From positions 1 to 64,000 of the forward strand of contig SHZK01000009.1 in the NCBI GenBank assembly GCA_009692305.1: a stretch of DNA of 64,000 nt. Reading direction: 5' to 3'. The position numbers and the translations under genes are program-made. The DNA is from Gammaproteobacteria bacterium (GTDB lineage Bacteria > Pseudomonadota > Gammaproteobacteria > Pseudomonadales > Pseudohongiellaceae). The notes under the pieces are model-generated. The model searched no databases. It was not told the origin of the DNA and saw only the letters and a program-made list of their open reading frames with translations. Below are positions 1 to 64,000 of the stretch, piece after piece (position 1 is the first letter of the stretch; each line of letters opens with the position of its first letter).

Positions 1-144
1 TATAGTTGGTTAAGCCAATACATGTTTGACTCGATTCAGGAAGTTCAGGACTATGCCACACAATGGCTTTGGTTCTACAACAATGAACGACCTAACAAGG
101 CTAATGGTGGTTTTCCACCGAAACAAATGCTGACGGCAGCATGA
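1..144 (+). CDS. IS3-family transposase (OrfB), C-terminal fragment
   Basis: An open frame runs in from the window edge and stops with TGA at 142-144, giving 47 residues. The end reads WLWFYNNERPNKANGG followed by a PP-K-x-ML tail. This is the typical last stretch of the DDE integrase-type OrfB of IS3-family elements, with the FYNNERPN signature. OrfB cuts and joins the element's ends. Everything upstream is outside the window, so completeness cannot be judged. The conserved tail is intact, so the copy may be full length. Family assignment is from motif recognition. Confidence 0.85.
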   Translation, partial: YSWLSQYMFDSIQEVQDYATQWLWFYNNERPNKANGGFPPKQMLTAA

Positions 145-145
145 C

Positions 146-185
146 TTCTACTTTTGAAATTAGTTAAAAAAGGGATGATTACCCA
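146..185 (+). mobile_element. Right terminal region of the IS3-family element
   Basis: The 40 bases after the transposase stop contain a terminus-like sequence ending GGGATGATTACCCA, which on the other strand begins TG as IS3-family ends do. A second copy of this end lies at 43637-43676: the first 9 bases (TTCTACTTT) and the last 13 before position 185 (GGGATGATTACCC) are identical. The end overlaps the last codons of the leftward gene at 160-768. The exact boundary (183-185) is inferred because no left end or target duplication is visible. Confidence 0.6.
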
Positions 186-768
186 TTGCCTGCAGCTGCT
201 TTGCTACCAGATCATCCACGCTGACTTGCTGCAATGAGGTGGCGGGGCCATCTGCTGACTGCAAGTGCCGCACCACGGTGTCCAGAATCAGCTCTCTTTC
301 GGCGTCCGTCAGGCTCGGTGCAGCACGTGCCAACTCCTCTCGGTATTGCTGCTTGAGTTGATTCGCGGTGGGTTTGACGCTGCGGTTGTCCAGCAGGGCC
401 AACTCGGCAGTGCTTAGCAGTGGTGCCAGACGCTCGCGCAGATAGGACGCAGCGCTGATAGCAGCGAGTTCAGACGTATTGGCCTGGCCACTCGCCACTC
501 TGGCGCTGAGCTCGGCGCGCGCACTGAGCACTGCGACCAACTCATTTTCAACGGCGAGCTTGTGCTGGGCATCGCCACTCAAGGAATTGAGAAAATCGCG
601 GTATTGCACTTCAATCTGCATGTGCGCCATTTGTTCGTACTGCGAAGCTTCCTGACTGCGCTGCAGCATGAGCAGCACGGATTCCGGTATGTTTGAATCT
701 TGCCCGTAGCCTTGTGTGCTGCAGAGCAGAAGTAACAGGAAAAATGGGAAGGAATTTCGCGATGGCAT
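160..768 (-). CDS. Secreted helical protein of unknown function
   Basis: No family recognised. The chosen ATG at 768 starts with MPSRNS followed by a phenylalanine/leucine-rich segment and a likely signal peptidase I site after YGQ, so the mature protein should be periplasmic. An in-frame ATG at 813 would add 15 residues ahead of the signal peptide and is less likely. The mature part (about 180 residues) is Ala/Leu/Glu/Gln-rich and looks entirely helical, with no cysteines in the mature part. The last eight codons and the stop lie inside the IS3-type terminus at 146-185, so the native C-terminus was probably replaced by the insertion. It lies 271 bases downstream of the S9 peptidase gene on the same strand. 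Confidence 0.6.
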   Translation of the reverse strand: MPSRNSFPFFLLLLLCSTQGYGQDSNIPESVLLMLQRSQEASQYEQMAHMQIEVQYRDFLNSLSGDAQHKLAVENELVAVLSARAELSARVASGQANTSELAAISAASYLRERLAPLLSTAELALLDNRSVKPTANQLKQQYREELARAAPSLTDAERELILDTVVRHLQSADGPATSLQQVSVDDLVAKQLQAMGNHPFFN

Positions 769-948
769 GGTGCTAACCTGCTTTGGTGAAAACGGATTAT
801 GAAAACCGGGCATTAGTACCGGGTATCAGTATCGAGTGTGAGAATCGAAACTGAAAACTGATATCAGCATCCAAGATTAAATTGAATGAATGGGGAATGC
901 CAAGCTCAATGACAATTTAAGTTATAGGCTTGATGCGCGAATAAGTCG

Positions 949-1004
949 TGCCAGTGCCCGTAGTGCCCGTAGTGCCCGTAGTGCCCGTAGTGCCTGTAGT
1001 GCCC
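949..1004. repeat. 9-bp tandem repeat (GTGCCCGTA)n
   Basis: About six head-to-tail copies of a nine-base unit GTGCCCGTA, with a variant first copy (GTGCCA) and one C-to-T change in a later copy, lie in the gap between the small secreted protein gene and the end of the S9 peptidase gene. Because the unit is a multiple of three, it makes a spurious Ala-Arg-Ser repeat in a rightward frame. Copy number probably varies by replication slippage. No function is evident. Confidence 0.85.
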
Positions 1005-1039
1005 ATGTCGATGCCGGAATAATGATGGCGAACATTGCA

Positions 1040-3244
1040 TCAACCATCAGTCAGTTGCTGCAACAAATACACCACTTGCATCGCATTGGTTACAGCCAGT
1101 TGCTGCAAATTGGCGCCGCCACCGTGCCCGCCCTCGGCATTTTCAAAATAAAGTACATCGTGGCCCTGTTCCAGCATGCGTGCCGCCATCTTGCGTGCAT
1201 GCCCTGGGTGCACGCGATCATCTTTGGGATTGGTCCACAGGAATATCCTGGGATAATTGGCAGCTGCCGATACGCGCTGGTAGGGCGAGTATTCTGAAAT
1301 AAAGGCGTGATGCTCGGGAATATCGGGATTGCCGTATTCCGCCATCCAGCTCGCGCCTGCCAGCAGCTTGTGATAGCGCAGCATGTCGATTAAGGGCACG
1401 GCACTGATGACGGCATTGAACAGCTCCGGGCGCTGCACCATTACCGCGGTAACCAGCAGTCCGCCATTGCTACCGCCGCGTATGCCGAGCCTGGCCGAAA
1501 TGGTCAGTCCTGACGCGATGATGGCGTCGGCTACGGCAATGAAGTCATCGAATACGCGCTGCCGGTTTTCCAGCAGAGCTGACTGATGCCACTGCGGGCC
1601 GTACTCGCCACCGCCGCGAATATTGGCCAGCACGAAGGCGCCGCCACTTTCTACCCACACTTGATCCATGGCGCTCAGATAAGCAGGCGTTTCTGCAAGT
1701 TCGAACCCACCGTACGCAGTCATTGCCACAGGTGTGCTGCCATCGAGGGGAATCCCCACAGGCCGCACTACAAAGTAAGGTATGCGGGTGCCGTCAGCAC
1801 TGGTCGCAAACTGTTGCTCGGTGACCAATTTACTCGCATCGAAGCGCGCTTGCAGGGCCTTGATCGGCCTTGGCGCTAACGCACCTTCTATTACATATAA
1901 AGTCTGCGGCACCGTGAAACTCTGGAAGGTTGCGAGCACGGTGTCGCTGTAATCATCGGCCGAATTAATCTGGATGGCGCCATCGGCGGGTAGTTCGACT
2001 CTGCTTATATCCCAGCCCTGCCCGGTGGTGGTGGCTCTGAACAGGATGCCAGCGACATCCTTTAGCGCGGCAACGTACACCGCATCACTGCTGATGGCGA
2101 CGCCGTCGATGGCGTCGAGCAGGGCATCGCTGTGTGGATCAAGCACGGTAGCCAGTGCTACCGGTGCCTGTGCGCGAATGCTCTCCAGCAGGTGCATCGA
2201 TACCAGGCTGCCGGCGGCATAGGTGGTGCCATTGTCTGGCGTCCAGTCAGAGCGCAGCAACACCAATAAATTGTCGCCCAGCACGCCCTGGGCGTTGGCG
2301 TCGATGGGCAGTGGGATGGAGGCGAGCGTGCCGTCTGTGAATACCCAGTTTTCTTCAGTGAAGAAATCGGGACGGCGGGTAATGATATTGAGGGCAGTTT
2401 GGCTACCACTGACCGCGGTCACGTCCACGCTCATGTCATTCTGACCCACCTCGATTACTTGCTCGGCAAGCTCCAGCTCAGTACCCCGTTGCCACAGCCT
2501 GAGTGTGCGAGCATAACCGGAATCAGTGAGTGAGTTGGCGCCGAAATCACTGCCAACCAGCAGCGTATTGGCATCTACCCAATCGACATTGGTTTTCGCC
2601 TCCGCCACATAGAAGCCACCATCGACGAAATTCTTCCCATCGAGATCGAATTCACGAATCACCACTGCATCCTTGCCGCCATCACTCAGCTGCAGCAGGC
2701 AGCGTGCTGGATTACCGGGCAGACAATTGCGCCCTTTGTATACCCAGTTCGCGTTTTCAATAGTGGCCAGACGATCGACATCGAGCACAGTTTCCCAGTC
2801 GGGATTGGCAGTGGCATAGCTTGCCAGGGTGGTGCGGCGCAATATGCCGCGTACATGGGTAGTGTCCTGCCAGAAATTGTACACAGCGCCATTCACCAGT
2901 GCGCCTGCAGGAATGCGGTCCGCCGACGTGAGAATGGCGGCGATGCGGGCTTCGATCGCAGCGAAGCGAGTGTCGCCCTGCAGCGCAGGCACCGAGCTGG
3001 CGTTTTGCTGTGCCGCCCAGGCCAGCGCGTCAGCGCCATCGACTGCTTCCAGCCAGAGCCAGGGGTCTTCGACAGAGGTCAGGGAAGCAGCGGGCATAGT
3101 CGTCAACGGCATATTGGTGGATTGCTCAGGGGCAGTATCGGTATTCGATGTGGTCTCGGGTGTGTCGCAACTGCTTAGCAGAATGAGGATGGCTACTGCG
3201 CTGGTTGCCACTGCACTTGTGGAAAGGATAGAAACGGCTGGCAT
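1040..3244 (-). CDS. Prolyl oligopeptidase family (S9A) lipoprotein peptidase
   Basis: A 734-residue serine peptidase of the alpha/beta-hydrolase type. The N-terminus has a lipoprotein signal with lipobox L-S-S-C (Cys26), so it should be anchored to the cell envelope. A Thr-rich linker follows, then a beta-propeller region (about 60-470) and the catalytic domain. The nucleophile is in GGSNGG (Ser about 592), the acid in PKDDRVHP (about 675), and the histidine in GGHGGG (about 707). GGSNGG is the S9A signature; the family cleaves short peptides, often after proline. The start is supported by TTGAGGAAACC upstream. It lies 45 bases behind the anti-sigma gene and is probably in the same operon, so it may be part of the sigma factor's response. 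Substrate unknown. Confidence 0.88.
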   Translation of the reverse strand: MPAVSILSTSAVATSAVAILILLSSCDTPETTSNTDTAPEQSTNMPLTTMPAASLTSVEDPWLWLEAVDGADALAWAAQQNASSVPALQGDTRFAAIEARIAAILTSADRIPAGALVNGAVYNFWQDTTHVRGILRRTTLASYATANPDWETVLDVDRLATIENANWVYKGRNCLPGNPARCLLQLSDGGKDAVVIREFDLDGKNFVDGGFYVAEAKTNVDWVDANTLLVGSDFGANSLTDSGYARTLRLWQRGTELELAEQVIEVGQNDMSVDVTAVSGSQTALNIITRRPDFFTEENWVFTDGTLASIPLPIDANAQGVLGDNLLVLLRSDWTPDNGTTYAAGSLVSMHLLESIRAQAPVALATVLDPHSDALLDAIDGVAISSDAVYVAALKDVAGILFRATTTGQGWDISRVELPADGAIQINSADDYSDTVLATFQSFTVPQTLYVIEGALAPRPIKALQARFDASKLVTEQQFATSADGTRIPYFVVRPVGIPLDGSTPVAMTAYGGFELAETPAYLSAMDQVWVESGGAFVLANIRGGGEYGPQWHQSALLENRQRVFDDFIAVADAIIASGLTISARLGIRGGSNGGLLVTAVMVQRPELFNAVISAVPLIDMLRYHKLLAGASWMAEYGNPDIPEHHAFISEYSPYQRVSAAANYPRIFLWTNPKDDRVHPGHARKMAARMLEQGHDVLYFENAEGGHGGGANLQQLAVTNAMQVVYLLQQLTDG

Positions 3245-3289
3245 GATGGTTTCCTCAATTAATCAAGACTTATCAAGACAGCACCAAAC

Positions 3290-4156
3290 CTACAAGGTTT
3301 CCAGCATGCTAACCAGTTCCTCGACTGTCTCCGGGAGCCTGGTCTCCAGCAAATCTGACCGTGCGCTACGGTACCGGTTCTGCACGTTGGCGAGAATAGT
3401 AGCATCGCGCAAGCCGCGATAGGTTTCGATGTAGGGTCGGATTTCATCCGGGAAATTACCTCGACGCATTACCGAATTTTGCTCGCGGCTGCCGAGGGCG
3501 CGGCGCATGACGCTGATAACTGTACTCTGTAAGGCGGCGTCAGCAGTCACCGTGCCCACCAGATTCTGCAGTTCAGGTGAGATAGCGGCTAGCTGGTTGC
3601 TGGCACTGCGGCCTGCGGTCAATGCAATGGCGGGAGCTGCGGCGACAGCAGTATCGGCAGTGGCAGCGGTTAATTCCTCGGCAATAAATGCAGTCGCACT
3701 TGCGGGAGCAATGGCAGCAGCGCCTGCGTCCAATTCCAGTCCAGCTTGTGTGTCCTGCAGCGGTACCGCTGCTGGTGCCGCGAGTGTTGGCTCGGCAAGT
3801 TCCATGCGCTGTTCGAGTTTGGCTGTGGCGTCTGCCAGTTCCCGTGCAGTTGCGGTCTCGACGGCCAGTGCTTCAGTGCGGGTGGCGGTGGGCGCGCGGG
3901 GCAATTCCGGATCGGTGAAGAATTGCAGGCTGACTGAAATTGCAATCGCAGCTATCGAGAAGGTAGCGACTGCAGACACCCAGTTGCGTTGCATCCAGCG
4001 CATGTCTCCAAACAAAGAGTGTTTGGCCTCAGGCACCGGCACATGCTCGCGCGCATAAGCGAGAATCGCCTCATCCAGATGCGCGGGCGATTGCGGCGGC
4101 TCCGCCTTGTGCAGCAGGGCTGCAAGCTCGCTGTCATTATCCAGCTTGTTCGGCAT
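3290..4156 (-). CDS. Membrane-anchored anti-sigma factor
   Basis: A 288-residue protein starting MPNKLDNDSE. The ATG at 4156 has a good ribosome site (GAGGTG) and overlaps the end of the sigma-factor gene by 20 bases, a usual sign of translational coupling; a longer frame upstream has no support. The first 80 residues form a soluble, probably cytoplasmic segment. One membrane helix follows (WVSAVATFSIAAIAISVSL, about 91-109) and then an Ala/Thr-rich extracytoplasmic region. The topology and position fit a regulator holding the ECF sigma factor at the membrane. No zinc-type HxxxCxxC motif is seen, so it is not a ZAS-type anti-sigma. The role is inferred from topology and location. Confidence 0.65.
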   Translation of the reverse strand: MPNKLDNDSELAALLHKAEPPQSPAHLDEAILAYAREHVPVPEAKHSLFGDMRWMQRNWVSAVATFSIAAIAISVSLQFFTDPELPRAPTATRTEALAVETATARELADATAKLEQRMELAEPTLAAPAAVPLQDTQAGLELDAGAAAIAPASATAFIAEELTAATADTAVAAAPAIALTAGRSASNQLAAISPELQNLVGTVTADAALQSTVISVMRRALGSREQNSVMRRGNFPDEIRPYIETYRGLRDATILANVQNRYRSARSDLLETRLPETVEELVSMLETL

Positions 4157-4718
4157 AGTGCACCTCGAGTATTTTCCGCAAGTGATTGCTGGCGTAACGT
4201 AACCGACTCTTAATGGTCTCTTCATTCTCGCCAGTCACATCGGCGATTTCGGTGCGGGAAAAGCCTGATTCCCGCAGCAGGAATGCCCGCTGTTGATCCT
4301 TGCTCAGCGTTTCCAGTGCTAACAAAAGATCCATGGACAAATCAATCGAAGCGGCCGTGCTGGCATTGGCATCGGCGATCTGATCAACCAGAGATTCACC
4401 TTCAGCATCTACCCGGTCAGTGATTTTTTCATATTTGTTCGCGCGCCAGAAATCTACCAGTTTGCGATGGGCGATGGCATACAAATAGGTCCTGAATTTC
4501 GCGGAGGGCTGATAATTGGCGGCAGCATTGATCACGGCGATCCAGGTTTCCTGGGCAATTTCCTCGATAACGGCGAGGTCGACATGGGAGCGATAGAGAA
4601 AGGCGTACAGTGGATCTTTATGACGGCGATAGAGTTTCTCAAATGCGCGAGAGTCACCGCGTTGATAGCTCAACATCAGTGACTCGTCGCTTGCCTTTAA
4701 TCCAGGTAGTCCTAACAT
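4137..4718 (-). CDS. ECF-type RNA polymerase sigma factor
   Basis: A 193-residue sigma-70 family protein of the extracytoplasmic-function type. Region 2 is clear: AFEKLYRRHKDPLYAFLYR, then an EIAQETW motif and the -10-binding FRTYLYAIAHRKLVDFWR segment. Region 4 covers about 130-190, with the helix-turn-helix FSRTEIADVTGENEETIKSR. It directs core polymerase to a specialised regulon. It starts 17 bases after the VWA lipoprotein gene and overlaps the anti-sigma gene. An imperfect palindrome (AACAT/ATGTT, 4714-4726) covers the start codon. No good ribosome site precedes it, so translation may depend on the upstream gene. Confidence 0.9.
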   Translation of the reverse strand: MLGLPGLKASDESLMLSYQRGDSRAFEKLYRRHKDPLYAFLYRSHVDLAVIEEIAQETWIAVINAAANYQPSAKFRTYLYAIAHRKLVDFWRANKYEKITDRVDAEGESLVDQIADANASTAASIDLSMDLLLALETLSKDQQRAFLLRESGFSRTEIADVTGENEETIKSRLRYASNHLRKILEVHYAEQAG

Positions 4719-4735
4719 ATAATGTTTGGTTAGTT

Positions 4736-6508
4736 TTATAAAATCCTGGCTAGTTCCACCAGTTTAAGCATCTCGCTTCTGTATCCGTGCTCATCATCAC
4801 CTCTTGACTGGCGTGCCAGCTGTAACAGTTGGTCGTAGTTCCAGTCGTTGGTGTATTTGCCACCTTGCAATAATTGCCCGAAACCAGCGACGGCTGCGGC
4901 GAACTGAATATTATTGGAGGCTGGTGCATTGTCGCCAGTGAGCGCCGTTCCTGCAACTGCTACACCGAATTCAGTACTGGCAGTGGCGGCTGGCAACTTA
5001 TAGCGAATATTCACATAGGCAATCTCATCGCTAATTGAGGCGGTGGTAGCGGCAGCACGAGTAGGTGCATAACGGCTGTCAGCTAGCCTGGCGCCGCGCG
5101 AGCCGTGCAGGCTGATTTCATACAATGCAGTTACTGTGTGACCGGAACCGATTTCGCCAGCATCGATCTTGTCATTGCGAAAATCTTCCTGCTGCAGCAG
5201 GCGGTTCTCGTAGCCCAGCAGGCGATACTCTGACACCACGGCCGGGTTGAATTCGATCTGAATCTTGACGTCTTTGGCGATGGTCAGCAACGTGGACTGC
5301 ATCTCTTCCACGAGAACCTTGCGTGCCTCGCTGAGAGTATCAATGTAAGAGGCATTACCGTTGCCGACATCAGCAAGTTGTTCCATCAGCGAATAATTGT
5401 AGTTGCCGCTGCCATAACCGAGTGTGGTCAGCGCCACGCCATTGTCGCGCTGCTTGCTGATGAGTTCCTTCAGTTCATCGATGCTGGTGACACCCACGTT
5501 CAGGTCACCGTCGCTGGCGATGATGACGCGATTTATGCCGCCCTCAATCTTGTTCGCCTCGGCAATGTGATAGGCCAGTTCGATGCCGGCACTGCCATTG
5601 GTGCTGCCACCGGCTTCCAGCGCTGCCAGTGCGTGCATGATCTCCGACTGCTTGTCTGCAGTGGTAGAGTCAAGCACCACACCAGCGGCTCCCGCATAGA
5701 CTACCAGTGCGATACGGTCGTTCGCGGTCATCTGTGATACCAGCAATTGCAGCGAGGTTTTTACCAGGCCGAGTTTATCGGGTGACTGCATGCTGCCGGA
5801 CACGTCGATGAGGAATACCAGGTTGGCATTGGGCCTGGCAGCTGCCGGTTGCTCGAAACCCTTGATGCCCACCAGCAACAACTGGTTATCCGGATTCCAT
5901 GGCGCTGCCATTACTTCGGTGTGAATCGCCAGTGGATTGGACAGGCTGTCCGGTGCCCCATAGTCATAATCGAAATAGTTGATCATCTCCTCGATGCGCA
6001 CTGCGTCATGGGGTGGCAGGCGACCGTCGCGGGTGAGGATGCGACGCAGGTTGCTGTAGGCGGCAGTATCTACATCGATACTGAAGGTGGAGACAGGTTC
6101 CATAGCAACCTGCTTGATGCTGCTTTCTACTACGTCCAGATAATGCTCGCGATTGGGCTGCTGGCCGGAATAATAGCTGGAGTGGTCATCTTCCATGGCC
6201 AGTTTGGCTACCGCGCTGCCTTGGTCACTCAGTGTTGCGATTCTGACTTCTTGCACAGAAAGCCCCAATGCTTCTGCTTCCTGCCGCAGAGTGCGGTGCT
6301 CCAGGGATGGTGCTCTCGGCTCGGATGTCACAGCAGTTGGGTGAGTAACTGCCGGTTCGATCAAAGCTGGCACCTCTGGCACATCCGGCAATTGACCACT
6401 GCATGCCACCAAGAGCACGCAGGTCAGTGCCAGCAAAGGCATGGCAGTGGAATGGATGGAATACGGTTTAAATTGCAGAGCGCGCGTTACTGGATTGCTG
6501 TGGTACAT
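4736..6508 (-). CDS. YfbK-like von Willebrand factor A lipoprotein
   Basis: A 590-residue protein with a lipoprotein signal (lipobox L-V-A-C, Cys about 36). The N-terminal part holds the conserved block found before the VWA domain in the YfbK family (STFSIDVDTAAYSNLRR). The VWA domain starts about residue 225 with the metal-site motif FLIDVSGSMQ (DxSxS), and a C-terminal domain follows. VWA domains bind a divalent cation and partner proteins. The start is supported by AAGGGGAAG upstream. It is first in a leftward group VWA / ECF sigma / anti-sigma / S9 peptidase, which suggests a self-regulated envelope function. Partner unknown. Confidence 0.85.
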   Translation of the reverse strand: MYHSNPVTRALQFKPYSIHSTAMPLLALTCVLLVACSGQLPDVPEVPALIEPAVTHPTAVTSEPRAPSLEHRTLRQEAEALGLSVQEVRIATLSDQGSAVAKLAMEDDHSSYYSGQQPNREHYLDVVESSIKQVAMEPVSTFSIDVDTAAYSNLRRILTRDGRLPPHDAVRIEEMINYFDYDYGAPDSLSNPLAIHTEVMAAPWNPDNQLLLVGIKGFEQPAAARPNANLVFLIDVSGSMQSPDKLGLVKTSLQLLVSQMTANDRIALVVYAGAAGVVLDSTTADKQSEIMHALAALEAGGSTNGSAGIELAYHIAEANKIEGGINRVIIASDGDLNVGVTSIDELKELISKQRDNGVALTTLGYGSGNYNYSLMEQLADVGNGNASYIDTLSEARKVLVEEMQSTLLTIAKDVKIQIEFNPAVVSEYRLLGYENRLLQQEDFRNDKIDAGEIGSGHTVTALYEISLHGSRGARLADSRYAPTRAAATTASISDEIAYVNIRYKLPAATASTEFGVAVAGTALTGDNAPASNNIQFAAAVAGFGQLLQGGKYTNDWNYDQLLQLARQSRGDDEHGYRSEMLKLVELARIL

Positions 6509-6763
6509 GGTCTTCCCCTTGGTATGGCAGTGGCTGATGGAATTAAACGTTGTTATGGGTTTAATCGGGGAAGGGATGTAAAAGGGGTTAGGGTCTGGAA
6601 ATAAATATTTGTGCTGGAAGCACTACCACCCACTTGGCGCTGTTCGCTGGTGTGATTACTGAAATCTTATGCTCGGTGTGCCAGAATCCAATACATCAAT
6701 ACCGCAAACTGGTTTGCAATCAGGAAATCAAACAACCCGGCAAACAATAAAAAGGCCCAAGTC

Positions 6764-7717
6764 ATGATCTATAACAGCATTCTGGAAACCATTGGCAATA
6801 CCCCGATAGTGAAACTGCAACGTACCGGGCCCGCGCATCAACATATATACGCCAAGCTGGAAGCATTCAACCCGCTGTCCTCGGTAAAGGACCGGCTCGC
6901 GCTTGCGATTATCGATGATGCCGAGCAGCGCGGCACCCTGCAGCCGGGTCAGACCGTGGTGGAAGCGACCTCGGGTAATACCGGTATCGCCCTGGCGATG
7001 GTGTGCGCCGCCAAACGCTATCCATTCGTCGCCACTATGGTGGAAACGTTCTCCGTTGAGAGACGCAAAATCATGAAGGCACTGGGCGCGAAGGTAATTC
7101 TCACTCCTGCTGCTGAGAGAGGCTCGGGCATGGTCAAGCGCGCGGCGGATCTGGCCAGGCAACACGGTTGGTTCCTCGCCAGCCAGTTCGAGAATCCGGC
7201 CAATCCCGCTTATCATCGCAACACCACTGGCCCGGAAATCCTGCGTGATTTCGCCGGCAAGCGGCTTGATTACTTCGTTGCGGGTTGGGGCACAGGCGGT
7301 ACTTTGACTGGTGCCGGCCAGATGTTGAAACTGGCACGTCCTCAAATCAGGATTGTCGCCACGGAGCCGGTGAATGCCGCACTCCTGTCAGGCAACGAAT
7401 GGAAGCCGCACAAGATTCAGGGCTGGACTCCGGATTTCATTCCTGCAGTGCTGGATCAAACTGTGCCGGATGAGATTGTGTTAGTCAGCGATGAAGAATC
7501 TATCGCCATGGCCAGGCACCTGGCGGCAAAGGAAGGCATCTTCTGCGGTATCTCTGCCGGCGGCAGCGTGGCAGCGGCGGTAAAGGTGGCGGAAACAGCG
7601 CCGCCCGGCAGCACGCTGGTAGCGATGCTGGCCGACACCGGTGAACGCTATCTGTCCTCGCCGCTGTTTGCAGAGATAACCGAGGAGTCGGATGACGTGT
7701 GGCTGGCGGCGCAGTGA
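6764..7717 (+). CDS. cysK: O-acetylserine sulfhydrylase (cysteine synthase)
   Basis: This PLP enzyme (317 residues) makes cysteine from O-acetylserine and sulfide in the cytoplasm. The PLP lysine is in PLSSVKDR (about residue 43), the substrate loop in ATSGNTG, and the phosphate-binding loop in GTGGT. The length and the NPANP...TTGPEI block fit CysK. The KIQGW segment differs from the usual KIQGIG, so CysM is a less likely alternative. It stands alone on the + strand, 255 bases from the divergent VWA gene. Sulfide would come from sulfate activated by the cysD/cysNC genes at 59811-62680. Confidence 0.88.
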   Translation: MIYNSILETIGNTPIVKLQRTGPAHQHIYAKLEAFNPLSSVKDRLALAIIDDAEQRGTLQPGQTVVEATSGNTGIALAMVCAAKRYPFVATMVETFSVERRKIMKALGAKVILTPAAERGSGMVKRAADLARQHGWFLASQFENPANPAYHRNTTGPEILRDFAGKRLDYFVAGWGTGGTLTGAGQMLKLARPQIRIVATEPVNAALLSGNEWKPHKIQGWTPDFIPAVLDQTVPDEIVLVSDEESIAMARHLAAKEGIFCGISAGGSVAAAVKVAETAPPGSTLVAMLADTGERYLSSPLFAEITEESDDVWLAAQ

Positions 7718-7779
7718 AATAATATCCAAGGTGTGTCGCATTTGTGCCCAGCAAATTTACTCACCTGGATGCTGGCTGT

Positions 7780-7971
7780 TTATTCGTTTTCGGTCAGCAC
7801 CGACACATTGGCGAATCCATCATCATCGAGCACTGCCTGAATCAACATCGGCTGGCAACACACCTGACAATCCTCGACGTATTCCTGCTCTGCAATGGAG
7901 CAGTCTATAACAAGCTGTATGGGTTCTCCACAATAGGGGCAGTTGCTGTCGACCAGTTGCGTGCCAATCAT
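7780..7971 (-). CDS. CPXCG-motif zinc-ribbon small protein
   Basis: A 63-residue protein with NCPYCGEPI near the N-terminus and a second pair in CQVCCQP, the pattern of the CPXCG cysteine-rich family. The four cysteines most likely bind one zinc ion. Function of the family is unknown. It starts 7 bases after the 2-hydroxyacid dehydrogenase gene and is probably co-transcribed with it. Confidence 0.8.
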   Translation of the reverse strand: MIGTQLVDSNCPYCGEPIQLVIDCSIAEQEYVEDCQVCCQPMLIQAVLDDDGFANVSVLTENE

Positions 7972-7978
7972 TTTTACA

Positions 7979-8926
7979 TCACTTCCCGGTTACTTCTGTA
8001 AGCAAGGGCATGTTGTTAAACCATGCCTCCAGATTTTGCATGACTACGTTTCCCATCTCGCGCCGGGTCTGCACGGTAGCGCTGCCGATATGGGGCATCA
8101 ACACGACATTGTCGAGTCTTAACAGACCGTCAGGTACATTCGGTTCATTCGCATACACATCCAGACCGGCACCGGCGATCGTGCCGCTGGTCAGAGCTTC
8201 AATCAAGCTGTCTTCATCCACACTGGTGCCGCGACCGACGTTGATGAAGATGCCGCGCGGGCCAAGCTGATTGAACACCTCATTATTGATGATCTTGGCC
8301 GTGCCCGCGCCGCCGGGCAGCATGTTAAGCAGGAAGTCGCTGTTGGCAGCCAGTTCGTTGATGCTGGGGTAATAGGTATGTGGCAGAGGTTTAGGTGTGC
8401 GGTTGTGATAGGCAATCTTAAGCTTGAAGGGCAGTGCCCGCGCGACGATTGCCTCGCCGATACGGCCGAGGCCGATGATGCCCAGCGTCTTGTCGGCCAG
8501 GCTCTGCCCAAACGGAAATGGACCCTTGGGCCATTGCCCGGCGCGCAGAAACTTGTCGGCGTTGATCAAATTGCGGGCGGTGGCAAGGATCAGCGCAATG
8601 GCAAGATCAGCCACGGCATCGTTCAGCACATCGGGCGTGTTTGTTACTTTGATATGCTTCGCATTCGTCTCCCTGAAATTAATCGCATCCACGCCCACGC
8701 CAAAGCAGGCTAACACTCGCAATGAGGGCAGCTGATAAATGCGGTCATCGCAGAACCAACTGGCAGATGCAGCGGCATGGCAGACGCCGTTGAGTGCTGC
8801 CAGCAGCTTTGTTTGGTCGGCTGCCGGTGTTTCCCAGAAATGCACAGTGTCATAGAGCGCATCCAGCCTGGTGATGGTATCGGGGTGGAAATTATTGACG
8901 ATGAGGAGCTTGTGTTGGTCTGTCAT
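7979..8926 (-). CDS. D-isomer-specific 2-hydroxyacid dehydrogenase
   Basis: A 315-residue NAD(P)-dependent dehydrogenase. The Rossmann fingerprint is GLGRIGEA (about 148-155). The catalytic set is Arg in NVGRGT, Glu in YANEPNVP, and His in MPHIGSAT. Sequence style is close to glyoxylate/hydroxypyruvate reductases, which reduce 2-oxoacids to D-2-hydroxyacids, but the substrate cannot be told from motifs. It is followed by the CPXCG protein gene and is divergent from selA. Confidence 0.85.
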   Translation of the reverse strand: MTDQHKLLIVNNFHPDTITRLDALYDTVHFWETPAADQTKLLAALNGVCHAAASASWFCDDRIYQLPSLRVLACFGVGVDAINFRETNAKHIKVTNTPDVLNDAVADLAIALILATARNLINADKFLRAGQWPKGPFPFGQSLADKTLGIIGLGRIGEAIVARALPFKLKIAYHNRTPKPLPHTYYPSINELAANSDFLLNMLPGGAGTAKIINNEVFNQLGPRGIFINVGRGTSVDEDSLIEALTSGTIAGAGLDVYANEPNVPDGLLRLDNVVLMPHIGSATVQTRREMGNVVMQNLEAWFNNMPLLTEVTGK

Positions 8927-9120
8927 AAGAGCTGTATTCTTTACGCGTCAGTTGGAAGAGCTGAGCGCAATAGTAAGCGTTAGCGGCGAATCGAACAACT
9001 GTGAAGGGTTTACCGCTGCTTTGCTCAGATGACTTGCCTGGCGGCACTTTCTTCCGTAGATTGGCTGCATAAATTTGGCTCCGTGTGGCCCCCACTCTGA
9101 TAAATCCAGTTTCCATAATT

Positions 9121-10545
9121 ATGACCGCATCGGCACACTTCAAGGCGCTTCCTTCAATCGATAAATTGCTGCAGACCGCCCAGCTTGCAGCACTGCGCGA
9201 GCGTGTCGGTCATGCCAGCGTAAAGAGTGTGGCACAGCAGCAGTTGCAGAGTCTGCGGGACCGCATCCTTGCCAACGACGCTATGGCCATAGACTGGATT
9301 CAGTCCAGCTCATTTCTCGATGAACTCGCTGCATTGATCGAGACGCATACCGAAAGTGCTTTCACCAGTTCAATGAAACCAGTGTTCAATCTGACCGGCA
9401 CCGTAGTGCACACGAATCTGGGTCGTGCCCTCTTACCGGATTGTGCCGTTACCGCCATGGCCCAGGCCGCCACCCAGGCAGTGAATGTGGAATATGATTT
9501 GGAGCGGGGAGAGCGCGGTGATCGCGACACCCATCTGGAGCAGGCTCTGTGCGCAATAACCGGCGCTGAAGCAGCAACCGTGGTTAACAATAACGCGGCC
9601 GCGGTATTGCTGGTTCTGAACACACTGGCAAAGAACCAGGAAGTGTTGATCTCCCGTGGCGAACTGGTGGAGATCGGCGGGGCGTTCCGTATACCTGATG
9701 TGATGGAAAGTGCCAGCTGCATCTTGAAAGAGGTGGGTACCACCAATCGCACTCACTTGAAAGACTACAAGTCAGCGATCGGAGCCAACACGGCGTTACT
9801 GATGAAGGTGCACACGAGTAACTATGAAATTAAGGGTTTTACCAATGTCGTGGCGGAAGCAGAGTTGAGTGCATTGGCGAAGGCCCACAATATTGCCTTC
9901 GTGAATGATCTTGGCAGCGGCACCCTGGTTGATTTGCGACGATACGGCTTGCCCCATGAGCCCACGGTAATGGAAGCGCTGGCAGTGGGCACCGATGTGG
10001 TGACGTTCAGTGGTGACAAGCTGCTCGGTGGACCCCAGGCCGGTATCATCGTCGGTCGCAAAAACCTGATTCAGCGCATCAAACAAAATCCCCTCAAGCG
10101 CGCCCTGCGGGTAGACAAAATAACCCTGGCGGCATTGGTGGAAGTCATCAATCTGTATAAAGACCCTGACCGCCTGCACACCCGTCTGCCGCTTTTGGCT
10201 GACCTGACTCGACCCTTGCCTGAAATTGAAGAGTTGGCAGCGCGCGTATTGCCCGTGCTGCAGCAGACGCTGGCCGGCAAGGCTGAAGTGGCAGTAGTGA
10301 ACTGCAAGAGTCAGATTGGTAGCGGTGCCTTGCCGCTGGACTTGCTCGAGAGTCGTGCCATCGAAATTTCAGTGACTGCCGCGAAAGGTGCCACCGATGC
10401 CGCGCTCACGGCTCTGGCCAGCGCGTTTCGGGCTTTACCGAAACCAGTGATAGGTCGCATGCATAACAGCAAGCTGTTGTTTGACTTGCGTTGCCTGCGG
10501 GATGAGTCCGCTTTTCTGGAACAGCTAGCCAGCCTGCGCGTTTGA
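9121..10545 (+). CDS. selA: L-seryl-tRNA(Sec) selenium transferase
   Basis: SelA converts seryl-tRNA(Sec) to selenocysteinyl-tRNA(Sec) with selenophosphate, using PLP. The product (474 residues from the ATG at 9121; E. coli SelA has 463) has the N-terminal domain (LPSIDKLLQ) and the catalytic core with the PLP lysine in SGDKLLGGPQAG. A GTG at 9085 could add 12 residues but has no better ribosome site. selB and selD, often nearby, are absent here, and no tRNA(Sec) was seen. The 3' end overlaps the convergent transporter gene by 21 bases. Full length with intact motifs suggests it is functional. Confidence 0.88.
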   Translation: MTASAHFKALPSIDKLLQTAQLAALRERVGHASVKSVAQQQLQSLRDRILANDAMAIDWIQSSSFLDELAALIETHTESAFTSSMKPVFNLTGTVVHTNLGRALLPDCAVTAMAQAATQAVNVEYDLERGERGDRDTHLEQALCAITGAEAATVVNNNAAAVLLVLNTLAKNQEVLISRGELVEIGGAFRIPDVMESASCILKEVGTTNRTHLKDYKSAIGANTALLMKVHTSNYEIKGFTNVVAEAELSALAKAHNIAFVNDLGSGTLVDLRRYGLPHEPTVMEALAVGTDVVTFSGDKLLGGPQAGIIVGRKNLIQRIKQNPLKRALRVDKITLAALVEVINLYKDPDRLHTRLPLLADLTRPLPEIEELAARVLPVLQQTLAGKAEVAVVNCKSQIGSGALPLDLLESRAIEISVTAAKGATDAALTALASAFRALPKPVIGRMHNSKLLFDLRCLRDESAFLEQLASLRV

Positions 10546-11736
10546 CTTTGCTGACTTTGACATCACTCCAAAGCGAAAGCTGAAGAGTGAGGCCAGCGAC
10601 GCCGCCAGCATTAACACGAGCAGGGGATAGATGGTACCGTTGTAGATCACGGCCACCAACTGTGCCGCCACCGCTGAAAACGCCATCTGCAGAAACCCGG
10701 TCAATCCCGACGCACTGCCTGCAAACTTGGGGAACTCATTGATCGCCGCCGCCTGTGCATTTGGCAGAGTAATGCCGTTGCCGAAGACCGCCAAAGCCAC
10801 TGGCGCGAACAGAGCAATTGGCTGTTTCATCCCCGCCAGTTGTAGAACTATCGTCAGGACTATGCCGACTGCCGCAATGGAGGCGCCAAGGCCTATCAAC
10901 TGGTTGATGGAATAACTATGCCCGAAGTAGCGCGCCACATAATTGCCAGCCATGAAGCCAGCCGGCACCATGATGAAGTAGTAGCCGTATTCATTGGGCG
11001 GCCGGTGCAGCACTGACACCATGATCTCCGGCGCTGCCGAAATAAAACTGAAAAACACCACCGATACAAAGGTTACGCAAAACGCGTAGCCGCAGAACAC
11101 GCGTGAGCGAAACAGGCGCAGGTAATTCGTGAGCATTGAGCCGACACCCTGGAACGGCACCGGTTCGATCAAAGTTTCTGGCAGCTTGCTGCTGAGGAAC
11201 AGGGCCATGACGAAGGTCATGATCGCGATGACGACGAATACAGATTCCCAACCAAACAGCAGCATCAGCTCGCCACCGAGGGCAGGTGACAGCATGGGTA
11301 CGACCACCATCACCATGACCAGAGTGGCGATAACGCGGGCAGCTTCCTGGGCGCTGTACACGTCGCGCACTATCGCACGCGCCAGCACCAGCCCGACGGC
11401 GCCGCCGAAGGCCTGCACGAAGCGGCTGAGAATCAGCATTTCGATACTGTGAGAGAAATAGCAAAGCAAGGAACCGAACAGCGTGACGATCAGCCCCGCC
11501 AGCATGACTGGCTTGCGTCCATACTTGTCCGACATGGGGCCATACACGAGTGTGCCAAGCGCAATGGCCAGCATGGATAAACTGAGGGTGAGTTGGGCGA
11601 CTTCATTGCTGACAGCGAAGGAATCCCGGATAACTGGTATGGCTGGTAACAGGATTTGCATAGAGGCCGGGCCGAGTGCGGACGTGGCTGCCAGTAGAAT
11701 TATCAGCGTTTTGCTTAAGCGATTGATTTGCGACAA
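10525..11736 (-). CDS. Bcr/CflA-family major facilitator exporter
   Basis: A 403-residue inner-membrane protein with about 12 membrane helices. It shows the MFS loop 2-3 signature GPMSDKYGRKP and the Bcr/CflA-type opening (ALGPASMQILLPAIPVI). Members export drugs such as bicyclomycin or sulfonamides, or amino acids such as cysteine. The annotated start is TTG with a weak ribosome site, so the true start could differ by a few codons. It converges with selA. Substrate unknown. Confidence 0.85.
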   Translation of the reverse strand: MSQINRLSKTLIILLAATSALGPASMQILLPAIPVIRDSFAVSNEVAQLTLSLSMLAIALGTLVYGPMSDKYGRKPVMLAGLIVTLFGSLLCYFSHSIEMLILSRFVQAFGGAVGLVLARAIVRDVYSAQEAARVIATLVMVMVVVPMLSPALGGELMLLFGWESVFVVIAIMTFVMALFLSSKLPETLIEPVPFQGVGSMLTNYLRLFRSRVFCGYAFCVTFVSVVFFSFISAAPEIMVSVLHRPPNEYGYYFIMVPAGFMAGNYVARYFGHSYSINQLIGLGASIAAVGIVLTIVLQLAGMKQPIALFAPVALAVFGNGITLPNAQAAAINEFPKFAGSASGLTGFLQMAFSAVAAQLVAVIYNGTIYPLLVLMLAASLASLFSFRFGVMSKSAKSNAQAG

Positions 11737-11848
11737 AAGGGGCTCACAGGCCTGGTCGAGGATTGCCAGGGTCTCACACTATAAAATAAGGGCCGTGCCG
11801 ATGACTCGAATAGTGGTGCAGCTTGCCGCGCCGAATCCAGACGCATGC

Positions 11849-13930
11849 TTACTGTGAGAAAACCGTATTCGGATTCTGTTGCTGGGCACCGTTGGTCTGG
11901 GAGCTGAGAATGACACTGGAGCCCAGCAGCATAGAACGCTGGGCCTTGCTGATGTCAAATCCCAGGCCGAAGGTATCACTGTGAAACAGGCGAGTCAGTT
12001 GCTGGGCATTCCATGTGCTGCTCTGGTCAGTGGCAGCGGCCATAGTGTAACACGTCAGAATTTCGCCGGTTCGGGATTTTAGGCAAATGGACAAGTCGGG
12101 TGAGGCAGTTACTTCCAGGCGTAATCCATTGGAGTTCGTTATGAAGCGTGGTGAGCGTTCCAGGTAATTGATCACCTGTGCTGAAAATTCGCTATCGTCC
12201 CCGACAATTTCCACCGGCAGTGGTGCCCCGAGACGGCGCAGTATGCTTGGATCGAGGGAGTAAGCCTGTTCATATTGAGTCAATGCGGAGCCGTAATCAC
12301 GCATGCGCCAATGCGCCGCCGCCATGCGCGCCGCGACCCGGCCGCGCAATAGTGCTTCCTGCGCAGGCAATTCAGCCTGTGCCCGCTCTCCGAGCGCGAT
12401 CGTCTCGGATGCATTCGCTTGCAACGCGGCGATCTCGGTGCGATAGGCGTGGTAATAGCCGCTGTTCAGGGAGAACGCCCCATTCGAGTTCGCGAGCTCG
12501 ACAACATTGTGCATTACACCGGTGCCGATCAATGCGACGATCTCCGGTTCCACCCATTCTGGTATATGCACATCCAGTGGTGCGTAAGGGCGCAGTCGGG
12601 ACTGCAGCACGTCCACCTCGGCAAACAATGACGCGGCGCGGCGTTCGGCGCGCCATGCATCCAGTTGCAGATTGACCAGATGCAAGCGGAGACGGAGGCT
12701 TTCGAAGAAATCCATGGTGGCGATCTGTTCCAGCTGAATCTGGTACTCGGTTTGGTTCGCCATCATGTTGACCAGGGCAGCATAACTGTCTTTCTGGGCG
12801 TCATCGGCGCTATAGGAGCCATTGCGGTCTGGTTGGTTCAGTGCAGTCAGTGACAGTTTGGCGGCATCCTCGGCATAACCGGCCAGCAACAGGAAGTTGG
12901 CGCTGACAAGGAAATGCTCGGCCCGGTTCATCACATTGACTATGGGTTCCTGGGTTTCGCGCCAGACCAGCATGCGATCCAGCGCCTCGCGTGCCTCTTC
13001 GAAGCGGCTCTGGTTCATTGTGAGGTAGAGTTTGTATATCCAAGGATCGGCGACACTGTCCGGATTCAGGTAGCGCGTGGCCCGGTCCAGATATTCCTCA
13101 GCCTTGTCGATTTGCAGCAGGCTCAAGGACACCTCTGAGGCATTGGTCAGGTACACGGTGTCAAAATCGTTGCGCGCATCTGCGATATTCTCATCTTCAT
13201 CGATGGCGCGGTCACAGGCGGTCATTGATTCGATCGGCTGCAAGCTTGCCAATTCCACGGCGCATAAAGTGTTCCAGGCGCGGGAGCGTTCGCGTTCGTC
13301 GTCGCTGTCTTGTAATACCAGTTCGGCACTGGCGCGAGCCGCATCGTATTGCTTCAGCTTGATCAGCGGCCAGCCACGAAAGGATTCCACTTCCTGGCCA
13401 TAGATATCGTGTAGTTTGTCCAGGTATTCCAGCGACTTGATCTGGTCACCCATCAACTGATGTACATAAGATAATTGGCTCAGTGTGAGATAATGCCACT
13501 GTAGATTTTCTGAATTCAGCGCCTCTGCGATGGTAACGAAGCCGGTAAGTTCTTCCGCGCGATTCAGATGGAACAGTGCGCGCGCCATGTTGCCCTCCAC
13601 CGTGAACAGTACTTCCGCCAGCGCGAACTGGGCTGCCGGTGAGTTTGGTTCGGCGCGCTGCCACTGTTCGCTGAGTTCACGTGCCTTGACGTTTTCTTTC
13701 AGATTGAGCGCATTGCAGACTTCGAGAGCGCGTATTTCAGTGATGTCACTGAAGCCAAAACACAGTGGCAGGCGCATTTCTGGAATAACGATGTCGTCGA
13801 TAGCGAGTGGGATATCGTTCTGTGCATTGGTAACCGGGAAAATCAGCGCAAGCAGGGCAAGCACACAAAGCGATTGCCGCAAGCAAGCCGGTGCGGCAAC
13901 AATTGCTTGCATGTGCGACCGTGCTTGCAT
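11849..13930 (-). CDS. Secreted TPR-repeat protein of the MoxR cluster
   Basis: A 693-residue protein with a signal peptide (hydrophobic segment LCVLALLALIFPV, likely cut after TNA), so periplasmic. Much of it looks like helical tetratricopeptide hairpins, for example AAQFALAEVLFTVEGNMARAL and AHWRMRDYGSALTQYEQAYSLDP. The C-terminal 150 residues differ and may be a separate domain. It is last in the leftward run DUF58 / TgpA / MoxR / TPR, and its ATG overlaps the MoxR stop (TGATG). TPR proteins are commonly found in MoxR operons, where they may act as assembly scaffolds. Specific role unknown. Confidence 0.75.
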   Translation of the reverse strand: MQARSHMQAIVAAPACLRQSLCVLALLALIFPVTNAQNDIPLAIDDIVIPEMRLPLCFGFSDITEIRALEVCNALNLKENVKARELSEQWQRAEPNSPAAQFALAEVLFTVEGNMARALFHLNRAEELTGFVTIAEALNSENLQWHYLTLSQLSYVHQLMGDQIKSLEYLDKLHDIYGQEVESFRGWPLIKLKQYDAARASAELVLQDSDDERERSRAWNTLCAVELASLQPIESMTACDRAIDEDENIADARNDFDTVYLTNASEVSLSLLQIDKAEEYLDRATRYLNPDSVADPWIYKLYLTMNQSRFEEAREALDRMLVWRETQEPIVNVMNRAEHFLVSANFLLLAGYAEDAAKLSLTALNQPDRNGSYSADDAQKDSYAALVNMMANQTEYQIQLEQIATMDFFESLRLRLHLVNLQLDAWRAERRAASLFAEVDVLQSRLRPYAPLDVHIPEWVEPEIVALIGTGVMHNVVELANSNGAFSLNSGYYHAYRTEIAALQANASETIALGERAQAELPAQEALLRGRVAARMAAAHWRMRDYGSALTQYEQAYSLDPSILRRLGAPLPVEIVGDDSEFSAQVINYLERSPRFITNSNGLRLEVTASPDLSICLKSRTGEILTCYTMAAATDQSSTWNAQQLTRLFHSDTFGLGFDISKAQRSMLLGSSVILSSQTNGAQQQNPNTVFSQ

Positions 13931-14991
13931 CAGCTCAGCGTGCCTCTTGCCAGTTGCTCCATCGGTTCACACATATTGTCTGCCAGCACGCGACTCAAGT
14001 CAGACACGCCCGGTGCTAGCTCGATGCGATGGCCTAGTACGCGCGGTAACAACAGCTCGATATCTGCGGCGCTGACATAGTTGCGTCCGCGCAGTGCGGC
14101 TACGACTTGCAGGGCGGGCAGCATGAGCACCATGCTGCGGGTGGAGTTGCCTTGCAAGACTCTGTCGTCCTCGCGCAGATTGCGGGAGATATCCACGAGT
14201 GCAGTCTTCACGGCGCTGCTGATGTTTACTTCCTGGTCGATTTGCCTGCGCGCTGCGAGCACTGCATCACGAGTAACGGTTATCTTGTTTGCCGTCTTGT
14301 CGCGGCGCTCTTTATAGGTCGCCAGGACATCCAGTTCGGCATCACGGTCGATATGGACCATGGTAATCTTGAACAGGAAACGGTCGAGCTGTGGAGTAGG
14401 CAGTGGGTAGGTGCCAACCAGGTCCAGCGGATTCTGGGTGGCAATAACAAAGAACAGGTCATCCAGTTTATAAGTGACATTGTCCACAGTCACCTGTTTC
14501 TCACCCATCGCCTCCAGCATGGCAGATTGAACTTTCGGCGACGTGCGATTGATTTCATCGGCGAGTACCACATGTGCAAACAGCGGGCCGTGGCGAAAAA
14601 TAAATTCATTGGTGCTGGTGTCGAAAATCGGCACACCGGTGACATCGGACGGCAACAAGTCTGGCGTGAACTGGATGCGGCGAAACGGCACGATAAATTC
14701 TGCAGTTGTGGCGGAGTCGCCAACGATGGCCTCGCCCAATGCTTTCGCCAGTGTGGTCTTGCCGGAGCCAGGGAAGTCTTCCAGCAATACATGGCCGTCG
14801 GCGATCAGGGCGATGATGGCCAACTCGATCACGTCATCACGACCGAGTACCTGTGCTTTGACGGCGCTGATCAATTGGTTTAGTACGGCGATAGATGTGG
14901 CGAGGCTGTTGCCAGATGTGGTGCTCTCCGTAATTGCAGATGTATGGTTCGCATCCAGCCCGGGCATTACAGCAATACTTTCAGACGTCAT
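13930..14991 (-). CDS. MoxR-family AAA+ ATPase
   Basis: A 353-residue cytoplasmic ATPase. Walker A is DFPGSGKTTLA (about 72-82), Walker B is VVLADEINR, and sensor-type ATQNP and arginine-bearing PTPQLDRF motifs follow. MoxR proteins act as chaperones that help mature or activate partners, often VWA-domain proteins or those encoded beside them. Neighbours on both sides are classic MoxR partners (DUF58, transglutaminase, TPR). The first 30 residues are Ser/Thr-rich and not conserved in the family, so a later start is possible. Confidence 0.92.
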   Translation of the reverse strand: MTSESIAVMPGLDANHTSAITESTTSGNSLATSIAVLNQLISAVKAQVLGRDDVIELAIIALIADGHVLLEDFPGSGKTTLAKALGEAIVGDSATTAEFIVPFRRIQFTPDLLPSDVTGVPIFDTSTNEFIFRHGPLFAHVVLADEINRTSPKVQSAMLEAMGEKQVTVDNVTYKLDDLFFVIATQNPLDLVGTYPLPTPQLDRFLFKITMVHIDRDAELDVLATYKERRDKTANKITVTRDAVLAARRQIDQEVNISSAVKTALVDISRNLREDDRVLQGNSTRSMVLMLPALQVVAALRGRNYVSAADIELLLPRVLGHRIELAPGVSDLSRVLADNMCEPMEQLARGTLS

Positions 14992-15040
14992 ACTTCACTC
15001 CATGCGGGAAAACAGGCAAAGGGTTGTTGGCAATGACAAC

Positions 15041-17179
15041 TTACTTGGTCATTAACCAGGAGAACGGGTTTATCAGGGCAATCACGCGGCGACTGGTAGC
15101 AGTGCTGGCGCGTAATTCCTGGTCGATGTGAAGGCGCATTGCGGCCCATTGCGACGGGTTGTTCTGCACTGCGGCATCGCCGAGTGCGCAGCGCAGATGT
15201 GCATCAGTCATCAACTCGATAGAGGGTGTGAGGGTGCTGGCGCGGCGAGCGAACTGCTCGCGACTCTCGCCATAGCGCCGCCGCATACCGACAGCTGACA
15301 GCTTGTCCAGCACGGCTCGATAACCGACACGATATTGCTTGTCGGCGACGGTGTGCGCTGGAATCCACAGCCGGTAGAATTTCACGCTGTAGCCTGCCAA
15401 CAGTATAAGCAGGGCGACTGCGTAGAGTGTATTCAACAGCATTTGCAGGTCGATGAATGGGGTTTGCTGTGAATCCAGGAAATCCTCGAACGAGGCATCG
15501 TCGCGCAGCATATCGCCGAGCAGTTGTTGCAGCTCATTCTGGGGATCAGTCGACATGTCTACGAGTGTCTGCTGCGGTGCCGGATCGACGATTACCCAGC
15601 CCACATCCTTGAAATAGATTTCGGGCCATGCGTGGCCGTGAATCGCCTGTACCAACAGTGATGATCCCCCAGCACGGTTACTTGCTGGCACGGAGTAACC
15701 AATGCCAACCCGGGATGGAATGCCCACGCTGCGAAACATATAAGTCGCAGCGAAGGAGAAATGCATGCAGTAACCGGTGAGATCGCCGAACAGGAAGGAA
15801 GCGGCGGGATCATCGGCGTAGGCATGTTCGTTTTTCAGACTGTAGATGCCGTTTTCATCAAGATAGGTTTTTATTGACCATGCCTTCGCGAACGGGTCGT
15901 CGGCATATTCTGGTTTCAAATCCGTCAACAGTGATTCGGCCAGTTCCTTATAACGGGGGTCATCTGGTACCTCGAGGTATTTCTGCAGCACTTCATCAGA
16001 CCAGTCGGCACGTCCGGTTTCGCGGCCAAGCATGTATTCGAAATCGTATTCCGGTGCCATTGAGTAGGCGTCATAGGTGCGTTTGAAGCGCAGGTTGTTC
16101 GGGTTAGCCACGTTCTCATAGGCAACCGGGCTCTCCAGACCGAACGGGGAGCGATGTGCCACCAGCATACCAATCGTCATGCGCACCGGCGTGTGCTGGT
16201 CCAACGCTGTTGGCAGTTGCGCAGATTCGGAGCGCGTGTTGGTGAAATTCTTGATCAGGTCCTGATCCATGTCAGCACGTGTGGTGAAGTCGAGCATGGA
16301 GCCGCGGAATTCCGAATAGGCTGATTCCCTGAAATAATAAGCTCCATTGAGTGGTGTATAGTCGTCGCGAAACACGACTACGGCAACCGGGGCTTCCTTG
16401 TCGCTCGCATCATTCTCGCCGTCCCGGAATGGATTGTCGCGCTGGGAACTGTTGCCAAGCTGCTCTTGTCCGGTAAGGCCGAGGTCGTCGGTGAGTTGCG
16501 GTGTTGGCAGCCCGAACATGCGGATATATATCAGTAGCGAGAAACACAGCATGCCGAGCACAGCGAAATGGTAAGGCAAGCGGCGCTCGGTATTTTCCAC
16601 CATTAGCAGCGCTGCCAGTGACAGCACTGCCGCGCAGCCAAATGCCATCAATATGGCAGAGGGATCGATGCCACGCACCAGCGCGAAGTCGCCAATGAAG
16701 AAGGGGCGATGGATCATGCCATTGCGATGCGCCGCCAGGGTGATGACAAAGGCCGTGGCCACAAACAGGATTTCGATCACGGCGCCATAACTGGTGCGGT
16801 GGGCCAGCGTGCGCAGTATCGCCGTGATACTGGCGCTGAGCGCAAACCACTGCAGGAATTCACCGGCATTGAAGGCGAGCATGGGCGAGGTGAGGGCGCC
16901 TGGGAGGGCGGTGCTGGTGAGCAATGACGCCAGTAATAGTCCCATGCCGCAGACAACGAGAGCGGCCAGGATGATGGCGAAGGAACGCAGCTGCTGCAGC
17001 GGGGGGCGCCTGAGTCTGCCATCCATCAAATAACAGGTAAGCACGCAGCCAACGAAGGCCGCCACGGAGCCGCTTAGTACCGTCAAGGACAGACTCAGCA
17101 CCCAGAAGCTGCTGGCGATGATCGCGGCCCGCATGCTGGTGGGGAAGTAGCGCATTCTGCTTTCGGTAAGTTCTGCCAT
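15041..17179 (-). CDS. TgpA-like membrane transglutaminase/protease homologue
   Basis: A 712-residue protein. The N-terminal 230 residues form several membrane helices. An extracytoplasmic transglutaminase-core domain follows, with the catalytic triad visible as Cys in TGYCMHFS, His in HGHAWPE, and Asp in VIVDPAP. One further helix (LLNTLYAVALLILLAG) precedes a cytoplasmic tail, the layout of TgpA-type proteins (N-terminal DUF3488, C-terminal DUF4129). The gene lies 3 bases after DUF58 and 49 before MoxR, the standard arrangement. The family probably acts on periplasmic peptides or cell-wall proteins; the actual substrate is not known. Confidence 0.87.
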   Translation of the reverse strand: MAELTESRMRYFPTSMRAAIIASSFWVLSLSLTVLSGSVAAFVGCVLTCYLMDGRLRRPPLQQLRSFAIILAALVVCGMGLLLASLLTSTALPGALTSPMLAFNAGEFLQWFALSASITAILRTLAHRTSYGAVIEILFVATAFVITLAAHRNGMIHRPFFIGDFALVRGIDPSAILMAFGCAAVLSLAALLMVENTERRLPYHFAVLGMLCFSLLIYIRMFGLPTPQLTDDLGLTGQEQLGNSSQRDNPFRDGENDASDKEAPVAVVVFRDDYTPLNGAYYFRESAYSEFRGSMLDFTTRADMDQDLIKNFTNTRSESAQLPTALDQHTPVRMTIGMLVAHRSPFGLESPVAYENVANPNNLRFKRTYDAYSMAPEYDFEYMLGRETGRADWSDEVLQKYLEVPDDPRYKELAESLLTDLKPEYADDPFAKAWSIKTYLDENGIYSLKNEHAYADDPAASFLFGDLTGYCMHFSFAATYMFRSVGIPSRVGIGYSVPASNRAGGSSLLVQAIHGHAWPEIYFKDVGWVIVDPAPQQTLVDMSTDPQNELQQLLGDMLRDDASFEDFLDSQQTPFIDLQMLLNTLYAVALLILLAGYSVKFYRLWIPAHTVADKQYRVGYRAVLDKLSAVGMRRRYGESREQFARRASTLTPSIELMTDAHLRCALGDAAVQNNPSQWAAMRLHIDQELRASTATSRRVIALINPFSWLMTK

Positions 17180-17182
17180 TAT

Positions 17183-18502
17183 TTACACCTTTCTCAGGTT
17201 CTGGTCGAAGCTGTATCCGGTCTTGCGATCCACAACCAGCGTCGATTCTACTAGTTGACCGAGTTCGGTCAATAAATTGCGCAAATCAGCCTGTGAGCTG
17301 CCGCTGCCGCCGAATCCAGCCGGTTCGCCGGCGCGCAGCAATATCTGCTGCCAAACGCGCTGGGTCGCCTTGTCATTGAAGCCATCGGTCGCCAGTACCA
17401 GGGAGAAATGCCCGGGAAACCTCGCCATGGTTGACTTCAGCTGTTTGGCCCAGGGTGCAGTTTCAGCCGCAGCGAACACGATGCAGTGGGCACCGGACTG
17501 TCCCACTGCCTGCTGTAAAAAGCCGTCCAGTCCGTAGCCATGCGGCCTGCCGATAGCGCGCGACCGGGCTACGGCTGCCAATGCCGAAGTCAGAGTCGTA
17601 CAGGGAGTATCGGTACCATCGGCAGCGAACGCCCAGTCCTCACCCAGTGCGCCAGTTTCCAGCGCCATGCGCGCGATGGCTGCCGCGGCTTCATCGTTAG
17701 GGCCGCTGAGTAAGTATGCCACGGTGCGCTTGCTGTGAAACACGCTCTTTTCTGCCAGGCGCACATTCAACTGGCGGTTGCGGGCATACACCTTCCACAT
17801 GATGTTGCGCACCGAATCCCCTGGTACATAGGGTCGAATTTCCATGCGATCACCATCTGGATTGCCGGACGGATTCGGGATGCCATCCTCGGCTGTCATT
17901 GAACGCAGCAGCGGCAGCGGCTTGATGGTATTGGTCTGCGGCAAGGCCATGTAGCCGCGATCTTGTTGCTGCCGCCAGGAATAGCGACAGAACCCGAGTA
18001 CGTCTGACACGGTGAATTGGCGCACGATATGGTCTGTCAGGCAGCGCTTGCCGGGTATGATTTCCTCATGCAGGGTATTTTCAGCATCGATTCTGACCCG
18101 TGTAATCATGTGATCCGGATAAACCATGCGCCAGCTGAGTTTTACCAGTGGGAACCAGGACAAGGCGGGCAGGGTAAAGCCGGTTTCATTGGGATATCCC
18201 GCTTCCACATGTACCGCTTTTACCGCCGCAGCAGACGTCTGCAGCAGTTGCAGCACACGGCGATGAATCAGGATGCCGCTGATAACCGCGCAGAACAGAC
18301 TCGCCACCAGAATTGACAGGGCGCAGATGGCCAAAGCGAACACCACCAGATCCATGGCGCCGTAGCCGTAAATGCTTAAGGCGGTCGCTGTCACCAGCAG
18401 TGTGATCAACCCCTGCAGTGTCAGCGGAAACATGCCAGCAATGCTGCGAAGGCTGTGGACGAAAGTGTGCAGGCAGTTAATGAAGAAGGTGCGCATGGTC
18501 AT
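17183..18502 (-). CDS. DUF58-domain membrane protein
   Basis: A 439-residue protein with two N-terminal membrane helices (about 25-75) and the DUF58 signature RPYVPGDSVRNIMWKVYAR (about 230-248). The C-terminal half is a degenerate VWA-like fold. DUF58 proteins accompany MoxR ATPases and transglutaminase-like proteins almost universally; function is not settled. The start codon overlaps the stop of the OsmC gene (ATGA at 18499-18502), so the OsmC and DUF58 genes are probably translated together. Confidence 0.85.
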   Translation of the reverse strand: MTMRTFFINCLHTFVHSLRSIAGMFPLTLQGLITLLVTATALSIYGYGAMDLVVFALAICALSILVASLFCAVISGILIHRRVLQLLQTSAAAVKAVHVEAGYPNETGFTLPALSWFPLVKLSWRMVYPDHMITRVRIDAENTLHEEIIPGKRCLTDHIVRQFTVSDVLGFCRYSWRQQQDRGYMALPQTNTIKPLPLLRSMTAEDGIPNPSGNPDGDRMEIRPYVPGDSVRNIMWKVYARNRQLNVRLAEKSVFHSKRTVAYLLSGPNDEAAAAIARMALETGALGEDWAFAADGTDTPCTTLTSALAAVARSRAIGRPHGYGLDGFLQQAVGQSGAHCIVFAAAETAPWAKQLKSTMARFPGHFSLVLATDGFNDKATQRVWQQILLRAGEPAGFGGSGSSQADLRNLLTELGQLVESTLVVDRKTGYSFDQNLRKV

Positions 18503-18957
18503 ATAACGATGGTTATATCAGTGGTAACAGAGTTGGCAATGAAGCATTGTGCATGGGCCTCGTGGTGCATGGACTCAATGGTGGTTTTATCCGGCAGCTT
18601 CGCTCCGGAAAAATTGGCTAGCGGATGCAGCGTAGCCTTAACTACTGCAATTTTGCCTTGCTGGTTTTTACCCATATGCCCTTCGGCCGCGTCGGTGTAG
18701 CTATCCACCTGATAGCCTTTGGCAGCGGCAATGTCGAGAAAGAACAGCATATGACAGGATGCCAGCGCGGCAATGAAGGCCTCTTCCGGATCGACATTCG
18801 CTGCTGTGGACCATGGCAACGGTACAATCTGCGGCGACGCCGAAGCCGGCACTTCACAACCGCCATCGAATTGCCACACATGGGCGCGTGAATATTTATG
18901 CGCCAGAAAATCAGCGTCATTGCGCTGCCATTTTACGGTTGCCAGATAATGGGACAT
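18499..18957 (-). CDS. OsmC/Ohr-family protein
   Basis: A 152-residue protein starting MSHYLATVKW. The ATG at 18957 lies 1 base after the stop of the DUF1272 gene, with AGCAGGG upstream, and is preferred over a long upstream extension that runs antisense through DUF1272. It has the family's conserved cysteine in LASCHMLFFLDIAAAKG and a second near the C-terminus (HAQCFIANS). These fit OsmC-type thiol peroxidases, which reduce organic hydroperoxides in the cytoplasm. It links acs/DUF1272 to the DUF58-MoxR genes by tight spacing. Confidence 0.82.
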   Translation of the reverse strand: MSHYLATVKWQRNDADFLAHKYSRAHVWQFDGGCEVPASASPQIVPLPWSTAANVDPEEAFIAALASCHMLFFLDIAAAKGYQVDSYTDAAEGHMGKNQQGKIAVVKATLHPLANFSGAKLPDKTTIESMHHEAHAQCFIANSVTTDITIVI

Positions 18958-18958
18958 G

Positions 18959-19189
18959 TTAGCCCTGCTTGCGCACGCGTGCGGTGGCGGCTGGATATTT
19001 TTGCAGCATGGCAGCGGTGCGGACCGGTCGCTCCACCAGATTGCCGCCGCAGTTGGGACAAACCTTGAGCAGGATCTGTTCGGTGCAGGTGCGACAGAAT
19101 GTGCACTCAAAGGTGCAGATATAGGCCATGTTCTGGTCTGGTGCCAGATCGCAGTCGCAGTGTTCGCAATTTGGGCGCAGTGTCAGCAT
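18959..19189 (-). CDS. DUF1272 cysteine-rich zinc protein
   Basis: A 76-residue protein starting MLTLRPNCEHCDCDL. It carries many cysteines in CxxC-like pairs (NCEHCDCDL, CTFECTFCRTC, CPNCGG), matching DUF1272, and likely binds two zinc ions. It starts 7 bases after the acs stop codon. Function of the family is unknown. Confidence 0.8.
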   Translation of the reverse strand: MLTLRPNCEHCDCDLAPDQNMAYICTFECTFCRTCTEQILLKVCPNCGGNLVERPVRTAAMLQKYPAATARVRKQG

Positions 19190-19196
19190 GTTGATG

Positions 19197-21134
19197 TTAC
19201 TCCGAAGCCCGGTTCGCGATGAGTTGTGCAACTACCGCGGGGTCGGCGAGTGTCGACGTGTCACCCAGATTTTCCAGTTCATTCGCGGCAATCTTTCTGA
19301 GGATGCGGCGCATGATTTTACCCGAGCGCGTCTTCGGTAAGCCGGGTGCGAATTGCAGTAACTCAGGTCGGGCAAACGCGCCAATTTCCTGGCCAACGAA
19401 TTGCTTCAATTCAGTGCGCAAGGCGTCAGATTCGACCGTGCCATGCATGAGTGTTACGTAGGCATAAATACTCTGGCCCTTGATCGGGTGCGGATAACCC
19501 ACCACAGCGGCCTCGGCCACTTTGGGATGGAGCACGAGGGCGCTCTCGATTTCAGCCGTGCCGAGGCGGTGGCCGGATACATTGATGACGTCATCCACTC
19601 GTCCAGTCACCCAGTAATAGCCATCAGCATCACGGCGCGCGCTATCACCAGTGAAATAGTAGCCCGGATAAGCCTTGAAATAGGTATCAATACAACGCTG
19701 ATGGTCACCATATACGGTGCGGATCTGGCTGGGCCAGCTGCTACACAGCACCAGGTTGCCAGTCGCCGCGCCTTGCAGTTCCTTGCCGTCAGCATCCAGC
19801 AGCGCCGGCTTCACCCCAAAAAACGGCAGCGTAGCCGAGCCGGGTTTCTGGGCGATGGCGCCGGGCAGGGGTGAGATCATGATGGCGCCAGTCTCGGTTT
19901 GCCACCAGGTGTCGACGATGGGGCACCGGCTGTCGCCTACCACATGGTAATACCATTCCCAGGCTTCGGGATTAATTGGTTCACCAACAGATCCGAGCAG
20001 GCGCAATGAGCTGCGAGAAGTCTTCTGCACTGGCGCATCGCCGTCTGACATCAGCGCGCGAATCGCAGTCGGCGCGGTGTAGAAAATATTCACCTGATGC
20101 TTGTCGATCACTTCCCAGAAGCGGGATGTGCTTGGATAGGTAGGAACCCCTTCGAACATCAGGGTAATGGCGCCATTCGCGAGTGGGCCATATACGATAT
20201 ACGTGTGGCCCGTGACCCAACCCACGTCGGCAGTGCACCAGTAGATGTCGCCATCGTGATAATCAAACACATATTTGTGGGTGATGCTGGCCGCCACCAG
20301 ATAACCGGCGGTGGTGTGCAGCACGCCCTTGGGTTTGCCGGTGGAACCGGATGTGTACAGAATGAATAATGGATCTTCAGCGTCCATCAATTCGGGTGCG
20401 CATACTGCGCTCGCCGCGCGCGTGGCCTTGTGGTAGCAGATGTCCCTTTGTTCGAACCAGGGCACATCCGCTTGTGTGCGTTTGACGACAAACACGCTGT
20501 GCACGCGTGGACACTGTTCGAGCGCCTTGTCCACATTCGCCTTTAATGGAATGGTTTTGCCACCGCGCACGCCCTGATCGGCTGTGATAACAATCTGGCA
20601 GTCACTGTCCAGGATACGGTCTTTCAGCGATTCTGGTGAGAAGCCACCAAAAACCACCGAATGAATGGCACCGATGCGAGCGCAGGCGAGCATGGCGTAG
20701 GCTGCTTCCGGTACCATTGGCATATAGATACAGATGCGATCACCCTTCTTCGCGCCACGCGCCTTGAGGGCATTCGCGAAACGGCACACGTGCTCGTGCA
20801 ACTGCCGGTAGGTGATGTGCTTGCTGTCGGTCGGTTCATCGCCTTCCCAGATGATGGCAGTTTGCTCGCCACGCCGATCCAGATGGCGATCGATACAGTT
20901 GTAGGACACATTGAGTTTGGCGCCGATAAACCAGCTGGCTCGCGCTTTGTTGAAATCACTTTGACAGACGGATCGCCACGGCTTGTGCCAATACAGCAAA
21001 TTGCCTGCCTGTTCCGCCCAGAATTCTTCAGGCGCGTCTATCGACTGTTGGTAGAGCTCGAGATAACGCGCCCGGTCGAGGTGAGTATCTTTGGCAGCAG
21101 CGGCGCTGACGGGGTAAAGCTTGTCTTGAGACAT
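19197..21134 (-). CDS. acs: Acetyl-CoA synthetase
   Basis: Makes acetyl-CoA from acetate, ATP and CoA through acetyl-AMP. From the ATG at 21134 (AAGGGA upstream) the product is 645 residues, close to the 652 of E. coli Acs. The AMP-binding P-loop [11 protein letters not shown] and the C-terminal [10 protein letters not shown], whose lysine is the regulatory acetylation site in this family, are both present. It follows panC, and the same neighbourhood order (pan genes then an acs gene) occurs in Pseudomonas. In Pseudomonas, CbrAB and CrcZ adjust use of carbon sources such as acetate; whether that applies here is inference. Confidence 0.93.
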
Positions 21135-21238
21135 CGTATATTCCCTTCTGAGTACAGAACAGCTCGCATTCGCGGGCCAGCTCTCAAATTGGCGGGGGTG
21201 TTGCGGCAAGCAGATTGGCGGTGTGATGCCGGTGTCGA

Positions 21239-22096
21239 TTACTGCTTGTCCAGTGTAAACCTCACATTGTCGAGCAAACGGCTGGGGCCTACCTGTACCG
21301 CAGTCAATATAACAAATTCGCGGTCCAGTTTCGAAGCGGCGCGCAGGGTATTTGCATTGCAGATTGAAAAATAATCAACCTTGAAACCGGTGTCATCCAA
21401 ACGCTGCACCGCCAGTGCTTCGAGACTGGAGAAATCCAGATTGCCTTTTTTGATGCGCTTTTCGATATCCAGCAAAGACTGATAGATAAGCGCCGCTTTT
21501 TGCTGCTGTTCGTCATTCAAATAACGATTGCGTGAACTCAGCGCTAAGCCATGGGCCTCACGCTGAATTGCAACACCCACCAAGTCGATATTGAATTCAA
21601 GGTCAGCGGTCATTTTCTGAATTACCAGGAATTGCTGGTAATCCTTCAGGCCAAATACCGCCACGTTGGGTTGCACCAGATTAAACAATTTACAGACAAT
21701 TGTGGCGACGCCTTCGAAATGTCCCGGTCGACTCTTGCCGCAATACAGGTTCGTAAGCTCTGGTACCTGCACGGTGGATTGTGCGCTCAGGTCGCTGCCA
21801 TAAATCTCGGACACAGCCGGAATGAACAGGCAATCGCAATCGACCGAGGTGAGTTTCGCGATATCTTCACCCAGCGTGCGCGGGTAAGCATCGAGATCTT
21901 CATGTGGTCCGAACTGCAAGGGATTGACAAAAATCGTGCACACGACGAAGTCAGCTTTAGTCTTCGCCACTTTTACCAGTTGCAGATGTCCGGCATGCAG
22001 ATTGCCCATGGTGGGCACCAGGGCAATGGTCTGCCCAGCCTGTCTGGTGTCAGTCAGCAGCTCACGCAGAGGACGTTTGTTGGAAATCGTGTGCAT
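21239..22096 (-). CDS. panC: Pantothenate synthetase
   Basis: Joins pantoate and beta-alanine using ATP to form pantothenate, the coenzyme A precursor. The 285-residue product has the nucleotidyl-transferase HIGH-type motif GNLHAGHL and the conserved LSSRNRYL segment. It follows panB by 40 bases on the same strand. The panD gene for beta-alanine supply, which often follows, is not here; acs is next. Confidence 0.95.
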
Positions 22097-22136
22097 GGTT
22101 CAGCCGGTATCAAGTTAAAACGGTCAACGAATGTGG

Positions 22137-22949
22137 TTAATTAAAACAATGTTTCTCGGCTGGGAAACTCTGGGATTTTACGGCGTCAACATAGGCCTTG
22201 ATAGCACCCGGGATGCCACTGCTGGATTCCAGCAGGAAATTTTTGACGAATTTAGGGGTGATGGGCGATACACCCAATACATCATGCAACACCATGATCT
22301 GACCAGTCGTGTCAGGACCAGCACCGATTCCTATCACTGGAATCTCCAGTTTATCTGTGATGGTTTTCGCCAGACTGTGCGGTACACATTCCAATAACAA
22401 GATGCTAGCGCCAGCGTTCTGCAGCAGCAGGGCTTCTTCGATAATCTGCTGCGCCTGATTGGTGTCTCTGCCTTGCACGTGGAAGCCGCCAATTCGATTC
22501 ACCGACTGCGGCGTCAGGCCCATATGCGCACACACCGGTACGCCGCGTTCTGCCAATAGACGCGTGCTGTTGGCAATCCAGGCGCCGCCCTCGAGCTTCA
22601 CCATCTGCGCGCCAGCACGCATCAGTGCCGCGCAATTGTCCAGCGTTTGAGTTTCCGAGGAATAGCTCATAAACGGCAGGTCAGCCATCAGCAAAGCGCC
22701 GCGATTGCCGCGCTTCACACATTCCATATGATAAATCATATGCTGCATGGTTACGGGAAGTGTGCTGTCGTGTCCCTGCAAGACCATGCCAAGTGAGTCA
22801 CCCACCAGAATTACTTCAACACCGGCTTCGCCGAGTATGGAAGAAAAGCAAGCATCATAAGCGGTGAGGCAGGCGAATCTTTCACCTTTGCGTTTGATTT
22901 CTTGCAGCGTGGTCAGAGTAACGCTTTTGTGTGCACTGGTTGCGCTCAT
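22137..22949 (-). CDS. panB: 3-methyl-2-oxobutanoate hydroxymethyltransferase
   Basis: The first step of pantothenate synthesis: adds a hydroxymethyl group from methylene-tetrahydrofolate to 2-oxoisovalerate, giving ketopantoate. The 270-residue product shows the metal-binding start LVGDSLGMV and the active-site [13 protein letters not shown] block. It is 33 bases after the deoxynucleoside kinase gene, in a run pcnB / dNK / panB / panC. Confidence 0.95.
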
Positions 22950-22982
22950 ATTTTATGTACTATTCGCCCGCGTTATGCGCAA

Positions 22983-23651
22983 TCAAAGCAGCGCTTGTCT
23001 CGGATTAAAATAAGTCGTCCCCTTTGGCAATGCGACAATATAATCCACCAGTTGCTGGTAGTCATCTTCATTTTCCGCCAAATCTATCTCTTCGCAGTTC
23101 ACTATAAGCAATGAAGATTGCTTGAAGTAGTGGAAAAACTCCGCATAGGCGCGATTGAGATTTTCCAGATACGCCAGCTCGATATATTGCTCTGCCGGGT
23201 GACCGCGTTTCTGAATGCGCTCGAGCAAGACCGCAGTAGGTGCCTGCAGATAAATTACCAGATCAGGTGTCGGTGCGTTCAGGGTCAGGTGCTGATACAC
23301 CTTTTCATACAATGCATATTCATCCTGGTCCAGATTCTGTTGTGCGAAGAGCTGGTCTTTCTCGATGAGAAAATCTGCCACACGTACTGGCTCGAACATG
23401 TCGTCTTGACGCAGTTCTTGCATCTGCTGCGCGCGTTGAAACAGAAAAAAGAGTTGGGTTGCCAGTGCAAATTGCTGCGGAGACTTGTAGAAACGATCGA
23501 GAAATGGATTCTCTTCACTCTTCTCCAGCAGCAAGCTGTAATTGAATGTATCAGCAAGACGTTTGCACAGGCTGGTCTTGCCAACTCCAATAGGACCTTC
23601 CACGGCAATAAAGCGCGGCAGGTTTTTCGCTGGAATAGTCTGGCGTGTCAT
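22983..23651 (-). CDS. Deoxynucleoside kinase family protein
   Basis: A 222-residue P-loop kinase: Walker A is GPIGVGKTSLCKRL (about 19-32), followed by an EKSEENPFL segment, and a LID-type RIQKRGHP region near residue 155. It resembles bacterial deoxyadenosine/deoxyguanosine kinases that phosphorylate salvaged deoxynucleosides; exact specificity is not readable. Its ATG overlaps the pcnB stop (ATGA). The slot between pcnB and panB normally holds folK, which is absent. The protein is clearly not HPPK, so folK must lie elsewhere or be missing. Confidence 0.82.
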   Translation of the reverse strand: MTRQTIPAKNLPRFIAVEGPIGVGKTSLCKRLADTFNYSLLLEKSEENPFLDRFYKSPQQFALATQLFFLFQRAQQMQELRQDDMFEPVRVADFLIEKDQLFAQQNLDQDEYALYEKVYQHLTLNAPTPDLVIYLQAPTAVLLERIQKRGHPAEQYIELAYLENLNRAYAEFFHYFKQSSLLIVNCEEIDLAENEDDYQQLVDYIVALPKGTTYFNPRQALL

Positions 23652-25048
23652 TCTGGTTTTCGCTCAGGTGTTCTCTCAAGTGTTCTCTCAAGAGTAGCCG
23701 CAGGTTTCCGCTTGCTGCCACGGCGGCGGCGTTTCTTGACGTCAGCGAGCGTGCCAGTCATTTTTGTTTGCTGCGCAGTATCACCGAGCTGATAATTCGT
23801 CCACCACTGACCTATGCCCTGCAAGTCCTCGCCGGATTCCTCGCGCAGTAGCAGGAAATCATAGGCAGCCCGAAAGCGCGGATGACTGAATGCGCTGGCA
23901 ATGCTGCGTTTATTGGTGCGCTGCAAACGCGCCTGCAATTCCCAGATTTCTTTGGTCGCGATAGTGAACCGCTTCGGGATCGCTGTGTATTGCAATTGTT
24001 CGTGGATTACAGCATCGGCACACTGCTGCAATAGCGCGGGTTGTTCCTGCGCGGCCTGGTTCGAGGAACGTGCTACACGTTTCTGCAAGACTGGCCAAAG
24101 AAATGCAGCAAACAGGAATGCAGGAGTAATCGATTTGCCTTCTGCCAGCCGGTTGTCAGTGTTGATAAGCGCCAGATCGATCAGTCTATTTGCTGGTTCG
24201 TCCGCTCTGGCAAGTTCCAGAACCTCCATAGTTGGGGCAAACAAATAACGACCTACCCGGAATTCTTTTAGCAGTTTGAATGTTTCGAGCGAATTACCAC
24301 TGGTAAATAATTTAATGGTTTCATCGAACAGTCGGGCAGGAGAGATCGATTCAAGCAAGTGTGCGAGTTCATCGATGGGCGCTCGGGTATTCGCTTCAAT
24401 CTCAAAGCGGAGTTTGGCAGCAAAGCGCAGTGCGCGCAGCATGCGCACCGGATCTTCCTTGTAGCGCTCACGGGCATCGCCAATGATGCGAATCTGCTTT
24501 GACTGCAAATCATCCAGTCCATTGCAGAAATCCAGAACTTGAAACCGGTCAATCGTGTAATAGAGTGCATTTACGGTGAAGTCACGCCGTAGTGCATCGG
24601 CATCGATGGTGCCGTAGACATTATCCCGCAGCAGCATGCCACCGGTGGAGTGGGCCGAGTCGAGGCCCTGAATCTGGCGCCGCGATACATCATCAGCTAT
24701 TTCGTTCTGCTGCTCATGGTGTGCGCGAAAGGTAGTAACCTCGATAATCTCGCGTCCGAAGTGAATATGCACGATCTTGAAGCGGCGACCAATGATGCGC
24801 GCATTGCGAAATACCTTCTTTAATTGTTCAGGCGTGGCATCAGTGGCGATATCAAAATCTTTGGGGGTGCCGCCGAGTAGCAGATCCCGTACGCCGCCAC
24901 CCACCAGGAATGCATAGAAGCCGGCGTCGCGTAATGCATACAATACTTTCAAGGCATTCGGCGAAATATTGTGGCGGGAAATGCAATGCTGATCGCGTTC
25001 AACAATTTTGGCTTGGTCAGCGCCAGGTAACGCTGCGAGAGTATTCAT
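23648..25048 (-). CDS. pcnB: Poly(A) polymerase I
   Basis: Adds poly(A) tails to RNA 3' ends and so promotes RNA decay. The 466-residue product has the nucleotidyltransferase core LVGGGVRDLLLGG followed by the metal-binding DFDIATDA, and the RRDFTVNALYY and RYKEDPVRMLRALRFAAKL neck segments of the PcnB/CCA-enzyme family. The C-terminus is basic (KKRRRRGSKRK) and ends in a short duplicated segment (TLERTLERTPER), matching a 12-base direct repeat at about 23663-23690. It lies downstream of the predicted CrcZ-like RNA, as in Pseudomonas. Confidence 0.94.
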   Translation of the reverse strand: MNTLAALPGADQAKIVERDQHCISRHNISPNALKVLYALRDAGFYAFLVGGGVRDLLLGGTPKDFDIATDATPEQLKKVFRNARIIGRRFKIVHIHFGREIIEVTTFRAHHEQQNEIADDVSRRQIQGLDSAHSTGGMLLRDNVYGTIDADALRRDFTVNALYYTIDRFQVLDFCNGLDDLQSKQIRIIGDARERYKEDPVRMLRALRFAAKLRFEIEANTRAPIDELAHLLESISPARLFDETIKLFTSGNSLETFKLLKEFRVGRYLFAPTMEVLELARADEPANRLIDLALINTDNRLAEGKSITPAFLFAAFLWPVLQKRVARSSNQAAQEQPALLQQCADAVIHEQLQYTAIPKRFTIATKEIWELQARLQRTNKRSIASAFSHPRFRAAYDFLLLREESGEDLQGIGQWWTNYQLGDTAQQTKMTGTLADVKKRRRRGSKRKPAATLERTLERTPERKPE

Positions 25049-25106
25049 CCAGTATCGCTAATTCAATGGAGAGAGAAATGCTTCCGGGATGATACACAGA
25101 TACATC

Positions 25107-25450
25107 AAAAATTAAAGCAATGCTTGAGCGAAGGGGGGTAAGGAGAGACCTGAATTGAGGAAGTTTATTGGGAGGGTGAATACCACCCCCCCGAGGAGGA
25201 TATAGCAATTTTTATTATTATTAATCCAACTTTTCTTTTTGTTATTTAGTGGGCCCCATATACGGAGCCGCATAAGCGCTAGGTTGTTTGGTAAGGAGCG
25301 CAGTAACAATCCCATTACTGTTATCTGCCCCGAACCCGACCTTGTTTTTATTTAATGCACTAACTTATTGTCTTAACTCAGTAATGCTATTTTTGTTTTT
25401 ATTGAGGCTTATTATTATTATTTATTATTATTATTTATCGTAGTTAGCGT
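25107..25450 (-). ncRNA. crcZ: Predicted CrcZ-like small RNA with A-rich Hfq/Crc sites
   Basis: The 549-base cbrB-pcnB gap has no credible protein gene. On the minus strand, a sigma-54 promoter (25461-25476) predicts a start near 25450. The transcript has five A-rich patches of (AAN)n type: 25409-25437 (29 nt, almost pure UAA/AAU repeats), 25389-25404, 25343-25356, 25231-25249 and 25207-25224. In Pseudomonas, CrcZ occupies exactly this place (cbrA-cbrB-crcZ-pcnB), depends on CbrB and sigma-54, and uses such CA motifs to bind Hfq with Crc, relieving catabolite repression. A strong GC hairpin lies at 25170-25192. The 3' end is uncertain: a weak hairpin with five U residues at 25107-25126 is the best candidate, giving about 340 nt. 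The identity is inference from position, promoter and motifs. Confidence 0.75.
25170..25192 (-). other. GC-rich hairpin within the CrcZ-like transcript
   Basis: On the minus strand a nine-pair stem (GGGGGGGUG with CACCCUCCC, one G-U pair) closes a five-base loop GUAUU. It is not followed by a U run, so it is not a standard intrinsic terminator. The same G run could instead pair with a downstream ACCCCCC at about 25133-25139, so two structures are possible. It separates the five A-rich patches from the pcnB leader. Confidence 0.7.
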
Positions 25451-25459
25451 GCGATAAGG

Positions 25460-25477
25460 AGCAGGAACTGTGCCAAT
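25460..25477 (-). promoter_or_regulatory. Sigma-54 (-24/-12) promoter of the CrcZ-like RNA
   Basis: On the minus strand the sequence reads TTGGCACAGTTCCTGC. The -24 GG (25474-25473) and -12 GC (25462-25461) are separated by the required 10 bases, and TGGCAC matches the -24 consensus exactly; the -12 element is CTGC instead of TTGC. It faces away from cbrB toward pcnB, about 410 bases before the pcnB start. The sigma-54 gene (48493-49992) and a sigma-54 activator (cbrB) are both in the window. Confidence 0.8.
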
Positions 25478-25548
25478 ACTTGAATATCTCTAGTTATCAA
25501 TGAGATATACTTTATCGCGCGACGCTTTATGGCGGAATAATGACAGAT

Positions 25549-25595
25549 TGTTACTAACTGTCTCTGAAAATATGGGTATTTGGGTAGCGGTAACA
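25549..25595. promoter_or_regulatory. Candidate CbrB upstream activator sites
   Basis: TGTTAC at 25549-25554 and its inverse GTAACA at 25590-25595 lie 100-145 bases upstream of the predicted start of the CrcZ-like RNA, a normal distance for activators of sigma-54 promoters. The second half overlaps the space just after the cbrB stop codon. From memory this resembles CbrB target sites in Pseudomonas, but I cannot verify the consensus here. Confidence 0.45.
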
Positions 25596-25597
25596 CA

Positions 25598-26977
25598 TCA
25601 AGCTGATTTTTTCTTGCGCGGAATCCCGAAACGCTGACGCCTTTCCCACAGGCATTTGCGACTTATTCCCAGCTTCTTGGCCAATTGGGTTTCGTTCATC
25701 GCATCCTGATGTTCCAGCACGAAACGCTGGAAATAATCTTCCAGAGAGAGCTCTTCACCGGGCTCACTCATCAGCGACATAAGGCGCGGGGAGTTTGCGC
25801 CTTGCTCCTCGACGACTTTAGCCAGGTCTATGGCGAGTAATTCTTCATCGATTTCGTCTGATTCTGCCAGCACCACGGCTCGTTCCAGTGCGTTTTCAAG
25901 TTCGCGCACATTGCCAGGCCAGGAATAAGCGGCGATGGCCCTGGTCGCGCTGTCAGTCAGTGTCAGCATTGGAGTCTTGAGCCGTGTACAGGTTCTTTTC
26001 AAAATGGCTTGTGCCAGTTCGAGAATGTCATTGCTGCGTTCGCGCAGGGGTGGCAGCACCAAGGTCATGACATTGATACGATAGTAAAGGTCTTCCCGGA
26101 ACTGGCCGTCGATCACGAGTTGCTTTAAATCCCGATGCGTTGCTGCAACCAGGCGCACGTCCACTTTTCTCGATTTTACCGAGCCTACCTTGCGAATTTC
26201 GCTTTCTTGCAACACGCGCAACAACCGGGCTTGTGCTTCCAGCGGCAGTTCACCGATTTCATCCAGAAATAAAGTGCTGTCATGGGCCGCCTCAACGAGA
26301 CCGGTACGCGTCGCTGTGGCTCCGGTGAATGAACCTTTTTCGTGCCCGAACAATTCTGACTCGATCAGGTTTTCAGGAATCGCCGCGCAATTTACCGAAA
26401 TCATCTCGTGGTCATGCCTTACACTTAAATTATGAATGGCGCGTGCCACCAATTCTTTGCCGGTACCGGACTCGCCGTTGATCAATACAGAGGAGTTGGT
26501 CTGGGCCACTTTGCGAATGCGCCGAAACAGCTCCAGCATTTGCGGACAGCTACCGATCATGCCATGCACGGGTGGGGCGGAGATGTCTTCTCCGGGAAGT
26601 GGCGGTTTGACCTTGTGGCCACCTTTCTCGCGAATGATCTTGGCCACCGAGTCAATCAATTCATTATGTTCGAAGGGCTTGGTGATGTAGTCGACCGCGC
26701 CCATTTTCATTGAGTCGATCGCGGATCGAATACTGGAGTAGCTGGTCATGATCAGGACCGGGGTCTTCGTGGCTTTGATCAGGTCAGTGCCAGGAGCGCC
26801 GGGTAAGCGCAAGTCGCTGATGATGACGTCAAAGTCATCCATATCAAATTTTTCCAGCGATTCTTTTACAGTGCCAGCTTCGCTAACGCGATAATCGTGA
26901 CGTTCGAGCAGGCGCTTCAATGCCGTTCGGATTACCACTTCGTCTTCTACTACCAAAACCTGATGAGTTGCTGCCAT
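25598..26977 (-). CDS. cbrB: CbrB-type sigma-54-dependent response regulator
   Basis: A 459-residue NtrC-class regulator. The receiver domain (about 5-115) has the phosphorylation site in VIISDLRLPG. The AAA+ domain (about 140-370) has Walker A GESGTGKE, the sigma-54 contact loop GSFTGA (a variant of GAFTGA) and Walker B LFLDEIGEL. The C-terminal Fis-type helix-turn-helix ends in LAKKLGISRKCLWERRQRFG, closely matching CbrB of Pseudomonas. It lies 100 bases after cbrA, its sensor, and immediately before a sigma-54 promoter. It likely activates the CrcZ-like RNA and genes for poor carbon sources. Confidence 0.92.
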   Translation of the reverse strand: MAATHQVLVVEDEVVIRTALKRLLERHDYRVSEAGTVKESLEKFDMDDFDVIISDLRLPGAPGTDLIKATKTPVLIMTSYSSIRSAIDSMKMGAVDYITKPFEHNELIDSVAKIIREKGGHKVKPPLPGEDISAPPVHGMIGSCPQMLELFRRIRKVAQTNSSVLINGESGTGKELVARAIHNLSVRHDHEMISVNCAAIPENLIESELFGHEKGSFTGATATRTGLVEAAHDSTLFLDEIGELPLEAQARLLRVLQESEIRKVGSVKSRKVDVRLVAATHRDLKQLVIDGQFREDLYYRINVMTLVLPPLRERSNDILELAQAILKRTCTRLKTPMLTLTDSATRAIAAYSWPGNVRELENALERAVVLAESDEIDEELLAIDLAKVVEEQGANSPRLMSLMSEPGEELSLEDYFQRFVLEHQDAMNETQLAKKLGISRKCLWERRQRFGIPRKKKSA

Positions 26978-27077
26978 GGATTACTTCGTTAGCTCACATT
27001 GATACAGAAGCGAGAGTCGGTCTCTGAACAGTGACGGCACTCCAATGAGTGCACTATTCATATCAGAAAAAATCACT

Positions 27078-30005
27078 CTATTGTGCCGACTCAGGCTCCT
27101 CATGATAACAGGGAAAACGCAGTATTACTTGTGTGCCGCCACCCCGATCCTTGTCTACTGGACTGATTATATCCACATCTCCATCCAAATCTTCAACTAT
27201 GCTGAATACCAGCGACAAGCCCAGTCCGGTACCTTCGCCTGCTTCCTTGGTCGTGAAGAAAGGATCGAACACGCGGTCGCGAATGGCGGCGGGAATGCCG
27301 ATGCCATCATCAGTAACAGTAATTCGTACCTGCTTGCCGGCAACAGTTGCCTGCAAGGAAATATTGCCATTATGCTGACAGGCATCCCTCGCGTTATTGA
27401 TCAGATTGATCAGCACCTGCAAGAGTCGCTGCGAATCACCGCGAATGACTGCGTTGGGGTCGCAGTCCAGCTGGAAATGTAAATCCTTGCTCTTCTTGTC
27501 CAGCGAAATAAGTGTCTTCGCTTCTTCCATACACTCGGCAATTACAACCGGAGCATTGGCATACTGTGGATTGCTGGTGCCGGCGTGCGCGAAGCTGACG
27601 AGTGACTGCAAAATCTTCGACGTGCGGTCAGTCTGTTCAATAATCTGCCTGGCAAGTTTATTTAATTCGTCATCGTGGTATTCATCGCGGATAGTTTGCG
27701 CGAGACAGGCGATGCCGGTGATCGGATTGCCGATTTCGTGGGCGACACCGGCGGCCAAACGTCCAATCGAGGCCAGGCGTTCGCTGTGAGAAAGACCAGC
27801 TTCCAGAATTTCAGTTTCGGTTATGTCTTCAAGCAACATGATCATGCCTTCATGTGGACTGCCGGCAGCAGTGGTGTCCTCGATGATTGCCTTGTGCAGG
27901 TTGACTGATTTTTTCTGTCCGTTCAGTTCGAAATAATGTTTGAAGGAGTGATTGGAGTCTTCGTCGATAAAATTCGTGAACAATGACAGCCATGGCTCTT
28001 TCAGGTCGACTATATTTAACCCGAGTATTTCTGTGCTGTTAATGCCGGTGAAACGCTCCATCGCCTGATTCCACATGACAATCTCATCGTCGGAACTCAG
28101 CGAGCATACGCCGAGTGGCAGATCGAGTAACACCTGCCGGTGATAACGCCGCAGACTATCCAGTTCGGCTGCCATGCCGGAAAGATTGCTGCGGTAAGCT
28201 TCGATGCGGCCTTCGATCATGTTCAGATCGGCGCTACCGTGCTGCGAGACCAGGCTGTAGGGCAAATATCCATCGATCAATTCCCGGGCTATCGAAGGAC
28301 CCAATAGTCCGGACAGATTTGCCTCCAGGCGACCACGTAGTCGACGCAATGCATAGGGGCGGCGGTCATCGATTTTGATGCTGAGATCCTGCAATGCCTG
28401 CATGACTTCTCGCGTGGCGGTCTTTTCGCCCAGTGGTTTACTAAGGCTCTTGATAAACTCTGCCGGTGATTTCGCGACAAGTCCGCTGCGTTTGCGGCGT
28501 TTGATGGTATCTAGTGTGCAGATGTCGGCAGAGCTGCGTTCTTCATCGCTCGTCTCGCTCGCTAACGAGACGAGTACGAACAGGATGCTGTTGAGCAGCA
28601 GTGAGACGATGGCAATCCGGCTCCAGTTAAGCTCAGTCATCGTCTCCGGATCGGCGGCGGCGAATATCGGCAGCATGAGGAATACAAGCCAGACGAATAC
28701 TCCGGCACCGAGGCCCGCAAGAAATCCCCGAGTGTTGCCATTGGGCCAGTAGAGAATCGCGATAATGCCCGGCAGGAACTGCAGTCCGGCAGAAAAGGCG
28801 ACGATGCCGATTAACTGAATACTGATTTTTACATCGGGTAAATAGTGAAACAAGAAGCCGGCCCAGATTAGAGCTGTGATGAGTATGCGTCTTTTCCACA
28901 ACAACCATTTATATATGTCATCTCTGGCTGTTGGCTGGTAGAACGGCAGGATCAGGTGATTGAGGCACATGTTGGACAGTGCCAGAGTTAGCACAATAAT
29001 CAATCCGCTGGTTGCAGACATACCGCCAATATAGGCGATCAGCGTCAGGAAAGGCTTGCCATATTCGACGCCAATTACCACGGGCAGATACTCTACTTGC
29101 ACAAGACTGCCGGATTGCAATCCTGCCCACAGGATCGGTAACACAGGCAGACTCATTAACAACAGATATAGTGGTAGCCCCCAGCTGGCTACCGAAAGTG
29201 AACGCTGGCCGTTGCTTTCATTAAATGTCGCATAGAACATATGTGGCATGGCAACCGCAGCAGTGAAGAACATCAACGCCATGATATGAAATGAACTGAA
29301 GTAATTGGTATTTTGCAGAGAGTCAAGCAAGCGCGGTTGTGAGTGCAACCACTGCTGCATTTCGTCGAGCCCGCCGAAACCGCCGACTACTGCGAACGCT
29401 CCCACTGCCAGAAATGCGACAAGCTTGACCAGGGACTCGAAAGCAATCGCCATGACTAGTCCGTCGTGTCGCGTACGACCGGCGCGTCGCGATGTTCCAA
29501 ACAGAATCGAAAACACTGTGATCACTACACAGAAGCCTACGGCCAGCAATCCCTGCGAGGCAGCGGGCGAGAGTATGTCAGCCGTGTCTGCTACGGCGCG
29601 GATCTGCAATGCAATCAGTGGCGTCACGCCGATTAGAGTAACGAGCGTGGTCACAGTTCCAGCCCATGGTGAGCGATAGCGAAAGGCAATCAGGTCCGCG
29701 AGGGAACTAAGCTGGTAGGTTCGAGTCAGGTTCAGCAGCGGCTTCAGCAGCAACGGCGAGAACAGGAAGGCGAGAGAAATTCCAATCGAGTGAGCCAGAT
29801 AACCGTAACCATCCCGCAGGGCATTGCCGACAGCGGTGTAATACGCCCATACGCTCGCGAACACTCCCAGTGCCAGTACATATACCACCGGGTGGCGCAC
29901 GACCGCTTGCGGTATCCAACCCCGATCTGTAATGAAGGCAATGCCAAACAGCAAGGCGAGGTAGCCGCTGCCGAGCAGGATAACTGTGGTGATATCGTAG
30001 TTCAT
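27078..30005 (-). CDS. cbrA: CbrA-type sensor histidine kinase with transporter domain
   Basis: A 975-residue inner-membrane sensor, the length expected for CbrA. Residues 1 to about 480 form a sodium/solute symporter-type domain with about 13 helices. A linker follows, then a PAS domain (about 620-735, DLPLGVCSLSSDDEIVMWN). The kinase core has phospho-acceptor His756 in AHEIGNP, the N box near 870, and G boxes DDGIGIP and GTGLGLS. In Pseudomonas CbrA-CbrB senses carbon/nitrogen state and can transport histidine. A perfect 9-base inverted repeat lies in the coding DNA at 28550-28575. It follows a small membrane protein gene, as in Pseudomonas. Confidence 0.92.
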   Translation of the reverse strand: MNYDITTVILLGSGYLALLFGIAFITDRGWIPQAVVRHPVVYVLALGVFASVWAYYTAVGNALRDGYGYLAHSIGISLAFLFSPLLLKPLLNLTRTYQLSSLADLIAFRYRSPWAGTVTTLVTLIGVTPLIALQIRAVADTADILSPAASQGLLAVGFCVVITVFSILFGTSRRAGRTRHDGLVMAIAFESLVKLVAFLAVGAFAVVGGFGGLDEMQQWLHSQPRLLDSLQNTNYFSSFHIMALMFFTAAVAMPHMFYATFNESNGQRSLSVASWGLPLYLLLMSLPVLPILWAGLQSGSLVQVEYLPVVIGVEYGKPFLTLIAYIGGMSATSGLIIVLTLALSNMCLNHLILPFYQPTARDDIYKWLLWKRRILITALIWAGFLFHYLPDVKISIQLIGIVAFSAGLQFLPGIIAILYWPNGNTRGFLAGLGAGVFVWLVFLMLPIFAAADPETMTELNWSRIAIVSLLLNSILFVLVSLASETSDEERSSADICTLDTIKRRKRSGLVAKSPAEFIKSLSKPLGEKTATREVMQALQDLSIKIDDRRPYALRRLRGRLEANLSGLLGPSIARELIDGYLPYSLVSQHGSADLNMIEGRIEAYRSNLSGMAAELDSLRRYHRQVLLDLPLGVCSLSSDDEIVMWNQAMERFTGINSTEILGLNIVDLKEPWLSLFTNFIDEDSNHSFKHYFELNGQKKSVNLHKAIIEDTTAAGSPHEGMIMLLEDITETEILEAGLSHSERLASIGRLAAGVAHEIGNPITGIACLAQTIRDEYHDDELNKLARQIIEQTDRTSKILQSLVSFAHAGTSNPQYANAPVVIAECMEEAKTLISLDKKSKDLHFQLDCDPNAVIRGDSQRLLQVLINLINNARDACQHNGNISLQATVAGKQVRITVTDDGIGIPAAIRDRVFDPFFTTKEAGEGTGLGLSLVFSIVEDLDGDVDIISPVDKDRGGGTQVILRFPCYHEEPESAQ

Positions 30006-30078
30006 CTGATCAGGTTCAAAGTTAGTCGTTCACAGCTCGTGGCTCAATTATCGCTGTCCTGAAGTACCGGTCGGAACA

Positions 30079-30255
30079 TCAGAGTTCATCAGAGTCTTGC
30101 TCACGATGCGTCCAACCAGCGATTGCGATAATCAGAAAACCAACCAGGAAGGGCCGATACCAGGCGCCCCCTGACTGATTGATCCAGTCAACACTCAGCA
30201 GGAACAACAAGTAAATTATTATGAACAGAATCAGGATAGAGCGAGGTATATACAC
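30079..30255 (-). CDS. cbrX: CbrX-like small membrane protein
   Basis: A 58-residue frame with a GTG start at 30255, 10 bases after the gluQ stop, with CGGAA as possible ribosome site, ending TGA at 30079, 73 bases before cbrA. It has two hydrophobic helices: SILILFIIIYLLFLLSV (about 6-22) and FLVGFLIIAIAGW (about 36-48), then a charged tail THREQDSDEL. A short membrane gene named cbrX is reported just ahead of cbrA in Pseudomonas. Size, topology and position match, although I cannot align them. It could take part in CbrA synthesis or sensing; this is inference. Confidence 0.7.
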   Translation of the reverse strand: MYIPRSILILFIIIYLLFLLSVDWINQSGGAWYRPFLVGFLIIAIAGWTHREQDSDEL

Positions 30256-30265
30256 AAGAATTCCG

Positions 30266-31177
30266 TTACCGCGGATTGCCTGCGGTGATAGTAGCTAACT
30301 TGGGTATGGCCTGTATATCCCAGTGCGTTACGGCCCATTCCAGCAGCGCTGCATTGTTCGCGAAATCGGATAGTGCAGGTGGTAGCTGTCCCAGCAATTG
30401 CAGCACATTGTGCGTTAGTGATAATGCCTGCTTGCCAGCTATCGGAGCAGCGAAGCGTTGCTTGCTCAGTTTCTCACCTTTTTCATCGGTAATTACCGGG
30501 ATGTGGCCATAGCGTGGAGTTCGATAGTGCAGCACTTGCTGCAAGTAAATCTGACGCGGTGTCGATTCCAGCAAATCATAGCCGCGGACAATGTCGGTCA
30601 CGCCTTGAAATTCGTCATCAACCACGACCGCCAGCTGGTAAGCGAAGAAGCCGTCTTTGCGGCGAATGATGAAGTCACCGCAGTCTGCTGCAATATCCGC
30701 GCTGTAGTCGCCCTGAATTACATCGGTCAGCGCCATGGGCTGTGGCACTGTTTTCAGGCGTATGCTGCTGCGTCGGGAATTAATTGCGCGCTCGCGACAA
30801 TGGCCATTGTAGATTGAACCCATGGCGCGAATTTGTGGTCGGGTGCAGGTGCAGGCGTAACACAACTGGCGCTGTCGCAGCTGCTCCAGTGCTGCAGCAT
30901 AAGCACCCAGTCGTGTACTTTGGTACAGCACCGTGCCGTCCCAAGTGAGGTTGAATTGCTCGAGTTGATGCAGAATCTCGTTGGCAGCCCGACTGGTTCC
31001 CGGGGCGGGTCCAGATCTTCCATGCGCACCAGCCACAGACCATTATGCGCGCGCGTCGACATAGCTGGCTATTGCCGTAAGCAGAGAGCCGAGGTGCAAA
31101 GGGCCGGTTGGTGAAGGCACAAATCTGCCGATGTATCGCGCGGGCAATTTCGGATGCTCAATGGCGGCTACAGGCAA
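30266..31177 (-). pseudogene. gluQ: Glutamyl-Q tRNA(Asp) synthetase, disrupted by two indels
   Basis: GluQ attaches glutamate to queuosine in tRNA(Asp). The gene starts just after dksA, at TTG 31177 or, more likely, TTG 31147 giving [13 protein letters not shown]. The HIGH-type motif [10 protein letters not shown], the zinc cysteines (CYACTC, YNGHC) and EKLSKQ are present. Two indels disturb the frame. At the GC run 31047-31055 two bases appear lost, putting an in-frame TAA at 31043-31045. The conserved [17 protein letters not shown] follows in the shifted frame. Near 30988-30995 one more base is lost, returning to the first frame. Net loss is three bases. Either a recent pseudogene or a sequencing error; the remaining 240 residues are well conserved, which favours a recent event or error. 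Confidence 0.8.
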
Positions 31178-31185
31178 GACGGAGA

Positions 31186-31629
31186 CTAGCTACCGAGCTG
31201 CTTTTCCTTGATCTCATCAAGGGTTTTGCAATCGATGCACTTGTTTGCGGTTGGGCGGGCTTCCAGTCTGCGGATGCCGATTTCGATACCGCATGCTTCG
31301 CAGTATCCGTAATCATCTTGCGCAATCAGTTCAATGGTGCTGTCGATCTTCTTGATAAGCTTGCGCTCGCGATCACGGGTACGCAATTCGAGGCTGAATT
31401 CTTCTTCTTGCGTAGCGCGATCGGCAGGATCCGGGTAGTTAGCCGCATCGTCTTGCATGTGATGCACGGTGCGATCAACTTCCTGCATTAACTGCTCGCG
31501 CCAATCCAACAATATTCTCTTGAAATGATCGCGCTGTTTTTCGTTCATGTACGCCTCGCCTTTTTTAGGCTTGTACGGAACGAAGTTCTTGAGAACTGGC
31601 GAAGTTTCAACTCGTTGACTGGTGGCCAT
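31186..31629 (-). CDS. dksA: RNA polymerase-binding regulator DksA
   Basis: Works with ppGpp at the RNA polymerase secondary channel to adjust stable-RNA and amino-acid gene transcription. The 147-residue product has the coiled-coil region with the tip motif [11 protein letters not shown] and the C-terminal four-cysteine zinc finger CEACG...CIDC. Its stop is followed within 10-40 bases by gluQ, the usual pairing in gammaproteobacteria. Confidence 0.95.
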
Positions 31630-31938
31630 AATCTCTAATGCCTCATTGGCGTCTCGATATACACTTGGTAGTTGCCGGCTTTAGAGCAAGCTGGCTGCGC
31701 ACTCGAGGGTATCTTTCGTTAATCTGGATTTATCTTCAATTGCTGCAAGCTTCGAGCTTGACTCGAATTTGGCAGCTTTTGAAAACGGCTAATTTTAGAA
31801 AGGCGGGTAAACTACCAGATTCTATTGGGTGATGCTATAGAAATTAACGGCATTCATCGACCACTGCCAGCCCTCCCTGCCCGTGAGGATCTATGCCTAA
31901 CCGAATTCAATATGCATCCTCTATAATATCAGCCGATT
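31630..31938. promoter_or_regulatory. Intergenic control region between dksA and the aminotransferase
   Basis: A 309-base divergent gap with no coding frame that I can support. Facing right, TATAAT at 31922-31927 is a perfect -10 box 12 bases before the first possible ATG (31939), with no good -35 match. The aminotransferase mRNA would then be almost leaderless, or use the ATG at 31969. A small palindrome AAGCTTCGAGCTT lies near 31749-31761 and may belong to the dksA promoter region. Confidence 0.4.
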
Positions 31939-33135
31939 ATGCCAATCGCCTCGCTGGATAAAGCTCAAATGCAGAACATCAAAGGCTCGCGTGAACTGCT
32001 CACGCGTATCAATCCGTTTCGCGTAATGACAGTTATGCAGCGTGCCCGCGAACTGGAGGCTTCAGGTCGCCAGATCGTGCATATGGAAGTAGGTGAGCCT
32101 GATTTCGCTACCGCTGAACCGATCATCGCGGCCGGAAAACAGGCCCTGGATGACCATCGCACGCAGTACACGCCTGCGCCCGGCATACCACAATTGCGCG
32201 ATGCGATTGCGGCATTCTATGCGCGCCGCTATGGGGTTGAAGTCAGCCGCGAACGAATCCTGATTACACCGGGTGCGAGTGGTGGCCTGACATTGTTGGC
32301 CAATTTACTGGTAAGTCCTGGCGATGGCGTATTGCTGAGTGATCCTGCCTACCCATGCGTTCGCAATTTCATTCAGTTAATGAATGCAGAGCCGCAATTG
32401 GTACCAGTCGGCCTGGAGCACAATTTCCAGCCCACGCCTGCATTGCTGCAGGCGTATGTGCGCCCAAACTCGTCGGGTATCTGGCTCGCCTCACCCAGTA
32501 ATCCTACTGGCACGATACTGGAGCGTGATCGCCTTGCAGCGATTTGTGCATGGGGCAAGGCGAATGGCTTGCATCTGTTGGTAGACGAGATTTATCACGG
32601 TCTGCACTACGTCGATGATTTGCCCAGTGCCTTGCAGCTGGATCCTGATGTATTCGTGGTTAACAGTTTTTCCAAGTATTTCGGAATGACCGGATGGCGA
32701 CTGGGCTGGATCGTGGTGCCGGAGGAGTTTATTGGCTTCGCCAATATTCTGGCACAGAACCTGTACATTTCTGCTTCGTCCATCGCGCAATATGCGGCGC
32801 TTGCCGCGTTCACTGACGAAGCAATGGCGATATTCGAACAGCGCCGACAAGCGTTTCGTGAGCGCCGGGACTTTCTGAGCAATGCGCTGCGAGATATGGG
32901 ATTTCTGTTGTCGGAGAATATTCAGGGAGCGTTTTACATCTATGCCGATATCTCCAGATTCTCTGCAGATTGTGAGAAATTTTGTCATGACATTTTGGAG
33001 AATCACGGCGTCGCCATCACCCCGGGTACAGACTTCGGCGATTATCGGAGCAAGAGTTTTGTCAGAATAGCGTTCACGACTGGCATGGAGAATCTGCAAC
33101 TCGGCGTAGCGCGACTGCAGTCGGCGCTGGGTTGA
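31939..33135 (+). CDS. Class I PLP-dependent aminotransferase
   Basis: A 398-residue fold-type I aminotransferase. The substrate/PLP loop is MEVGEPDF near residue 50, the NPTG motif is in SPSNPTGTIL, and the PLP lysine is in NSFSKYFGMTGWRLGW. Arg near the C-terminus (FVRIAF) binds the substrate carboxylate. Specificity cannot be assigned. The gene is divergent from dksA and 13 bases ahead of sfsA; Pseudomonas has an aminotransferase gene at the same place. The start is either 31939 or 31969, given the -10 box at 31922-31927. Confidence 0.87.
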   Translation: MPIASLDKAQMQNIKGSRELLTRINPFRVMTVMQRARELEASGRQIVHMEVGEPDFATAEPIIAAGKQALDDHRTQYTPAPGIPQLRDAIAAFYARRYGVEVSRERILITPGASGGLTLLANLLVSPGDGVLLSDPAYPCVRNFIQLMNAEPQLVPVGLEHNFQPTPALLQAYVRPNSSGIWLASPSNPTGTILERDRLAAICAWGKANGLHLLVDEIYHGLHYVDDLPSALQLDPDVFVVNSFSKYFGMTGWRLGWIVVPEEFIGFANILAQNLYISASSIAQYAALAAFTDEAMAIFEQRRQAFRERRDFLSNALRDMGFLLSENIQGAFYIYADISRFSADCEKFCHDILENHGVAITPGTDFGDYRSKSFVRIAFTTGMENLQLGVARLQSALG

Positions 33136-33148
33136 TGCCAGGCGGTAT

Positions 33149-33883
33149 TTGATGATTTTTCCCCAAGCCATGCAGAGTGCAATACTGCTGCAGCGTTACC
33201 AACGTTTTCTCGCTGATGTCAGACTGGCCGACGGCCAGATCAAAACCTTGCACTGTCCCAATACCGGTTCCATGCTGAATTGTCAGGCTCCTGGCAGTAA
33301 GGTCTGGTTTACGGATTCCGGTAACAGCAAACGCAAATATCCCTGCACCTGGCAGTTGGTGGAGAATAGCGCCGGTCAACTCGTCGGCGTGAACACAGGA
33401 CTGGCGAATCAACTCACAGTGGCGGCTATTCAAAATGAAGTTGTGACGGAACTGGCTGGTTATGCCAAGCTGGCGACAGAAGTCGCGTATGGTGAACAAG
33501 GCAGTCGTATTGATATTTTGCTGAGCAATAGCGGGCAAGCCGGCGCGCCAGCAGCAGAGTGTTTCGTAGAGGTGAAGAATGTAAGCCTCGCGGTCGGGCC
33601 GCAGCGCGCCATATTTCCAGATGCGGTGACTTTGAGAGGGCAGAAGCATCTGCAGGAACTCATGCTAATGCGCAAGCAGGGACATCGAGCCGTGCTGTTG
33701 TTCTGTGTGCAAATAAGCGGGATTCAGGCTGTGGCGCCGGCTGATACTATCGATCCGGTTTACGGCAAAATGTTGCGTGAGGCCGTGGCACAGGGTGTTG
33801 AGGTGTTAGCGTATCGAGCTGAATTCGATATCCCCAATTCGGGCATAACACTGAGTACTGGAATCGCAGTTGATCTTGTTTAA
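33149..33883 (+). CDS. sfsA: Sugar fermentation stimulation protein SfsA
   Basis: A 244-residue protein with the SfsA hallmark segments LHCPNTGSMLNCQAPG (N-terminal, DNA-binding-like OB domain) and CFVEVKNVSLAVG followed by FPDAVTLRGQKHLQEL (nuclease-like core with E-x-K). It was first linked to maltose use in E. coli; its biochemical role is unsettled. It follows the aminotransferase in the same direction and converges with the Rieske protein gene 13 bases away. Start may be codon 2 or 8. Confidence 0.92.
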   Translation: MMIFPQAMQSAILLQRYQRFLADVRLADGQIKTLHCPNTGSMLNCQAPGSKVWFTDSGNSKRKYPCTWQLVENSAGQLVGVNTGLANQLTVAAIQNEVVTELAGYAKLATEVAYGEQGSRIDILLSNSGQAGAPAAECFVEVKNVSLAVGPQRAIFPDAVTLRGQKHLQELMLMRKQGHRAVLLFCVQISGIQAVAPADTIDPVYGKMLREAVAQGVEVLAYRAEFDIPNSGITLSTGIAVDLV

Positions 33884-33896
33884 GCGCAGGTAAGAT

Positions 33897-34241
33897 TCAG
33901 GCTAAAACCTGTGGCCGCAGGTGCGTGTCTTCCACCAGCACCAAACCGTTTTCAATATAGTACGGTACTTTCTGCAGGTATTTACCACGGCAGGGGCCCG
34001 CCAGGCAGTGGCCATCCTCAATCTGGAACAGCGCACCGTGTGTCGAGCACTGAATCAATGCGCCATCCGCATCGAGAAACTGGTCCTCGAGCCACTCCAG
34101 TGGGGTGCCCAGGTGCGGACAGCGATTCCAGTAGAGATAAATTTGATCGGCCTTTTTTACCGCAAACAGATAATGATTGTTTACTTCAAGACCGAGTGCA
34201 GCACCTTCGTCGAGATCAGCTTTGGCAAACAAACATACCAT
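33897..34241 (-). CDS. Rieske [2Fe-2S] ferredoxin-like protein
   Basis: A 114-residue single-domain protein with the Rieske ligands in CPHLGTPL (C-x-H) and CSTHGALF (C-x-x-H), 20 residues apart, so it should carry one [2Fe-2S] cluster. No signal peptide or membrane helix, so cytoplasmic. It resembles small electron carriers such as nitrite-reductase NirD-type or dioxygenase ferredoxins. It starts 9 bases after a PLP enzyme gene and is probably co-expressed with it. Redox partner unknown. Confidence 0.87.
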   Translation of the reverse strand: MVCLFAKADLDEGAALGLEVNNHYLFAVKKADQIYLYWNRCPHLGTPLEWLEDQFLDADGALIQCSTHGALFQIEDGHCLAGPCRGKYLQKVPYYIENGLVLVEDTHLRPQVLA

Positions 34242-34250
34242 GGACTTTGC

Positions 34251-35480
34251 CTAGTTGAGCGCGCGTTTGAAGTCTGCCAACAAATCGTCGAAGTCTTCGA
34301 TGCCGATGGAAAATCGGATCATTGAATCCACGATGCCCATTGCTGCGCGGCGTTCGGCACCCATTTCAAAATATATCGTGTGGGCCACTGGAATTGCCAA
34401 TGAGCGCGTGTCTCCCAGATTACTCGAAGCAACAACACACTCCATTTTGTTCAATACATCAAAGCAGTCGACGCCCGGATTGAGGTCGATGCTGAATAAA
34501 GACCCAAAACCAGAAAACAATTGTTTCGCCCGTGCATGCTGGGGATGACTGCCAAGACCAGGGTAATAAACATTTTTTACGTTGTTGTTTTGCTGGCAGA
34601 ACTCGGCGAGTGCCTGGGCATTTGCGCACGCCTTTTGCATACGCAGAGGCAGAGTTTCTGAGCCGACGGCGAGATGATGTGCGGCGTCGGGCCCCAGTGA
34701 TGCGCCGATGTCACGCAAACCTTTCTTCCTGATTTGTGTAATGCCCCATAGCTCCTTCGGCTGTTTGCGATAGATGTCGTAGATGTTGGTAAAACTTTCC
34801 CAAGGGAATAATCCGGTGTCAGTGATCGAGCCACCGAGGGCATTACCATGGCCACCGATATACTTTGTCAGTGAATTTATCACCAGACTGGCGCCAACCT
34901 GTTTCGGCTGGAACAAGTGTGGCGAGGTCATGGTGTTGTCTACGCAGTACAGCACGCCTGCTTTTTTGCACAAGTTACCAATTGCCTGCAAATCAGCGAT
35001 CTGGGTCACGGGATTGGCTATCGTTTCGACAAAGACAAGTTTGGTATTTGCTTGCAAGGCCTTGGCAACATTTTGCACGGCGGTTGCATCCACGAACGAA
35101 ACTGCGATACCGAGGTTGCTCAAGGTGTTGAAAAAACTGTTCGTGTTGCCGAACAGAAAAGAACTGGAAACGATATGATCACCGTGCCGCAGCAGGGCGA
35201 ACATAGAGGAAGCTATGGCGGCCATGCCAGTGGCAAATGCGACAGTAGCAATGCCGTCTTCCATTGCTGTGATGCGGTTTTCCAGCGCAGTCACAGTTGG
35301 GTTCATCTGCCGCCCGTAATTGTAACCGCTGCGTTTACCCTGAAAGACTGCAGCGAGTTCGCGCGCGTCCTTATAACCGAACGCAACCGATGGGTGGATT
35401 GCTTTGTGCAGCACACCGTGTTCCGGATTATCCAGACGATCCGAATGCAAATTGATTGTAGTAAAACCTTTCTTGCTCAT
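34251..35480 (-). CDS. Cys/Met-metabolism PLP enzyme (cystathionine gamma-synthase family)
   Basis: A 409-residue fold-type I enzyme starting MSKKGFTTINLHSDRL; a longer upstream frame is not supported. The PLP lysine is in INSLTKYIGGHGNALGG, and Tyr/Arg of YNYGRQMNPT belong to the cofactor-binding region. The family includes cystathionine synthases/lyases, O-acyl-homoserine sulfhydrylases and methionine gamma-lyase; the specific reaction cannot be read. The pairing with a Rieske protein 9 bases downstream is unusual for this enzyme class. Confidence 0.82.
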   Translation of the reverse strand: MSKKGFTTINLHSDRLDNPEHGVLHKAIHPSVAFGYKDARELAAVFQGKRSGYNYGRQMNPTVTALENRITAMEDGIATVAFATGMAAIASSMFALLRHGDHIVSSSFLFGNTNSFFNTLSNLGIAVSFVDATAVQNVAKALQANTKLVFVETIANPVTQIADLQAIGNLCKKAGVLYCVDNTMTSPHLFQPKQVGASLVINSLTKYIGGHGNALGGSITDTGLFPWESFTNIYDIYRKQPKELWGITQIRKKGLRDIGASLGPDAAHHLAVGSETLPLRMQKACANAQALAEFCQQNNNVKNVYYPGLGSHPQHARAKQLFSGFGSLFSIDLNPGVDCFDVLNKMECVVASSNLGDTRSLAIPVAHTIYFEMGAERRAAMGIVDSMIRFSIGIEDFDDLLADFKRALN

Positions 35481-35610
35481 GTGTTTGATTCTAAGAGATA
35501 GGTGATGAGTGCGGCGAGGCAGGACACTGCCCATATTATAAACCAGAGCCATTTAATTTGGAAGTTTGGAGCCGGATTGCAACCGTGCTGACAGACCTTC
35601 GATGGCCAAC

Positions 35611-36948
35611 CTAAAATTGCAGTTGTAAGCCTTGAAACAAAGCTCTGGCAGCAATCAACTCTTCAATCTGGGACAGGCGCTGCTGGTATTCCTGACTGTT
35701 CCGGTCCTGATAGAGGGCATTGAAATCGGTTTCCGAGAGTCCGTCACGGTTGTTGCCGACTTCCGGCATATAGTCAGATTCATTAGTAATTTGCGACAGT
35801 CGCTCCTGCATGATCAGCGCGGACGTGGTGTCCCTCGTGGCAAGACTGGCGAGCGTCACGCCAACTGTGTTAGCTGTGAGATCGGAAAAGCTGAAACCGG
35901 AACGATAGCGCGCATCGTACGCTTCTTTCGTGGTGGAAAGCATGGCAGCAATATCTGCTCCAGCTGAGGCGGTAATGGCGGCGATGGATATAAGGTGTTG
36001 GGCAAGGTCCTGGCGGCGCTGCAACCGCACTTCAATTTTTCTCGGTACCGTAATGCTCGCTGCAGTTTCCATCCCAACCAGTTGGGCGATATCTTCGTTA
36101 TTCACATACACAGCCAGGGCCTGGAGCAGTGTTCTGTTCTGCGCCACGGGATCATCGCCATTGCGAGAATTTTCCAGTGCAGTAGTGAACAGCGGAACTA
36201 AAAAAGTATTCAGGGATACAGCTCGTAAATTTGCCGGAATGGTATTCGCTATGTCCGCAATGCGAGCATAGTGAGCGCTAATCAGTTGCTGGTCCTGCTC
36301 GGAGATAAACAATTGTTGGGCCTGGGTCGACAGGCGGCTGAACAGAACCGGGTCCCAGTTTAAAACGACTTGCATGCCGGTAGTGTCGACAGCTACGCTT
36401 GCCACGTTGCGAAACAGTGCACTGATATCCTGATAGGCGGGATTACTGGAGTCGATTTCCTGGCGCAATTGATTCAGGGCAAACTGCAGGAATTGATCAG
36501 GCACTTTCAATTCTCCGAAATGCAGTGTGTTCAGTTGCAAACTGTTAGAACGCACAGCGAAGTCGGCGCGCAGGTTCATATACAAGGGCAGGAAACGCAT
36601 ATTGATGCGCACGCTCAAGTCGGTGCTCAACAGGTCTTTCTGCAGGGTTGCCGCTGCCAGCCAATCTGATCCAAGTCCCAATACCTCCGCACCATAACGC
36701 AGCAGCAAATTCAATTCGTCAGCGTCTAAATGCAATTGTTGCTGACCCGGATTAGTCGGGGACTGCGGTGTGTTTTCCAGCAGCATCTGCTCAATCCGCG
36801 AAATTTCGTTTGGGTCAAGCAGCGCCTGTTGCGGCACTGAGGGAGTGGTTTGCAGTGCCAGCACCAGCAAAAGTATGGGGGCGCTAAGCAGCAGGGCCAG
36901 CACAGACGTCAGCAGCACGCGCGATAAACTTGAACTATTCTGGTCCAT
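35611..36948 (-). CDS. Membrane-anchored protein of unknown function
   Basis: A 445-residue protein I do not recognise. One N-terminal helix (VLLTSVLALLLSAPILLLVLAL, about 11-32) anchors it to the inner membrane with the rest outside. The outer part is Gln/Asn/Leu-rich, with a predicted LPS/lipid-like beta region around 70-220 (LHLDADELNLLLRYG, RADFAVRSNSLQLNTLHFGELKVP) and a helical region after 230. No cysteines. It is transcribed alone, between the PLP enzyme and a coiled-coil lipoprotein on the opposite strand. Confidence 0.6.
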   Translation of the reverse strand: MDQNSSSLSRVLLTSVLALLLSAPILLLVLALQTTPSVPQQALLDPNEISRIEQMLLENTPQSPTNPGQQQLHLDADELNLLLRYGAEVLGLGSDWLAAATLQKDLLSTDLSVRINMRFLPLYMNLRADFAVRSNSLQLNTLHFGELKVPDQFLQFALNQLRQEIDSSNPAYQDISALFRNVASVAVDTTGMQVVLNWDPVLFSRLSTQAQQLFISEQDQQLISAHYARIADIANTIPANLRAVSLNTFLVPLFTTALENSRNGDDPVAQNRTLLQALAVYVNNEDIAQLVGMETAASITVPRKIEVRLQRRQDLAQHLISIAAITASAGADIAAMLSTTKEAYDARYRSGFSFSDLTANTVGVTLASLATRDTTSALIMQERLSQITNESDYMPEVGNNRDGLSETDFNALYQDRNSQEYQQRLSQIEELIAARALFQGLQLQF

Positions 36949-37108
36949 ACCTGTTCTATTTGTTGGTCATGCTGGTTGTTAATAGTGCTGGTCGTTACAC
37001 GCGCTGAATCGGTAGCTACTGCGAATGATTTCCGTCCGGAAGTTGCCCATACCAGGCTATGGGCATCTTCACACGAAGTTGGTACAAGCTACGGAACGAT
37101 TGATTTTA

Positions 37109-37137
37109 CTGACAAATTGCCGCTTTATCCCTATATA
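37109..37137 (+). promoter_or_regulatory. Putative sigma-70 promoter ahead of the coiled-coil lipoprotein
   Basis: CTGACA (37109-37114) and TATATA (37132-37137) are separated by exactly 17 bases, facing the lipoprotein gene at 37316. The 367-base gap 36949-37315 otherwise holds only AT-rich sequence and a strong ribosome site AAGGAG just before 37316; I see no gene in it. Confidence 0.45.
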
Positions 37138-37315
37138 AAGTATGACAAAACCCGCAATTTCCAAGATTTATAATGAAAATAATTTATTAATCAAAGGGTT
37201 GAGGGTAATATCAGTGGACGGTTAAGAGGTGATTGCCGCTGGCTCGCGCAGTTATAAGGGTCCGGTCAAACACCAATAACACATTGAAAAAAAAAGAGAA
37301 TTTAAGGAGATTGCC

Positions 37316-37969
37316 ATGCGCTCTCGGCTCATTAACAGCTTTATTCCCACGGGCATGGCTCCCGGCGTCAGGCATGTTCTGTTGAGCGCCGTGGTGATTG
37401 TGACCTTGGCAGCATGTACTTCACAGGCGGCCAGGGAAGCTGAATTGGCATCGCAGGCAGCAGCCCAGGCAGCACTCGAACAAGAGGCAGCGAGTGCGAC
37501 ACAGGAGCAGGCAAGACAAATGGCCGCCGAACAACAACGGCAGCGCGAAGTTGAAGCGGCTGAACAAGCGCGTCTGCAAGCGCAACGAGATCGGCAAGCA
37601 GAAGCAGCCAAAATGCGAGCAGACGCGGAGCGTGAGCAGCGCGAAGCGGTGGAGCGTCGCGAGCGCGACAGCCTTGCGGCTATCGCTGCAGTCGCAGCGG
37701 AACGTCAGGCGAAGCTGGATCGCATCGTCGAACTCGAGGCGCAGATAGCAGCCTTGCAGGAAGCTGTGCGCAATGATGAGAATACTACGGTCTATCTGAC
37801 CGAGGCGGTGCAGGTTGCCGAAGAACTATTGGAAATACTGGCTACTGAGCAGGCAAAATACCAGAACACAGATGCTGCCGGTAATACCGTGGAGCCACTG
37901 GCAAAGGAACTGGTTGCTGAATTGCAGGCACGCAAGGATGATCTGGTGCGAAGGGCGGCTGGGCAGTAA
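37316..37969 (+). CDS. Alanine-rich coiled-coil lipoprotein
   Basis: A 217-residue protein with a lipoprotein signal; the lipobox L-A-A-C places the lipidated Cys near residue 34. From about 38 to 155 the sequence is Ala/Glu/Gln/Arg-rich with heptad spacing, clearly a long coiled coil, and the C-terminus (about 160-215) is again helical. The start is supported by AAGGAG 7 bases upstream. It is likely an outer- or inner-membrane-anchored structural protein; no family was recognised. Confidence 0.72.
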   Translation: MRSRLINSFIPTGMAPGVRHVLLSAVVIVTLAACTSQAAREAELASQAAAQAALEQEAASATQEQARQMAAEQQRQREVEAAEQARLQAQRDRQAEAAKMRADAEREQREAVERRERDSLAAIAAVAAERQAKLDRIVELEAQIAALQEAVRNDENTTVYLTEAVQVAEELLEILATEQAKYQNTDAAGNTVEPLAKELVAELQARKDDLVRRAAGQ

Positions 37970-38065
37970 CTACAGGCACCTGATTGGCTACGGCACAGGA
38001 ATACAGACTATTGCAAAAATTGTTATGAACATTTGGTAGTGAGTACTTGGTAGTGAGAATAGATT

Positions 38066-38236
38066 GTGGCTAACAACGTCCTCGATTTCGCAAGCCGTAA
38101 ACAGGCACAGCTACTAAAGCGCAAAGATGCGCGTGTCGACGAATTGCGCAAGGCATTTCGCCTCGCACGTGGTGAGACCGGGCCGGACAAGCCGGCGACT
38201 AACAATAAATCACGGGCCAAGAACAAGAAAAAATAA
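38066..38236 (+). CDS. Small basic protein, unknown
   Basis: A 56-residue frame starting GTG at 38066: MANNVLDFASRKQAQLLKRK and ending in a lysine-rich tail (KSRAKNKKK) before TAA at 38236. The start has only a weak ribosome site. The amphipathic, positively charged sequence with an N-terminal helix (DARVDELRKAFRLAR) looks like a real nucleic-acid or ribosome-associated small protein rather than random frame. It lies 96 bases after the coiled-coil lipoprotein and 165 before the pyrophosphatase. The opposite-strand frame is less convincing. Confidence 0.5.
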   Translation: MANNVLDFASRKQAQLLKRKDARVDELRKAFRLARGETGPDKPATNNKSRAKNKKK

Positions 38237-38401
38237 GCCTCGACGCAGCGCCTTACCAAGCCCCCCGATACCCATGAAATACCCTGAATAGCTCAGAATT
38301 GCTGGTTCCCAAGCCTCCCTGCACGCTTTGTTTGTCCCCTTCGTTATGGTAAAGTGCGCGCCTTTAAAATAAACATTCCATTTTGAGGGAGACGAATTTA
38401 G

Positions 38402-40531
38402 ATGTTGGGCATAACAATTACGGTAAGCACTGTTCTGTCGCTACTGGGCTTGGGGATTGCTTTCTTTTATATGAAGAAGGTAATGAGTATACCGCTGGAT
38501 CTGGGGCTGGATGAGAAAGACGGTAAACGTTTGCGCTTTATTCACGGCGCCATTGCTGAAGGCGCCATGGCTTTCCTGAAACAGGAATACAAGTTTCTCG
38601 CCATTTTCATGGTCGTCTTTGCCGCGATCATCGCAGTGCTCATCGACGACTCCCATACCCCGACCATTCAGGAAGGTATTTATACTGCACTGGCATTCTT
38701 GTTTGGTGGTGCAATTTCCATAGCTTCTGGTTACATCGGTATGCGCGTGGCCACCCAGGGTAATGCCCGTACTACAGTCTCCGCTAAAATCTCCATCGCC
38801 AATGCCTTCGATGTCGCGATCAATTCCGGCGCCGTTATGGGCTTCGCTCTGGTGGGTCTGGCAGTGCTCGGTCTGGTGCTGGTTTACGTCATCATGAGTT
38901 TTCTGCTGGCTGACCTTGGTACTGGAAATAATCATATCCTGATGGAAGTCATTGCTGGTTTCGGCCTCGGTGGTTCTACCATTGCGCTGTTTGCCCGCGT
39001 CGGCGGTGGTATCTTCACCAAGGCGGCTGACGTCGGTGCTGACCTCGTCGGTAAAGTTGAGAAAGGTATTCCTGAAGACGATCCGCGTAATCCGGCTGTG
39101 ATCGCAGACAACGTCGGCGATAACGTCGGTGACGTTGCTGGTATGGGTGCCGACTTGTTTGGTTCCTGCGCAGAAAGTACCTGCGCGGCCATGGTAATCA
39201 GCGCAGTAGTATTCGCAGCTGATCCCAATGCATTGCTGTTTCCAATCCTGATCAGTGCTGTTGGCATCCCGATCAGCTTGATCACCAAGTTATTGGTTGG
39301 TGTGAAGACAGAAGACGATGTTGCTCCGGCACTGATGAAATTGTTGATCATCTCCAGTGTTCTTATGGCAGTTGTTATGTTCTTCTTTACCCGCGCCTTG
39401 ATTCCTGAGTCTTTTGAATTAAATGGCGCGACCTATACCAACATGGGCGTTTACTTTTGCTTCCTTGCCGGTCTTGCCGCTGGTCTGACAGTGGGTTTGC
39501 TGACTGGTTACTACACTTCAGACAAATACGCTCCTGTTCGGGAAGTGGCGAAGTCCTGCGAGACTGGCGTTGCTACCAACATCATTTATGGTCTGGCGCT
39601 CGGTTATAAGAGCACCGTATATCCGTATCTGGCCATCGCCGCGAGCATCTTTATTTCCTGGGATCTGGCAGGCATGTACGGTGTCGCGATTGCGTCTCTC
39701 GGAATGCTGGGAACTCTGGTTATCGCCCTCATGATTGATGCCTACGGTCCAGTTGCCGACAATGCCGGTGGTATTGCAGAAATGGTGGGGCTCGATAAGG
39801 AAGTGCGTCGTCGTACAGATATCCTCGACTCCGCTGGTAATACCACTGCAGCAATCGGCAAAGGTTTTGCGATCGGTGCTGCGATCCTGACTTCACTCGC
39901 TCTGTTCGCGGCCTTCATCACTGCCGCGTCAACCCTGTCTGGTGAGCCGATCACAATGAGCCTGCTGGATCCAATCGTGTACACCAGCGTGTTTATTGGT
40001 GCAGTTCTGCCATTCCTGTTTACCGCTATGACCATGAAGTCAGTTGGTAAAGCAGCGTTTGACATGATCGAAGAAGTGCGTCGTCAATTCCGCACCATTC
40101 CAGGCATCATGGAAGGCACTGGCCAACCTGACTACGCACTTTGTGTAGCGATATCCACTAAAGCGGCGCTGCGTGAAATGATTGCTCCCGGAATTCTCAT
40201 CATGGGTACGCCGTTAGTGACTGGCTTCCTGTTCGGCGTCGAAGCCGTTGCGGGCGTACTGGTTGGTTCACTGGTTGCTGGTGGTGTGCTTGCGATCGCA
40301 TCTTCCAACAGCGGCGGCGCCTGGGATAATGCCAAAAAATATATTGAAGCTGGCAATCTGGGCGGCAAAGGCTCCGAGACACACAAGGCGGCAGTCGTTG
40401 GCGATACTGTGGGCGATCCGCTGAAGGACACTTCCGGTCCTTCCCTCAACATCCTGATCAAGTTGTCTGCGATTCTGAGTCTGGTGTTCGCGCCATTCTT
40501 TGTTCAGTACGGTGGTAAGTTGCTCGGTTAA
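38402..40531 (+). CDS. hppA: Membrane-bound ion-pumping pyrophosphatase
   Basis: A 709-residue protein with about 16 membrane helices that couples pyrophosphate hydrolysis to ion export. The substrate region [21 protein letters not shown] and the following [14 protein letters not shown] are intact, as is the second acidic cluster near the C-terminus ([17 protein letters not shown]). In the GNTTAA segment the last position is alanine, which in this family marks the potassium-dependent class (lysine marks the independent class). Whether it pumps protons or sodium cannot be read. GAGGGAG precedes the start; a terminator follows. Confidence 0.93.
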
Positions 40532-40543
40532 AATTGGCATCAG

Positions 40544-40572
40544 AAAAAAGGGGTCGAATGACCCCTTTTTTT
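40544..40572. terminator. Intrinsic terminator after hppA (bidirectional)
   Basis: A six-pair stem GGGGTC / GACCCC with loop GAAT is flanked by A6 on the left and T7 on the right, so it should stop transcripts from both hppA and the convergent gene at 40638-41165. Confidence 0.88.
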
Positions 40573-40637
40573 ATGCCTGTAATTCCTGTTCTTTGCTGGA
40601 GCAATGCAGCAGTTAAGTCAATTCAGAATCGCTAACA

Positions 40638-41165
40638 TTAAAGGCTGCGCTTTGTCTCAAAATGATACAGCACCCACTCTTCATAGAGGTTGCGAGCGTT
40701 CGTGCTTAGATTGGTCCAGTCGGTGAAAACAGTCTTCACGCATTGGTAGATACGAAACGAATCAGTGTTTTCGATAATGAGATTGCGCACGGAAGGATTC
40801 AGGGTGTAATTGGAGATTTCCACCAGCCTCCAGTTTTCAAGCAACGTGCGATCGATGCATTCGTCCCCTTCCAGCAAATCGATATATGCGATCTCGACAT
40901 CGGCATAGCCGCCTGCCGGTACATCCAGGCTCAGCGGTATCAGAGTCTGTGCTTTGCCATCGATGGCATCGAGGAATGTGATTGAGTTGAGCCTGACCGG
41001 ATCTGTGGTTTGATTAAATGCGACCAACCGCAGTCCATCGTTGGTGTTTTCGCCCCAGGCAGACGAGTAGAAGGCAAACTTCAGGTCAGTCTCTTCCTGC
41101 GGCACAGCGGCGAACGCACCGATCGCCATTAAAAGCAAAAAGCTGCAACCTGTCCACGCACGCAT
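40638..41165 (-). CDS. Secreted protein of unknown function
   Basis: A 175-residue protein with a signal peptide (GCSFLLLMAIGAFA, cut after AFA). The mature part has a beta-rich look (LKFAFYSSAWGENTNDGLRL, VPAGGYADVEIAYIDLLEG) with cysteines that could form one disulfide, and a C-terminal aromatic/charged helix. No family recognised. It converges with hppA and is transcribed alone. Confidence 0.6.
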   Translation of the reverse strand: MRAWTGCSFLLLMAIGAFAAVPQEETDLKFAFYSSAWGENTNDGLRLVAFNQTTDPVRLNSITFLDAIDGKAQTLIPLSLDVPAGGYADVEIAYIDLLEGDECIDRTLLENWRLVEISNYTLNPSVRNLIIENTDSFRIYQCVKTVFTDWTNLSTNARNLYEEWVLYHFETKRSL

Positions 41166-41348
41166 GAGCTGTAAATCTCTGTGTTGATGCGAGAACTATT
41201 ATGTTGGGAATCGTCATCCATGTAAATTGCAAGATGTGCAGCGACGGGTTTATGGCTGTCATCCGTTCATTCTGACCGATGGCGCAGCGATACTGTACTG
41301 AAGCGCTGCGATAACTGATAATCCAAACTCTTATCATCAATAGCGTCT

Positions 41349-42209
41349 GTGCGAGTTGGCCAGAGGCGAATAAATGGAAATACGACATTGAAGAAGTTAG
41401 GCAACATTAAACATATTATTTGTGTGGCTTCTGGAAAAGGTGGCGTCGGCAAGTCCACTACAGCCTGTAATCTGGCATTGGCCTTGCAACAGCTTGGCAA
41501 CAAGGTTGGCTTACTGGATGCAGATATCTATGGGCCCAGTTTGCCAATGATGATGGGAGTCGTACCCGGGACACGTCCGCAAATCAAGGATCAGAAATTC
41601 ATGCTGCCAATTGTTGCCCACGGCATCGAATGCAATTCCATGGGTTTCCTAGTGGATGAACGTACCGCTATGGTGTGGCGCGCGCCGATGATTATCTCTG
41701 CATTTAACCAGATGCTCACCGATACCGCGTGGTCTGATCTGGACTATCTGGTGGTGGATATGCCGCCGGGTACAGGTGATATCCAACTCAGTCTTGCCCA
41801 ATCCGTGCGCATTAGTGGTGCAGTTATCGTCACGACTCCGCAAGACGTGGCACTACTGGATGCCCGTAAAGGCATCGAGATGTTCAAAAAGGTCGATGTA
41901 CCAATATTGGGTGTGGTGGAAAACATGAGTATTCATGTCTGTGTCAAATGTGGCCACGAAGAAGCAATCTTCGGTAAAGGCGGGGGCGATCGGCTGTCCC
42001 AGGACTATGGTGTCGCCGTTATTGGCAGATTGCCGCTTGATATTACTATTCGAGAGCGAACCGATAGTGGTAATCCTGTGGTAGCATCAGCACCGTCGCA
42101 CCCGGCAACCGCGGCATATTTGCAGTTGGGCTCGAATGTGGTTGCACAAATTACGCAGGCTGCAATGGATGCTGCCGCGCGACCAACAATCTCAATAAGT
42201 GATGATTAG
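41349..42209 (+). CDS. mrp: Mrp/ApbC-type iron-sulfur carrier ATPase
   Basis: A P-loop ATPase of the Mrp/Nbp35 family that delivers Fe-S clusters. It has the deviant Walker A CVASGKGGVGKST, DADIYGPSLPMMMG, and a C-terminal C-x-x-C in HVCVKCGHEEAIFG that would bridge a [4Fe-4S] cluster between two subunits. The N-terminal DUF59 domain of longer Mrp proteins is absent (short form). The start is uncertain: GTG 41349 gives 286 residues; TTG 41388 has GGA about 10 bases upstream and gives the usual N-terminus. Confidence 0.9.
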   Translation: MRVGQRRINGNTTLKKLGNIKHIICVASGKGGVGKSTTACNLALALQQLGNKVGLLDADIYGPSLPMMMGVVPGTRPQIKDQKFMLPIVAHGIECNSMGFLVDERTAMVWRAPMIISAFNQMLTDTAWSDLDYLVVDMPPGTGDIQLSLAQSVRISGAVIVTTPQDVALLDARKGIEMFKKVDVPILGVVENMSIHVCVKCGHEEAIFGKGGGDRLSQDYGVAVIGRLPLDITIRERTDSGNPVVASAPSHPATAAYLQLGSNVVAQITQAAMDAAARPTISISDD

Positions 42210-42212
42210 CTG

Positions 42213-42271
42213 GTGTTAAAGCTAGCGGTAAAACTAGAGTTAAAACTGGTTTTGAAAATAGTGTTAAAACC
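42213..42271. repeat. Degenerate GTTAAAAC-type short tandem repeats
   Basis: Just after the mrp stop there are four imperfect copies of a GTTAAA(A/G)CT unit spaced about 10-20 bases apart, the last two arranged as an inverted pair GGTTTT / AAAACC. They mark the left edge of the accessory patch. Function unknown. Confidence 0.5.
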
Positions 42272-42328
42272 AAGAACAACGATTGCAAGGCAGCCGTAAT
42301 CTACTCTCCACTGCTATGCAGTCTATAC

Positions 42329-43387
42329 TTAGTGCTTAAAAGCGTAGGGTCTGCAAGGGTTTATTGAAATAGCCAAGGTAATAGGTTTGTTGAGCTGGAA
42401 TTTTTCATACAGCCTTGGTCGCTCTTCTTTAAACTGTTTCTGGTTGAACTCGATCTTTGTTTGAATAGTTCTGTTCCATCCACACAATCCCTCTAGCCCT
42501 TTAGATAGCCCTACGGCGTTTTTAAGTGCTGCCTCTAATTTATGATACTCCCAATCGGTAATATAAATTTGTCGCTGCACTTCTAGGTATTCAGTATGCA
42601 AATTCTCAATGTCTGCGCTTCGGCGGATAGTTTTACTAGAAATTTTGTGCCTTAGTTTGCCGACCTCTTCTTTCGCCGAATGCATGGCCTCGTATAGCTT
42701 TGGCTCTTCGTGCCTTAGCTGCATTTTACTTCTTAGAGTGAATGAGCCGGATAACTCCATTTTTTCGATGTTTAGATATTTTTTGTAGATAAATGGATGA
42801 ACTGTTTCAAATGCAGTTTTGTCAAAGGATATGCCCCCTTCTTTTTTAACAACACTAGCCACTCCATCTATACTTCCTGCTGAACCTAAAACACTTCGTA
42901 GCTGCGATGATACAATGACTCTTTGCGCCTCCAGAACATCTTTCCGCAGCTTAACTCTACGCAACTTCACTGCCCAGGCCCGCTCATTTTTTCCGACTTT
43001 ACGTTCCGGATATATAGATTCCACTTTACTCAGTTTTTGACTCTCTAAAATACTACCCCGGTGCCTTTTAAACTGCTTGATGAGTGACTTTGCTTCACTA
43101 ACTACTGTGCCAAGTCTTTCTTCATCTAGAACAAACCATTCTCCAGCTATCCAATAATGGGCATAACGGTAATGTAACTGAGTTTCAAGGTATTCAACAA
43201 ATGGCGATTTGAGTGTTTTAAAATCAACAATCTGCCGAGGATTGCCAGTTTGATGTTCAGCTATTCTGTACTCGGTTGCCTTCTCGTCCCTAACCAATCC
43301 AATCTTTACGTACGGACTTATTTCACCAGATAGATAATCTCTTTCCCTTAGGAAATAAATACTTCCACTTTTCGTTGAGATAGCCAT
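42329..43387 (-). CDS. GIY-YIG / T5orf172-type nuclease-like protein
   Basis: A 352-residue protein. Residues 8-110 resemble the GIY-YIG variant of T5orf172/MUG113 proteins: GSIYFLRE opening, YVKIGLVRDE, an R then HQTGNP, and a late glutamate in the region containing EYLETQ and AGEWFVLDEE. The rest is helical with a charged coiled-coil stretch (about 230-310). The family is found in phage and accessory DNA as putative nucleases; activity here is inferred. The gene is clearly more AT-rich than its neighbours and sits beside IS scars, so recent acquisition is likely. Confidence 0.7.
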   Translation of the reverse strand: MAISTKSGSIYFLRERDYLSGEISPYVKIGLVRDEKATEYRIAEHQTGNPRQIVDFKTLKSPFVEYLETQLHYRYAHYWIAGEWFVLDEERLGTVVSEAKSLIKQFKRHRGSILESQKLSKVESIYPERKVGKNERAWAVKLRRVKLRKDVLEAQRVIVSSQLRSVLGSAGSIDGVASVVKKEGGISFDKTAFETVHPFIYKKYLNIEKMELSGSFTLRSKMQLRHEEPKLYEAMHSAKEEVGKLRHKISSKTIRRSADIENLHTEYLEVQRQIYITDWEYHKLEAALKNAVGLSKGLEGLCGWNRTIQTKIEFNQKQFKEERPRLYEKFQLNKPITLAISINPCRPYAFKH

Positions 43388-43529
43388 AGGTCCTAGCTTT
43401 CCTTTTTTAGGTCCCGACCAGAACTATCAGTAACATTGATGTTACCCAGCTTTTTAATCTTTGAGCGTTGACCTGTTTTTCTATCGGACTCATAGATCTT
43501 AGAAATGGGCGAACTAATTGCCACAGTTA

Positions 43530-43616
43530 TTTGTGTGTTGAATTGCACCGAAAATTGAACCAAAAATCTCACATTTATGCATTGAATATTGACCCTTGCA
43601 TGATGGCGTAAATCCT
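43530..43616. mobile_element. Possible decayed IS21-like end
   Basis: A region with repeated near-copies of a short phrase: GCACCGAAAATTGAACC, then AAAATCTCACATTTATGC and GAATATTGACCC. Such reiterated 'ATTGACC' phrases recall the multi-repeat ends of IS21-family elements. No istA or istB coding is left. The call is from memory of typical ends and remains tentative. Confidence 0.35.
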
Positions 43617-43636
43617 CTAGCCCTATTATGAGAAAA

Positions 43637-43676
43637 TTCTACTTTAGATGTCAGTTAATTTTGGGGATGATTACCC
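43637..43676 (+). mobile_element. Solitary IS3-type right end (scar)
   Basis: Forty bases matching the right terminus at 146-185: identical first nine (TTCTACTTT) and last thirteen (GGGATGATTACCC) bases and a shared AGTTA in the middle. No transposase coding lies upstream, so the element has been deleted or never fully retained. It directly abuts the stop codon of the small membrane protein gene. Confidence 0.65.
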
Positions 43677-43964
43677 TTAAGAATATAACTTCTGAAGCCA
43701 ATCAACTCTAGCGTCTGCTTCTTTCATTTCAACTTCCAAAGTTCGAATATCTCGCCCAAGTAGTATTGATACATAGTTTGACATCGAAAATACACTCATG
43801 GCATCGAAACTTTCACTGTTCACAGGCACTTCAAAAAAAGCGACAGGTTTTCCTTCAGGGAACAGGATGCCGCAGCCAAACGAAATCACGAACCATACAC
43901 ACAGGAGACACAGAACAATACGGATGTTTGATTTCCAATAGGAGACAGCGTGCTCGTTAGTCAT
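43677..43964 (-). CDS. Small membrane protein, DUF4212-like N-terminal half
   Basis: A 95-residue protein with a strong ribosome site (AAGAGGATTGCT). The first 45 residues (HAVSYWKSNIRIVLCLLCVW, then a second hydrophobic stretch) resemble DUF4212 proteins, the small partners of some sodium/solute symporters. The C-terminal half lacks the expected second membrane helix and instead reads as a charged helix (EVEMKEADARVDWLQKL). The stop codon abuts an IS end, so a replaced C-terminus is possible. No symporter gene follows. Alternative: an unrelated small membrane protein. Confidence 0.5.
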   Translation of the reverse strand: MTNEHAVSYWKSNIRIVLCLLCVWFVISFGCGILFPEGKPVAFFEVPVNSESFDAMSVFSMSNYVSILLGRDIRTLEVEMKEADARVDWLQKLYS

Positions 43965-44075
43965 AGCAATCCTCTTATTATTTTAGTTGGGCTAATTGCC
44001 AGGCGGTGGTATCACTTTAAGTGATTGTCGGCTAGCGAGCGGCTGCCTGCGGGAGGCGACTTGAGGCCTTGTTCA

Positions 44076-44576
44076 TTAGTTTAGAAAGGGCCGCAGATAG
44101 GCGTGCAATCTGACGCGTATCTTGTGCTGCGATTCAGGGTCAGCGGCGTGATAATCCCGGTAAAATTGCCGAAGTTTCTGGCGCTCGATATGTGGAAAAC
44201 TGGCCATGAGTGAATTGATGTCCTGATCGCCATTCAGCAGGATGTCTGCAGCCCATTGCTTCGATTGCGAGAGGGGTTTTGGTTTGTGTGGCTCGGTTCT
44301 TTCGAGACGCTCAAGGGCAGTATTGAGCTGTTCGAAGTCACTCTTGCGCATGAGTTTGCCAATGAACTGCATCTGGCGACGCCGAGCCCCGTGGCTATTC
44401 GGTAAGCGATTATATTCAGCGATCGCCTTGATGGTTTTCTCCGGCAACTGCAACACGCGCAGCTGGGCTTCAGTGCAACTGGACAGGCGCGTGCCCAGAT
44501 CCTGCAGCTGATGCGCTTCCCGCTTGCGTTGCGATTTGCTGGGTCCATCAAACTCTTGATCTGAATCGATATCCAT
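44076..44576 (-). CDS. darP: Ribosome biogenesis protein DarP (YjgA/DUF615)
   Basis: A 166-residue basic protein with the DUF615 features: SKSQRKREAHQLQDLG near the N-terminus, then ARRRQMQFIGKLMR and the C-terminal RQFYRDYHAADP. DarP associates with immature 50S ribosomal subunits. It starts 3 bases after mgtE on the same strand. Confidence 0.9.
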   Translation of the reverse strand: MDIDSDQEFDGPSKSQRKREAHQLQDLGTRLSSCTEAQLRVLQLPEKTIKAIAEYNRLPNSHGARRRQMQFIGKLMRKSDFEQLNTALERLERTEPHKPKPLSQSKQWAADILLNGDQDINSLMASFPHIERQKLRQFYRDYHAADPESQHKIRVRLHAYLRPFLN

Positions 44577-44579
44577 AAA

Positions 44580-45938
44580 TTACAGGTAAAACACCTGGGC
44601 TAAACCAAGGAATGCAAAAAAACCGACAGAATCAGTCACTGTGGTCAGGGCGACAGAGCCTGCCAGTGCCGGATCGATGTTGATGCGCTTCAGAAATACT
44701 GGCAGATAGGCACCGGCCAAGGCCGCGACAACAAGATTAATCAGCATTGCTGCCGCAATTATGTAACTTATCTGTAAGTCTCCGTACCACGCATAGGCGA
44801 CGACAGATATTACCAGGGCCCAGAGTAATCCGTTTACCGTTGCTACACCAAGTTCGCGCAGCAATAGCCAGCGGCTGTTGGAAGCGCTGATATGTCCAAG
44901 TGCCATGCCTCGTATGACAAGGGTGAGAGTTTGAGTGCCGGCGACGCCACCCATGTTGGCGATAATTGGCATAAGCACGGCAAGGTATACCACGCGATCC
45001 AGCGTATCCTGGAACAGATAAATTACCATTGAGGCGAAGATCGCCGTTAACAGATTCACACCCAGCCATAACGCACGTCGACGCGCCGTCTTGAACACAG
45101 GGGCGAACGTGTCGTCTTCTTCATCAAGGCCCGCCATGCTCATTAACGAGTGTTCGGAACTGTCCCTGATGACGTCCACGACGTCGTCAATTGTTATGCG
45201 ACCGAGCAGCTTGCCATTTTCGTCGACTACCGGGGCAGATACCCAGTCATGCTGTTCAAACAACTGCGCCACCTGAGTGACTTCCATTGCTACCGGAATC
45301 GCCTCGAAATCTTCGTGCATGATGTCGCGCACGCTTATGTTCGGGTCAGCGACAAGGATTTCACGAAGCGGGAGGATGCCTAATAATTCGTCATCCCGGT
45401 TCACTACCAACAGGCTGTCGGTCATTTCCGGAATACTGTCATGCCGACGCAAGTAACGCAGTACCAACTCGAGTGTGTTTGATGGCCGCACGGTAATCGT
45501 GTCGGTATTCATCAAGCCACCCGCAGTGTCCTCATCATAGGACAGGATGGATTCGACCCGTTGCCGATCCTGCTCATCCATGGCAAGCAATACCTGGGAC
45601 GACACCTGAATAGGCAATTGTTGCAGAATGTCAGCGAGGTCATCCGCCTCCAGACCTTCAGTGAGTTCAAATACCTGTTCGGCATTGAGCTCGCTCAATA
45701 TCTCGTTTTGCAAGTCTTCGTTGAGGTATTGAATTACCTCCCCTTCGGCATCCTTGTCGATCAGTTGCCATAAGACGCTGCGGGTTTTTGGTGGAGTAGA
45801 TTCCAGCAGATGGGCAATGCCCGCAGTGGGCAATGTCTTCATCATTTGCCGCACCTGATACAACGAACCGCTATCGATCGCCTGGCTCAGTTCCAGCATA
45901 TGATCCTTGCTGAATTGTGCTTCCTTTACTTCAGGCAT
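44580..45938 (-). CDS. mgtE: Magnesium transporter MgtE
   Basis: A 452-residue protein with the MgtE architecture. The cytoplasmic N-terminal domain covers about 1-130 (superhelix: DADDLADILQQLP). A CBS pair covers about 135-255, binding Mg and closing the channel. Five membrane helices follow from about 290, with the pore segment VAGTQTLTLVIRGMALG. It imports Mg2+ when cytoplasmic Mg falls. No magnesium riboswitch is recognised in the 788-base region upstream. Confidence 0.92.
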   Translation of the reverse strand: MPEVKEAQFSKDHMLELSQAIDSGSLYQVRQMMKTLPTAGIAHLLESTPPKTRSVLWQLIDKDAEGEVIQYLNEDLQNEILSELNAEQVFELTEGLEADDLADILQQLPIQVSSQVLLAMDEQDRQRVESILSYDEDTAGGLMNTDTITVRPSNTLELVLRYLRRHDSIPEMTDSLLVVNRDDELLGILPLREILVADPNISVRDIMHEDFEAIPVAMEVTQVAQLFEQHDWVSAPVVDENGKLLGRITIDDVVDVIRDSSEHSLMSMAGLDEEDDTFAPVFKTARRRALWLGVNLLTAIFASMVIYLFQDTLDRVVYLAVLMPIIANMGGVAGTQTLTLVIRGMALGHISASNSRWLLLRELGVATVNGLLWALVISVVAYAWYGDLQISYIIAAAMLINLVVAALAGAYLPVFLKRINIDPALAGSVALTTVTDSVGFFAFLGLAQVFYL

Positions 45939-46423
45939 GATATGGGCTCGGCCAAGGGCGCTGGCGCAATGGAGCCAGACGGGTTATTGATAGGGTTATT
46001 CAGGAAATTGGGCAGCTTGCCATTAAGTGTGCGGGAAGCTGTTACTGGGTAAACAGACGTGATTCTACCGGTTTTTGCGTGACAAGAGAAATGTGGTGGT
46101 TCAATGATTAGCTGAACTGTAACAATGGAGCGAAGCGGTTTAGGAATTGCTGAAAGAGCGCGCCGGGTAAATGGGTTTTGTCACCTCCGCAGCTTGCACC
46201 CCTCTATCGTGAATCTTTATTGATTTCAATATCCCCCGACTATAGAGCCATTCAAGCTAAAGTCCCCTCGGTCGGAAGCCCTGGAAAACGGTCTTACTCG
46301 GTTAGTCGGTGCTGCGCTTTGATCGCTGCGGTCACAATACCCATTCACCGTGCGCTCGCAGTTCCCACTTAACATTTTTCTCTTTTCCTTTTTCGAAGCC
46401 ACTGCATTCGTCGTTCATGCAAT

Positions 46424-46638
46424 TTCGGGTTGCACTCCGGTTTGTCAGCGGAGACCACGTCAAAGGCGCAACGCCGAGCGAGGAAAAAGACCGCTTTACA
46501 GGGCTTTTTTCGCAGAGAGGGCAGCCCTAGTCTTGAAACAAAGAGGGCCGGCGCCAGTGGTTGGAGCGGACAAGCCGGAGTGCGACTCGAACCATTAGAA
46601 ACCAAAATCAGAGCGGACAAGCCAGAGTTCAACTCGAA
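46424..46638. repeat. 28-bp repeat, two direct and one inverted copy
   Basis: Copies at 46564-46591 and 46611-46638 differ at 3 of 28 positions; both start GAGCGGACAAGCC. A third copy lies in opposite orientation at 46424-46452. They lie in the 788-base gap between mgtE and npr (45939-46726), which holds no supported gene. The pattern recalls dispersed intergenic repeats; a T-arm-like GGTTCGAGTC string occurs in the reverse strand but no tRNA fold forms. Confidence 0.75.
46484..46534 (-). terminator. Candidate terminator of the rpoN-npr transcript
   Basis: On the minus strand two nested stems form: AAGAC / GTCTT outside and AGGGCT / AGCCCT inside, followed by a T-rich run. It lies about 200 bases after npr, the last gene of the leftward run. 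The long loop weakens the call. Confidence 0.4.
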
Positions 46639-46726
46639 GTTAGCTAAGTCAGAATTAGGTGGAACGGAAGCAGTGGTGTAAGGGGCTTTGTAATTGATTC
46701 TAGACGAAACTCAGATATCAAGTGTG

Positions 46727-46993
46727 CTAGACAGACTCGCCGAAGCGATTGTTAACCAGTTCGCAAATAGCGGCGAGTGCCTTTTTCTCATCGCGGCCAT
46801 CGACGATGATGCGGATTTCAGTGCCTTTGACGGCAGCCAGCATCATCAGTGCGAGGATGCTCTTGCCATCGACCAGTTTGTCACGGCCAACTTTGATATC
46901 GCAGGAAAAAGAAGCAGTGAGTTCAACCATTTTCAAGGCGGCGCGGGCATGCAAGCCGGCCTTGTTGATAATTACGACAGTCTCTTCAAGCAT
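46727..46993 (-). CDS. ptsO: Nitrogen-PTS phosphocarrier protein NPr
   Basis: An 88-residue HPr-like protein with the phospho-histidine in NKAGLHARAA (His about 15) and the serine-region KSILALMMLAA. NPr passes phosphate from EI-Ntr to PtsN. It is last in the run rpoN / ptsN / rapZ / ptsO, 14 bases after rapZ. Confidence 0.92.
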   Translation of the reverse strand: MLEETVVIINKAGLHARAALKMVELTASFSCDIKVGRDKLVDGKSILALMMLAAVKGTEIRIIVDGRDEKKALAAICELVNNRFGESV

Positions 46994-47007
46994 AAACCAA
47001 TACCATG

Positions 47008-47862
47008 TTACTTGAGTTCACGGTGCCGAATCTGCACGTTTCTAATCGTCGAACTGAAATGATTGCCCAGCTTTTCACAAAGGTATACCGAGCGATGTTG
47101 GCCGCCAGTACACCCCAATGCGACCGTGATATAACTACGATTGTTGCTCTCGTAGTGTGGCAACCATTTTTGCAGGTAGTCGCGAATGTCAGCAAACATA
47201 TCTGCCACATCTCTCTGTCGTTCGAGAAAGTCGACAACATCCGGATCGCGACCTGTTAGTGCGCGCAAGCTCGTATCCCAATATGGATTCGGCAAACAGC
47301 GCACATCGTAGACGATATCGGCATCGACGGGCACGCCATTCTTGTATCCAAAAGATTGGAACAGCAAGGCGAGTCCGGTTTCCAGGGTTTCTATCAGGCG
47401 ATGCCTGATCAAGTCGCGCAATTCATGGAGGGACATATTGCTGGTGTCGATAGAGAGACTGGCCATCAACGCGATTGCCTCCAGCAGCTCCGACTCCTTC
47501 TCAATAGCCTCTTTCAGGCCGACCGTGTCAGTGCTAAGCGGATGTTTGCGACGACTTTCGCTGAAGCGTTTCAATAGCGTCTGGCTATTCGCATCAAGAA
47601 AGATGACTTCAGCGTGCAAGTCGTGCTGCTTGAGACCTTCGATGATCTCGGGTACTTGTTGCAGATCCGCTGAGCTGTTGCGAGCATCAATGCTCACCGC
47701 AACCTGGGAAATGCCCTTGGTGCCTGTATTAATGCGTTGGGCGAGGGCAGGCAATAAACTGGCAGGTAGATTATCGATGCAGTAGTAGCCACAATCTTCA
47801 AGCATATGCAGTACGGTACTTTTACCTGCTCCGGATCTGCCGCTGATGATAGTGAGTTTCAT
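47008..47862 (-). CDS. rapZ: RNase adapter protein RapZ
   Basis: A 284-residue P-loop protein starting MKLTIISGRSGAGKST; an upstream in-frame start adds 21 unlikely residues. The C-terminal GCTGGQHRS motif, a Walker-B-like segment and a basic tail fit RapZ, which binds the GlmZ/GlmY small RNAs and guides RNase E in enterobacteria. Whether it acts on RNA in this organism is not known. It lies between ptsN and ptsO as usual. Confidence 0.92.
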   Translation of the reverse strand: MKLTIISGRSGAGKSTVLHMLEDCGYYCIDNLPASLLPALAQRINTGTKGISQVAVSIDARNSSADLQQVPEIIEGLKQHDLHAEVIFLDANSQTLLKRFSESRRKHPLSTDTVGLKEAIEKESELLEAIALMASLSIDTSNMSLHELRDLIRHRLIETLETGLALLFQSFGYKNGVPVDADIVYDVRCLPNPYWDTSLRALTGRDPDVVDFLERQRDVADMFADIRDYLQKWLPHYESNNRSYITVALGCTGGQHRSVYLCEKLGNHFSSTIRNVQIRHRELK

Positions 47863-47944
47863 GTTGTCTTGTTTGTCTACGTTTCGATTGGTTTGGTTCA
47901 AGGGTATTGCGATGCGTTGTAACAAGAGACCGTGAATCTACTGG

Positions 47945-48394
47945 TTAATATGTGATAGCGATATTAAAGAGGTCTGCGTTGTCATTAGTATGTCGCAAGG
48001 TATAACAAAAGTCTTCATCGTTAAAAAGCGCTGCCAGACCTGCCAGTGTCTTTATGTGCTGGTCGTGCTGCTCTTCCGGCACGATGAGAACGAACAGGAT
48101 GTCGACTGGTTTACCATCTATCGCATCGAAGTCTATGGGTTTGCTCAAGGTGATCAGCGTGCCCACAATGTCCTGACACATGGGTACCCGACAATGGGGA
48201 ATTGCTATGCCGTTGCCCAGGCCAGTGCTGCCAAGTTGCTCACGGGCCATGAGTGCATTGAATATTTCATCCGGTTCTACCGAGCCTAGCTCCTTGGCGA
48301 TGTATTGACTGATTTTGGTAAGGACACGTTTTCTGCTAACACCTTCAATGTTGCTATGGCAGCGTTCAGGTGTGAGAATTTCTTCCAGATGCAT
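47945..48394 (-). CDS. ptsN: Nitrogen-PTS EIIA protein PtsN
   Basis: A 149-residue EIIA-Ntr domain with the phospho-histidine in GNGIAIPHCR (about residue 66). It receives phosphate from NPr and regulates potassium transport and sigma-54-linked functions in other bacteria. It directly follows rpoN; the usual hpf gene between them is absent, and the 98-base space holds no frame. Confidence 0.92.
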   Translation of the reverse strand: MHLEEILTPERCHSNIEGVSRKRVLTKISQYIAKELGSVEPDEIFNALMAREQLGSTGLGNGIAIPHCRVPMCQDIVGTLITLSKPIDFDAIDGKPVDILFVLIVPEEQHDQHIKTLAGLAALFNDEDFCYTLRHTNDNADLFNIAITY

Positions 48395-48492
48395 GATGAA
48401 TGGGCTCTAAGCTTGTTGGGGGTGCTTGTGGGTTTAAGTTTAGTTGCGGTGCTATGTGATTATAGAATATGAAACCAGATTATTGCAGCAGC

Positions 48493-49992
48493 TTAAGTCA
48501 GGCGTTTGCGTTCATTTGAAGGCGCTATCGAAAGTGATTCCCGATACTTGGCAATGGTACGCCTGGCGACGTTGATGCCTTTTTCTTCGAGTAACTCGGC
48601 TATTTTAATATCACTCAGTGGTTTTCTGACATTTTCCGCAGCAACTAATTTCTTGATAATTGCCCGAATCGCGGTCGACGAGCACTCACCGCCACCGCTG
48701 GTGGAAACATGGCTTGAGAAGAAATACTTAAGCTCAAAGATTCCTTTCGGAGTATGCATGTATTTCTGGGTTGTAACTCGCGAAATAGTCGACTCGTGCA
48801 TGCTCACTGCTTCAGCTATGTCGCGTAGCACCAGCGGCGTCATGGCTTCTTCGCCATATTCCAGAAAGCCTTTTTGATGTTCGACGATGCGAGTCGCCAC
48901 TTTCATCAGGGTTTCGTTACGGCTCTGTAAACTCTTTAAGAACCAACGCGCCTCTTGTAGGTTGTCCCGCAGATAATTATTGCCATCGCTGGAATCAGCT
49001 CGCTTTACCAGAGAAGCGTAATTGCTATTAATACGAATTTTTGGTGCTGTTTCAGGGTTCAGTTCTACTTTCCAATTGCCGGTGTCCGGGTTTTTACTGA
49101 CAATTACGTCGGGCACTACATAGCTGGTTGAAGGCGGCGCGATATTTGAACCCGGGCGCGGGTCGAGACTTTCAATTATAACAATCGCTTCCTGCAGGTC
49201 GGCTTCTTTTAGCCGTGTGCGACGCATTAGCTGTGCATAGTCCCTGTGCCCCAATAATACCAGGTGCTCGCTGATGATGAGTTTCGCGTTTCTAATCACG
49301 TGCGCTTGTGCAGGATCATTAAACTGATTTAGCTGAATCAGGAGACACTCTGCCAGATCACGGTAGCCCACCCCAACTGGATCAAACTGTTGAATGCGAT
49401 GCAGCACCGCGAGAATTTCATCCAGTTCAATTCCCAGGTCTTCTGCAAAGCTGGAGTGAATGGATTCGACGTCCACGGTCAGCATGCCGTTCGTATCAAT
49501 AGCATCAATAATCGCCATTGCCACAGCCCGGTCCAGCTCTGACATGGGTGTAAGATTCAGCTGCCAGTAAAGGTGGTCTTGCAAGGTTTCCTCGACGCTG
49601 TTGCGAGATTCAAAATCCATCGAATCAGATTCGAAAGAGCCGCCGGAATTTGCATAATTGGTCGGAAAATTGTCATCCCAGTTGTTGTCAACGGCATAGT
49701 CAGAGACTGACTGTTCGTCCCAGCTGGTTTCTTCGTTAGCCGCAGCAGGAGGCTGGGAATCGTCGGAATTGGCCGGTTGCTGTTCGCCGTTGGTGCTGGT
49801 GCTGTTTTGCGGTCGCAGGGTTTCTACTTCTTCGTTCGGCTCAGCCAGTTCCAGCATGGGATTCGACTCCAGCACCTGGTGAATTTCTTGCTGTAGATCG
49901 AGCGTAGAAAGCTGCAGCAGGCGAATCGCTTGCTGCAGCTGGGGAGTCATGGTCAATTGCTGGCCAAGCTTGAGCTGAAGCGAGAGTTTCAT
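48493..49992 (-). CDS. rpoN: RNA polymerase sigma-54 factor
   Basis: A 499-residue sigma-54. Region I is the Gln/Leu-rich activator-contact segment ([20 protein letters not shown]). Region II is acidic and variable (about 55-120), the core-binding domain follows, and the C-terminal RpoN box reads [12 protein letters not shown], which recognises the -24 element. This is the sigma factor required by CbrB and by the promoter at 25461-25476. It is followed leftward by ptsN. Confidence 0.95.
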
Positions 49993-50207
49993 TGCATTAA
50001 TTCTTGGATCGATAACACGGATGCGCCGCTTGTGTGGTTGTGTCTACTGCCGCAGTTTTTGAGCTGGGGGCGAGTATAGCAAGATTCATGCCTCTTTTGC
50101 ATAGCTCTAAAGTTACGCTTGCTGCGTCGCTTCATGTCGTCGGCGATAATCTTGCCGGGGCATAGCCATTTTGGAAACGCGTGGTGGGGGTAGTTACGCA
50201 GCCGCTG

Positions 50208-50927
50208 TTAAATGCGGAACTGCTCGCCAAGATAGACTTCACGTACTTTGCTATTGCTGAGAATCGCATCTGCGTTGCCCTCGGCAATAATCTGGCCTTC
50301 GTTCACAATGTAGGCTTTCTCGCAAATCTCCAGTGTTTCCCGCACATTGTGATCGGTCAACAGGATGCCAATGTTGCGTGCCCGCAAATGGCGAATGATT
50401 TGCTTGATGTCGCTGACAGAAATTGGATCGACACCTGCAAACGGTTCATCCAGTAAAATGAATTTTGGATCTGTGGCGAGTGTGCGCGCAATTTCTGTGC
50501 GCCGGCGCTCACCTCCGGAAAGGCTCATGCCTTTATTGCGGCGGATATGCCCGATATGAAATTCGTCCAGTAAGGAGTCAAGCTTTATGCGTTTTTCAGC
50601 GCGGCTCAGATCCTTGCGTGTTTCCAGAATGGCGAGGATGTTGTCTTCCACGGATAGCGTGCGGAAGATGGATGAATCCTGTGGCAGATAGGCGAGACCA
50701 TAGGCCGCGCGTTGGTGAATGGGCAAAGCAGTCAGCGCATCAGCCCCCAGTTTGATGCTGCCGCCATCAGCTTTCACCAGACCTACGATCATGTAGAAGC
50801 AGGTGGTCTTGCCAGCCCCATTGGGGCCAAGCAATCCAACAATTTCACCCTGGGCTACGCTGATAGACACATCCCGGACCACTGCGCGTCCGCCGTAGCT
50901 TTTGGCAAGATGTGTGGCAGTCAGCAT
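50208..50927 (-). CDS. lptB: LPS export ABC ATPase LptB
   Basis: A 239-residue ATPase that powers lipopolysaccharide extraction with LptF/LptG. It has Walker [12 protein letters not shown], signature [11 protein letters not shown], Walker [13 protein letters not shown] and the switch histidine in LLTDHNV. It is 15 bases after lptA. The 215-base space to rpoN has no gene. Confidence 0.95.
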
Positions 50928-50942
50928 AGGTAAGCGTCGACT

Positions 50943-51461
50943 CTAGTTGGACTGCGAATTGAAGACACCTTCGCAGGGTCCGGGTGCATCGCGAATAATA
51001 TTCTGGTCTGCCAGATAAACGATAGATGCGCACTTCATGCTGGAGTCGGGCGTGGTGATGTTGGCGGTGCCAATCAGTTCGAGCAATGTCTGCCCGGTGG
51101 AATCTTCGGTATAGAGCAAGAGGGTTTCGCTCGTGCCTGTCACCACACCGCCGTTTTCGTCCAATTGCTGCTGATAACGCACCGGTGAGCCATGCACCGT
51201 TACCCGGATTAATTCGTTTGTTGTCGCCTTGTATTCGAAAATGGCTTCATCGCCATTTATTTGCAAGGTCCCCTGGGTAACACTGACATTTGTTTTCATT
51301 TCCAGAATGCGAATGTCTCCGCTCGTGCTCATGCTGGAGCCGCCGTCGGAACTGAACTGGATACCCTGGCGCTTGTCGGATTCGAGTCCATGGAGAACAC
51401 CTGAATAGCAGATGCAGACACTGCCAAGGATTAAGAGAGACTTAATCGGGAGAATTTTCAT
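50943..51461 (-). CDS. lptA: LPS periplasmic bridge protein LptA
   Basis: A 172-residue periplasmic protein with a signal peptide (LLILGSVCICYSGVLHG) and an OstA/LptA beta-jellyroll region (VSVTQGTLQINGDEAIFEY). It forms the bridge carrying LPS between membranes. Its start overlaps the lptC end by 20 bases. Confidence 0.92.
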   Translation of the reverse strand: MKILPIKSLLILGSVCICYSGVLHGLESDKRQGIQFSSDGGSSMSTSGDIRILEMKTNVSVTQGTLQINGDEAIFEYKATTNELIRVTVHGSPVRYQQQLDENGGVVTGTSETLLLYTEDSTGQTLLELIGTANITTPDSSMKCASIVYLADQNIIRDAPGPCEGVFNSQSN

Positions 51462-52041
51462 AGGTGCCTCGAGTCTCTCGTTTAAAGAAAATTGCGTCCT
51501 GATTCAGGTCTGCGAACATTCCAGTAGACGTGAGTTGCATTGAATCTGTTACAACGGTGACGAGCCGATCGGTTTCCATGGTCTTGGTCTGTGGATTGAA
51601 ATTTAAGTAGTCGGTTGTCAGCTGCATACGATTGCCGAGCTCATCAAGACTGTAAACTTCTATATCGCCTGACAATTCTATGGATTGAGTGGCAGCATCG
51701 GAAGCGCTGGAGCTGTCTGCATAAAGGGAAGAAATTCTGCCGGAATTGGCCACTATATTCCAGCGTGAATTGCCATCTTCATACAGACGAATATATGGCT
51801 TTTCAAGTTCGGTACTGTCATCGTTGAAATGCACTTGCCGCTCTGCCTGCAAGGTGTAGTTGATGGCGCCAGTATCATCAAACAGAACTGTGCTGATGCC
51901 CTCTGAATACGCATCATAGTCCAGCTGCAGTTTTGCCGATTCATCCGCGGACTGCTCGGTAAGCGTCTCAAAGGAATTAACGCCAAAATAGACGGCAATG
52001 GCGCAAATTCCAGCGATAAGAAACAGACTGAAGCGACGCAT
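51442..52041 (-). CDS. lptC: LPS export protein LptC
   Basis: A 199-residue inner-membrane protein starting MRRFSLFLIAGICAIAVYFG: one N-terminal helix and an LptC beta-jellyroll periplasmic domain. The upstream TTG would add 7 residues; the ATG at 52041 has AAGAG about 9 bases upstream. It passes LPS to LptA. Confidence 0.88.
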   Translation of the reverse strand: MRRFSLFLIAGICAIAVYFGVNSFETLTEQSADESAKLQLDYDAYSEGISTVLFDDTGAINYTLQAERQVHFNDDSTELEKPYIRLYEDGNSRWNIVANSGRISSLYADSSSASDAATQSIELSGDIEVYSLDELGNRMQLTTDYLNFNPQTKTMETDRLVTVVTDSMQLTSTGMFADLNQDAIFFKRETRGTYENSPD

Positions 52042-52122
52042 AAGGAAGCTCTTGTTTAACAATAAGCCAGCTTAGCACGATTGGCCATGAAGTGACTGGG
52101 TGAGAAATGTGTTTGGCAGCGG

Positions 52123-52653
52123 TTATTCGAGAAACGCTTCGTATGCGCCGTGTGCTTCAAGCAGAAAGTCGGTAATTTCCCGCACTGCACCTTGGCCTCC
52201 CGGGGCATCTGTGATGGCATGTACCACAGTTTTCACGCTGGCGTGACCAGCGGGTACGCTGAAGCTGAGTCCAACCGCTTGCAGTACCGGCCGGTCTGGC
52301 AAGTCATCACCGGCGTATGCAATTGCATGCAGCGGAAGCGCGCGCTCTTTGACGATTTCGTGCAGTACCTTGAGTTTGTCTTGCCGGCCTTGATACACCA
52401 GTTTGATGCCAAGATCGGCGCAACGCTTGCGTACAATTTCTGATTGTCGGCCAGTGATGATTCCTACATCAACACCGATGCTCATCAACATCTTGATGCC
52501 ATGACCGTCCAGCGTGTGAAACGATTTAATTTCCTCTCCAGAATTGGAGAAATACAAGCGACCATCCGTGAGAACGCCATCAACATCAAGCAGCAGCAAT
52601 TTGACACTGGCGGCCTGTGCTTTAATCGATTTGGCATCCTGGTTGAATTTCAT
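52123..52653 (-). CDS. kdsC: 3-deoxy-D-manno-octulosonate 8-phosphate phosphatase
   Basis: A 176-residue HAD phosphatase with the nucleophile motif LLLDVDGVLTDG and the C-terminal GDDLPD acidic motif. Removes phosphate from Kdo-8-P in LPS core synthesis. It follows kdsD by 8 bases. Confidence 0.94.
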   Translation of the reverse strand: MKFNQDAKSIKAQAASVKLLLLDVDGVLTDGRLYFSNSGEEIKSFHTLDGHGIKMLMSIGVDVGIITGRQSEIVRKRCADLGIKLVYQGRQDKLKVLHEIVKERALPLHAIAYAGDDLPDRPVLQAVGLSFSVPAGHASVKTVVHAITDAPGGQGAVREITDFLLEAHGAYEAFLE

Positions 52654-52661
52654 AGGACAGG

Positions 52662-53636
52662 TTAAACCACGTTCGCGCGCAATAAATCGTGCATCTTCAG
52701 AATTCCTACCAGGTGGTCGTGGTCATCCTTGACGATTAGCACATATACATTGGTGTCTTGCATCAGTCTCGCGGCTTCGGCAGCAAGTGCCTGCGCCTGA
52801 ATATACTTGTATTGTGAAGACATAACATCCTGTATCAGGGTGTTCTGAATATCGCGTCCAGCGTCGATGGTGCGGCGCAGGTCACCGTCGGTGAACACGC
52901 CAATAATTTCGTTACTTGCGTTTACTACCGTGGTTAGCCCGAAGCCTTTCTCACTCATGACCAATAAAGCTTGTATAAGTGTCGTGGCAGGAGTGACGCG
53001 GGGAATTTCACTCCCCCCATGCATAATGTCTTTGACCTTGACGAGCAAGCGTCGTCCCAGATTGCCCCCAGGGTGAGAGATTGCAAAATCATCCCGCGTG
53101 AAGCCCCTTGCCTCGAGCAAAGCCATCGCAAGTGCATCACCGAGTACCAGGGCCGCAGTGGTGCTGGAAGTAGGTGCAAGCCCAAGCGGGCAGGCCTCTT
53201 CGCTCACCTTTACGTTAAGACTAACAGTCGCCGCCTGCGCGAGTTCTGACTGCATATCGCCAGTCAGGCTTATGAGGGGGATTTGTTTCCGTTTTAGCAC
53301 CGGCAGTAGCAGTGTGACTTCGCCAGTGCTGCCAGAATTTGAGATGGCAATGACGACGTCTTGCTGTGTAATCATGCCGATGTCGCCATGACTGGCTTCG
53401 CCAGGATGGACATACATCGCAGGTGTTCCTGTACTGGCCAAAGTTGCTGCGATCTTTTTACCGATGTGGCCTGATTTGCCCATGCCGGTGACGACCACTC
53501 TGCCTTTGCATGCCAAAATCAATTCACAAGCGGCAGCGAAATTTCCGTCAATTCTTCCACTGAGTTCAATGATCGCGTTTTTTTCGATTTCTATGGTGCG
53601 CAACGCGCTGGCTATTAGATCGGATTTAGAGCTCAT
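52662..53636 (-). CDS. kdsD: Arabinose-5-phosphate isomerase KdsD
   Basis: A 324-residue enzyme with an N-terminal SIS sugar-phosphate isomerase domain (VVTGMGKSGHIGKK; HPGEASHGD) and two C-terminal CBS domains (about 205-320). It supplies arabinose-5-phosphate for Kdo. It would normally follow an intact yrbG; here only remains of yrbG precede it. Confidence 0.94.
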   Translation of the reverse strand: MSSKSDLIASALRTIEIEKNAIIELSGRIDGNFAAACELILACKGRVVVTGMGKSGHIGKKIAATLASTGTPAMYVHPGEASHGDIGMITQQDVVIAISNSGSTGEVTLLLPVLKRKQIPLISLTGDMQSELAQAATVSLNVKVSEEACPLGLAPTSSTTAALVLGDALAMALLEARGFTRDDFAISHPGGNLGRRLLVKVKDIMHGGSEIPRVTPATTLIQALLVMSEKGFGLTTVVNASNEIIGVFTDGDLRRTIDAGRDIQNTLIQDVMSSQYKYIQAQALAAEAARLMQDTNVYVLIVKDDHDHLVGILKMHDLLRANVV

Positions 53637-53672
53637 GATTTTCGATGAATTTATTAGTGGTTGATGGATAGT

Positions 53673-54087
53673 TCAACTATATATGCCTACAAACATTATC
53701 CCAAACCAGACGCAATATACAGCAATGAATGCAGTGCCCGAGAAGCGACCAATCAGCTTTTTCTGTTTGCTGCAGCGCTAACATAGATGCGCAAGCACAC
53801 AGGTAAATAGCATTACTGAAACGTAGTCAAGCTAGCGTGGTGCTCATATTAAGGGGATTTCACCCTCGCGCATTGTCGATGGCGAGTTTGGGATTGTCTT
53901 GCCGTGCAGCAACATCTGCAGAAAATATTTCGGGAGTCAAAGTGCCGAATGCGACAACGGCGAGCCCGATCATCAGGGGAGAGATCACTGCATTGCGAGC
54001 CAGAACTGATGCGCCGAACACTAAATTGTCCGCTCCCCGGGTCAGTCCAACGATTCCAAGGACGACAATTACTGTGTCGAGGAGCAT
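53673..54087 (-). pseudogene. yrbG: Remnant of calcium/sodium antiporter gene yrbG
   Basis: Both ends of a YrbG-type antiporter survive without its middle. From 54087 an open frame of 75 residues begins MLLDTVIVVLGIVGLTRGAD and includes GLAVVAFGTLTPEIFSADVA, the first conserved membrane repeat. After 53860 a second stretch, ending TGA at 53673, reads DYVSVMLFTCVLAHLC, TAG, then RCSKQKKLIGRFSG and a final membrane helix. It corresponds to the C-terminus of E. coli YrbG, where the TAG position is a tryptophan, so TGG to TAG is likely. About 415 bases remain of an expected ~960. It lies directly upstream of kdsD, its normal position. Confidence 0.75.
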
Positions 54088-54160
54088 ATTTGAAGAGTTA
54101 TTGATACCTGCATGACGCGATCAATTGGAAGTGGGTTTGGAGAGATTTGCAAGTAATAAT

Positions 54161-54188
54161 TTATTGCGCGGGGCAATTCATGTAAACT
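54161..54188 (+). promoter_or_regulatory. Putative sigma-70 promoter for mlaC
   Basis: TTATTG at 54161-54166 and TAAACT at 54183-54188 are 16 bases apart, facing mlaC, about 110 bases before its start. If used, it would give the isolated mlaC its own transcript. A weak match only. Confidence 0.35.
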
Positions 54189-54297
54189 CCGCAGCGTTTG
54201 GAATAGTTCATTCGGTATTCAGGTATTTGTGCATATTTTAGAGCAATATCTGCGTCCATTGAATCAGCACCGGGTCGCCTAAGCTGGGGATAAGCAG

Positions 54298-54897
54298 ATG
54301 AATATATTGAAGAAATTTCTGTTAGTGGGAAGTATGCTGTGGTTACTGCCTGGATTGTTGCAAGCGCAACAGTTAACGGCCGTGGAAACTGCCGAAATCG
54401 GTGTGCAGACGTTGCTTGAGACTGTAGCTGAATCCAAGGCTTACTTCCTGACTGACCGCGACCGCTATTATGCCGATGTTGAGTCGGTGCTTACTTCATT
54501 TGTCGATTTTAATGCGGTTGCTGAAGTCGTAATGTCGCGGTTCGCTGAATCTGCCTCAGATGCGCAGAAGCAACGCTTCGCCGATATACTTAAAACTACG
54601 TTGACACGGTTCTATGGTGCCTCGCTCGTGTCCTATGAAGGGCAAGAATTGGTATTTCTGCCTGACAATGTACCAGCTGCGCCTGGCGACGATACTGTTG
54701 TTGGAATGGAATTGCGTGGCGGAGACAGTGCGTTACGCCTGCAGTATCAAATGTTTCTGAACAGTAATAATGAGTGGAAGCTGAAGAATATTAGCCTGGC
54801 CGGAATAAATCTTGGTCGCCAGTATTTCACCCAATTTTCTGCGTTGATGACGAAATACAACAACGACATTGAGCAGGTGCTGGATAACTGGCAATAA
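54298..54897 (+). CDS. mlaC: Phospholipid shuttle periplasmic protein MlaC
   Basis: A 199-residue periplasmic protein with a signal peptide (LLVGSMLWLLPGLLQA, cut after AQA/QA) and the Tol-Tol/Ttg2 domain (ADVESVLTSFVDFNAVAEVV, then LQYQMFLNSNNEWKLKNISL). It carries phospholipids between the outer membrane and the MlaFEDB complex. A good ribosome site (GGGGA) precedes it. mlaF, mlaE and mlaD, normally upstream, and mlaB, normally after it, are absent here, so it must act with partners encoded elsewhere, if at all. Confidence 0.9.
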   Translation: MNILKKFLLVGSMLWLLPGLLQAQQLTAVETAEIGVQTLLETVAESKAYFLTDRDRYYADVESVLTSFVDFNAVAEVVMSRFAESASDAQKQRFADILKTTLTRFYGASLVSYEGQELVFLPDNVPAAPGDDTVVGMELRGGDSALRLQYQMFLNSNNEWKLKNISLAGINLGRQYFTQFSALMTKYNNDIEQVLDNWQ

Positions 54898-54911
54898 CTT
54901 GGAGTAGTAGT

Positions 54912-55148
54912 TTGGAAGCGGATGAAATTAAGGCAATACTGGTGGCCGAGCTACCGGAATGTACGGTGACAGTAGAAGGCAGTGGGGGCAAATTTCTTGT
55001 ATCTGCAGTCGGTGATGTTTTCGCTGGTTTGAATGCTGTCAAACGCCAGCAGACTATCTACAAAATTCTCAATCAGCACATTGCTAGTGGCGCGATTCAC
55101 GCCGTGACTATGCGCTTGCAATCCGCGGCTGAGTCCAGGGCCAGCTGA
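54912..55148 (+). CDS. ibaG: BolA-family protein IbaG/YrbA
   Basis: A 78-residue BolA-type protein with a TTG start (GGAG 8 bases upstream) and the fold's VEGSGGKFLVSAVGDVFAGL segment, KRQQTIYKIL and the final HAVTMRL. IbaG interacts with monothiol glutaredoxins and Fe-S clusters. It lies between mlaC and murA as usual, 14 bases after mlaC. Confidence 0.9.
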   Translation: MEADEIKAILVAELPECTVTVEGSGGKFLVSAVGDVFAGLNAVKRQQTIYKILNQHIASGAIHAVTMRLQSAAESRAS

Positions 55149-55159
55149 ATGGGATTTGA

Positions 55160-56494
<1,335 letters not shown>

Positions 56495-56556
56495 TTTAAT
56501 TTTATCGCATCTTTCTGATTTAACTCATTGAAGTCATTCAATAGAGACTAGGCAGT

Positions 56557-57198
56557 ATGAATTCATCTCACCTGGTTATAGCACTGACAAAGGGTCGTAT
56601 ACTGGACGAAGTGCTGCCGCTCTTTGTGCAGGCTGGCATCGTGCCAGCGGAAGACATTTCCAAGAGCCGAAAATTGATTTTCGACACGAATATCAAGCAT
56701 GTGAGGCTTATGGTAATCCGGGGATCTGATGTGCCTACCTATGTTGAGTTTGGCAGTGCTGACATGGGTGTGGTTGGAAAAGATCTTATACTTGAATATG
56801 GCAGCGAAGGATTTTACGAGCCATTGGATCTGAAAATAGCCAGGTGTCGCTTGATGACCGCTGAACCGGTGAATGCAATAGCCAGCAATGGGCGTTTGAA
56901 AGTGGCAACAAAGTTTACCAATATTGCCAAGCAGTATTTTGCTGAACAGGGCAAGCAAATAGATCTGATTAAACTCAATGGTGCGCTGGAGTTGGCGCCA
57001 TCGATGGGCCTGGCTGATGCGATCGTCGATATCGTGGACACTGGTAATACTCTCCGCGCCAACGGTCTGGAGCCGCGGGAGCTAATCGCCGAGGTGAGTT
57101 CGCGCGTAATCGTGAACAAGGCGTCGATGAAGATAAAGAACAAGATAATTCGAGAGATACTCGGCAAATTGCGCAAGGCTGTAGACTCAAGCAATTGA
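56557..57198 (+). CDS. hisG: ATP phosphoribosyltransferase HisG (short form)
   Basis: The first enzyme of histidine synthesis. At 213 residues it is the short form, lacking the regulatory C-terminal domain, and therefore expected to need HisZ for activity. It has the PRPP-binding segment [17 protein letters not shown]. hisZ is not in this window. Confidence 0.94.
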
Positions 57199-57249
57199 TG
57201 TGGCTGCAGTGTTAATACATGTTGATTCACTATGTCTGCAAATTAACTC

Positions 57250-58587
57250 ATGACTGATTCGAAAATAACCATGCGACGGCTATCAAGCAGTGATGCAGAT
57301 TTCAGCAAGAATCTGCACACGCTGCTGGATCGTGACATGTTGATTGCAGATGATGTAATGCATACAGTCTCGACAATTCTCCGTGATGTGCGTAAGCGGG
57401 GTGATCAGGCGGTCGTGGACTATACAAATAAATTTGATGGTCGCAACGCGTGTTCTATGGCCGACCTGATAGTGACTCGAGATCAAATGGAGACGGCACT
57501 GCAGAAATTGCCGGGATCGCAACGCGCTGCACTGACCCATGCTGCCGAGCGTATTCGCAGCTATCACGAGAAGCAGAAGCAGGTGTCATGGCAATACACT
57601 GAAGCAGATGGTTCTGTATACGGGCAAAAGGTGAGTCCTTTGCAACGTGTGGGTATTTATGTGCCCGGTGGCAAGGCCAACTACCCTTCGTCGGCGCTGA
57701 TGCTGGCGATACCGGCACAAGTCGCCGGTGTTACTGAGATAGTAGCTACCGTGCCCACTGCCCATACTGGGAACAGTGGACTGGTATTCGCCGCAGCCGC
57801 GCTGGCTGGAGTAACTCGCTTATATACCATCGGTGGTGCCCAGGCTGTGGCTGCTATGGCCTATGGGACTGAATCCATTCCAAGAGTCGACAAGATTACC
57901 GGGCCTGGCAATATATATGTAACCGTTGCGAAGAAACTTGTGTTCGGCGAAGTGGGCATAGACATGATTGCGGGACCGTCTGAGCTGACAATTATTTGCG
58001 ATGGAGATACGAATCCGGATTGGATAGCGATGGATTTGTTTTCGCAGGCTGAGCACGACGAGCAGGCGCAATCGATCCTGATTTCAGCAGACGCTGCGTT
58101 TCTTAACAAAGTTGAAGAAAGTATTCAAAAGTTGCTACCGACCATGGAGCGCAAGGCAATTATCAGTGCATCTTTGCGGAATCGCGGCATATTCATTCTT
58201 GTGAAGAATTTGCAGGAAGCAGCTGAAGTGAGCAATCAAATTGCTCCCGAACATCTGGAATTATCAGTGGCAGACCCAACTGCAATAGTTAACCAGATAC
58301 ACCATGCCGGAGCGATATTCCTGGGCCGCTATTCCGCAGAGGCGCTGGGAGATTATTGTGCAGGACCGAGTCATGTGTTGCCGACCTCAGGCACCGCGAG
58401 ATTTTTCTCGGCGCTCGGAGTCTATGATTTCCAAAAACGCAGCTCAATAATCTATAGTTCTGCAGCGGGTGCTGCCGTTCTTGCAAAAACTGCTGCAGAG
58501 CTTGCGCGCAACGAAGGGCTGCAAGCGCATGCCTTGTCTGCTGAATATCGCTTGGGTGAGATAGCGGCAGCACTCAAAGATCAATAA
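57250..58587 (+). CDS. hisD: Histidinol dehydrogenase HisD
   Basis: The last two oxidation steps of histidine synthesis. The 445-residue product has KITGPGNIYV, GPSELTIICD, the zinc-region AEHDEQAQS, and GPSHVLPTSGTARF. It follows hisG by 51 bases. hisC, which often comes next, is missing: the stop overlaps the convergent protease gene by 14 bases. Confidence 0.95.
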   Translation: MTDSKITMRRLSSSDADFSKNLHTLLDRDMLIADDVMHTVSTILRDVRKRGDQAVVDYTNKFDGRNACSMADLIVTRDQMETALQKLPGSQRAALTHAAERIRSYHEKQKQVSWQYTEADGSVYGQKVSPLQRVGIYVPGGKANYPSSALMLAIPAQVAGVTEIVATVPTAHTGNSGLVFAAAALAGVTRLYTIGGAQAVAAMAYGTESIPRVDKITGPGNIYVTVAKKLVFGEVGIDMIAGPSELTIICDGDTNPDWIAMDLFSQAEHDEQAQSILISADAAFLNKVEESIQKLLPTMERKAIISASLRNRGIFILVKNLQEAAEVSNQIAPEHLELSVADPTAIVNQIHHAGAIFLGRYSAEALGDYCAGPSHVLPTSGTARFFSALGVYDFQKRSSIIYSSAAGAAVLAKTAAELARNEGLQAHALSAEYRLGEIAAALKDQ

Positions 58588-59701
58588 CTATCGCCTGACC
58601 AAATCCAAGAGTGGTCGGCAAGGTGATTGCTTGACCTTCGCGATACACCTCGATTAATACCGTTTCACCAGGTTTCTTATTTCTCACTTCCAACATAATA
58701 TTCTGTGCGTCGATACCTGACACATTGCCTACTCTAGTGATGACATCGCCCGGTTTGATGCCGGCGCGCATAGCTGGACCGCCCTCATCAACTCGCTCTA
58801 CCAACATACCGCGAATGTGATGCACACCGAAAAATACCTGACTCGATTCCGAATTTAACGCTTCTCCAGTTACCACTCCGAGGTATCCCGAATTTGCTTC
58901 GATCGCCTGCTCTACCATGTCGCGCAAGATGCCAATAGCGGAATCAGTCGGTGTTGCAAATCCGATGCCTTCTGAAGTTCCGGATTCCGAAATAATTGAC
59001 GAATTAATTCCGACCATTCTCCCAAGGCTGTCAATGAGTGCACCACCGGAATTGCCTGGATTTATCGCGGCGTCAGTTTGGATGCTGGATATCAAGCCTT
59101 CGTCATTCCTGCTCAAAGCACTAACTATTCCCTGAGATACAGACTGCCCGATGTTTCTTGGATAACCAATCGCGAACACGATGTCACCTACTGCCAGATG
59201 CTGCGGGTCACTAGTCGGAATAGGGGGCAAGTTATCCATATTAATGTGTAACACTGCAAGATCGCTGGTTTCGTCCCAGGCTATGACAGTGGCAGGAGTC
59301 TTGCGACCATCATATAGAGTGACTTCTGTATCGAATGTGTCAAACAGGGTATCTACAACATGCAAATTGGTGAGTATGTAGCCGCGCGCATCGACTATGA
59401 TCCCGGAGCCAAGACTCGGACGTTCTCCCAGGTACAGATTAAGCTGATCGTCTGCAGTTCGTTCCACCGATTCCACGTTGACGCGGGTGGCATTGATAGC
59501 TACCACGGACGGAGCTGCTTTTTTTATCGCTTCAGCATACGAGTCTGGAATGTCTTCTGCCACTGACGCCATCTGGTCGTTGCGCTCGAGTACCAATTGA
59601 ATCTGCTGTAATTGCTGATACTGGAGATAGCCAATTCCTGCGAGAATGCCGCAGACTATCGGCCAGCTAACGACCTGCAGAATTGACTTGAAGCGGTTCA
59701 T
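58574..59701 (-). CDS. algW: DegS/AlgW-type periplasmic serine protease
   Basis: A 375-residue HtrA protease with one N-terminal membrane anchor (VSWPIVCGILAGIGYL), catalytic His in NLHVVD, Asp in TSDLAVL, and Ser in NPGNSGGAL, then a single PDZ domain (about 265-360). One PDZ and an anchor indicate the DegS/AlgW class, which cuts anti-sigma factors on envelope stress. The Pseudomonas order (hisD-hisC-algW) supports the name. Whether it acts on the anti-sigma at 3290-4156 is not known. Confidence 0.87.
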   Translation of the reverse strand: MNRFKSILQVVSWPIVCGILAGIGYLQYQQLQQIQLVLERNDQMASVAEDIPDSYAEAIKKAAPSVVAINATRVNVESVERTADDQLNLYLGERPSLGSGIIVDARGYILTNLHVVDTLFDTFDTEVTLYDGRKTPATVIAWDETSDLAVLHINMDNLPPIPTSDPQHLAVGDIVFAIGYPRNIGQSVSQGIVSALSRNDEGLISSIQTDAAINPGNSGGALIDSLGRMVGINSSIISESGTSEGIGFATPTDSAIGILRDMVEQAIEANSGYLGVVTGEALNSESSQVFFGVHHIRGMLVERVDEGGPAMRAGIKPGDVITRVGNVSGIDAQNIMLEVRNKKPGETVLIEVYREGQAITLPTTLGFGQAIVIDL

Positions 59702-59810
59702 TCGAGATTTCCGGTATGTCCAAAACGCCCGACTTCGGAGAAAGCCATCGACGCACCAATATACTGCCTTGTGATTCAGGAATCCAAATAATTCAGGGTT
59801 TCACAGCAGC

Positions 59811-61712
59811 CTAGATTATTTTTTCCGCGCGCATCAGTTTGATCACGGCATTCACACATTGATCGACGCCAAGTGCTGCGGTGTCGAGCTCCAGGTGCAC
59901 GAATTCAGGTGGGCTATAAAGGAACGATAGGCCCGGTATATCGGTGGAGTCTGAGCCTTCGGCCGCCGCATACAGACCACTGGGGTCGCGTTGAATGCAC
60001 ACTTCCAGAGGCGGATTTAAATAGATGATGTAGCAGTTATCCTTGCCAATAACACTTACTGCATGTTCCTGTGAGTCGCGATTTGGCGCCACAAATGACG
60101 CGACGCAAATCAAGCCGGAATCATTCAGGAAGCGTGCAATGTGTGCGCTGCGGCGCAAGTTTTCGGCGCGGCCTTCGGCGTCGTGGGGCAGATCCTTTGA
60201 TATACCCAAGCGCATGGTCTTGCCGTCCAGTACAGTGCTGACACGTCCGTGGTCGAAAAGTTTGCGTTCGAGTCCGTGCGCCAGCGTGGATTTACCTGCG
60301 CCGGAAATACCGATAAACATAATTGTGGCTGGCTTCTGGCCATAGCGCGCAGCTCGTTCTTCTTTGGTAACGTGGATATTGCTTGCTGCAGGAATTTTGT
60401 CATGCCGCTGCTGTTCACAATCAATCATTCCCGCTGCAACGGTAACATTGCTGAGTTGATCGATAATGATAAAGCTTCCCATAGCGCGATTCTCGCTATA
60501 AGCGTCGAAGCACACTATCTGGTCAAGATTGACCTCAACCAGACCAATTCCGTTTAGTTCCAGACTGGGAGCCGGTAGTCTGGTCAGGGTATTCACATCA
60601 ATTCGGTTGCGGATTGCCGCGATACGTCCGCCGACGATTTTGGTTCCAAGTTTGAAGTCGTAATGTTTTCCAGGCAATAAAGGATTCTCCGTCATCCATA
60701 CAACGGTTGCATCGAAGTGATCGCGACATGTGGGTCCGTTATGGGAATGCGCAATTACATCGCCTCGACTGACATCGATTTCGTCTTCGAGCGTGAGTGT
60801 GACTGCCATTTCGGCGTGCGCAAGTTCCAATTCTTCATCAAAGGTCACGATGGACTTGATGCGACTGACCTTGTTGGAGGGGAGTGTGATTATTTCATCA
60901 CCCTTGCGTACCACACCGGAGGCAACTGTGCCGCAAAATCCGCGGAAATTCAGATTGGGCCGATTTACATATTGCACGGGAAACCTGAAGTCGACGTAGT
61001 TGCGATCGGCTGCGATCTCCACCGTCTCCAGTATCGGCATCAGAGCGGCACCGTCGTACCAGGGCATGCTGGTGCTGGGGTTGACTACATTGTCACCGTT
61101 GAGTGCTGAGATTGGAATAAAATGAAAATCTGCGGACGCCAGGTTTTTGCTGAATTGAATATAATCTGCTTTGATCGAATCAAACGTTGATTGACTGAAG
61201 TCAACGAGGTCCATCTTATTGATGGCGACAATGAGGTGTTTAATGCCAAGAAGCGACGCGATAAAGCTGTGTCTGCGAGTCTGGGTTTGCACGCCGTGTC
61301 TGGCATCGATAAGAATAATGGCAAGGTCACAGGTAGACGCTCCTGTGGCCATGTTGCGAGTGTATTGTTCGTGGCCAGGGGTGTCGGCAATAATGAATTT
61401 TCGGCGGGACGTAGAAAAATACCTGTAAGCCACGTCAATTGTAATACCTTGTTCACGTTCAGCCTGCAGACCGTCGACAAGTAGTGCGAGGTCCAGTTTT
61501 CCTCCGGTGGTGCCAGATTTAACGCTGTCTGCTGTTATGGCGGCGAGTTGATCTTCATAAATCATTTTCGAGTCGTGCAGTAAGCGCCCTATTAGTGTGC
61601 TCTTGCCGTCATCTACACTGCCACACGTAAGCAAACGCAATAACTCTTTGCGTTCGTGTTGTGCCAGATAGGCATTGATATCTGTGCTGATTAAGTCCGA
61701 CTGATGCGACAT
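59811..61712 (-). CDS. cysNC: Bifunctional sulfate adenylyltransferase GTPase / APS kinase
   Basis: A 633-residue fusion. The N-terminal GTPase CysN ([27 protein letters not shown]) drives APS formation with CysD. The C-terminal APS kinase CysC (about 450-633; Walker [12 protein letters not shown]) makes PAPS. The kinase part belongs to a variant subgroup: DGKTMR in place of the common DGDNVR, and ASFVAP in place of the usual FISP serine motif. It is 59 bases after cysD. Confidence 0.92.
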
Positions 61713-61771
61713 GCAATGAATTCTCTAACCACTAAGGAGTGGTTAATTTGCGCGATTGAATAATGCAACGC

Positions 61772-62680
61772 TTAAAAGTAGCCCTTGCGTTTCTTTTCTT
61801 CCATGGACCCGGATTTGTCAGAATCTATTAATCTGCCTTGACGTTCAGAGCTGGTGGTCAAAAGCATTTCCTGAATAATTTCCGGTAGAGTGGTGGCAGA
61901 TGATTCCACTGCTCCAGTCAGCGGATAGCATCCAAGTGTTCTGAATCGAACCATCTTGGTTTCGATTTTTTGATTTTCAGCGATTGGCATTCTGCCATCA
62001 TCTACCATTATATTGACACCATCGATCATGACAATCGGTCGTGGTTTTGCGAAATAGAGCGGTACGATATCTATGTTGTTCAGGTAGATGTATTGCCATA
62101 CATCCAATTCAGTCCAGTTGGATAGCGGAAACACCCTGATGCTTTCACCCTTGTTAACCCGGCCATTGTAGATATTCCACAATTCGGGTCGTTGATTCTT
62201 CGGATCCCAGACATGATTCCTGTCTCGAAATGAAAACACGCGTTCTTTCGCGCGGGATTTCTCTTCGTCGCGGCGAGCACCGCCAAATGCCGCATCAAAC
62301 TTGTGCTTGTTGAGGGCCTGCTTGAGCGCCTGGGTCTTCATCACATCTGTATGCTTCTCGCTGCCATGGGTGAATGGATTTACTCCTGCTTTCACACCTT
62401 CCTCATTGATATGGACAATCAGCTCCAGCCCGAGCTTTTCAATTTGCCGGTCGCGAAACTGGATCATTTCCCGAAACTTCCATGTGGTATCCACATGCAT
62501 GAGTGGGAATGGTGGCTTGCCCGGATAAAACGCTTTCAGTGCCAGATGTAACATCACTGAAGAATCTTTCCCGATAGAATAGAGCATTACCGGCTTGTCA
62601 AATTCCGCTGCTACTTCACGAATAATATGTATGCTTTCCGCTTCGAGTTGTTTAAGGTGAGTCAGGCTGTATTCGGACAT
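61772..62680 (-). CDS. cysD: Sulfate adenylyltransferase subunit 2
   Basis: A 302-residue PP-loop ATP pyrophosphatase-family protein ([18 protein letters not shown]) that forms APS from sulfate and ATP. Conserved [20 protein letters not shown] and the C-terminal [19 protein letters not shown] are intact. It precedes cysNC; together they supply reduced sulfur to cysK. Confidence 0.95.
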
Positions 62681-62749
62681 ATAGGCTTATATAGTTCAGG
62701 TAAAATCTGGTTGGATTCAGGTTTTAGGAATGATTGGAAATAGGCGGGA

Positions 62750-63220
62750 TTAATGCGTATGTGGAGCGGAGATATCTTCATCTGGCGCAGCTCGGGTCTT
62801 GTCGATACCAAAGTCTTCTGACAGTGCGCCTTTCTGCCCTGGCTTCTGCTTCGCTGCGTAATCCTTCGGAGGATTGAGACTTGCGACCGGGCCACTCTCA
62901 TCGCCATCATTTTGGAATGCAGATTCTGAGCGCGCCGGTAGTAATTTGCTGGCTACATCGTTGCTGCATAATTCCTGCGCACCACTGGCCAGATGTTGAT
63001 ACACCTCTTTATAACTTTCAGTCATATGCTGGAAAAGCTCTGCCGTCATGCTGAAATGATCGCTCACATTATCGCGATAATTATTGTGTGTATCTTTCAA
63101 ATCACGTATTTGGTTTTCCAGTTCCAGCACGCGCGCCGGGCTGGTGTTTAGCCTGCTGGCAAAAACCACGCCTATGATTATCCCTGCGACGAGACAGCCT
63201 ATAGCGATTAACCAAATCAT
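62750..63220 (-). CDS. zapG: Cell-division/envelope protein ZapG (YhcB, DUF1043)
   Basis: A 156-residue protein with one N-terminal helix (LIAIGCLVAGIIIGVVFASRL) and a coiled coil (LELENQIRDLKDTHNNYRDN) followed by HFSMTAELFQHMTESYKEVY, the DUF1043 signature. The C-terminal 50 residues are variable. It is divergent from zapE, as yhcB and zapE (yhcM) are in E. coli. Confidence 0.88.
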   Translation of the reverse strand: MIWLIAIGCLVAGIIIGVVFASRLNTSPARVLELENQIRDLKDTHNNYRDNVSDHFSMTAELFQHMTESYKEVYQHLASGAQELCSNDVASKLLPARSESAFQNDGDESGPVASLNPPKDYAAKQKPGQKGALSEDFGIDKTRAAPDEDISAPHTH

Positions 63221-63436
63221 ACTCTCGCAATCCTCGATTTCTGCAGCGTTGAACTGATCATTGTGTGATGTGAACCGAACGGGCGTAAGTATACCTCAGT
63301 TAGCCGTTTTAACTGTAAAAAGTTGAATTGTAATGCCGCATGTTCTGGCTGCTATAAGCTCTTGAGATGGTTTCGCAAGCGAAACATCCCTAGAATGCGC
63401 AGGCTTTAGATCTATAATTTCGGTCTGGTCCTTTAC

Positions 63437-64000
63437 ATGAATCCCCTTCAGCGATACCAATCTGATCTAGACGCTGGCTTGATCACAGCCGATCCGGCGC
63501 AATTGGAAATAGTCAAACAACTGCAGTTGCTCTTTGCCAGATTGCGACCGCCCCATGCGCTGCCACGCAGTATATGGGGTCGCTTGGCGGACAGGTTTTA
63601 CCGCAGACCATCACAAAAATCTGCAGTTGCAAAGGGTATATATCTCTGGGGAGGAGTTGGTAGAGGCAAAACCTATTTAATGGATATTCTGTGTGATTGC
63701 CTGTCTCCTGAAATACGCCTGCGAACGCATTTCCATCGCTTCATGCAGGATGTGCATACCGAATTGCGGAAGTTGCAAGGACAATCGAACCCTTTGGAGC
63801 AGGTTGCTGAGAATTTATCCGCACGCTACAGAGTCGTTTGCTTTGACGAATTCTTCGTACTTGATATAGCTGACGCAATGATCCTGGCGGGCCTGCTGGA
63901 GGCTCTATTCCGTCGGGGTGTGATACTGGTGACAACTTCCAATATTGCCCCAGCTGACTTGTATGAAAATGGGTTGCAAAGGGCACGATTCCTGCCAGCG
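63437..64000 (+). CDS. zapE: Cell-division ATPase ZapE, N-terminal part
   Basis: An AFG1-type AAA ATPase running off the window after 188 codons. Walker A is GGVGRGKTYLMD (about 73-84) and Walker B is VVCFDEFFVLDIADA. MNPLQRYQSDL at the ATG 63437 matches ZapE starts. ZapE acts at the division site late in cell division. It is divergent from zapG; the 216-base space between holds no other gene. Confidence 0.92.
   Translation, partial: MNPLQRYQSDLDAGLITADPAQLEIVKQLQLLFARLRPPHALPRSIWGRLADRFYRRPSQKSAVAKGIYLWGGVGRGKTYLMDILCDCLSPEIRLRTHFHRFMQDVHTELRKLQGQSNPLEQVAENLSARYRVVCFDEFFVLDIADAMILAGLLEALFRRGVILVTTSNIAPADLYENGLQRARFLPA

Follow-up and report, generated by a model that had tools for sequence, protein, structure and literature searches.

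A CrcZ-like RNA between cbrB and pcnB in a genus with Hfq and apparently without Crc

In Pseudomonas aeruginosa, Hfq is the principal repressor, which binds A-rich ribosome-binding sites, while CrcZ acts as a decoy and Crc has an ancillary role, according to passages of a study from 2014 (PMC4063720). In excerpts of work published after 2014, Crc is termed a co-repressor. A passage of a 2022 review (PMC8871633) treats CbrAB with the conserved cbrA-cbrB-crcZ order as unique to the Pseudomonadaceae, and as known from Pseudomonas and Azotobacter only. The matches listed by a full-text literature search held, in their titles and abstract starts, no description of CrcZ outside this family; subscription papers and preprints were outside its scope. 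One comparable RNA is sRNA99 of Acinetobacter baumannii, which is bound by Hfq and contains three AAN motifs. It was likened to CrcZ by its authors, but is not called a CrcZ homologue in the passage concerned (PMC12802169), and we compare it by description only. A second Acinetobacter paper with the word CrcZ just cites CrcZ papers, as far as the matching text goes.

We analysed a window of 64,000 nucleotides (the whole stretch of DNA under study). The region between its cbrB and pcnB genes is likely a CrcZ homologue, which would be driven by CbrB and sigma-54 and serve as an Hfq decoy acting without Crc. With CrcZ (RF01675) of Pseudomonas and Azotobacter it shares the place between cbrB and pcnB, the sigma-54 box, the F and R2 half-sites in nearly the same register, the A-rich stretches and a 3' hairpin. 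The predicted RNA is shorter, however, with about 280 nt versus the 407 nt given in the relevant part of PMC4063720. Pseudomonas and Azotobacter also have CrcY and CrcX, RNAs of the same kind; for CrcY, a passage of PMC8871633 states activation by CbrB and sigma-54. Further differences from CrcZ are the missing R1 half-site near -103, a score of 31 bits versus a gathering score of 95, and a genome in which no Crc was found. In contrast to CrcY and CrcX, the RNA has a single copy in its genome (model R1, E 0.01). Sponge RNAs of the RsmY/RsmZ type follow the same decoy principle with repeated protein-binding motifs, but differ in the protein (RsmA/CsrA), the motif (GGA) and the regulator.

The cbrB-pcnB locus and its promoter

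The minus strand of the window carries, in this order, dksA, gluQ, cbrA, cbrB, a gap of 549 nt, pcnB, a deoxynucleoside kinase gene, panB, panC and acs. The names panB and panC presumably apply, going by the translations, and so does gluQ, whose product matches class I tRNA synthetases. The features around the gap, together with rpoN elsewhere in the window, are:

27078..30005, minus strand: cbrA, sensor kinase (HisKA, HATPase_c and PAS domains; 49.7% identity with Pseudomonas fildesensis CbrA over residues 1-974)
25598..26977, minus strand: cbrB, sigma-54-dependent response regulator (62.5% identity with Pseudomonas fildesensis CbrB)
25590..25595, minus strand: CbrB half-site F, TGTTAC, 120 nt ahead of the sigma-54 box
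25549..25554, minus strand: CbrB half-site R, GTAACA, at -79 relative to the sigma-54 box
25460..25475, minus strand: sigma-54 (-24/-12) promoter TGGCACAGTTCCTGCT, with GG at 25474-25473 and GC at 25462-25461
23648..25048, minus strand: pcnB, poly(A) polymerase (TIGR01942 above its cut-off)
48505..49965, minus strand: rpoN, sigma-54 (TIGR02395, E 2.2e-147)

The full-length matches to Pseudomonas fildesensis CbrA and CbrB identify the pair, a kinase with an SLC5-like N-terminus beside an NtrC-type regulator. In the domain search, no Pfam transporter domain reached 1e-5 in CbrA. The gap downstream of cbrB and ahead of pcnB is overlapped by eight open reading frames of at least 20 amino acids (33-67 amino acids), and the stretch of about 280 nt that would form the RNA has no credible gene. 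A small open reading frame with a GTG start (30255-30079, minus strand) ends 74 nt short of cbrA without overlapping it. By eye, it resembles a cbrX-like frame that Pseudomonas fildesensis (L123) has ahead of its cbrA.

The sigma-54 promoter named in a preliminary description of this DNA holds up. The box lies at 25475-25460 and is kept in 24 of the 26 loci of the genus in which an intergenic region follows cbrB. From its GG and GC positions, a transcription start is predicted near 25449 on the minus strand. With half-site letters taken from an excerpt of PMC6296734, 22 of these 24 genus loci with the box have an exact TGTTAC at -117 to -121, and 23 have GTAACA, likewise exact, at -77 to -81. 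In the Pseudomonas loci (L037 and L123), TGTTAC is at -124, GTAACG at -80 and -82, and a further site at -103/-104. At the level of sequence, the locus thus has the sigma-54 promoter and CbrB half-sites of a CrcZ gene.

The two exceptions (L028 in G001 and L031 in G025) match the RNA model at 96 and 93.5 bits, yet have neither the sigma-54 box nor TGTTAC. A TATAAT-like stretch occupies the place of the box, and perhaps another sigma factor is used there. Loss of rpoN might be one reason for the missing box. The gene was detected in 16 of 19 genomes searched, including G025. It was not found in G001, G014 and G021 (75, 72 and 96% complete). In Pseudomonas fildesensis, the Rfam family P36 (RF01679) matches L123:5471-5531 with 42 bits, a stretch that lies ahead of crcZ and contains the CbrB half-sites. 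The P36 'sRNA' family may therefore represent the cbrB terminator plus enhancer site.

Motifs, structure and model matches of the RNA

The predicted RNA and its elements are:

25167..25449, minus strand: CrcZ-like RNA, predicted start 25449 (Rfam CrcZ and models R1 and R2)
25409..25435, minus strand: A-rich motif 1, AAN repeats, two adjoining runs
25390..25403, minus strand: A-rich motif 2, AATAAAAACAAAAA
25342..25352, minus strand: A-rich motif 3, AATAAAAACAA
25233..25246, minus strand: A-rich motif 4, AATAACAAAAAGAA
25209..25222, minus strand: A-rich motif 5, AATAATAATAAAAA
25170..25192, minus strand: 3' hairpin (terminator stem), G+C-rich and without a U-run

Several A-rich (ARN)n motifs of the kind bound by Hfq are thus present, and the five patches described previously were right in substance, the first of them being two adjoining runs. 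In total, six (AAN)4+ runs cover 84 nt of the predicted RNA (25449-25167). Dinucleotide shuffles had on average 0.29 runs covering 3.6 nt, and none of 2000 reached the observed run count or coverage. No such run lies on the opposite strand of the intergenic stretch, and no other stretch of 283 nt with at least 50 nt in runs was found in the whole window on either strand (in steps of 20). The long-motif pattern AANAANAANAANAAN{0,4}AANAANAA has one match in the 3.08 Mb genome, at this site; the same pattern reversed, which is also AAN-like, has two. All 26 genus loci carry at least two sense (AAN)4+ runs, and three of the 26 have one antisense run of 12 nt.

The structure was derived from 19 of the 26 genus cores, omitting the truncated L012 and L017 and the divergent L023, L026, L028, L031 and L036. 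The consensus comprises six helices with 32 pairs in all; as three of the helices are nested, there are four stem-loops, and the A-rich stretches are predicted to be unpaired. Changes on both sides occur in 15 of the 32 pairs, and 90.9% of cells pair, versus 84.9% in shuffles. The covariation score (0.328, with a shuffled mean of 0.214) was reached by none of 500 shuffles and none of six slid versions, and the count of further pair types was equalled by 15 of the 500 shuffles; the structure comes from the same alignment, which biases such counts in its favour. The fold of the window's own RNA has a z of -2.26 relative to shuffles, with three of 200 equally good.

The last helix is the 3' hairpin, with changes on both sides in four of its six pairs. 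Given this conserved hairpin at 25192-25170, the transcribed extent of the preliminary description, which ran to 25107, needs trimming at its end by about 60 nt. The start of pcnB follows about 120 nt past the hairpin. The U-run is absent behind the hairpin in the window, which would make read-through into pcnB possible, and the terminator scan found no consensus terminator in this region. These points would suit a region that is mainly a long regulated pcnB leader, with transcription running on from the sigma-54 promoter and no separate RNA. We regard this as improbable, since the hairpin is kept by covariation and is directly followed by a U-run in nine of the 26 genus loci, two further loci being cut before that point.

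No Rfam family reached its own cut-off in the window. At a lax threshold, the search that the preliminary description had proposed gave an end-to-end match of CrcZ (25405-25139, minus strand, model positions 1-398, E 2.9e-6), although its 31 bits fall below the gathering score of 95. As this curated score is not attained, we do not file the RNA as a member of RF01675. Over 14 loci, only the two Pseudomonas loci pass the gathering score (349.6 bits, and 306.8 bits for L037). Gilvimarinus gilvus scores 36.3 bits, and together with five others it spans 23-39 bits; the remaining six of the 14 have no match at E 0.1 or better.

Model R1, which includes the window, matches 25441-25167 (minus strand) with 221.7 bits. 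Model R2, from which the window and its nearest relative were left out, still picks up the window with 179.6 bits (E 1e-50).

A reading in which the A-rich spacer is neutral and its sigma-54-like box arose by chance would be extremely improbable. A-rich sequence does give weak CrcZ matches: three more lie elsewhere in the same genome (E 0.004-0.05), and nine of 14 control genomes have matches at E up to 10, which shows the reach of A-rich sequence alone. Against such a spacer stand the shuffle test, the near-constant spacing between half-sites and box, the covariation and the leave-out model. The RNA is very probably a homologue of CrcZ, as previously proposed, judging from its position, the sigma-54 box and half-sites, the motifs, the sub-threshold full-length Rfam match and the covarying structure, and it would work like CrcZ.

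Distribution among relatives

The comparison covered 58 genomes. Besides the window's own, these are 36 that share its genus code and 21 from other families of the order. The 21 include a Pseudomonas-like genome (G056) with a Crc 87% identical to that of P. aeruginosa and a CrcZ of 306.8 bits (L037), and the window's genome is coded to a different family from it. In the genus, 30 loci with a CbrB match were fetched, of which 26 offer an intergenic stretch (cut by contig ends in L012 and L017). In L034 and L035, the contig stops inside cbrB, and in L032 and L033 pcnB follows within 59 nt, as it does in three loci beyond the 30 (L057-L059).

Model R1 at E 0.01 matches 28 of the 37 genus genomes, or 27 after setting aside G006, whose match (E 0.007) we take as chance, and the RNA is counted in these 27. 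In G031, the match is on a different contig from its truncated cbrB. A partial second match at a contig end (L205, G034:C28:3954-4124) may be a second copy or a remnant of the assembly. The RNA is not scorable in G004, as the contig ends before the site. Outside the genus, R1 at E 0.01 finds just four of 21 genomes and is thus genus-specific.

For the other families, a CrcZ-like unit was defined as a GG-N10-GC box, with no more than two mismatches allowed, followed by at least two runs. Such a unit was counted in 14 of the 21 genomes; in G037 it sits on a separate contig, ahead of pcnB. It was not counted in G042 (three runs, without a box), nor in G043, G044, G045, G048 and G053, nor in G054, where no close CbrB is present. 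A CbrB scan of contigs from named genomes, with 80 loci listed, gave five apparent orthologues (58-63% identity), the others having 36-45%. Of these five, Pseudomonas fildesensis (L123), Gilvimarinus gilvus (L125) and Dasania sp. (L127) carry the unit; it was not seen in L126, nor in L124, where the contig ends after 355 nt. The CrcZ locus adjoins pcnB in both Pseudomonas loci, L037 and L123. The occurrence outside Pseudomonas therefore goes further than first described, and a cbrA-cbrB-CrcZ-like arrangement in several other families, including those of Gilvimarinus and Dasania, contradicts the restriction to Pseudomonadaceae in the cited passage of PMC8871633. Two tandem units of sigma-54 box and A-rich sequence lie 3' of cbrB in L051 (G041), L039 (G047) and Dasania sp. 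L127, as if a second CrcZ were in place.

In five genus genomes (G017, G020, G021, G029 and G032), cbrB is directly ahead of pcnB and no RNA match was found. The cbrA gene is retained in all three examined (G017, the partly sequenced G020, and G021), and the four of the five that were placed in the CbrB tree form one clade. CbrB can thus persist without the RNA. No CbrB orthologue was found in G006, G014, G033 and G036 (two of them just 72 and 66% complete), and there the RNA is absent too if the G006 match is due to chance.

Crc, Hfq and candidate targets

The preliminary description had expected control of the Crc/Hfq type and had counted an absence of both crc and hfq against its reading. 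Half of this came about, as hfq was found and crc was not. The hfq gene (L001, G000:C58) encodes an Hfq of the P. aeruginosa kind, with 61 of the first 73 residues as in that species, and with residues 29-48 and Y25 identical. In this one genome, the positions of N28 and T49 hold S and A; both residues are named as Crc contacts of P. aeruginosa Hfq in passages on published structures.

The expectation of Crc fails in the window's genome. The sole EEP-family protein found there keeps all seven residues that we take to be the ExoIII active site, and falls outside the Crc clade. It does not fit the definition of Crc as an EEP protein that is catalytically dead and has a basic patch for RNA. Across the genus, 33 Crc-like proteins from 31 genomes were classified, and every one of them keeps the same seven residues and falls outside the Crc clade; in the remaining genus genomes, the search gave no match in four and fragments alone in two. 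In other families, a degenerate Crc that has lost several catalytic residues occurs in 16 of 21 genomes; together with P. aeruginosa Crc, these proteins make up a single clade (SH-aLRT 99). A degenerate Crc was not found in G052 and G057, which both have a CrcZ-like unit, or in the incomplete G038.

The genus could alternatively have a CrcZ homologue and an ExoIII-type protein that took over, or never gave up, the role of Crc, so that Hfq and a live nuclease would form the repressor complex. The full-length genus proteins are indeed 42-50% identical with P. aeruginosa Crc (omitting fragments and a second protein of G017 with 31%), and 10 of the 33 have KRR at Crc positions 139-141. The RNA-contact patch of Crc, however, comprises K77, K135 and 138-141, as given in excerpts of PMC9890229 and PMC6422490. 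K77, K135 and KRR occur together in 15 of the 16 degenerate Crcs versus none of the 33 genus proteins, and in the protein of the window's genome, positions 135 and 138-141 read G, K, L, K and N. Apart from the distant second protein of G017 (L112), the genus proteins group, with a support of only 94 in a quick single-protein tree, with catalytic paralogues; these occur alongside Crc in three families (f4, f9 and f13). Among PDB entries, an exodeoxyribonuclease (2jc5) matches best, with 281 bits, ahead of Crc with 240 bits. Taken together, we give a nuclease in the place of Crc little chance.

In the CbrB tree, the genus is nested among Crc-bearing families (support 93 at the fork with f5 and 85 at the wider fork; 12 genus rows, in quick single-protein trees with some long branches). 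This makes a loss of Crc likelier than its primary absence, and Crc was probably lost in the genus while CrcZ stayed. Conceivably, the genus still has a strongly diverged Crc, or one missed through assembly gaps. We lean towards seeing the genus as a natural crc deletion, in which CbrAB, CrcZ and Hfq would run catabolite control and CrcZ would be selected purely as an Hfq sponge, one sub-clade having then dropped CrcZ and kept CbrAB.

From these features we infer transcription of the RNA, its dependence on CbrB, its binding to Hfq and an effect on carbon use. An untranslated RNA of about 280 nt would be made from the sigma-54 promoter under the control of the CbrA/CbrB two-component system. 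Its helices would space five to six unpaired (AAN)n stretches, each of which would fit the distal face of the Hfq hexamer. Once good carbon sources are exhausted, CbrB would turn on the RNA, which would take up Hfq and thereby allow translation of mRNAs that Hfq silences at A-rich ribosome-binding sites. With Crc apparently lost, the RNA would act on Hfq alone. Such a lineage, with CrcZ and Hfq and apparently no Crc, is a natural setting in which to test if the essential target of the RNA is Hfq.

A search of the window's genome with AANAAYAANAANAA gave 22 matches, four of them inside the CrcZ-like RNA, and 13 with the reversed pattern as a control. Two matches are at ribosome-binding sites, and make an MHS-type metabolite/H+ symporter (L218, G000:C24:6491) and a DASS-type symporter (L222, G000:C33:209235) candidate targets. 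Genomes with and without the RNA were compared for A-richness of these leaders at 30 loci per gene, with one dropped per set for want of a start (G026 and G036) and G004, whose contig ends before the RNA site, assumed to be RNA-positive. The results (MHS, 21 versus 8 genomes, P 0.068; DASS, 23 versus 6, P 0.32) show no clear link between the leader motifs and the presence of the RNA, and they are confounded by G+C, which is 60-64% in the RNA-less clade (five loci) versus 50-56% in four other loci. Contrary to expectation, at least one of the two leaders contains a 12-nt run in each of G006, G014 and G033, which are scored as RNA-less. In the nearest relative, G008, the motif of the DASS gene is 36 nt long.
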